Positions 1 through 34,276 of a stretch of 34,276 nucleotides of DNA are shown piece by piece. The DNA lies in contig CAJWTP010000010.1 in the NCBI GenBank assembly GCA_913047325.1, positions 1 to 34,276 on the forward strand. The letters run 5' to 3'. This DNA comes from an uncultured Gammaproteobacteria bacterium (GTDB lineage: Bacteria > Pseudomonadota > Gammaproteobacteria > PS1 > Pseudothioglobaceae). The position numbers were made by a program, and so were the translations under genes. Numbering within the stretch: the stretch's first letter is position 1; each line of letters begins with the position of its first letter. The notes below the pieces were generated by a model. The model ran no database searches. It worked only from the letters and a program-made list of their open reading frames with translations, and was not told the origin of the DNA.

Positions 1-1237
1 TAATTATCCAGTCTTTTAATAGTGAAATACCTTTTAGTATTTTTGGACAAGCTAAATCTAAAAAACTATCTGGAGAAGATTTTTCTTTTGAAATCATTTT
101 AAGAGCTTTTGAGCCATCAAAATCTACAAAAGCAATGCGTGATAATAGTTTTTCCTCTTCCATCCCAAAATCAGACCCAGGCAACATAGCAAAGCCTGTG
201 TCATTAAGTATTTTTTGACAAAGTGTTTTGTCATTATTGATTTCATGAGTTTTATTTACCACATTAGAAAAGTCGCATATCATATAAAATCCACCTTGCG
301 GTTTTTGACATATTACGCCAACTGAAGAAAGCTCTTTATAAATATAATCTCCAATCATTTTTAGAATTAACCTAGAGTTTTCTAAATATTCTGAATGATC
401 TTCTGAGTATGCCTTAATAGCCGCATATTGAATAGGTGCGCTCACCGCAGTAAAGGTTTCACTAGCTACCGTTCTAACACTATCTCTAATATAACTTAAC
501 TCATCTGGAAATACGAGCGTCCCGAGTCTCCACCCTCCAGCGCCACACCACTTACTAAGTCCACTACTGACAATTGTTTTTTCAGGATAATGGTGAGTAA
601 TTGATTTGTACTCCCCAGTGAAATCTAGCTCGGCATATATTTCATCAGCAATAATAACAACATTATGCTTTTTGGCAACGTTTGCCAACTCTTTTAAATT
701 ACCATGTGTTGTCCCTGAAGGATTATTAGGCGAGTTTAAAATTAAAAGTTTATTAACTGAATTAAGGCTAGCGCAAGTTTTATCTAGCTCTTCAGGATCA
801 AGATGCCAATTGGTCTCTGCAGAAGTTTTAATCCAGTGGACTTTTTTATTTATTATTTGTGCCTGTGGTTCATACGATACCCAGCTAGGGCTTGGAAGGA
901 GTAGGTCACAATTCAGTACTAATTGTGTTTGAAAAATTAATTCTTTTGATCCAGGTCCAATAATGACACTTTCAGCATTATATTTATATTGATTTTTATT
1001 CGAATGATAATTAGCGACCTCCTCTCTTAATCCTATTAAACCAGATACATTTATATAGTCTTTTTGATGGGCATGTTTTTTTAGCTCATCAACAATTACT
1101 TCAGGAACAGGGAAAGGAGATTGACCTAATCCAAACTTAAAAACTTCTTTACCATCTTTAATTAATTTCTGAGATAGTTCATTGATAGCTAATGTAGCTG
1201 AAGTTTTTAAACCTATGATGTTGTTTTGTATATCCAT
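1..1237 (-). CDS. PLP-dependent class I/II aminotransferase (C-terminus off the window)
   Basis: This fold-type I aminotransferase should transfer an amino group between an amino acid and a 2-oxo acid using pyridoxal phosphate. I translated 412 codons without reaching a stop, so the last few residues lie beyond the left edge. Visible motifs are NSPNNPSGT (168-176), ADEIYAELD (197-205), the Schiff-base lysine K229 in SSGLSKW, and the carboxylate-binding Arg in GGWRLG (R237). The ATG at 1237 has an AAGGAG ribosome site and lies only 13 bases after the TRAP permease stop, so it is almost certainly cotranscribed with the transporter. That implies the imported compound, or a product of it, is an amino or keto acid. 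The substrate cannot be read from sequence; the family includes aspartate and aromatic aminotransferases. Confidence 0.9.
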   Translation of the reverse strand, partial: MDIQNNIIGLKTSATLAINELSQKLIKDGKEVFKFGLGQSPFPVPEVIVDELKKHAHQKDYINVSGLIGLREEVANYHSNKNQYKYNAESVIIGPGSKELIFQTQLVLNCDLLLPSPSWVSYEPQAQIINKKVHWIKTSAETNWHLDPEELDKTCASLNSVNKLLILNSPNNPSGTTHGNLKELANVAKKHNVVIIADEIYAELDFTGEYKSITHHYPEKTIVSSGLSKWCGAGGWRLGTLVFPDELSYIRDSVRTVASETFTAVSAPIQYAAIKAYSEDHSEYLENSRLILKMIGDYIYKELSSVGVICQKPQGGFYMICDFSNVVNKTHEINNDKTLCQKILNDTGFAMLPGSDFGMEEEKLLSRIAFVDFDGSKALKMISKEKSSPDSFLDLACPKILKGISLLKDWII

Positions 1238-1250
1238 ATAAAAACTCCTT

Positions 1251-3803
1251 TTATTGTGCAGTTAAATATTTTTTTCGTCTAAACTGAATCATCGCTATAA
1301 CGCTTAATAGAATAAGAGCTGGTATAAAAACGATCTGCTTTGGTAGAGTGTCTCTTTCAGTTTGAATAGATGTAACAATCCAGCCACTATCAACGCCAGC
1401 AACCCTAATTGACTCAACTTGCTTATTTATTGCGCTATCATTTGATATACCAGGCATTACCATTGCAACCTCCATATCACCAAAGAGGTCATCTAACTGG
1501 AGGCCAGTGTTATTTACTCGTTCTTTTCCTGAATCTCCATCGGCTAAGGGTAATAGAAAAGTATAACTTCGTTCGATACCCTCGAGTGTCTCTCCCTCGA
1601 CTACAAATCGTATCGATTCACCTGAATTCATCTTATCGGCAATTTCAAATATTTGAGTACCAGGCTTGTTCTCAAAAGGAGGGTCAACCTTATCCCAAAA
1701 AAAACCAGGCCTGAATAACATAAAAGCCACTAACAGTAGCGCTACTGACTCCCACCAACGATTTCTGACTAGCCAATAGCCTTGAGTTGCAGAAGCAAAT
1801 AACAAAATAGCAATTATTGAAGAAATGACGACTAAAATGAAATTAAATATATTACCTATACCAATCATTAGTAACTGGGTATTAAATATAAACAAGAAGG
1901 GCAATACAGCCGTTCGAATATCGTATATAAAGCCTTGTATACCTGTTCTAATCGGATCACCCTTTGAAATTGCAGCAGCTGCATATGCCGCAAGTCCAAC
2001 AGGCGGAGTGTCATCAGCTAAAATTCCAAAGTAAAAAACAAACATATGTGCTGCAATGAGTGGAATGGCAACATTGTTTGCCGCACCCAAACTCATAATC
2101 ACCGGCGCCATCAAACTTGAAACAACTATATAATTTGCCGTCGTAGGTAGTCCCATTCCTAGAATTAAACTGATTATTGCTGTAAAAAGCAAGATCAAGA
2201 ATAAATTCCCTGCGGCAATAAACTCAACCCAACCTATAATAAGTTGACCAACGCCAGTTAATGTTACTGTCCCTACAATCAGTCCAGCTGCAGTAGTTGC
2301 AACTCCAACACCAATCATATTTTTTGCACCATTTATAAAGCCGAACTTTAGATCGTTAATACTTTCTACTAATTGATTAACAAAATCTAAACTACCGCGA
2401 AAAATTCCTAAGAAAATTTTTTGAGTTAAAACAATAAAAACCATAAAGAGTGTTGCCCAATATACTGAAGTCTCAGGTGAAAATCGTTCAACAGTTAACA
2501 ACCAAATCAATAATACAACTGGAAGTAGAAAATGTAAACCTGCTTTAACTGTTTTGCCAACTTCAGGAATTTCTAGAATATCGTCAGTTGGCAAATCTGG
2601 CATTCTCGAAGCATAAAACAACAGCGAAACATAACTTAACGCCATAATCAAGGAAATAATAAAAACACTTGCATCCCCACCAATCGTGTTTATTAGCTGA
2701 AAAAATGGCGGTAAAACCCACACCAACACACCCAAGACTATAAGAACACTACAAACGTTAATAAGTTTATCCACCTTATTGAGCTTTGAAGTTCTTGTAA
2801 GACCTTTCATTCCAGCTTTCAATGCCTCTAAATGGACGATATAGACTAGCGCTATATACGATATAAGCGCTGGCAAAAAAGCGTGTTTAATAACTTCGAT
2901 ATAAGATACACCAACGTACTCAACCATCAAAAATGCAGCTGCCCCCATAATCGGCGGGGTTAGTTGTCCATTAGTAGAGGAGGCGACCTCAATAGCTCCA
3001 GCCTTCTCTGGAGTAAAACCAACTCTTTTCATTAGTGGAATTGTAAATGTGCCTGTAGTTACTACATTGGCTATTGAGGAGCCAGAAATCATTCCGGTCA
3101 TTGCAGACGAAACTACAGCAGCCTTGGCAGGACCACCTCGATAATGTCCTGTAAGGGCGTAGGCCACTCTAATGAAGTAATTCCCTGCTCCAGCTTTCTC
3201 TAATAGTGCACCAAACAAGACAAACAAAAATACCATACTTGCAGAAACTCCAACTGCAATTCCAAAAGCTCCTTCAGTAGTAATCCACATATGAGAAACA
3301 ATTTTATTTAATGAAGCACCACCATATCCACCAGCACCGAGGTAAGTATATGTAAGAGCAAGCAAAGCTACGATCATTAGAGGTGGACCTAAAGATCTCC
3401 TTGTTGCCTCCAATAATAATATTAATCCTACTACACTTAAAACTAAATCAGTTGAATTTGGCACACCTAAGCGCATTTCAAATGCTCTGGAATCCCAAAC
3501 CTGGTTATAAATCAGATAGATACAAGAAATAACAATCAATAATCCCATTACCCAGTCAGTCCAAGGGATTTGAATTCTAGAAGATTTTTTGAATGCAGGG
3601 TATATAAGAAAAGCTAATAAACCGGCAAACGAAACATGAACGCGCTTTACTACATCAGCATTCATCCACGGTGTAATTTCGAGTACCAAAGGCGAAGAAA
3701 CATACAACTGAAATAATGACCAAGTTAATGCTATATACAAAAGTATATTGTTGATAAATACACTATTTGGTTTTCGATTTCCAGTGTCAAAGTCAGTTTG
3801 CAT
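1251..3803 (-). CDS. TRAP transporter permease, fused 4TM/12TM (TAXI type) with DUF3394-like C-terminus
   Basis: This is the inner-membrane part of a TRAP transporter, which uses an ion gradient and a periplasmic binding protein to import organic acids or amino acids. The 850 residues are dominated by hydrophobic helices. The small (4TM) and large (12TM) subunits are joined in one chain, as is usual for TAXI systems. The large-subunit signature GMGLPTTANY is at 549-558. After about residue 650 there is an extra part with a soluble segment and a last helix followed by RRKK near the end, matching the DUF3394-type extension of this family. The ATG at 3803 has no recognisable Shine-Dalgarno sequence, unlike the genes on either side, and a terminator separates it from the binding-protein gene upstream. 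Both would keep the permease level below that of its binding protein. Confidence 0.93.
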   Translation of the reverse strand: MQTDFDTGNRKPNSVFINNILLYIALTWSLFQLYVSSPLVLEITPWMNADVVKRVHVSFAGLLAFLIYPAFKKSSRIQIPWTDWVMGLLIVISCIYLIYNQVWDSRAFEMRLGVPNSTDLVLSVVGLILLLEATRRSLGPPLMIVALLALTYTYLGAGGYGGASLNKIVSHMWITTEGAFGIAVGVSASMVFLFVLFGALLEKAGAGNYFIRVAYALTGHYRGGPAKAAVVSSAMTGMISGSSIANVVTTGTFTIPLMKRVGFTPEKAGAIEVASSTNGQLTPPIMGAAAFLMVEYVGVSYIEVIKHAFLPALISYIALVYIVHLEALKAGMKGLTRTSKLNKVDKLINVCSVLIVLGVLVWVLPPFFQLINTIGGDASVFIISLIMALSYVSLLFYASRMPDLPTDDILEIPEVGKTVKAGLHFLLPVVLLIWLLTVERFSPETSVYWATLFMVFIVLTQKIFLGIFRGSLDFVNQLVESINDLKFGFINGAKNMIGVGVATTAAGLIVGTVTLTGVGQLIIGWVEFIAAGNLFLILLFTAIISLILGMGLPTTANYIVVSSLMAPVIMSLGAANNVAIPLIAAHMFVFYFGILADDTPPVGLAAYAAAAISKGDPIRTGIQGFIYDIRTAVLPFLFIFNTQLLMIGIGNIFNFILVVISSIIAILLFASATQGYWLVRNRWWESVALLLVAFMLFRPGFFWDKVDPPFENKPGTQIFEIADKMNSGESIRFVVEGETLEGIERSYTFLLPLADGDSGKERVNNTGLQLDDLFGDMEVAMVMPGISNDSAINKQVESIRVAGVDSGWIVTSIQTERDTLPKQIVFIPALILLSVIAMIQFRRKKYLTAQ

Positions 3804-3886
3804 ATAAATTTTAAAATCTAAATTTGATAATTAAATAATATATCTTTTTATCCATATTATTTAATGATTTCGCTAATTAATAAAAT

Positions 3887-3920
3887 AAAAAAAAGGATGG
3901 CAGAGCCATCCTTTTTTATT
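3887..3920 (-). terminator. Rho-independent terminator between TAXI gene and permease gene
   Basis: On the minus strand this reads as a perfect GGATGGC stem, a TCT loop and a GCCATCC stem, followed by eight T residues. Flanking A and T runs extend the pairing. It begins 13 bases after the stop of the TAXI binding-protein gene and before the permease start, so it probably works as a partial terminator within the operon. Confidence 0.85.
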
Positions 3921-3932
3921 AAAAGTACAAAA

Positions 3933-4916
3933 CTACCAGTCCATCAAACCAGCTTCTTTGTAGTACCTTGCAGCACCATCATGAAGTGGAGCAGATAATC
4001 CATCTTGAATCATTTCCTCTTTCTTCAAATTAGCAAATGCAGGGTGTAACTTTTTGAAAGAATCAAAATTTTCAAAAACACCTTTAACTATAGAATGAAT
4101 CACATGCTCTGATACCGCTGCTGAAGAGACAACTGTCGCTCCTACACCAAAAGTGTGAGTATCGTCTGGATTTCCATTGTACATTCCACCTGGAATAGTA
4201 GCAGTGCGATAGAAATCATTATTAGCCACTAAGCCATCTACTGCAGCGCCTGTTACATTTACTAAGACACTGTCACAAGATGTTGTGGCCTCTTTGATTG
4301 AGCCTGATGGATGACCAACAGTGAAGACCATTGCGTCAATTTTATTGTCACACAATGCTTTAGATTGCTCAGATGACTTCAACTCAGAAGCTAACGCAAA
4401 TGTTGATTTATCCCAACCAAGTGCTTCCATCAATACTTCCATAGTACCTCTCTGACCTGACCCAGGATTACCTATATTAACTCGCTTACCTTTAAGGTCT
4501 TCAAGGTTACTTATTCCAGAATCCGCTCTTGCCACTACAGTGAAAGGTTCAGGGTGAACTGAAAAAACTGCCCTCAAATCGGTAAATGCGCCTGCATCAG
4601 CAAATTTACTAGTTCCGTTATAAGCGTGATACTGCCAATCAGACTGGGCAACTCCCAAATCTAACTCACCAGCACGAATCGTGTTAATGTTGTATACAGA
4701 TCCGCCTGTTGACTCAACTGTACAACGAACACCATGGCTTGCTCTGTCTTTATTTACTAGTCGACAAATAGAGCCACCAGTCGGATAGTAAACACCCGTC
4801 ACACCGCCAGTTCCAATAGTAACAAATTGATCAGCTGCTGAGACTGCTGTTGAAGCAGTTACACCGCTTAGCAAAGCAGCTGATAGTAATACACTAAAAA
4901 AATTAAATTTTTTCAT
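3933..4916 (-). CDS. TAXI-family TRAP solute-binding protein
   Basis: This is the periplasmic substrate-binding component of the adjacent TRAP permease. Residues 1-27 form a signal peptide (KK, a hydrophobic core, then AVSA before ADQF). The mature protein begins with the TAXI hallmark [15 protein letters not shown] (34-48), followed by [10 protein letters not shown] and GVAQSDWQ. The length of 327 aa is typical. I start it at the ATG at 4916, which has GGAG eight bases upstream; a GTG three codons earlier overlaps that ribosome site and is unlikely. Characterised TAXI proteins bind glutamate, glutamine or 2-oxoglutarate, so a similar ligand is plausible here but not shown. The gene probably starts from an extended -10 promoter whose -35 region is covered by a palindrome, divergent from an RpiR-type regulator. 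Confidence 0.93.
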
Positions 4917-4965
4917 TATTCTCACTCCATTTAGATTTAAATAATATCTTTCTTGTTGCCCGTGT

Positions 4966-4974
4966 TTTATACCA
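4966..4974 (-). promoter_or_regulatory. Extended -10 promoter element for the TAXI/TRAP operon
   Basis: On the minus strand this reads TGGTATAAA, an extended -10 element (TGn plus TATAAA, one mismatch to TATAAT). It would start transcription near 4959, giving a leader of about 43 bases before the ATG at 4916. No good -35 hexamer lies 17 bases upstream, as is common for extended -10 promoters. That position is instead occupied by a palindrome. Confidence 0.5.
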
Positions 4975-4980
4975 TAATAT

Positions 4981-4996
4981 TAATACATTTGTATTA
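4981..4996. promoter_or_regulatory. Perfect palindrome, candidate RpiR operator
   Basis: The sequence TAATACA-TT-TGTATTA is a perfect 7+2+7 inverted repeat in the 155-base gap between the divergent TAXI and rpiR-like genes. It overlaps the -35 position of the predicted TAXI promoter, so a bound protein would block transcription. RpiR-family regulators bind AT-rich palindromes of this size. The link to the neighbouring regulator is inferred from position. Confidence 0.5.
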
Positions 4997-5071
4997 TTAT
5001 CTCGTATTAAATGTAACAAAATAGTTTATTGCTTACCTTTATCTTTCAAATTTAAAGTAGAATCTTCTGTT

Positions 5072-5953
5072 ATGAAAAAGAATTCAATGACCTCTACAGA
5101 TATCAATCAAAAATTATCAACTGGCTACAATGATTTTTCTAGGGAGGTAAAAAAAGCAGCTAAATATGTATTGAATAACCCTGCGGAGATTCCCTTATAC
5201 TCAATCAGAACAATTGCATCAAATGCAAATGTCAATCCTTCGACAATGGTAAGGCTAATTAACTTACTGGGCTTTGAAAGATATGCTGAGTTTAAAAGTA
5301 TATACAAGCAAGCTGCTTCAAAACTTCCAGTTTCTAACTTTGCTTCTCATGCAAAGCACCTGCTAAGTGAATCAAATGATAACCCCTTTGTTGGCTCTGA
5401 AGCCAGTGTCTATAAAGCATTATCAGGAGCCTTTAATGATAAAACTTATGAAAGCATCAATAAAACAGTTGTTCATCTAATCAAAGCTCAGAAAATTTAT
5501 ATACTAGGAATGCGAAGTAGTTTTTCGATGGCCTTTTACTTGCATTATCTTTTACATTTCATATTGCCAAATACCGTATTAATTCGTGGTCAAGAAGGGA
5601 TGCTTTTAAGTGAAATTGCACAAATTAATTCCAATGATGTTATCTTAGTTTTTGGTGCTTCACCGTTGTCACTAGAAACCACCAAAGCACTAGATAAAAT
5701 CAAAAAGAAGAAGGCTTTTATAATAGTGGCAACAGATATGTTCACGTCCCAAGCAACCACCAATGCTGATATCGTTATTGCGCTTGGTAACGAAACGCTA
5801 AATTTTTTACCTAGCTTGTTACCTTATGTAGCTTTCTCAGAAATACTGGTTTCACAACTCATTACTCATGGTGGCAAAAAAATGCTTAATCGAATTAAGA
5901 AATTTGAAGATGAGTTAGCTGAAATGGAGGCTTATGTTAGACCAGATGAATAA
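5072..5953 (+). CDS. MurR/RpiR-family transcriptional regulator
   Basis: The 293-aa protein has the two-domain RpiR layout. The N-terminal helix-turn-helix is at about residues 40-75 (SIRTIASNANVNPSTMVRL, then LGFERYAEFK). A C-terminal SIS domain at about 130-260 starts with KIYILGMRSSFSMA and would sense a small phosphorylated or acidic metabolite. It is divergent from the TAXI/TRAP operon and lies 23 bases before aspA on the same strand, so it is likely cotranscribed with aspA and controls both sets. RpiR proteins act as repressors or activators depending on the ligand; the ligand here is unknown. The ATG at 5072 has no strong Shine-Dalgarno sequence, and a second ATG lies five codons inside. 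Family assignment is firm, the regulon is inferred. Confidence 0.9.
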   Translation: MKKNSMTSTDINQKLSTGYNDFSREVKKAAKYVLNNPAEIPLYSIRTIASNANVNPSTMVRLINLLGFERYAEFKSIYKQAASKLPVSNFASHAKHLLSESNDNPFVGSEASVYKALSGAFNDKTYESINKTVVHLIKAQKIYILGMRSSFSMAFYLHYLLHFILPNTVLIRGQEGMLLSEIAQINSNDVILVFGASPLSLETTKALDKIKKKKAFIIVATDMFTSQATTNADIVIALGNETLNFLPSLLPYVAFSEILVSQLITHGGKKMLNRIKKFEDELAEMEAYVRPDE

Positions 5954-5976
5954 GAATTTATTAATTATCAGAGATT

Positions 5977-7374
5977 ATGAAATACAGAATAGAATCTGAT
6001 TTTTTAGGTGAAATGAAAATACCTAGTGATGCTTATTACGGTATTCATACCAAGCGCGCAGTTGATAATTTCCCTATTGCTGATGTTGCTATTTCAGTCT
6101 ATCCAAATATTGTTATCGCTTATGCCATGGTTAAACTGGCTTGTGCTCGTGCCAACAACCAACTAGGATTATTAGATGATGATATCTATCATCCAATAGT
6201 CGCTGCTTGTGAGAGGATTATCAATGGTGAGTTCCATAATCAGTTTATTGTAGAGATAATCCAGGGAGGCGCCGGCACTTCAACTAATATGAATGCTAAT
6301 GAAGTAATCGCCAATGTTGCTCTCGAAATCATCGGTAAAGAAAAAGGAGATTATGATGCTATCTCACCACTCGGTCATGTCAACATGTCACAGTCAACGA
6401 ATGACACCTATCCGACTGCCTTATTGGTTGGATTTTTAAAAGAGTATGACCCTTTATTGGAGGCAATTAAGGCTCTGTCTGATTCTTTTCATGCCAAAGG
6501 CGTCGAATTTGCCGGCATTATTAAAATGGGACGAACACAACTCCAAGACGCTGTACCAATGAGTCTTGGTCAGGAATTTACTGCTTTCGGTAATACTTTA
6601 TTAGATGATATTAAAAGGCTGAGCGAAATGTCACAATTATTTTTGGAGGTCAATTTAGGTGCCACAGCTATTGGAACAGGTATTAATAGCCATCTAGATT
6701 ATCCAAAAATAGCAGTAGAGGCCTTGGCGGATTTATCTGGACTGCCTTTGGTGCTCGCTCCAAATCCAATTGCCGCAACATCTGATACCAGCGCTTTTGT
6801 GTCGTTCTCTTCTGTTCTTAAGCGAGTGGCTATAAAGCTTTCAAAAATATCTAATGACTTAAGATTATCATCATCAGGCCCAATTGCCGGTTTTAATGAG
6901 ATAAATCTCCCTGCTGTCCAAGCTGGATCTTCAATTATGCCTGGGAAAGTTAATCCTGTTATTCCTGAGGCTGTCAATCAAACCGCTTTTCAAGTAATCG
7001 GAAATGATCTGGTAATCTCTCTAGCTGCTGAGGCTGGTCAAATGCAGCTCAATGCTTTTGAACCTGTTTTAGCGGTAAACATACTACGTTCATTACGCTA
7101 TATGACTAATGCGATGGTAATGCTAAGAACAAAATGTGTAGATGGAATTACTGCGAATGTTGAAGTATGTGCAAAATATGTTGAACAAAGTCCAGGTATA
7201 GCTACATTCTTTACTCCTCATTTAGGCTATAAAGAATCAGCTCGTATTGCTAAAAGAGCACTTAAAGAGGGAATGACTGTTCGTGAGATTATTATTCAAG
7301 AAGGCTTAATGACAGAAGAGCAGGTAAATGCAGTTTTACATGTGGATAACTTAACAAAGCCCAATATTCGCTAA
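5977..7374 (+). CDS. aspA: Aspartate ammonia-lyase (aspartase)
   Basis: Aspartase converts L-aspartate to fumarate and ammonia in the cytoplasm, feeding the TCA cycle and releasing nitrogen. The 465-aa length fits the family. The superfamily signature GSSIMPGKVNP is at 317-327, with the catalytic-loop serine S319. Other conserved blocks are GGAGTSTNMNANEV (97-110), SQSTNDTYP (138-146) and GRTQLQDAVPM (185-195). The Gln in GRTQLQDAVP and the run LEVNLGATAIGTG favour aspartase over class II fumarase, which normally has His at the first position (GRTH). The gene follows the RpiR-like regulator by 23 bases with an AGAG ribosome site, so regulator and enzyme likely form one transcript. With the transporter and aminotransferase opposite, it points to amino-acid catabolism. 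Related lyases acting on other amino acids cannot be fully excluded. Confidence 0.9.
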   Translation: MKYRIESDFLGEMKIPSDAYYGIHTKRAVDNFPIADVAISVYPNIVIAYAMVKLACARANNQLGLLDDDIYHPIVAACERIINGEFHNQFIVEIIQGGAGTSTNMNANEVIANVALEIIGKEKGDYDAISPLGHVNMSQSTNDTYPTALLVGFLKEYDPLLEAIKALSDSFHAKGVEFAGIIKMGRTQLQDAVPMSLGQEFTAFGNTLLDDIKRLSEMSQLFLEVNLGATAIGTGINSHLDYPKIAVEALADLSGLPLVLAPNPIAATSDTSAFVSFSSVLKRVAIKLSKISNDLRLSSSGPIAGFNEINLPAVQAGSSIMPGKVNPVIPEAVNQTAFQVIGNDLVISLAAEAGQMQLNAFEPVLAVNILRSLRYMTNAMVMLRTKCVDGITANVEVCAKYVEQSPGIATFFTPHLGYKESARIAKRALKEGMTVREIIIQEGLMTEEQVNAVLHVDNLTKPNIR

Positions 7375-7401
7375 AGTTTATACATAACAGGAAAAGAAAT
7401 C

Positions 7402-8175
7402 TTAAATATATAGTTTAGAATCATTTAAATAAGGTAGTTTTTTACGAACTAATTGAATTTTACTGGTGTCTATTTCTCCTACTATAACTTCTTCCAATTT
7501 TCCACTATTTACAATATCTAATCCATCTGGACCAATGATCTTACTTTCCCCCATAAAATCAATGTTGTTAAGTTTTCCAACAAAGTTTGCATACACAACA
7601 AATATCCCATTCTCAAATGCCCTACTTCTAGAGATATAACGAGCAGCTGCAGGCCACTGAGAAGACTGAGCAGTAGGTGCTATAATTAATTTAACACCTC
7701 CTAAGGCAGCCCTTCGGATTAATTCAGGAAACTCTAATTCATAGCAAATAACAATTGCTGTCTTAACACCCTTAAAGTTGATAATTGAATCATTATTACC
7801 ACGATTGAATATTGTTGATTCTTTAGCTGTAGGGGGTAAAAGTTTTTTTCGGTGGTTGATTAATGATTGACCTTTACTGTTAAAAAATTGTGCTGAATTA
7901 AAGAGATTCGCGTTTTCTATTTCAGGATAACCATACAAGATAGCTGTTGTATATTTTTTTGCTAACGAACTAATCTTGATTGCATATTCGCCATCTCTAG
8001 TTTCAGCAAATTCTTTAATCTTTTTATGGCTACCATAGCCTGATAAAAATAATTCGGGTAACACTATTAAGTCTAAAGTGGTGTTTTTTCTTAAATGATT
8101 TTCTAATCTTTGAATTTTTTTTAAAGGTGTTTCATCACGCATTTTGTACTGAAACACACCGGTGTTTAATATCAT
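7402..8175 (-). CDS. Carbon-nitrogen hydrolase (nitrilase superfamily)
   Basis: Nitrilase-superfamily enzymes hydrolyse amide, nitrile or carbamoyl C-N bonds with a Glu-Lys-Cys triad. All three residues are visible in this 257-aa protein: E41 in VLPELFLSGY, K110 in INHRKKLLPP and C144 in AIVICYELEFPE. The length matches single-domain amidases of the superfamily (omega-amidase or aliphatic amidase branches) rather than fused NAD synthetases. The substrate cannot be assigned. The gene converges on aspA across only 27 bases with no evident terminator. Its neighbours suggest it may release ammonia from an amide linked to the locus, for example an amidated dicarboxylate, but that is inference. Its 5' end faces a 328-base non-coding stretch. 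Confidence 0.88.
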   Translation of the reverse strand: MILNTGVFQYKMRDETPLKKIQRLENHLRKNTTLDLIVLPELFLSGYGSHKKIKEFAETRDGEYAIKISSLAKKYTTAILYGYPEIENANLFNSAQFFNSKGQSLINHRKKLLPPTAKESTIFNRGNNDSIINFKGVKTAIVICYELEFPELIRRAALGGVKLIIAPTAQSSQWPAAARYISRSRAFENGIFVVYANFVGKLNNIDFMGESKIIGPDGLDIVNSGKLEEVIVGEIDTSKIQLVRKKLPYLNDSKLYI

Positions 8176-8503
8176 CCTATTTCATCTCCTTATTGAGTAT
8201 TAAATACTTTGTAATTGTAATAGTTATATTCGATGAAGTGAAAAAAATAGTAGACGTATCTCATATCATATTGATAATCTTTGAAGCCATAGGGGACCCC
8301 CTCTTGTGCTCTGATATGTATTAATATAACCTCTCTCACACATAAAACGCAATTTAGATCTTTATTCCTATATATTTAGATTTCAAAATATAAAAAGTAT
8401 AAATAGACGATATGTCGATATTTTCGATATATAAAATAGCTTCTTATCAACCTTTTGATTATTTCAGTTAGTATATCTAGTACTTTTAAATAAAGAGAAT
8501 TAC
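8176..8503. other. 328-base AT-rich intergenic region between divergent genes
   Basis: This is the longest stretch without a gene in the window. It must hold the promoters of the nitrilase-family gene and the methyltransferase gene. I see no convincing -35/-10 pair; TTGATT at 8455-8460 is only a weak candidate. It contains a small palindrome AGGGG-AC-CCCCT (8291-8302) and three CGATAT direct repeats (8408-8430). No conserved small ORF or RNA is recognisable. Confidence 0.6.
8408..8430. repeat. Three direct CGATAT repeats
   Basis: CGATAT occurs at 8408-8413, 8416-8421 and 8425-8430, that is at 8- and 9-base steps, about 75-95 bases upstream of the methyltransferase start. Spaced direct hexamers upstream of a gene can be protein-binding sites. 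The surroundings are very AT-rich, so chance is possible. Confidence 0.45.
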
Positions 8504-9136
8504 ATGTCAGAAAAAAAGGGTTTAAAAGATGCATATTCAATAAAGACTCCTGAAGATTCTATAAATCTATACAGAAGCTGGGCTTCTACATACGATAGTG
8601 ATTTTGCTAAACAAAATGACTACCGCTCTCCTTCAGAAATAGCTAAATATTATGATAAATATTCCAATAATAAAGACACTCCAATTCTAGATGTTGGTGC
8701 AGGAACAGGGCTCATTGGAGAGTGTCTAAATGTAAACTCATATAGAGAAATAGATGCTATTGATATTTCTCCTGAAATGCTAAATATTGCTAGATTAAAA
8801 AATTGCTATTCAAAAATAATTGAGGCAGACCTTACCGAAGGATTAATGATAAATGATAATCATTATGGAGCAATCGTAAGTGCAGGAACTTTTACTCATG
8901 GTCATGTAGGGCCAGATATATTAGATGAACTTTTAAGAGTCACCAGATCTGGCGGTCTTTTTGTTTTCACAATTCATTATAAGTTATACAAAAAAGCTGG
9001 ATTTGATAAAAAATTTTTAGAGATTGAAAAGAGTATAACAAAGCCCAATTTGCATGAAGTATGTGCCTATGGCAATAATCCAGACAAAGATCATGGCAGT
9101 GATAAGGTAATTATCCCGGTATTTAGAAAAAAATAA
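8504..9136 (+). CDS. Class I SAM-dependent methyltransferase (METTL27/WBSCR27-like)
   Basis: The 210-aa protein shows a Rossmann-type methyltransferase core: motif I ILDVGAGTGLIGE (61-73), then an acidic loop IDAIDISPEML (83-93) and motif IV-like IVSAGTFTHGHVGP (124-137). The GTFTHGHVGP block and the N-terminal YRSWASTYDSDF are typical of the poorly characterised WBSCR27/METTL27-like group. The acceptor substrate is unknown. The ATG at 8504 is preceded by AGAGAA. The gene stands alone between divergent and convergent neighbours, and its codons look richer in A and T than those of the fad operon beside it, so acquisition by transfer is possible. Fold assignment is firm; subgroup assignment is from memory of the motif. 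Confidence 0.85.
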   Translation: MSEKKGLKDAYSIKTPEDSINLYRSWASTYDSDFAKQNDYRSPSEIAKYYDKYSNNKDTPILDVGAGTGLIGECLNVNSYREIDAIDISPEMLNIARLKNCYSKIIEADLTEGLMINDNHYGAIVSAGTFTHGHVGPDILDELLRVTRSGGLFVFTIHYKLYKKAGFDKKFLEIEKSITKPNLHEVCAYGNNPDKDHGSDKVIIPVFRKK

Positions 9137-9203
9137 ACTTGAGCTTTTGATACTAGAAGTAGAAGACGAATCTCCCTTAAATCAAAGGTGAAGAAATATT
9201 CAG

Positions 9204-10853
9204 TTAAGCGTTAGCTTTGAGCTCCCTTCTTAACACTTTGCCGACATTCGTTTTTGGAATTTCACTAATGAATTCGACTTGTTTAGGAACTTTATATGCC
9301 GTCAATTTTTCACGACAGAAAGTGGTTATCTCTTCTTCTGAAGCATTTTGCCCTTCATGCAGGACTATATAGACTTTTACAGCTTCTTGAGATTTTTCAT
9401 CATCCACACCGACACAGCCACATTCCAGAACGGCGGGGTGTTCATTGACTACTGCTTCTACTTCGTTAGGATAAACATTAAAGCCAGAAACTAGGATCAT
9501 GTCTTTTTTGCGATCAACAATGAAGATATTACCTGTTTCGTCTATTCTGGCAATATCACCGGTCTTAAACCAGTTGTTCTCGTCTAGACCTGAATCTTCA
9601 GATTTCCAATAACCACTCATAACTTGCGGGCCACGTACACATAATTCCCCAGGCTCGTTTAGCTCAGTGATTGATTGGTCATTTTCATCACGGATTTCCA
9701 CTTCAGTATAGGCCGCAGGCAAACCAACAGAACCAGTAAACTCTGTTTGTCTGTAATCAGGCACACTTACCAATGGTGACGTCTCAGTCAAACCATAGGC
9801 TTGCCAAAAGATCGAATTTGTCACCTCATGCCATCTCTTTGCAGTTGTATCCAACGCCGCCATTCCGCCACTTAAGGACATAATCAGATTACTAAAATCT
9901 AAATCCTTAAAGCCGTCACTATTTAGTAGCGCTTCATAGAGGGTATTAACCCCAGAAATCATATGAAACTTGTGTTTTTTCAGAATCGAAATAAAGGTTT
10001 TTAAATCCCTTGGGTTAGTGACAAGGACGCTCGTTCCGCCAATATGAAACAACATGAAGTTGTGCACTGTGAGGGCAAAAATGTGATAAAGCGGTAGCGG
10101 ACAAATTGCAACTCTTTGCTCATTATCAGAGTTTTCATACATCTCTGGATCGAGAGTAAAAAAGGCCTGAATAATGTTTGCTAGAATATTTCTATGAGTA
10201 AGTATTGCGCCCTTAGATACGCCAGTTGTGCCGCCAGTGTATTGTAAAAAAGCGGTGTCATTTATCGACACATCAACACCATTAAATTGAGCCTTGGCCC
10301 CTTCACTTAATGCGTCGAGAAACCCTACAGCACCATTTATATTAAATTGTGGTACTAATTTTTTTATCTTTCTTGCAGCAAAATTTATGATCTTTCCTTT
10401 GAAACCAAGAAGATCGCCAATAGTAGTAACTACAACCTTATCTACACTAGCAAGGTCTGATTTTTCAACAACATGTGCGACACCTTCCCAGACAACGAGA
10501 ACCTTAGCTTCACTGTCACTTAATACATGCTCTAACTCTCTTGTAGTGTAGAGAGGATTTACGTTAACAATAACAATTCCGGCCATCAGTGCGCCATAAA
10601 CGACGACTGGATAGGCTAGCATATTTGGCATCATAACGGCAATCCTGTCTCCAGGCTTGAAACTTTGACTTAACCATGAGGCAAAGGAATTTGAATGTTC
10701 AGAAAGCTCTTCAAAAGACATCTCAACACCATAATTTTCAAAAGCTATCTTTCCCTGATGTTTCCTACAAGTGTTGTTAAAAAAATCTACTAGATTAGCG
10801 TTCTCTTTAAATAGATCAGTCTCTTCGATATTGCTTGGTATGTTGATTTCCAT
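9204..10853 (-). CDS. fadD: Long-chain fatty acyl-CoA synthetase (FadD-type)
   Basis: The enzyme activates free fatty acids to acyl-CoA using ATP and CoA, the entry step of beta-oxidation. The 549-aa sequence has the full set of ANL-superfamily motifs: P-loop YTGGTTGVSKG (205-215), YGLTETSP (353-360), WFKTGDIA (428-435), the hinge DRKKDMILVSGFNVYP (447-462) and the catalytic lysine K539 in PKTNVGKVLRRE. It is the last gene of the six-gene fad operon, 19 bases after the DUF2889 gene, with a GAAGGGG ribosome site before the ATG. No terminator is evident in the 67 bases before the convergent methyltransferase gene. Chain-length preference cannot be read, but the context supports fatty acids. Confidence 0.92.
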   Translation of the reverse strand: MEINIPSNIEETDLFKENANLVDFFNNTCRKHQGKIAFENYGVEMSFEELSEHSNSFASWLSQSFKPGDRIAVMMPNMLAYPVVVYGALMAGIVIVNVNPLYTTRELEHVLSDSEAKVLVVWEGVAHVVEKSDLASVDKVVVTTIGDLLGFKGKIINFAARKIKKLVPQFNINGAVGFLDALSEGAKAQFNGVDVSINDTAFLQYTGGTTGVSKGAILTHRNILANIIQAFFTLDPEMYENSDNEQRVAICPLPLYHIFALTVHNFMLFHIGGTSVLVTNPRDLKTFISILKKHKFHMISGVNTLYEALLNSDGFKDLDFSNLIMSLSGGMAALDTTAKRWHEVTNSIFWQAYGLTETSPLVSVPDYRQTEFTGSVGLPAAYTEVEIRDENDQSITELNEPGELCVRGPQVMSGYWKSEDSGLDENNWFKTGDIARIDETGNIFIVDRKKDMILVSGFNVYPNEVEAVVNEHPAVLECGCVGVDDEKSQEAVKVYIVLHEGQNASEEEITTFCREKLTAYKVPKQVEFISEIPKTNVGKVLRRELKANA

Positions 10854-10872
10854 ATATCCCCTTCAGTTGAAG

Positions 10873-11448
10873 TTAACCCTTCTTTATTTTATTTATCAAT
10901 ATTTCTTTATATTGATTAAAAACCTCTCCGTCCTTTTTGAATGCATAGCAAGAATTTTCAAATTTTTTCCCAATAGCTTTAGCCTCTTCCAAAGAAATTT
11001 TATTTTGTCCTTTAATTTCTGCTGTTTTCTCTTTCCAGAGAGTCTGGTAAGCTATCGTTGCAGCATGCGCCAATAAATCACTGATATGGCGACAACCCTT
11101 CTCCGCTCCTAGTGTTTTGACGACTATCCGATTAAAGCCAGATACGACAAACTCGCCCTTTAATTTTTGACAGTTCTTGACCGCCTGCGGACAAACATTG
11201 TAAGGTGAAGAGCCAATAACAGCCTCAATATCGATAATCTTTTTCTGATCATCAAGCGTCAGTCTAACGGCCATATCATGCAGTGGCTCGCCAGCACTGA
11301 TATAGCCTCTATGGATATTTTCAAACGAGAAAGTCTTGCTATCGACAAGAAAAACTTCTATATCCCATAGACCGTCTTCCCTTTTGTAGCCTTCTCCCTT
11401 GACGGTTCTGTTGTGTTGTAAATCTCTCTTAACAGGCTTGGTTAACAT
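10873..11448 (-). CDS. DUF2889-family protein
   Basis: This 191-aa soluble protein has no assigned function. Its N-terminal half carries the pattern I associate with DUF2889: REDGLWDIEVFLVD, then AGEPLHDMAVRLTLDD, then SSPYNVCPQAV with conserved Asp, His and Cys. The C-terminal half holds GCRHISDLLAHAA. No signal peptide or membrane segment is visible. It sits tightly between the NMO-family gene (10 bases) and fadD (19 bases), with an AGGGATGATAA ribosome site, so it is made together with the beta-oxidation enzymes. The conserved His, Cys and Asp residues could bind a metal or an acyl group, but this is speculation. The family name is recalled from motif similarity and should be confirmed. 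Confidence 0.7.
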   Translation of the reverse strand: MLTKPVKRDLQHNRTVKGEGYKREDGLWDIEVFLVDSKTFSFENIHRGYISAGEPLHDMAVRLTLDDQKKIIDIEAVIGSSPYNVCPQAVKNCQKLKGEFVVSGFNRIVVKTLGAEKGCRHISDLLAHAATIAYQTLWKEKTAEIKGQNKISLEEAKAIGKKFENSCYAFKKDGEVFNQYKEILINKIKKG

Positions 11449-11458
11449 TTATCATCCC

Positions 11459-12439
11459 TTATAAAATATTATTTTTTGCTTGCTTGTATTGCTGCTCTAA
11501 TTCTAACACCAAATCCTCTATACTTGGGACATTGGAAATAGAGCCCACTCCTTGGCCTGCAGAAAAAATGTCACGCCATCTTTTAGCAGTAACCTTGCTT
11601 ATATCAAAGTCAACCTTTAGTTTTTTCTTTATAAGAGGCATTGCCATTCTCTTCAAGTCGCCCAAGACCCCTTTAGCATTACCCTGGTCAGTGGCAATGC
11701 CTGCCTCATTGAGAGACTGTTCTAGCCAGTTTCCATTAATACCAGTAATCTTGTTTGATTTGATAATCTGACTTGCGGATGAATTAATCACCATATCCTT
11801 GTATTTATCGCTGGCATCACTCTCCTCTGTAGCGATAAAACGCGTACCCATATACGCCAAATCCGCTCCCAACGCTTGAATCGCTAGAATTGACTCTCCG
11901 GTACTGATACTTCCGCCAACCACAATAATGCCGTCAAATATCGCTTTTACCTCCGATACAAAGGCAAATACTGATAAATCGCCTGTATGGCCTCCTGCGC
12001 CATTACAAACCAGAATCAGACCATCTACACCTGCATCGATTGCTTTTTTTGAGTGATATAAATTGATTACATCTGAAAAAACTAGACCGCCATACGAATG
12101 CACTTTCTCTACCACCTGTTCAGGGTTGCCCAGAGAGGTTATAACAATTGGTGGCTTATATTTGACGATTAATTCTATGTCATCATTACTGCGAGCATAC
12201 ATCTTACTGACAATAATATTAACCGCCCAGGGTGGTGCGTTTTCACCAGTGCCTAGGGCGCTTGTTATTTCTGTAAAGCGCTGATCTAAATCTTCCAATG
12301 TTCTTGCATTTGCGGTTGGAAAGGACCCAACAATGCCAGCCCGAGAGGAGGCAATAACCATTCTTGAGTTTGAAACAATAAACATAGGCGACTGGATAAT
12401 CGGCAGTCTTAGTTTCTCAATAAACTGTTTATTTTTCAT
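11459..12439 (-). CDS. Nitronate monooxygenase/2-nitropropane dioxygenase-family flavoprotein
   Basis: This 326-aa TIM-barrel flavoprotein belongs to the NMO/NPD group. Markers are the start LRLPIIQSPMF, VNIIVSK, NGAGGHTGD with the family His, VVGGSIS for FMN phosphate binding and YMGTRFIATEES. Named members oxidise nitronates, but many are misannotated: FabK enoyl reductase and steroid-ring reductases share the fold. The start codon directly follows the fadA stop with no gap, so it is translated with the thiolase. That setting makes an FMN-dependent step in the breakdown of unusual fatty acids (for example a double-bond reductase or isomerase) as likely as nitronate detoxification. Family confidence is high; reaction is open. 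Confidence 0.85.
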   Translation of the reverse strand: MKNKQFIEKLRLPIIQSPMFIVSNSRMVIASSRAGIVGSFPTANARTLEDLDQRFTEITSALGTGENAPPWAVNIIVSKMYARSNDDIELIVKYKPPIVITSLGNPEQVVEKVHSYGGLVFSDVINLYHSKKAIDAGVDGLILVCNGAGGHTGDLSVFAFVSEVKAIFDGIIVVGGSISTGESILAIQALGADLAYMGTRFIATEESDASDKYKDMVINSSASQIIKSNKITGINGNWLEQSLNEAGIATDQGNAKGVLGDLKRMAMPLIKKKLKVDFDISKVTAKRWRDIFSAGQGVGSISNVPSIEDLVLELEQQYKQAKNNIL

Positions 12440-13633
12440 CTAGTTTCTTATATTTTTTATAATTCCTGCAGCGCCCATCCCGGTTCCAATGCACATCGTC
12501 ACCATACCATAATCAATATTGTCCCTTTGCATTGCAGATAACAATGTGGCTATTCTAATCGACCCTGTAGCGCCGAGTGGATGGCCAAGCGCTATCGCGC
12601 CGCCGAGTGGGTTGACCTTTTCCAAGTCAAGATTTAATTCATTGATAACAGCTAAAGATTGCGCTGCAAAAGCTTCATTGAGCTCTATCCAGCCAATATC
12701 GTCAATACTTAAATCAACGGATTTCAAAACCTTGGGGACAGCCTTCACTGGTCCAATGCCCATTATTTCTGCAGGCACTCCGGCAACAGAAAAGCCCAAA
12801 AATTCCGCTTTCGGATTTAAGTTATATTTTTCAAGTGCCTCTTCACTTGCAACTAAAACTGCAGCAGCTCCGTCTGACATTTGCGAGCTGTTTCCTGCGG
12901 TTACGGTACCGTTTTGAACAAAAGCTGTTCTTAGTTTTCCTAGCACCTCGGTACTGGTGCCTTCTCTTGGCCCTTCATCTTTGGAAACGATATTAGTTGC
13001 TGTTTCGTATTCTTTTGAATCCAAAGAGTAGGTAGTTTCATTCGTTGTAATAGGGGAAATCTCTTCTTCAAATAGGCCATTCTTATTGGCTAATATTGCC
13101 TTTTGATGACTGTTATATGCAAACTCATCCTGCGCTTCTCTGCTTATATTGTATTTGTCCACCACTTTTTCAGCAGTTAAACCCATACCATAAGCTATAG
13201 CTATATTTTCATCTTCAAGTACTTTCGGATTAATGGAAGGCTTGAAGCCGGTCATGGGGACGCTACTCATACTTTCTACACCTGCAGCAATAACCAGATC
13301 TGCTGACCCGGATTTAACCAGTTCTGCAGCATTTGCAACGGACTGCAATCCAGATGAACAGAAACGATTCAGAGTATATGCCGGGGTTGAGTCAGGAAGG
13401 CCGGCCAGTAAAGTCGAAATACGCGCAACATTCAATCCTTGAGGTCCCTCTGGCATTGCACACCCAACAACAATGTCATCGATATTGTTGTTTACCTGTT
13501 GAGTACTGTCAGCTGCCGACAAAACACTTTGTATAGCATGAATCAATAGGTCGTCTGCTCTGGTTCTAGCAAAAAACCCACGGGCCTTTCCAACTGGAGT
13601 TCTTTTTGCTTCTACTATGTATGCTTTTTTCAT
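12440..13633 (-). CDS. fadA: Acetyl-CoA acyltransferase (3-ketoacyl-CoA thiolase)
   Basis: Thiolase performs the last step of beta-oxidation, splitting 3-ketoacyl-CoA with CoA to acetyl-CoA and a shortened acyl-CoA. Counting from the ATG at 13633 the protein has 397 aa with nucleophile C92 (NRFCSSGLQS), NEAF motif (319-322), H351 (GHPLGATG) and C381 (CIGTGMG). I chose this ATG because GGAG lies six bases upstream; a TTG four codons earlier would overlap that site. Only 12 bases separate it from the preceding dehydrogenase/hydratase gene, and it abuts the NMO-family gene. Its partner should be that FadN-type subunit, as in fadNAE or fadBA pairs. Confidence 0.93.
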   Translation of the reverse strand: MKKAYIVEAKRTPVGKARGFFARTRADDLLIHAIQSVLSAADSTQQVNNNIDDIVVGCAMPEGPQGLNVARISTLLAGLPDSTPAYTLNRFCSSGLQSVANAAELVKSGSADLVIAAGVESMSSVPMTGFKPSINPKVLEDENIAIAYGMGLTAEKVVDKYNISREAQDEFAYNSHQKAILANKNGLFEEEISPITTNETTYSLDSKEYETATNIVSKDEGPREGTSTEVLGKLRTAFVQNGTVTAGNSSQMSDGAAAVLVASEEALEKYNLNPKAEFLGFSVAGVPAEIMGIGPVKAVPKVLKSVDLSIDDIGWIELNEAFAAQSLAVINELNLDLEKVNPLGGAIALGHPLGATGSIRIATLLSAMQRDNIDYGMVTMCIGTGMGAAGIIKNIRN

Positions 13634-13645
13634 TGCTTTCTCCAA

Positions 13646-16084
13646 TTAGTTGCGAAGTGGTTTGCCTTTCTTGAGCGTATGTTCGATACGGTCCTGGGTT
13701 TTCTGTGTACCCAAGAGCTCGACAAAGTATTTCCTTTCCAAGTCAAGAATTGTTTGCGATTCAACGATGGTGTTTTCTTCGACCCTTGAAACGGTCATCA
13801 CTCTAGCCAACCTATCAACAATGTGCTTGTCATGATCTGAGATAAATCCGCCCTCGTGTAGATTTGCTATCTGCGCCATTATATTGGCGTAACCGGCCTT
13901 GCCAACCACCTTAAAGGTTAAATCTAAAGGCGCTCTAAAGCCTGAATCAAGCAAAGTCAATGCCTGCTGCTTTGCTACATAAAGCAATTCATTGGGGTTG
14001 GCGATAATCACATCGTCAGCTTTCAGGTAGCCCATCTCTTTTGCCTCCAAGGCGCTAGCAGAAACCTTCGCCATGGCAACTTGTTCAAAGTATCTGGATA
14101 GTAAGGGAAATATGTCATCCGACTCTTTGTTGGTATAGGCCCTTAACGCCATCTCTTTACTGCCGCAACCTGCTGGCAAAGCTCCGATACCCACCTCAAC
14201 CAGACCAATATAAGAATTCATTGAGGCAACCACTTTGTTACAATGCAAAAGCAATTCACAGCCGCCTCCCAAAGCCAACCCGTCAACTGCTGCTATGGTT
14301 AATATTCTGCCATGCTTTAAACGCATTAACAGTTCTTGCAACATAGCGACAATCTTTTTAATCGAGTAAAGTTTCCCCAGTTTAGGCAACTCTGGATGCA
14401 TAATTTCAAAAGCCTTTTTCTTAGCTTTTGACTTGACACCCGGGTCTTTCTCTAAAAGACCTAGCTTAATAGCTGAAATGACTTCATACAAATTTGCTCC
14501 AGCACAAAAGTGCTCTTGCTCCTGCTTAAAGATCAATGCATTAAAGTCATTGCCTTCAAGAAAGTCAAGGCATTTAGATATGTCAATCAGGACTCCTCCA
14601 CTCAATACATTCATCTTGGTTTTAAAGGAAATGCTTGCCACACCATCACCCAGGTCAATCATCTTGGTCATGTCGCTTTCGTGCAAAATTTCTTGTCGAT
14701 GCTCCTTTTCACCGTGAAGCATTGGCTTAAACAATTGCCTATCATAAACCGGGTGACTTGATCTTGGGGTGTATTGATTACTTTTTGGGTTAAATGCGCC
14801 ATCATCGCAATAAACAAAAGACCTATCCAGCACCCAAGACGGCAAGGGTTCAGCAAGGAGTGTTTTGCCGCTATCGATGTCGGCTAACAATTTCTCTCTT
14901 ACCTCGTCCCATCCCGTAAGCTGGACCTGTTCAAAGATACCTCTTTGCCATGCGAAACCTGATTTAAGGGCCAAGTCTACACATCTAACTGTTTCAGCAA
15001 GATTCTCTAGCTGGTAGCAAGAGTAGTGAAAGACATCCCTATGCACGGACCACAGAAACTGTGCCTGTGGATCGTCACATTCAGATAGCGATAATAATGA
15101 TTTTTCAATACTGCCATTCTCTTTGAGTATAGTTTTAACTTCTTTACTAATGGTCTTGTCTGAAGGCCTGTAGTCCCCTTTATCTGGGTCAAAAACATAA
15201 ATATCCTTGCCCCTTTTCTCATAGATTCCTTTTCTAGTCTTGCTGCCTAATGAGCCATCGCTGATTAATGAGTTGATCCATTCTGGTAATTTAAATATCT
15301 CCACCCAAGGGTCGTCCTTGGCATTTTCAAAAATATTGTTCACTACATTTGCCATAACATCCAGACCTACAACGTCTAATGTTCTAAATGTTGCGCTAGC
15401 TGGCCTACCGACTCTTTTGCCAGTTAGGGCGTCAACTGTGTCTGCAGAAAGAGAGAAATTTTGGGCATGTTTTAGAACCGCCATAAAAGAAAATACGCCA
15501 ATCCTGTTTGCTATAAATGCAGGATTGTCTTTTGCATATACGACTTCCTTGCCTAACGCAGACGTTATGAAACCCTCGGTCTTGTATAGGAGCTCTTCGT
15601 CGCTATATGAGGTCCTTATGAGTTCCACCAAAGGCAGATATCTAGGAGGATTGAAGAAATGAACACCAAAAATTCTACTTCTTAAATTTTCTGGCGCATG
15701 CTCAGCAATTTTTTCGATAGAGAGACCAGAGGTATTGGTCACGAGAACCGCTTTTTCATTAACGTGAGGGGCGATATTGGCAAATAACTGTTTTTTTATT
15801 TCTAGGTTTTCAACAACCGACTCGATAATAAAGTCGCACTGTGAAATAATATCTAGTGGTTCGTAGGTCGCTGTTTTTATCGAATTAATCACTGATGGGC
15901 TGGCCAGGGGTGTTGGCTTAAGTTTCCTTAAGCTTTTCAAAGAAGCGTTTAAAGCTTCTTTGTTCATGTCAAACATCACCACCTCAAAACCTAAATTTGC
16001 AAAGTGGGATGCTATCTGGCTACCCATTGTGCCAGAGCCGAGCACTGCTATTTTGTTAAAAGCTTTATCAAAATATTGTTTCAT
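13646..16084 (-). CDS. 3-hydroxyacyl-CoA dehydrogenase/enoyl-CoA hydratase fusion (FadN-type order)
   Basis: This bifunctional enzyme carries out hydration of enoyl-CoA and NAD-dependent oxidation of the 3-hydroxyacyl-CoA. The dehydrogenase half comes first: Rossmann motif LGSGTMGSQIA (15-25), NTSGLSI with S119, and the His-Glu dyad H142 (GVHFFNP) and E154 (LVELI). The crotonase half is C-terminal, with the two catalytic glutamates E610 (GGGCELLLHC) and E630 (GLVEVGIGALP) spaced 20 residues apart, as in classical hydratases. This order is the reverse of E. coli FadB and FadJ, which begin with the hydratase; it matches Bacillus FadN. The 812-aa length also fits FadN (about 790). It lies 22 bases after fadE and 12 before fadA with an AGGA ribosome site. 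Confidence 0.92.
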   Translation of the reverse strand: MKQYFDKAFNKIAVLGSGTMGSQIASHFANLGFEVVMFDMNKEALNASLKSLRKLKPTPLASPSVINSIKTATYEPLDIISQCDFIIESVVENLEIKKQLFANIAPHVNEKAVLVTNTSGLSIEKIAEHAPENLRSRIFGVHFFNPPRYLPLVELIRTSYSDEELLYKTEGFITSALGKEVVYAKDNPAFIANRIGVFSFMAVLKHAQNFSLSADTVDALTGKRVGRPASATFRTLDVVGLDVMANVVNNIFENAKDDPWVEIFKLPEWINSLISDGSLGSKTRKGIYEKRGKDIYVFDPDKGDYRPSDKTISKEVKTILKENGSIEKSLLSLSECDDPQAQFLWSVHRDVFHYSCYQLENLAETVRCVDLALKSGFAWQRGIFEQVQLTGWDEVREKLLADIDSGKTLLAEPLPSWVLDRSFVYCDDGAFNPKSNQYTPRSSHPVYDRQLFKPMLHGEKEHRQEILHESDMTKMIDLGDGVASISFKTKMNVLSGGVLIDISKCLDFLEGNDFNALIFKQEQEHFCAGANLYEVISAIKLGLLEKDPGVKSKAKKKAFEIMHPELPKLGKLYSIKKIVAMLQELLMRLKHGRILTIAAVDGLALGGGCELLLHCNKVVASMNSYIGLVEVGIGALPAGCGSKEMALRAYTNKESDDIFPLLSRYFEQVAMAKVSASALEAKEMGYLKADDVIIANPNELLYVAKQQALTLLDSGFRAPLDLTFKVVGKAGYANIMAQIANLHEGGFISDHDKHIVDRLARVMTVSRVEENTIVESQTILDLERKYFVELLGTQKTQDRIEHTLKKGKPLRN

Positions 16085-16106
16085 AATTTCCTATTTATTT
16101 ATTTTT

Positions 16107-18554
16107 CTATATTTTAAAGTCATCGACCTTGAGGGCTTCAAGTACAACCTCATTTAGCCGCAACCAGTCGCCTTTTTCTTGTGCGCTTAGTACCTCAACC
16201 TCAACCAATTCGTCTAACCATTCTTCAAGGGTCGAGCTGGGTTCGTATTTGTGGCCAGCCTTTTTTACCTTTTGCCTGAGCGGTCTTAATGAAACACTAG
16301 CCTCGTAACCTTGAAATAAAATATTTAAAGGGTGGCCAGGAATATCTTTAAGGTTGGCAGAAAGACAACTGGAAAAATTTTCTAACAACCACTCAATATC
16401 CGCTACAGATTTTGCGCTAGAAGCAATTAGCCTATCGTTTATTTTAGTTCCTGTTAGCGAGAATGGGAAAACAAAAAATCTCAACACTAACTTGAAGAAT
16501 CGATTAACCGGAAAACTCTCAATATTAGCCAACATTGCATCGTCAGCCTCTTGAATCAGTTTAAGTATTGATAATCTGAAAACGCTCTGTATTTTTTCGT
16601 CGTTCTGGAATTTTTCTTCATATAGCTTCAAACAGGAGCTTATCTCGTACATCGCTGAAATTGCGTCGGCAAATCGACCTGATACCATTTCTTTGCGTTT
16701 TAATGAACCCGCTAGCAATAGCAGAGCGATATCGCTCAGGCAGGCAAACTTGGCGGACAATACTGATAAATTTCGGTAATGCTCTTTAGTATATTGATCG
16801 CCATGTGAACTAGCTAATCTTCCACGAGTCCAGGAAAAAAGGATTGCCCTTAGAAAATTCCTTATAAAGTTAGCGGCATGTTTTGTAAGCGCCTTGTCGA
16901 AATTAATAACCGACTCGCTATTATTGTCATGAAGCGCGGTCAACTCGTCTAACATTGTTTGATGACATCGAATAAGGCCTTGCCCAAAAATCATCAGACT
17001 TCTAGTAAGTATGTTTGCCCCCTCAACCGTGATCGCAACTGGAGCACCCGCATAGACATTAGCCACGTAATTCCTCTTGCCTTGTATAACTGCCCTACCG
17101 CCATGAACATCCATTGCATCTATGGCAGACTGCTGAAGCATCTGAGTATTGCGATATTTAACAATGGCAGATATTATCGATGGCCTATGGCCAGCATCAA
17201 GCGCCCAGGTTGAAAGGTTAATGTTTGCTGTAGCTCTGTATGCATTTGTAGCAAGGGTTGCTAGTTTTTCCTGGATTCCCTCCATATGAGCTATCGGGAT
17301 ACCAAACTGCTCTCTGGTTTGTGTATAGACGCTTGTTGTTAGAAGCATCGCCTGAGTTGCTGAGGCACCTGTAACCGGCAAAGAAATGCCTCTACCAACG
17401 CTTAGACACTCCATCAACATTCTCCAGCCATGCCCGAGCATCTTGTCTCCACCAATAACCCAGTCCATAGGTATGAAGACGTCTTCACCAATAATCGGGC
17501 CATTTTGAAAGGGTTCCCCGACTGGGAGATGACGATTACCTATCTTTACTCCTTGCGTCTTGCGAGGTATAAGTGCGCACGTAATGCCTAGGTCATTTTT
17601 TCCATGAAGAGGGTGATCTTCAGGCAGGAGATTGTCTGGATCGTATGCCTTAAAAGCCAAACCGACTACTGTAGCAATTGGGGCTAATGTGATATAACGC
17701 TTCTCCCAGTTAAGCCTTAATCCCAATACCTGTTCGCCTTCATATTCGCCATAACAAACAATTCCATTGTCAACCAGCGAACCGGCATCAGACCCCGCCA
17801 CAGTTGAAGTTAAACCGAAACAAGGAATCTCTTTACCTTGTGCTAAACGAGGCAAGTAGTGCTGTTTTTGTTCATCGGTGCCATACCTGAGCAAGAGTTC
17901 GCCCGGTCCAAGTGAATTCGGCACCATAACAGAAATACCCAATAGCTGTGAAGCTGAAGATAGCCTGCCAACGATTGTTGCGTGGGCGAAATGGGAAAAA
18001 CCTAAACCGTTATATTCTTTAGGGATAATAATTCCAAGAAATCCATTATCAAAAATGTAGCGCCAAGCCTCCTCAGGCAAATCTTGCTCCGAAAGCAACT
18101 CATAGGAGTTGATCATGGAACAAAGTGTTTCCACTTCATTGTTGACAAAGAGTTGTTCCTCTTCTGTTAATTGGGTAGCCTCAAGATCGCTCAATTCTTG
18201 CCAGTTAGGATTACCTTGAAATAGTTCAGCGTCCCACCAAACACCGCCCGCTTCGATTGCAATCTTCTCTGTCACACCAATCGGTGGTAGGGTCTTGCGC
18301 ATAGCATTGAATATTGGTTTTGTAAACACTGAAAGTCTTACTCCCTGAATAAGGAAGATTCCCGTTAGCAGCATTATTACGAATACAATCTGTGCAACTA
18401 AATGTCCGGCTATAAATGCAACCGGATATATCAATACAACTGCCAATAACCACATCTGCCACAACTTCGACTGTGTCTTAACCATCACAAGTGCAATCAA
18501 AACAAAAATTAATATCAATGATAGTAAGGGATATTGAGATATATTTTCTAACAT
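16107..18554 (-). CDS. fadE: Acyl-CoA dehydrogenase, large membrane-anchored type
   Basis: FadE catalyses the first oxidation of beta-oxidation, forming trans-2-enoyl-CoA with FAD. At 815 aa it matches E. coli FadE (814 aa) along its full length. Residues about 8-90 hold hydrophobic segments that would anchor it in the inner membrane. The acyl-CoA dehydrogenase core has FGLTSTVAGSDAG, SVGRGISLP and the catalytic base E511 in AITVEGANILTRS. The C-terminal third is the DUF1974-type extension typical of this subfamily. It is the first gene of the six-gene operon. An AAAGGA ribosome site lies eight bases before the ATG, and the gene is divergent from the AraC-type regulator. Confidence 0.95.
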   Translation of the reverse strand: MLENISQYPLLSLILIFVLIALVMVKTQSKLWQMWLLAVVLIYPVAFIAGHLVAQIVFVIMLLTGIFLIQGVRLSVFTKPIFNAMRKTLPPIGVTEKIAIEAGGVWWDAELFQGNPNWQELSDLEATQLTEEEQLFVNNEVETLCSMINSYELLSEQDLPEEAWRYIFDNGFLGIIIPKEYNGLGFSHFAHATIVGRLSSASQLLGISVMVPNSLGPGELLLRYGTDEQKQHYLPRLAQGKEIPCFGLTSTVAGSDAGSLVDNGIVCYGEYEGEQVLGLRLNWEKRYITLAPIATVVGLAFKAYDPDNLLPEDHPLHGKNDLGITCALIPRKTQGVKIGNRHLPVGEPFQNGPIIGEDVFIPMDWVIGGDKMLGHGWRMLMECLSVGRGISLPVTGASATQAMLLTTSVYTQTREQFGIPIAHMEGIQEKLATLATNAYRATANINLSTWALDAGHRPSIISAIVKYRNTQMLQQSAIDAMDVHGGRAVIQGKRNYVANVYAGAPVAITVEGANILTRSLMIFGQGLIRCHQTMLDELTALHDNNSESVINFDKALTKHAANFIRNFLRAILFSWTRGRLASSHGDQYTKEHYRNLSVLSAKFACLSDIALLLLAGSLKRKEMVSGRFADAISAMYEISSCLKLYEEKFQNDEKIQSVFRLSILKLIQEADDAMLANIESFPVNRFFKLVLRFFVFPFSLTGTKINDRLIASSAKSVADIEWLLENFSSCLSANLKDIPGHPLNILFQGYEASVSLRPLRQKVKKAGHKYEPSSTLEEWLDELVEVEVLSAQEKGDWLRLNEVVLEALKVDDFKI

Positions 18555-18643
18555 AAGAATTGTCCTTTATAAATAATAAGCGCAAATAAAGATGAGCACT
18601 TAATGAATGTGTAACAAGTATAGAGATAAAAATAGAAAATTAG

Positions 18644-18672
18644 TTGACATAATATAATAAAATATTGATACT
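18644..18672 (+). promoter_or_regulatory. Sigma-70-type promoter of the AraC-family gene
   Basis: A perfect -35 TTGACA (18644-18649) is followed by a 17-base spacer and GATACT (18667-18672), four of six matches to TATAAT. Transcription would start near 18679, about 22 bases before the ATG of the regulator gene. No comparably good promoter was found for fadE on the other strand of this 146-base gap. Confidence 0.55.
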
Positions 18673-18680
18673 TTATTATA
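18653..18680. promoter_or_regulatory. 9-bp inverted repeat, candidate operator
   Basis: TATAATAAA (18653-18661) and TTTATTATA (18672-18680) are perfect inverted repeats separated by 10 bases. The repeat covers the spacer, -10 and start region of the predicted regulator promoter and lies in the fadE upstream region, so it could serve autoregulation and fad control. All-AT arms raise the chance of coincidence. Confidence 0.4.
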
Positions 18681-18700
18681 ATTAACAATACTGAAATGGC

Positions 18701-19696
18701 ATGAATATACACAGCATTGCATGGAAATCAATATTAAGACTGCAGCAAATTTATCCTCAAGAGGTTGATGAGATATGCACTAGGATTGGTCTATCAAAAA
18801 TACTATTGTCGAGCGAAAACCTAACCCTACCTGTTGAAATATTTTTAAATTTTTTTATCGAAGCAGAGTCTGTATTTGATGATGAGCTGATATCGATCAA
18901 TTACTCTAGAATGGCACAAATCAGGCCAAACTACTCCGAACTATTAGGGCTTATTTTTGTTTACTCAAGGAATCTAAATGAAGGATTTAAATTACTTAGG
19001 AATTATATCAATATTGAACTAGAAGGAATGAATCTTGTAATTACTGAAGAGCAGGACATTGTCAAGATCCAGTCCGTTGCCGACCCGAGAATTAACCATG
19101 CCAGTCTTTACGAGAACTTATGTTTATCTGTGCTTGCCGCCTTTGTTAGGTCTAAACGTTACCAAATAAAATGCCTAAATACAAAATTACAACCAAGCAG
19201 TAAATCTAGTAAAGAAAAATCTATCTTCAATTGCCCTATCAAGTTCAATAGTGCCGACACTTCAATTGCGATTAGTCATAATACCTTTCAGCGAAAGAAC
19301 ACCGTTAGTAACCCAAAATTAGTCGCCTATTTAAGCAAACTTGCAAAAGAAAGGTTGCAACTGGAAATGCCGCAGAGAAATATTGTTGATAGAGTAGAAA
19401 TGTTATTTTTGAATTATGAAAACCGCTATAACAAAATCAACATTGAAGAAATCTCAATCCATCTAGGCATGAGTGTTAACTCTCTTCGCAATCAATTAGC
19501 CAAAAGCAATACAAATTTTCGACAAATATTTAATCAATTTAAATTGAAAAGGGCAAAGTTAATACTTAAAGAAGGCCGTTCGGTTCAGATCACTGCATAC
19601 CTTTTAGGATACTCTGAATCTTCCTCGTTTATTAGATGGTTTATTGGTCAAACAAAAATCTCGCCAAACAATTACAAGGATAGTATTAGAAATTAA
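18701..19696 (+). CDS. AraC-family transcriptional regulator
   Basis: The 331-aa protein has a C-terminal AraC/XylS DNA-binding domain at about residues 240-325: a first helix-turn-helix in IEEISIHLGMSVNSLRNQL and a second in ITAYLLGYSESSSFIRWF, followed by the closing segment SPNNYK. The N-terminal 200 residues look like the ligand-sensing domain of the OruR/ArgR-like AraC group (PF12625-type). It is divergent from fadE, 146 bases away, so it is the best candidate for controlling the fad operon, presumably in response to a fatty acid or acyl-CoA. That role is inferred from position. It ends only seven bases from the convergent yqeY-like gene with no visible terminator. Confidence 0.88.
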   Translation: MNIHSIAWKSILRLQQIYPQEVDEICTRIGLSKILLSSENLTLPVEIFLNFFIEAESVFDDELISINYSRMAQIRPNYSELLGLIFVYSRNLNEGFKLLRNYINIELEGMNLVITEEQDIVKIQSVADPRINHASLYENLCLSVLAAFVRSKRYQIKCLNTKLQPSSKSSKEKSIFNCPIKFNSADTSIAISHNTFQRKNTVSNPKLVAYLSKLAKERLQLEMPQRNIVDRVEMLFLNYENRYNKINIEEISIHLGMSVNSLRNQLAKSNTNFRQIFNQFKLKRAKLILKEGRSVQITAYLLGYSESSSFIRWFIGQTKISPNNYKDSIRN

Positions 19697-19703
19697 AGTG
19701 ACT

Positions 19704-20150
19704 CTACGACAGTCTAGATTTAATTAGTTGAGAGACTAAAGACATGTCGGCCTTGCCCTGAAGTTGAACTTTGAGCATACCCATAAGCTTACCCATATCT
19801 TTCATAGAATTCGCCCCAGAATCGTTAATTGCTTTATCTACAACTAACGCTACCTCTTCATCGCTTAGCTGTTCTGGCATATAGTTATTAATAATCTCCA
19901 ACTCTGCCTCTTCGATTTCAACAAGATCAGTACGACCAGCATCTGAGAACTGGGAAATCGAGTCCTTTCGTTGTTTGACCATTTTTTGAATAACAGTCAT
20001 CACCTGGGCATCGTCTAGCTCGATACGTTCATCGATTTCTTTTTTCTTGATTGCCTCAAGTATCATACGAACTGCTTTGAGGGCTTGTTTGTCTTTAGCT
20101 TTCATTGCTGACTTCATGTCATCAGTAATGCGTTGTTTTAGCTCAGACAT
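19704..20150 (-). CDS. yqeY: GatB/YqeY-domain protein
   Basis: YqeY proteins are small (about 150 aa) proteins related to the C-terminal tail domain of the GatB amidotransferase subunit, which contacts tRNA. The 148 residues are helical and charged: MKAKDKQALKAVRMILEAIK near the start, then IEEAELEIINNYMPEQLSDEE and a glycine-rich MGKLMGMLK typical of the family. It follows rpsU by 30 bases, the order rpsU-yqeY common in bacteria, here at the end of the ribosomal cluster. No cellular role is firmly established for the family; a tRNA-linked role is suggested by homology. Confidence 0.9.
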   Translation of the reverse strand: MSELKQRITDDMKSAMKAKDKQALKAVRMILEAIKKKEIDERIELDDAQVMTVIQKMVKQRKDSISQFSDAGRTDLVEIEEAELEIINNYMPEQLSDEEVALVVDKAINDSGANSMKDMGKLMGMLKVQLQGKADMSLVSQLIKSRLS

Positions 20151-20180
20151 TTTATTGTAAGGCTGGACTTATAAAATCAA

Positions 20181-20396
20181 TTAATACATGCGTTTACGAT
20201 AAACGCGATTTTTAGCCCTTTCCTTGTGTGTTCTTTTCACTGCTGCAGCCTTCTTACGCTTGTTTACCCATGTCGGCTTTTCATAAAATTCTTTCTTTCT
20301 AACATCAGTAATAACACCCGCTCTATCGCACAAACGACGGAAGCGACGAAGTGCAATATCGAATGGCTCGTTGTCTCTAACTTTAATTGAAGGCAT
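20181..20396 (-). CDS. rpsU: 30S ribosomal protein S21
   Basis: S21 is a small basic 30S protein that helps recognise the mRNA Shine-Dalgarno sequence. The 71-aa length and the sequences [18 protein letters not shown] and [14 protein letters not shown] are classic. It lies 24 bases after rplQ, with an AAGGAAT ribosome site and no terminator between, so it appears to be an added gene of the alpha operon. In many gammaproteobacteria rpsU instead heads the rpsU-dnaG-rpoD operon, which is absent here. Confidence 0.97.
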
Positions 20397-20420
20397 ATAT
20401 TTATTCCTTTAAGATTCTGC

Positions 20421-20816
20421 TTATGATTCTTCTATGTCAGCTTCAACCTGCTGACCCCCCTCGAAGTCAACCAATTGAACTAAAGCCATTGGAGCCTTAT
20501 CTCCAGTGCGAAAGCCCGCCTTGAGAACGCGCACATAGCCACCAGGACGGTCTTTATAAAATGGACCCAACTCAGTAAACAACTTAGCCACCATCGCATC
20601 ATCGCGCAACTTTGAAAATACATGACGACGATTAGCAACACTGTCTGACTTCGCCATGGTAATTAATGGTTCAACAACGCGTCTCAACTCCTTAGCTTTC
20701 GGCAATGTGGTTTTGATTGCTTCATGCAAGAACAGCGAATTAGCCATATTCTTAAACATCGCCTTTCTGTGAGATGAGTTACGGTTTAATTGTCTACCTG
20801 ACTTTCTATGTCTCAT
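20421..20816 (-). CDS. rplQ: 50S ribosomal protein L17
   Basis: L17 is a 50S protein near the peptide exit tunnel and is normally the last gene of the alpha operon. The 131-aa protein starts with [19 protein letters not shown] and contains [15 protein letters not shown] and [18 protein letters not shown], all typical. The C-terminus is short and acidic (ADIEES). It follows rpoA by nine bases. Here rpsU and yqeY continue after it. Confidence 0.97.
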
Positions 20817-20825
20817 TATTAATCC

Positions 20826-21806
20826 TTATTCACTCATTAGGTCTACTGGCGGCCAGTTTTCAATCTCTGTGCCGAGTTCAAGACCTTTTTCAGTTAGTAC
20901 TTCTTTAATTTCATTAAGTGATTTACGACCTAGGTTAGGTGTTCTCAATAAGTCTTGTTCAGATTTTTGAATCAAATCACCAATGTAATATATTTGTTCT
21001 GCCTTTAGGCAGTTAGCAGAGCGCACAGTTAACTCCAACTCGTCTACGGCCGATAAGTACATCGGCGGGAAGTCGTCAGAGGTTGGTTGTGGTTCTTCCT
21101 CTTCAACAGGCTCAAGCTCTACAAATGACGAAAGCTGATCTTGCAGTATGGTTGCTGCACGCTTAACCGCCCCTTCGGCGTCTACAGAACCGTTAGTTTC
21201 AATGACGATGTTAAGTCTATCAAGATTTACTTTTTGCTCCACACGTGCTGACTCAACCGTAAAAGCAACTCTCTTGATTGGCGAAAAGCTGGCATCCAGT
21301 TTCATATTGCCAATAGTTTCTGACTCACTATTACGAGCAACAGCTACGTCATAGCCAACACCTGTACCAATCACAATAGTTAATCTGATTTTTCCACCAT
21401 TATTAACAGTCGCGATAACTTTCTCAGGATTGTAGACCGAAACATCTGTACCGTTTGCTTCGATATCAGCAACAGTAACTTCACACGGCCCCTCCTTCTC
21501 AATCACCACTGTGGTGGTATCACCCGTACTAAGACCTACTGAAGCTTCTTTTAAGTTAAGAAGAATGTCAAGGACATCCTCCTGAACACCTTCAATGGTA
21601 GAGAATTCATGCATTACACCATCAATAGCAACGTCTGTTATTGCCGATCCAACCATTGAAGACAACAAAGTTCTTCTCAGTGAGTTACCTAATGTATGTC
21701 CGAATCCGCGCTCGAAAGGTTCGAGAACCACACGGTACTCGTTTTTAGATAATTCAACTGAGTCAACTAACTTTGGCTTTAAAAAATCTCTTGCACTTCC
21801 TTGCAT
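20826..21806 (-). CDS. rpoA: DNA-directed RNA polymerase subunit alpha
   Basis: Alpha dimerises to nucleate RNA polymerase assembly, and its C-terminal domain binds UP elements and activators. The 326-aa protein has the assembly domain (about 1-235) with [20 protein letters not shown] and a C-terminal domain (about 250-320) with [18 protein letters not shown], joined by an acidic, Pro-rich linker. It lies in the standard place between rpsD and rplQ, nine bases from each. Confidence 0.98.
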
Positions 21807-21815
21807 ATTTATTTC

Positions 21816-22442
21816 CTATTTAGAATACAATTCGACGATCAAATGTTCTGAAATATCTGCTGACAGTTCATTTCTAAGTGGTGCGCTCTTAAAGACACCT
21901 TTTAATGCTTTGTTGTCAACATCAACCCATTCTGCTGTACCGCTCTGTTCAGCTAGTTCAATAGATAATTGAACTCGATTTTGTTTTTTTGCTTTTTCTC
22001 TAACGGCAATCTCATCATTTGCGCTGACTTGATAAGATGGAATATTTACAACCTTACCATTCACTAAAATTGACTTATGTGAAACCAATTGCCTTGCTTC
22101 GGCTCGTGTTGAAGCAAAACCCATACGATATACCACATTATCAAGACGGCACTCTAGCAATGACAACAGGTTTTCACCCGTTGAGCCTTTTTTAGAGCTG
22201 GCTTTTTTGTAATAAAGTCGAAACTGCTTTTCTAGAATCCCGTAAATACGCCTAACTTTCTGTTTTTCACGCAACTGTAGACCGTATTCACTACCTTTTT
22301 GACGTCGGGCGTTGACGCCATGCGCGCCAGGCAATTGTGTTAATTTACATTTCGAATCAATCGATCTAACGCCACTCTTAAGTTCTAGGTCGACGCCTTC
22401 GCGACGAGCTAGTTTACATGTGGGACCAGTATATCTTGCCAT
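21816..22442 (-). CDS. rpsD: 30S ribosomal protein S4
   Basis: S4 is a primary 16S rRNA binder that starts 30S assembly and, in E. coli, represses its own operon. The 208-aa protein begins [16 protein letters not shown] and has the S4 RNA-binding domain around residues 95-155 ([20 protein letters not shown], then [13 protein letters not shown]). It lacks the four-cysteine zinc cluster found in some S4 forms (only C9 and C32 in the N-terminal region). Confidence 0.98.
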
Positions 22443-22451
22443 AATCTACCC

Positions 22452-22838
22452 TTAAACTCTACGTTTTTTAGAAGGACGACAACCGTTATGAGGGATTGGA
22501 GTCACATCTGTTATTGATTGTATTTTTAAGCCCTGCGCATTAAGTCCACGGATAGCTGAATCTCTCCCTGGACCAGGACCTTTTACACGTACATCAAGAT
22601 TCTTCATGCCAAGTGCTTGCGCTTGCTCACCACAATTTCCAGCGGCAACCTGAGCCGCAAAAGGGGTTGACTTTCTAGAACCTCTAAAGCCAGCACCACC
22701 TGATGTTGCCCAACACAATGCATTACCATGACGATCAGTAATCATGACAATCGTATTATTAAAAGTTGCATGTATATGTGCAATGCCGTCTGAAACGATT
22801 TTCTTGGATTTTTTCTTTGTTGTTTGTACTTTCGCCAT
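22452..22838 (-). CDS. rpsK: 30S ribosomal protein S11
   Basis: S11 lines the platform of the 30S subunit near the mRNA exit and Shine-Dalgarno helix. The 128-aa protein shows [37 protein letters not shown] and the invariant tail [14 protein letters not shown]. It stands between rpsM and rpsD in the alpha operon, with gaps of 16 and 9 bases. Confidence 0.98.
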
Positions 22839-22854
22839 AAATGCCTTACCTTGA

Positions 22855-23208
22855 TTATTTAATTAAACGACGAGGACCCTTGCGAGTTCTAGCGTTAGTT
22901 TTTGTTCTTTGGCCACGCACAGGAAGAGACTTTCTATGGCGAATGCCTCGATAGCAACCTAAATCTCTGAGACGTTTGATATTCATTGCAATATCACGTC
23001 TTAAGTCACCTTCAACCTCATACTGAGCAACAGCAGAGCGAATCAAATCTAACTGCTCTTCTGAGAGTGCAGCGACTTTTGTGCTTGGATCTAATTTGAG
23101 TGCTTCACAAATTTGTTTTGATCTTGTTTGACCAACACCAAAAATTGATTGCAAGCCAATTACAATGTGCTTGTTTGTTGGAATATTTATTCCTGCAATT
23201 CGTGCCAT
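22855..23208 (-). CDS. rpsM: 30S ribosomal protein S13
   Basis: S13 contacts tRNA and forms bridges to the 50S subunit from the 30S head. The 117-aa protein starts [14 protein letters not shown], has the helix-hairpin-helix [14 protein letters not shown] and the typical [20 protein letters not shown] tail. It is the first gene of the alpha operon and follows rpmJ after the longest gap of the ribosomal cluster (114 bases), where a separate promoter or leader would lie. Confidence 0.98.
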
Positions 23209-23322
23209 AAAGTATACCTATATCCCTTTAAATTCTTAACATGAGCGAGTTTTTTTCGTTCATCATTTTAAAAACCAAAAAACGTGAAATTTTACGTTGT
23301 AAATCAAGCATTGTCAATGAAA
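23209..23322 (-). promoter_or_regulatory. spc/alpha operon junction with weak hairpin
   Basis: This 114-base non-coding gap is much longer than the others inside the cluster. At 23281-23298 it holds an imperfect palindrome; on the minus strand the arms AACGT and ACGTT flank AAAATTTC and are followed by a T-rich run. It could be a weak terminator of the spc operon or part of the S4-responsive alpha leader. No clear -35/-10 pair was identified. Confidence 0.35.
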
Positions 23323-23436
23323 TTATCCTTGTCTTTGCTTATGTCGTGGCTCTTTACAGATAACACGAATTACACCGTTTCTTTTAATAATTTTGCAATC
23401 TTTACAGATTTTTTTTACAGATGCTCTTACTTTCAT
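23323..23436 (-). CDS. rpmJ: 50S ribosomal protein L36
   Basis: L36 is the smallest 50S protein. Its 37-residue reading frame on the minus strand begins [15 protein letters not shown] and ends EPRHKQRQG. It is the zinc-binding form, with C11, C14, C27 and H33 all present. An AAGGATTGG ribosome site lies before the ATG, nine bases after the secY stop. This is the standard last gene of the spc operon. Confidence 0.97.
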
Positions 23437-23445
23437 AACCAATCC

Positions 23446-24747
23446 TTACTTTAAGTTCGCCTTACGCATCAAACCTTCATATTGATTTGACATCATATGA
23501 GATTGCGCCTGAGCAATAAAATCCATCACCACAACAACAATAATCAGAAGACTTGTGCCGCCAAAATAGAAAGGCACATTCCAGTACAATATCAAAAACT
23601 CTGGAAGCAAACAAACTCCAGTAATATAGATTGCGCCAACTGCAGTTAGTCTTGTTGTCACAGTATCAATATAATCTGCTGAATGCTGGCCAGGTCGTAT
23701 ACCCGGTATGAAGCCACCAGACTTACGCAGATTGTCAGCTGTATCCTTAGCGTTAAATGTTAATGCTGTATAGAAAAAAGCAAAAAACATAATCGCCGAA
23801 GCATAGAACATAATGTATAGCGGCTGTCCTGGCGATAGACTTGAAGTGATATTTGCTAACCAGCCCAACCCTTCAGTTTGTGAAAACCATCCACCCAGTG
23901 TTGCAGGAAAAAGGATAATGCTAGAGGCAAAAATTGGTGGAATAACGCCAGCCATATTAATTTTTAGTGGCAAGTATGAACTTTGCCCGCCAACCATTTT
24001 CCGACCTTGTTGGCGTTTAGCATAATTCACAGTAATACGTCTTTGGCCCCTTTCCATAAAGACAATAAAACCCATCACAAGGGCAGCCATAATTAGTATA
24101 AGCACAACCGCAAAAACACTTAATTCGCCGGTACTTACCATACTTAGAGTATTTCCTAATGAGACAGGCAAACCGGCTACTATACCTGCAAAAATAATCA
24201 TTGATATGCCGTTACCTACACCCTTTTCACTGATTTGTTCACCTAACCACATCAAGAATAGAGTTCCGGTCGTCAACGTCACAACGGTGACAAAGCTAAA
24301 TGTCAATCCAGGATTCGTTACTAGAGCAACACCGCCTCCTGATTGAGATTGCAATGCAATTGAGATACCATAAGATTGAAAAACCGCCAAAAATACAGTT
24401 CCCATCCGTGTGTACTGCGTAATTTTTCTTCTACCGCGTTCACCTTCTTTCTTTAGTTGCTCAAAGTGAGGCACTACAGAAGTCATCAATGTCATAATAA
24501 TTGATGATGATATATAGGGCATTATTCCTAGAGTGAATATAGATAAGCGCTCTAATGCTCCACCTGAGAACATATTGAACATACCCAGAATACCGTCTCT
24601 ATTATCTTCCACTAAAGATGCAAGCGCAGTCTGCGATATGAATGGGATTACAATATGCGTTCCCAGTCTAAAAATGACCAACGCACCCAATAGATAAAGG
24701 ATGCGTTTTAATAGATCTTCACTAAGTCCTAATGGTGATTGGCTCAT
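23446..24747 (-). CDS. secY: Protein translocase subunit SecY
   Basis: SecY forms the channel of the Sec translocon in the inner membrane, through which secreted proteins (such as the TAXI binding protein here) and membrane proteins pass. The 433-aa protein has ten hydrophobic segments. Typical blocks include [15 protein letters not shown], the cytoplasmic loop [29 protein letters not shown] and the C-terminal [11 protein letters not shown]. It lies between rplO and rpmJ in the spc operon. Confidence 0.98.
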
Positions 24748-24751
24748 TTCA

Positions 24752-25186
24752 TTACTCTTTTATTGTACCTTTGGCTGCTTCAATGGCGGCTTTAGCGCCC
24801 TTAGTTGCCTTGATACCAGTTAAATTCACAGCACGTGTAATCTCACCCGAAAGCATTACCTTAACTCTTAAGATATTCTTTGTGACGAGATTGTTCTGCT
24901 TCAGCACATCAATATTGATGTCTGTCTCAGTCAACCTGTCAAGTTGAGAAAGTGTGACTTGAGAAGTGGTTCTAGAAATGCGAGAAGTAAATCCAACCTT
25001 TGGAAGCCTTCTTTGCAAAGGCATTTGTCCACCCTCAAAACCTATCTTGGTAAAACCCCCCGAACGGGACTGTTGTCCATTATGACCGCGACCACAGGTT
25101 TTTCCTAAACCCGATCCCATGCCGCGACCAACACGTTTTCTGGAAGATTTTTCGCCCACTGCAGGCTTAATTGTATTAAGTTTCAT
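24752..25186 (-). CDS. rplO: 50S ribosomal protein L15
   Basis: L15 is a late-assembly 50S protein with a long basic N-terminal arm threaded into 23S rRNA. The 144-aa protein starts [20 protein letters not shown], followed by the glycine-rich [20 protein letters not shown] and [17 protein letters not shown], all characteristic. It sits three bases after rpmD and four before secY. Confidence 0.98.
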
Positions 25187-25189
25187 TTG

Positions 25190-25492
25190 TTAACCCTCTA
25201 CTCTTAATAAGTAAGACACTTTATTTATCATTCCCCTTACTTCGGCTGTATCTTGCAGTTCAACTGTATGGTTAATTCGCTTTAATCCTAGACCAGCTAT
25301 GGTAGCGCGATGCGAAGGTAAACGACCATTAAAACTTTTAACCAAAGTCACACTAACTGTCGGCTTCTTAGCTGGTGCTTTTTTAGTCTCAGCCTTTGCT
25401 GTTGTAGCTTTCTTTGCTTCAGTTTTTGCTGTAGTTTTCTTAGCAGGCGCTTTTTTTGGCGCCGCTTTTTTTTCTACTTTCTCTTCAGCCAT
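25190..25492 (-). CDS. rpmD: 50S ribosomal protein L30 with Lys/Ala-rich N-terminal extension
   Basis: L30 is a small 50S protein; the usual bacterial form is about 60 aa. Here the core begins at about residue 45 ([20 protein letters not shown]) and ends LLRVEG, while residues 1-44 are an added Lys, Ala and Thr-rich segment with 15 lysines and the unit KKAPAKK at 13-19 and again at 37-43. I start at the ATG at 25492, which overlaps the rpsE TGA by one base; a GTG just before it is less likely. The extension resembles histone H1-like basic tails and is probably disordered. It does not disrupt the reading frame, and its position in the spc operon is standard. Confidence 0.95.
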
Positions 25493-26010
25493 CACAATTC
25501 CCCAGTGACTTCTTCAACACTTTTGCCACGCTTTGCAGCAACACTTTGTGGCGAAGACATTTTTGTTAAACCATCAATGGTAGCTCTGACAACACTGATA
25601 GGGTTTCGTGTACCGTTACATTTAGCTAATATGTCATGGACACCCACCGCCTCAAGAACACTACGCATCGGTCCACCGGCAATAACACCTGTACCCTCAG
25701 ATGCAGGTTGCATATAAACTTTTGCAGCCCCCACACATGAAGTAATTGGATAGTGCAGAGTTCCATTAACTATCGGGACAAGTTTCATAGATCTTTTTGC
25801 CCTATCCATTGCCTTTTGAATAGCTATAGGAACTTCGCGAGCTTTTCCGGTACCATAACCAACCTTACCATTGCCATCACCAACAACAACTAAAGCAGAA
25901 AAACCAAAAATTCGTCCGCCTTTAACTACCTTAACAACGCGTCGAATATTAACTAGTTTTTCGATAAATTCGCTTTCTTCTTTGTAATTGTTTTTGTTAT
26001 TTTTAGCCAT
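25492..26010 (-). CDS. rpsE: 30S ribosomal protein S5
   Basis: S5 lies at the mRNA entry site of the 30S subunit and influences accuracy. The 172-aa protein has the S5 RNA-binding domain ([20 protein letters not shown]) and the C-terminal fold with [20 protein letters not shown] and [19 protein letters not shown]. Its stop overlaps the rpmD start by one base, which suggests coupled translation. Confidence 0.98.
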
Positions 26011-26033
26011 CGTTTAAACCTGTATAAACTTTA

Positions 26034-26381
26034 TTAAAATTCTAAGCCGCCTTCTCTTGCTGCCTCAGCAAGGGCCTTAACTCGGCCATGGTATTTGAAG
26101 CCAGAACGATCAAAGGCAACCTTGGATACTTTGGCTTTTTTAGCAGCTTTTGCCACTAAATCACCGACCTTAGATGCCGCCTCAACGTTGCCTCCATTTT
26201 TTATTTTGGCGGATACACTGGATGCGGATGCTAGAGTCTTAGTACCACAGCTGCTAATTATCTGAGCGTATATGTGATTTGAAGACTTGTACACGCATAA
26301 ACGCTCCAGGTCTTTCTCGGCATGCTTCGCTCTAAATTTTGTCGCTCTTCTTATGCGCGCTTGTTTTTTTGCAGTTTTCAT
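26034..26381 (-). CDS. rplR: 50S ribosomal protein L18
   Basis: L18 binds 5S rRNA and anchors it to the central protuberance. The 115-aa protein has the basic start [36 protein letters not shown] and the C-terminal [20 protein letters not shown]. It lies between rplF and rpsE in the spc operon. Confidence 0.97.
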
Positions 26382-26401
26382 CTAACTCACCTTTTAATCA
26401 T

Positions 26402-26947
26402 TTATTTTTTCTTAGCATCCTTTCTAACAACATACTCATCAGTGTAGCGAACACCTTTTCCCTTGTATGGTTCAGGTGGACGGAAGGCTCTGATTTCTGC
26501 TGCTGCTTGTCCAACCTTTTGCTTATCAATGCCTTTCACCACAACTTCAGTCTGAGAAGGAGTTTCAACGCTAACGCCTTCCGGTAAATTGTAATTAACA
26601 GGATGTGAAAACCCTAAAGTCAAATTCAAAACTTTACCCCTAGCTTGCGCACGATAACCAACACCTATCAGTGTTAGCTTCTTCTCCCAGCCTTCTGAAA
26701 CACCTTTGATGAGATTGAAGGCGTTTGCTCTAGCGGTTCCAGCTTGTGCCCAGGCAGACTTCAGCTCTTTCTCGCTAGCCTTAACTGTCTCAAAAGTTAA
26801 TACATTGTCAGTGTTAGTAATAATCACCGCGGAGTGCACATTCATGCTCATTTCACCAAGCTTTCCCTTAACGGAAAATACACTGCCGGACTGTGAAACC
26901 TCAACTCCAGCTGGAATTGTAATAGGGGATTTTGCTATTCTAGACAT
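26402..26947 (-). CDS. rplF: 50S ribosomal protein L6
   Basis: L6 sits near the factor-binding site of the 50S subunit, next to the sarcin-ricin loop. The 181-aa protein (E. coli 177) has [16 protein letters not shown] at the start, [20 protein letters not shown] in the second domain and the conserved [15 protein letters not shown] near the end. Order and spacing are standard. Confidence 0.98.
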
Positions 26948-26962
26948 CCTAAATCTCCAATA

Positions 26963-27361
26963 TTATGAAACACTACACAACACTTCGCCACCAATATTTT
27001 GTGCCTTGGCAGCTTGCCCAGTCATCACACCCTTTGGAGTCGAAACAATGACGATTCCTAAGCCATTCATGACACTAGGCATATTGTCCTTGCTTGCATA
27101 AAAGCGCAAACTTGGCTTAGAGACTCTTTCAATTGAGTCAATAACCGGCTTTTTGTCGTAGTACTTTAAATTGATTGTTAATGTTTTATTGGCGGCAGAG
27201 TCTCCTTCAACTGCAAACGAGTTAATATAACCCTCAACCTGCAGTACACTTGCAATGCCGCTCTTTAGTTTTGAGGAGGGCATTATTACTTGTTCTTTAT
27301 TAACTGCATGGGCATTCCTAATGCGAGTCAACATGTCAGCTACTGGATCAGACATACTCAT
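26963..27361 (-). CDS. rpsH: 30S ribosomal protein S8
   Basis: S8 binds the central domain of 16S rRNA and, in E. coli, represses the spc operon. The 132-aa protein starts [17 protein letters not shown] and ends with the typical [15 protein letters not shown] region and GGEVLCSVS. It lies 10 bases after rpsN and 15 before rplF. Confidence 0.98.
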
Positions 27362-27371
27362 AATTATTCTC

Positions 27372-27677
27372 CTACCAACTTGCTTTAGTTAATCCAGGAA
27401 CTTCGCCATTCATAGCGCGCTCTCTGAGATGAGTTTTGGCTAGTCCAAATTTACGATAGAATCCATGAGGACGACCGGAAAGGCCGCAACGGTTACGTTG
27501 ACGAACAGGTGAGGCATCTCTAGGAAGTGACTGCAACTTAATTACTGCCTGGAAACGGTCCTCATCTGAAGTATGAACACTCTTAATAATTTTCTTTAAT
27601 TCAAGACGTTTTTCTCGGTACTTTTCAACCAATTTTGCACGCTTGATATCTCTGTGTATCATAGACTTTTTAGCCAT
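27372..27677 (-). CDS. rpsN: 30S ribosomal protein S14, zinc-free long form
   Basis: S14 is a 30S head protein. The 101-aa length and the absence of paired CxxC motifs identify the long, zinc-free form usual in proteobacteria. Conserved sequence includes [20 protein letters not shown] and [15 protein letters not shown]. It lies four bases after rplE. Confidence 0.97.
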
Positions 27678-27681
27678 TACT

Positions 27682-28221
27682 TTATCCTTTAAATGGAAAA
27701 TTAAACATCGCTAATAGTTTCTTAGCATCATCATCATTCTTTGCATTGGTAGTGATTGCGATATCCATACCACGCACTTTTGTAACTTTCTCAAAATCAA
27801 TCTCTGGAAATACAATCTGTTCGGTAAGCCCCATATTGTAGTTTCCACGTCCATCAAACGATTTAGAGTTAAGGCCACGGAAATCTCTTACTCGAGGAAT
27901 AGCAATATTTACCAATCGGTCTAAGAACTCATACATTCTTTCTTTTCTCAATGTAACCTTGCAACCGATAGCATTTCCTTCTCTAAGTTTAAAGCTGGCT
28001 ACTGATTTACGGGCAAAACAGGTTAGCGGCTTTTGAGATGAGATCAACCCCAACTCTTCCAGTGCACTTTCCAAAACCTTTTTATCTCCTAAAGCACTGC
28101 CAAGGCCCATATTGATTGTAATCTTCTCAATCTTAGGCACTGCCATAGTATTTTCGATACCAAGCTCTTTCTTTAGCTTTGGTATAATCTCGTTTTTATA
28201 CTGTTCTTGCAATCTAGACAC
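27682..28221 (-). CDS. rplE: 50S ribosomal protein L5
   Basis: L5 binds 5S rRNA and contacts P-site tRNA. The 179-aa protein contains the family signature [33 protein letters not shown] and [18 protein letters not shown]. It is in the standard place between rplX and rpsN. Confidence 0.98.
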
Positions 28222-28243
28222 TTCTCACCTATTCTTATTTATG

Positions 28244-28555
28244 TCAAAGTACGGCTTCACCGTTTGACTTGAAAAATCTTTCTTTTACACCCTCTTTACT
28301 AACTCTCATGCCCACACGGTCGGCTTTTTCAGTTTTATGGTTATATATCGCCACGTTGGAAACATCCAATGGCATCTCTTTCTCTTCAATGCCGCCCTGA
28401 ACACCTTCATTTGGATTTGGTCTAACACACTTTTTCGCCAAATTAATACCCTCAATAATTACTTTAGAACCAAAAACTTTAGTTACTGTACCAACAGAGC
28501 CTTTATCTTTGCCTGCAATTACAATAACTTCATCATTTAATTTAATCTTAATCAT
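28244..28555 (-). CDS. rplX: 50S ribosomal protein L24
   Basis: L24 starts 50S assembly by binding the 5' end of 23S rRNA. The 103-aa protein has the KOW motif [20 protein letters not shown] near the start and [20 protein letters not shown]. Its ATG shares one base with the rplN stop (TAATG), suggesting translational coupling. Confidence 0.97.
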
Positions 28556-28923
28556 TACAAAACCTCTGGTGCAAGCGAGACAATTTTCATAAACTGGGCA
28601 CTTCTTAATTCACGAGTGACTGGACCAAAAATACGAGTACCGATTGGCTCTAACTTTGTATTCAACAAAACAACTGCATTATTGTCAAAACGAATCCTTG
28701 AGCCATCTTTGCGACGCACACCTTGGGCGGTCCTAACAACCACTGCATCATAAACATCACCTTTTCTCACCTTACCGCGAGGAGAAGCCTCTTTAATGCT
28801 GACCTTAATCACATCACCTATATTGGCATAACGTCTTTTTGACCCGCCTAAAACTTTGATACACATCGCTCTAACAGCGCCACTGTTATCTGCAATATTT
28901 AATTTTGTTTGCATTTGAATCAT
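28555..28923 (-). CDS. rplN: 50S ribosomal protein L14
   Basis: L14 forms intersubunit bridges and contacts L19 and the silencing factor RsfS. The 122-aa protein starts [20 protein letters not shown] and has [17 protein letters not shown] and the conserved C-terminal [19 protein letters not shown]. It is the first gene of the spc segment and follows rpsQ by 25 bases. Confidence 0.98.
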
Positions 28924-28948
28924 GTTCTTCTCTCTACAATGCCATTAA

Positions 28949-29218
28949 TTAGTCAATTTCCACTGATTTTTCAACTATCTCTACCAAAGCCCAAGACTTA
29001 GTTTTTGAAAAAGGCTTAGACTCAGTAACCCTGACAACATCACCCAATCCACACTCGTTATTCTCGTCATGGGCGTGCACTTTAGTGCTACGTTTAATAT
29101 ATTTTTTATAAATCGGATGGCGCACTCTGCGTTCCACCAAAACGGCAATTGTCTTATCACGACTACTACTGATCACTTTGCCAGTTAACGCTCTCTCTAC
29201 TGAATTTGAATCGCTCAT
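28949..29218 (-). CDS. rpsQ: 30S ribosomal protein S17
   Basis: S17 binds the 5' domain of 16S rRNA early in assembly. The 89-aa protein contains [39 protein letters not shown] and [18 protein letters not shown]. Its ATG overlaps the rpmC stop by four bases (ATGA). It is the last gene of the S10-type segment. Confidence 0.97.
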
Positions 29219-29403
29219 GATTGCTTCTCTTTTATAATTGTTTTAATTTGGGCAATTGACCTTCTCGTATTACCAAGCTTAGACAAATCAGCCAGTTGAG
29301 AGTTACGATGCTGCATGCGTAGCTCGAAATGCTCTTTTAAAAGTGTCATTAACGTTTCATTTAGTTGAGAAACATCTTGATCTCTTAGTTCTTTAACATT
29401 CAT
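29215..29403 (-). CDS. rpmC: 50S ribosomal protein L29
   Basis: L29 is a small two-helix protein at the peptide exit tunnel, near the docking site for trigger factor and SRP. The 62-aa protein shows [32 protein letters not shown] and [15 protein letters not shown]. It overlaps rplP by one base upstream and rpsQ by four bases downstream. Confidence 0.97.
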
Positions 29404-29813
29404 TACATTATTGTCCGTTTAATTATCGCTGTCTTAACAGGAAGTTTTGCAGCTGCAAGCTCGAAAGCTTCCTTAGCGACAGTTTCTTCAACACCCTGCA
29501 TTTCAAATAACATCTGTCCTGGCTTAATCTGTGCGACCCAATATTCCACACTGCCTTTACCTTTGCCCATGCGAACTTCTAAAGGCTTTTTGGTTATCGG
29601 CTTATCAGGAAAAACGCGAATCCAAATTTTGCCTTGACGTTTAACATGTCTAGTCATCGCCCGACGTGCAGCCTCAATTTGTCTGGCAGTCATGCGGCAC
29701 CTGCCAGTCGCCTGTAGACCAATTTCACCAAAACTAACATTGTGCCCATTGGCTAAACCGCGATTGCGCCCCTTCATGACTTTTCGAAATTTTGTACGTT
29801 TAGGTTGTAACAT
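29403..29813 (-). CDS. rplP: 50S ribosomal protein L16
   Basis: L16 contacts A-site tRNA and is needed for late 50S assembly. The 136-aa protein starts [19 protein letters not shown] and holds [20 protein letters not shown] and [19 protein letters not shown], as in all bacterial L16. It lies between rpsC and rpmC. Confidence 0.98.
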
Positions 29814-29825
29814 TTCTAAATTCCT

Positions 29826-30518
29826 TTACTTTTTGCCTAATTGCTTGCCTGAACCACGCTTTGAAACTTCCTCTAAAGTGCCTTTTTTATGATCCAAAAT
29901 TTCACCCTTGAAAATCCAAACCTTAATACCAATAACACCGTACTGAGTGTTTGCACGGAAAGAACTGTAGTCTACATCTGCTCTAAAGGTATGGAGTGGA
30001 ACTCGTCCCTCTCTATACCACTCAGATCGCGCAATTTCAGCGCCGTTTAGTCGACCGCTAACCATGACTTTAATTCCAAGCGCACCTATACGAGTAGCAT
30101 TACCCAGAACTCTTTTAACTGCACGACGATACATCACACGCTTTTCAAGTTGTTGCGCAATATTTTCAGCTACCAAACGTGCGTCAAGCTCTGGTTGTTT
30201 AACTTCCTCAATTGCAATATGAACTGCAACACCCATTTTTTCCGAAACTAATTTCTTTAAACGCTCTATATCTGAACCTTTTTTGCCTATTACAATTCCT
30301 GGTCGAGCTGTGTAAATAGTAATTTTTGCACTATTTGAAAGACGCTCAATACTTATACGACTAACAGAGGCTGATGTTAGTTCATTAAATAAAAAATCTC
30401 TTACCTCAATATCAGACAAAAGGTAATTACGATAGTCTTTGCCATTGGCATACCACTTAGAGTCCCAATCTCTAACGATTCCTAACCTGATACCTTTTGG
30501 ATTTACTTTTTGACCCAT
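29826..30518 (-). CDS. rpsC: 30S ribosomal protein S3
   Basis: S3 lies at the mRNA entry tunnel and takes part in helicase activity. The 230-aa protein begins [20 protein letters not shown], has a KH domain with [19 protein letters not shown] and the C-terminal domain with [19 protein letters not shown]. The basic tail ends SGKQLGKK. Confidence 0.98.
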
Positions 30519-30524
30519 AACTAT

Positions 30525-30857
30525 TTACTCGCTTACGCCAACAGTAATGTGGCTAGTTCGTTTAAAAATTCTATTCGCTCTGCCTTTTGCACGAGGGCGA
30601 ATTCTCTTCATGGTAGACCCTTCATCAATTAATACACTACTTACCTTCAATTCATCAATATCCAAACCATCGTTATGTTCAGCATTAGAAATCGCGGAGT
30701 TCAATACCTTTTTAACTAAAACAGCAGCTTTCTTATTGCTGAACGATAAAATATTTAGTGCCTGCTCAACAGGCTTATTTCGAATCTGATCAGCTATTAA
30801 TCTAACCTTGAATGGTGAGATCTTTGCGTATTTGTGTATTGCTTTAACTTCTTTCAT
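30525..30857 (-). CDS. rplV: 50S ribosomal protein L22
   Basis: L22 has a beta-hairpin reaching into the peptide exit tunnel, part of the macrolide-sensitive constriction. The 110-aa protein contains [40 protein letters not shown] and the hairpin tip region [20 protein letters not shown]. It lies seven... that is a six-base gap after which rpsC follows, and ten bases-class spacing to rpsS upstream. Confidence 0.97.
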
Positions 30858-30866
30858 TGTTTCACC

Positions 30867-31142
30867 CTATGCGTTCGGCTTTCGGTCACCAGAGTGAACC
30901 TTAAATGTGCGTGTTGACGCAAACTCTCCCAATTTGTGACCTATCATATTCTCATTGATTGATACTGGAACATGTGCACGACCGTTATGAACTGCAATCG
31001 TTAAGCCGATCATTTCTGGCACAATTACTGAACGACGAGACCAAGTTTTAATTGGTCTTCTGTCTTTGCTTTCCTGAGCCTTTAATACTTTTTGTATTAA
31101 ATGTTCATCGACAAATGGTCCTTTTCTAAGTGATCTAGCCAT
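30867..31142 (-). CDS. rpsS: 30S ribosomal protein S19
   Basis: S19 is a 30S head protein that partners with S13 and contacts A-site tRNA. The 91-aa protein begins [19 protein letters not shown] and has [20 protein letters not shown] and [20 protein letters not shown], nearly invariant blocks. It follows rplB by two bases. Confidence 0.98.
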
Positions 31143-31144
31143 AA

Positions 31145-31978
31145 TTACCCTTTATTTTTTCTACGACGTACAATTAACTTGTCTGTGCGCTTATTACTTC
31201 GAGTTTTATACCCTTTAGTTGGAACGCCCCAAGGTGATACTGGGTGTCTACCACCACTAGTTTTTCCTTCACCACCACCATGTGGATGGTCAACAGGGTT
31301 CATCACAACACCACGAACAGTTGGTCTTACGCCTCTCCAACGAGAAGCTCCAGCTTTACCTAACTTTCTTAAACTGTGTTCAGACTTTGATACTTCACCT
31401 AAAGTTGCACGACAATCAGCCAAAACTTTTCTAACCTCTCCAGATCGCAGTCTTAAAGTCACATAAGCGCCCTCTTTGGCAACTAGCTGAACTGAAGTCC
31501 CGGCACTTCTAGCAATCTGAGCGCCTTTTTTAGGTTTTAATTCAACACAGTGCACAACACTTCCAAGAGGGATATTACTTAACGGTAAACAGTTACCCCT
31601 TTGGATGGCAACTGAGTTACCAGAAATTATCTTATCACCCGCTTTTATCCTTCTTGGTGCAATGATATAACGCCTTTCACCGTCATCATATAAAACTAAT
31701 GCAATATTGGCACTACGGTTTGGGTCGTACTCAATACGCTCAACCGTCGCAAAAATATCATCCTTATTACGCTTAAAATCAATAACTCTATATCTTTGTT
31801 TATGACCGCCACCTCTGTGTCTAATCGTAATCTTCCCACGATTGTTACGACCACTTATCCTATTCTTGCTTTCTGTTAATGGCGCAAAAGGCTTACCTTT
31901 ATGCAACTCCTTATCTACAACATTAATTACAAAACGTCTTCCTGGTGATGTTGGTTTTCTTTTAATAACTGTTGCCAT
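31145..31978 (-). CDS. rplB: 50S ribosomal protein L2
   Basis: L2 lies close to the peptidyl-transferase centre and bridges the subunits. Starting at the ATG at 31978 the protein is 277 aa (family about 275) and begins [17 protein letters not shown]. An in-frame start ten codons upstream would overlap the end of rplW and is rejected. The signature [20 protein letters not shown] with the catalytic-region His is present, and the tail ends [13 protein letters not shown]. Confidence 0.98.
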
Positions 31979-31988
31979 AATATTTTCT

Positions 31989-32279
31989 CTAAGAAGCGCT
32001 AACGTCAATCATCTGACCTTCAGATACTTTGACGACTGCTTTTTTCCAATTAACACGACGACCAACTTTACCTTTAAAGATTTTTTTCTTACCTTTAACA
32101 TTTGAAGTAGTAACGCCCTCAACCTTAACACCAAATAAAGTTTCAACTGCAGCACTAATTTCTCTCTTATTACTGTCAGTTCTTACTTTGAAAACGTACT
32201 GATTATTCGCTGTAGACAATGTAGTTTTTTCAGAAACAATTGGCCCAAGTAAAACTTTTAATACCTTCTCTTGATTCAT
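31989..32279 (-). CDS. rplW: 50S ribosomal protein L23
   Basis: L23 surrounds the exit tunnel and docks trigger factor and SRP. The 96-aa protein contains [40 protein letters not shown] and [17 protein letters not shown]. Its ATG overlaps the rplD stop by four bases (ATGA), so the two are probably translationally coupled. Confidence 0.97.
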
Positions 32280-32890
32280 AGCATTGCCTCAACTTTTTTT
32301 AGTGCAGCTTTAGTCATAACAACATTTTCATATCCAATAAGACTCACAGGATCAATACTTTGAGTGTCACAAACACCTACATGATATAAATTACGTGAAG
32401 ATAGATATAAATTCTCATCTAGCTCGTCAGTCATTAATAAAGCATCTTTGACTTCTAGAGATTTCATCAAAGAAGTGATATTTTTTGTTTTTGGTTCGTT
32501 GACATCGAACTCTGACACGACCTTTAAACGGTCAGTACGTATCAATTCTGAAAAGATAACACTGATTGCACCTTTGTACATTTTCTTATTTACTTTTTGA
32601 GTAAAGTTACGAGGCTGCGCAGCAAAAGTAACTCCACCACTCCTCCAAATAGGACTTCTTGTGGTACCCGCACGAGCACGACCTGTGCCTTTTTGTTTCC
32701 ATGGTTTTTTACCGCCACCACTAACTTCTGAACGATTCTTTTGCGCCTTAGAACCACTTCTACCAGTTGCCATATAAGCTGTAGTAATTTGATGAACCAA
32801 TGATTCATTGTAGTCACGATTAAAAACAACGTCAGACACCTCTTGCGAAGTGGACTTGTTTGTCTTTAAATTTAATACCTTTACTTTCAT
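32276..32890 (-). CDS. rplD: 50S ribosomal protein L4
   Basis: L4 has a loop reaching into the exit tunnel and, in E. coli, represses the S10 operon. The 204-aa protein has the tunnel loop region [20 protein letters not shown] and [20 protein letters not shown]. The usual leader target upstream of rpsJ appears to be absent here, so L4 feedback may not work in the E. coli manner. Confidence 0.97.
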
Positions 32891-32914
32891 CTCAAAACCT
32901 TTTCTATGAATCCT

Positions 32915-33811
32915 TTATTTGTCCTCAGTTTCTTCTTTTTCGTCAGCCTCATTTTCAGTTTCATCTGACTCAGTTTCTACTGCTTCTATAGCTTCTACAG
33001 CTTCTATTTTTGTTTCTACAGGAGCTTCTTCAGCTGCTGCATCTATAGTGGCTTCTTCTACTACTGGAGCTTCTTCAGCTGCCGCTTCTGCAGCTTCTAT
33101 TGCTTGAGCTTTTGCAGCGTTTTCTTCAGCAAGCTGCTTACTAATTTGTGCATTAACACTGTTTTTTTTGTCTGATAGAATGACCTTGACAAAACCATTT
33201 TTTGCGCCTGGAATGGCACCTTTTATCAATAATAGGTTACGCTCACTATCAACTCTGAGAATCTCTAGGCATTCTTCAGTAACCTGCTCATTGCCCATCT
33301 GTCCAGCCATCTTCTTGCCTTTAAATACGCGTCCAGGTGTTTGACACTGTCCAGTAGATCCAAGAGCGCGATGTGAAAGTGAGTTTCCGTGTGTTGCATC
33401 CTGCATACTAAAATTATGACGCTTTACACCACCCTGAAAACCTTTACCTTTTGATTGACCTGTTACATTGACAAAATGTCCAGCACCGAAGATAGATACA
33501 TCAAATGCCGACATTTCTGCTAATTCTGTTTCGTTAGCTCTTATTTCCCAAAGCCCTAGGCCAATTTCCTGAGAGGCTTTAGCATAATGACCTTTTAGGG
33601 CACTACTAATTCGCCCAACTTTAGCCTGACCTTTCCTATTGTTCTTGGCACCAGTAGTAATCTGAACAGCATTGTAACCATCAGTATCGGTAGTCTTCTT
33701 TTGCACTACTCTGTTAGGTTCAATCTTAATAACACTCACAGCAGATGCCGAACCGTCATCAGACAAAAGCCTTGTCATTCCTAATTTTTGTCCTACTAAT
33801 GCAATTGCCAT
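32915..33811 (-). CDS. rplC: 50S ribosomal protein L3 with long acidic C-terminal tail
   Basis: L3 starts 50S assembly and reaches toward the peptidyl-transferase centre. Residues 1 to about 213 form a normal L3, including [20 protein letters not shown] with the Gln that PrmB methylates in E. coli, and [19 protein letters not shown]. The family normally ends near residue 210. Here about 85 more residues follow, rich in Ala and Glu. In the last 71 residues about 27 are Asp or Glu and only 4 are Lys. The unit EEAPV occurs twice (246-250 and 261-265). The reading frame is open throughout and ends before rplD, so this is a genuine extension, probably disordered. Its function is unknown. Confidence 0.95.
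33021..33082. repeat. 17-bp direct repeat inside the rplC tail
   Basis: The 17-base unit GGAGCTTCTTCAGCTGC (plus-strand sense) occurs at 33021-33037 and 33066-33082, exactly 45 bases apart, a whole number of codons. It encodes the repeated Ala/Glu/Pro unit of the L3 tail and suggests that the tail grew by in-frame duplication. Confidence 0.75.
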
Positions 33812-33828
33812 TTTCTTTATCCCATCTA

Positions 33829-34140
33829 TTAGTTAAGTTGAATTTTGACATCAACGCCGGCTGCAAGGTCTAACTTCATTAGCGCATCTACTGTTTTATC
33901 TGTCGGACTAATAACATCCATCAATCTAACGTAAGTTCTCAATTCGTATTGATCTCTAGCATCCTTGTTAACGTGCGGAGAAGTCAACACAGTAAAACGC
34001 TCTTTCTTGGTAGGCAAAGGAATTGGCCCCCTCACACTAGCTCCTGTGCGCTTAGCTGTCTCTACAATCTCTACGGCTGATTTATCGATTAAACGATGAT
34101 CAAATGCCTTTAATTTAATTCTAATATTTTTATTGCTCAT
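33829..34140 (-). CDS. rpsJ: 30S ribosomal protein S10
   Basis: S10 is a 30S head protein that also binds NusB in transcription antitermination. The 103-aa protein begins [20 protein letters not shown] and has the signature [20 protein letters not shown] and the tail [13 protein letters not shown]. It is the first gene after tuf, preceded by a strong terminator, and leaves only about 30 bases for a leader of its own. Confidence 0.98.
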
Positions 34141-34172
34141 TTGCCTATTTGCCTTCTCTGACTTATGAAACG

Positions 34173-34205
34173 AAAAAACCGTCGATTATACAATAATTCG
34201 ACGGT
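34173..34205 (-). terminator. Rho-independent terminator downstream of tuf
   Basis: On the minus strand the arms ACCGTCGA and TCGACGGT pair over eight bases and continue as TTAT with ATAA, with a single bulged base and a TGT loop, followed by a run of six T residues. It lies 15 bases after the tuf stop codon and should separate the str-type transcript from the S10 operon. Confidence 0.85.
34185..34190 (-). promoter_or_regulatory. TATAAT inside the terminator, candidate S10 promoter -10
   Basis: The minus strand has a perfect TATAAT in the loop and inner stem of the tuf terminator. A start near 34178 would give a leader of about 38 bases before rpsJ. No good -35 hexamer lies at the right distance, so the call is tentative, but the space left makes a promoter here likely. 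Confidence 0.35.
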
Positions 34206-34220
34206 CTTCACTCACCTTAT

Positions 34221-34276
34221 TTATTCCGTAATCTTCGAGACCACGCCTGCACCAACGGTGCGTCCGCCTTCTCTGA
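34221..34276 (-). CDS. tuf: Elongation factor Tu, C-terminal end only
   Basis: The last 17 codons and stop of a minus-strand gene are visible. They read REGGRTVGAGVVSKITE, the universal C-terminus of EF-Tu, the GTPase that brings aminoacyl-tRNA to the ribosome. The rest of the gene lies beyond the right edge. Its place directly before rpsJ is the standard str-S10 order. Confidence 0.95.
   Translation of the reverse strand, partial: REGGRTVGAGVVSKITE

Follow-up and report, generated by a model that had tools for sequence, protein, structure and literature searches.

Extensions of ribosomal proteins are described as common throughout bacteria in a study of Mycoplasma pneumoniae, where 11 of the 52 ribosomal proteins carry them and most are predicted to be disordered (PMC9534751). 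Acidic tails on or near basic RNA-binding proteins are known from other systems: Tsr2 uses a mobile acidic tail to keep the ribosomal protein eS26 off RNA and to suppress its aggregation, and in Hfq an acidic tail auto-regulates RNA binding (PMC6131548). In yeast, Rrb1 serves as a dedicated chaperone for uL3 (Rpl3), which aggregates when deregulated (PMC13034042). Among the papers listed by literature searches, none was seen to describe an acidic tail on L3, whether in SUP05 or in another bacterium. L3 is ordinarily a very basic protein that contacts rRNA directly, and no dedicated L3 chaperone is known to us from bacteria.

The DNA analyzed here (the window, 34,276 nucleotides) belongs to a marine sulfur-oxidising gammaproteobacterium of the SUP05/Thioglobus type, whose family we take to be the Thioglobaceae; the nearest named records, a scaffold of the gamma proteobacterium SCGC AB-629-P17 and an ALOHA record labelled Candidatus Thioglobus autotrophicus, are each 86% identical over the best segment. 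The window contains the S10-spc-alpha ribosomal protein operons, all on the minus strand, and an Rfam search of it matched no RNA element. Within it, rplC (32915-33811, minus strand) is an unbroken frame that starts with an ATG at 33811, ends with a stop at 32915 and encodes ribosomal protein L3 (uL3) of 298 aa. The gene is flanked, as in the S10 operon, by rpsJ (S10) upstream (33829-34140, minus strand) and rplD (L4) downstream (32276-32890, minus strand), both identified by open reading frame and family model, with the rplD start 24 bases past the L3 stop. The family model TIGR03625 matches residues 5-210 (E 1.1e-72; 244.1 bits against a curated cut-off of 142.9; model positions 2-201 of 202), with the ordinary L3 body at 33182-33799 (minus strand), and this match and the position between S10 and L4 place the protein in the bacterial L3 (uL3) family.

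The L3 model stops at residue 210 of 298, leaving 88 residues past it, and aligned gammaproteobacterial L3 proteins end at window residue 217 or a few residues beyond, so that some 80-88 residues are extra, in line with the roughly 85 residues given in a preliminary description made from the sequence. The 209-aa L3 chain shared by 691 entries (10qm_L), which judging by entry titles is presumably E. coli L3, matches query residues 3-205 with 11 residues left over, whereas the window L3 reaches 298. The C-terminus thus lies more than 20 residues past the E. coli end, which is how terminal extensions are defined in PMC9534751. Separately, the L3 body contains a seven-residue insertion, NNRKGQA (residues 57-63; 33623-33643), present in eight of eight aligned Thioglobaceae rows and in none of the eight other gammaproteobacterial rows aligned.

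The extension is strongly acidic and rich in Ala and Glu, as first described: its last 70 residues (229-298) hold 27 D/E against four K/R, together with 19 Ala. For L3 cut at the conserved Pro-Gly the calculated pI is 9.63, and with the extension included it is 5.14 (net charge -11), a basic RNA-binding core followed by an acidic, low-complexity terminal tail, which is the composition of tails of the Tsr2 and Hfq type. The 45-base in-frame duplication that had been reported for the tail DNA was overstated. No clean duplication was found: the match at 45-base spacing is confined to a 29-base repeat (33016-33044 and its partner 33061-33089, minus strand; 26 of 29 bases identical), and over their whole length the 45-base units share just 28 of 45 bases. 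Positions 32975-33006 (minus strand) hold a further, imperfect tandem repeat of 9 bases that encodes VEA/IEA units.

Structure prediction divides the extension further. An AlphaFold2 model of L3 built with 16 sequences, weak overall (mean pLDDT 54, pTM 0.40), places a helix at residues 217-246 (33074-33163, minus strand; mean pLDDT 87, 88 and 77 for residues 211-220, 221-230 and 231-240) and gives pLDDT below 50 for the acidic, repeat-rich residues 247-298 (32918-33073, minus strand), which are predicted to be disordered. A fold search with this model yielded, among the matches listed, only ordinary L3 chains and nothing new for the tail, at TM-scores that are low because the model is poor. 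Since the KK..N..SK start of the helix is common across the Thioglobaceae, both in the tail comparison and in the alignment, and residues 247-298 have low pLDDT, the extension is probably made up of a family-wide short helix followed by an acidic, disordered tail specific to a subclade.

We searched the genus, family and order for relatives; family and order yielded one identical set of 83 genomes, L3 was matched in 69, and tails were counted in the 65 genomes in which the L3 C-terminus lies inside the contig. The number of residues past the last conserved Pro-Gly ranges from 19 to 173 (median 43) and is at least 25 in 64 of these 65 genomes, while 16 of them have a net charge of -5 or lower over this stretch. 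Other gammaproteobacteria have 13-20 residues past the Pro-Gly in rows where this could be measured, and 66 of their L3 proteins, drawn from a scan of named genomes as a best-hit sample (best 80 of 561 loci), are 212-217 aa long with pI 9.46 to 10.71. A class-wide search matched 258 of 276 genomes and, among the matches listed, none outside the family passes query residue 226 without a stop. A quick-method tree built from 74 L3 core rows, in which 34 of the 71 inner branches stay open, places the window in a subclade of 18 genomes (SH-aLRT 96). Fourteen of these have complete L3 ends, 13 of which, including those of separately named records (L022 and L089), keep the acidic frame and carry 57-105 residues past the Pro-Gly with net charge -6 to -19. 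The nearest short-tailed group, from the same genus (G011, G025, G026), has 43 residues at net 0 to +1, and most Thioglobaceae outside the subclade have a shorter, nearly neutral extension; further long tails occur in G031 (173 residues, net -24) and G053 (137 residues, net -6). Alignment with relatives, which the preliminary description had suggested, thus indicates a lineage-specific C-terminal extension of Thioglobaceae L3 that varies in form and is family-wide in its short version, with the long acidic tail marking the window's subclade, where it appears to have lengthened through in-frame repeat growth. The repeat units vary by species and the acidity stays (for example ETEAVETEVV, VETPVVEAEA and EEAAPV), and comparison of the acidic part within the subclade showed no conserved linear motif.

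The sole exception among the 14 complete ends is G007 (L014), in which the L3 frame stops after residue 236 and the acidic tail goes on in another frame; this tail is frame-broken, either in the assembly or in nature. The start region of L30 in the same genome likewise appears frame-shifted, and the two shifts together make assembly errors in low-complexity DNA likely.

Selection on the tail was examined as dN/dS in 21 hand-chosen close pairs. Ten pairs allowed 40 or more tail codons to be compared, and in all of them tail dN/dS is below one (0.08 to 0.5; core 0.02 to 0.17); the other 11 pairs offer 9-30 tail codons, too short to judge, with tail dS of zero in two, and alignments of long tails contain gaps in most cases. 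Across six groups, with differences counted against the first row, charge reversals make up three of 76 tail differences against 11.4% expected from weighted single-base changes, and D/E exchanges ten of 76 against 5.7%; because the rows of a group depend on one another and three of the groups lie outside the acidic subclade, these counts are at most suggestive. The L3 tail is encoded, in frame, constrained, acidic and fast-changing in sequence.

The phylum was also sampled more widely, with L3 found in 135 of 140 genomes, and 20 genomes, picked mainly for long L3 frames and presumably for the most part Alphaproteobacteria, were fetched. All 20 encode L3 proteins of at least 230 aa, and six (L226, L227, L229, L231, L234 and L235) have C-terminal, Ala/Glu-rich tails like that of the window, with net charge -10 to -16 over 74-103 residues past the conserved Pro-Gly. 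They differ from it in the sequence adjacent to the core (e.g., GWLLVRDAVK), in a whole-protein pI of 6.4 to 9.2 rather than 5.1, and in their L30, which is ordinary in these genomes and extended in the window. Acidic L3 tails are therefore recurrent in Pseudomonadota, and the original characterization of the tail as unusual holds within the gammaproteobacteria, where the 66 other proteins are short and basic, and gives way to "recurrent" at the level of the phylum.

The other ribosomal proteins of the window were scanned with family models (L3, L30 and 24 others, together with RpoA; L36 left out), and only L3, 88 residues past its model, and L30, 46 residues before its model, exceed the model ends by more than 20 residues, followed by S3 with 20 and L17 with 14. 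By family model and comparison with relatives, L30 carries a basic, K/A-rich N-terminal extension of 44 aa with net charge +10 (25361-25492, minus strand), which is similar to histone H1-like segments, with weak HC2 and Rv3852-family matches. An L30 extension of 17-83 residues is present in most Thioglobaceae (counting starts inside the contig and leaving out G007), and in genus g9 it is just four residues in ten of 11 genomes with L30. Outside the window's class, L266 (G409) has a Lys/Ala-rich N-terminal L30 extension of about 43 residues, so the L30 extension is recurrent too. In the scan of the window, L14 shows no complementary extension, and by frame length none was found in the genus for L19 (27 genomes with a match of 29 searched) or L13 (20 of 29). 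Two L19 matches in G006, with a listed contamination of 6%, and two L30 matches of equal score on one contig in G016 are probably binning or assembly effects.

We tentatively propose that the tail might act as a tethered polyanion that shields the RNA-binding surfaces of L3 before assembly, a reading that we regard as possible though short of probable. The acidic tail would cover, in cis, the RNA-binding surface of unassembled L3; once the protein is in the ribosome, rRNA would outcompete the tail, which would then be free in solvent. Such a role would require of the tail a net charge and a rough length and nothing more, and fast turnover of sequence with acidity kept would follow from this. 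Consistent with shielding are the drop in calculated pI (9.63 to 5.14), the acidic frame in 13 of 14 subclade ends, the tail dN/dS below one and the few charge reversals, as well as the disorder predicted for residues 247-298 and the lack of complementary extensions in L13, L14 and L19. The precedents of Tsr2 and Hfq and the differently sequenced acidic tails in other Pseudomonadota would, by analogy, point the same way, and the dedicated chaperone and the aggregation of yeast uL3 make protection of L3 a plausible need. Against it, core charge does not follow tail charge by eye (genus g5, for instance, has a core of +6 to +11 and a tail of +1 to +5), the AlphaFold2 model is poor, and the acidic part is not generally needed, since most Thioglobaceae outside the subclade manage with a short, near-neutral extension. 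That a net-acidic L3 carries its own RNA-mimicking chaperone, a device for assembly and against aggregation in cis with more than one origin in Pseudomonadota (the Thioglobaceae subclade and other lineages), is a bolder reading that we hold to be rather unlikely.

About as likely as a shielding role is that the tail is a tolerated decoration, a solvent-exposed terminus grown by repeat slippage, weakly selected and of no positive use; the closeness of the downstream L4 gene and the harm done by a hydrophobic or basic tail would keep it in frame. The wide range of lengths across the 65 genomes, the imperfect repeats with units that differ between species, the gaps in most long-tail alignments, a constraint weaker than that of the core and the loss of the tail to a frame break in G007 all agree with mere tolerance, which sits less well with dN below dS in all ten longer comparisons, the persistence of an acidic tail in all but one of 14 subclade genomes, the paucity of charge reversals and the acidic L3 tails of other Pseudomonadota. 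A role in docking, in which the tail would attract a basic protein or factor to the solvent-facing side of the 50S subunit or alter the spacing of neighbouring ribosomes, seems to us distinctly improbable. The terminal position and high charge density of the tail would suit it, and poly-glutamate added to S6 by RimK shows that acidic tails of ribosomal proteins can change translation (PMC7343187), but the acidic part shows no conserved linear motif in the subclade and L13, L14 and L19 offer no complementary extension. The preliminary description suggested that the tail might attract factors or repel RNA. As the sequence turns over between species and the sign of the charge stays, a specific docking site would suit the charge and the predicted disorder less well than repulsion or mimicry of RNA.

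The remaining alternatives carry far less weight. Co-evolution of the acidic L3 tail with the basic L30 extension as charge-paired tails that bind within or between ribosomes is very unlikely, even though both occur in the same genomes, their lengths correlate (Spearman 0.60 in 61 genomes; of 75 with L30, 14 were set aside because an end was cut, open or missing or because of the G007 frame) and r is 0.32 in independent contrasts (sign-flip p 0.011). The signs of these contrasts agree in only 22 of 43, the correlation inside genera reaches p<0.05 in one of five, and in the six non-gammaproteobacterial genomes whose L3 tails reach net -10 or below (G477, G465, G428, G368, G462 and G442) L30 is ordinary and starts 2-7 residues ahead of the core, an alternative start 72 residues upstream being also present in G368. 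Among the 20 Pseudomonadota with long L3 frames, the one comparable L30 extension (G409) is found with an L3 tail of +1. We therefore do not favour a coupled L3-L30 pair, on the contrast signs and on the normal L30 of acidic-tailed genomes outside the gammaproteobacteria. An assembly or annotation artefact, that is, a frame error close to the normal L3 stop, had been named as what might explain the tail away; low-complexity DNA is error prone and the G007 tail is frame-broken, but 13 of 14 complete subclade ends, like the independently named records, show this reading, which together with tail dN below dS in ten of ten pairs rules out such an error in the window L3 and leaves this explanation a negligible probability.

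The L3 tail is a real ribosomal-protein decoration and not a unique one. A clade with a calculated net-acidic L3 offers a natural test of how much charge change an rRNA binder tolerates, and also of whether bacteria use acidic tails as chaperones built into the protein; should the tail be no more than tolerated, it would exemplify ordinary decoration of the ribosome and call for care in marker alignments that use L3. Compared with known systems, it resembles the extensions of Mycoplasma pneumoniae, which are likewise terminal and more than 20 residues long relative to E. coli, with an L3 of 287 residues in entry 7ood; disrupting those extensions reportedly alters fitness or survival (PMC9534751). 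The tail is not of the RimK type: S6 (RpsF) is also a ribosomal protein with an acidic C-terminal tail, but one added post-translationally, of about four Glu, regulated and trimmed by RimB (PMC7343187), while the long tail of L3 is encoded in the genome and mixed in composition (A/E/V/T). Rrb1 resembles the proposed role in that yeast uL3 needs protection before assembly, and differs from L3's own tail in being a separate WD-repeat protein that binds the N-terminus of uL3 (PMC13034042). It may also be likened to Tsr2 and Hfq, in which an acidic mobile tail acts on a basic RNA-binding protein, as it would in L3; Tsr2 is a separate chaperone with an experimentally established effect and Hfq is not ribosomal (PMC6131548), whereas in L3 the putative effect would come from a tail built into the ribosomal protein itself.
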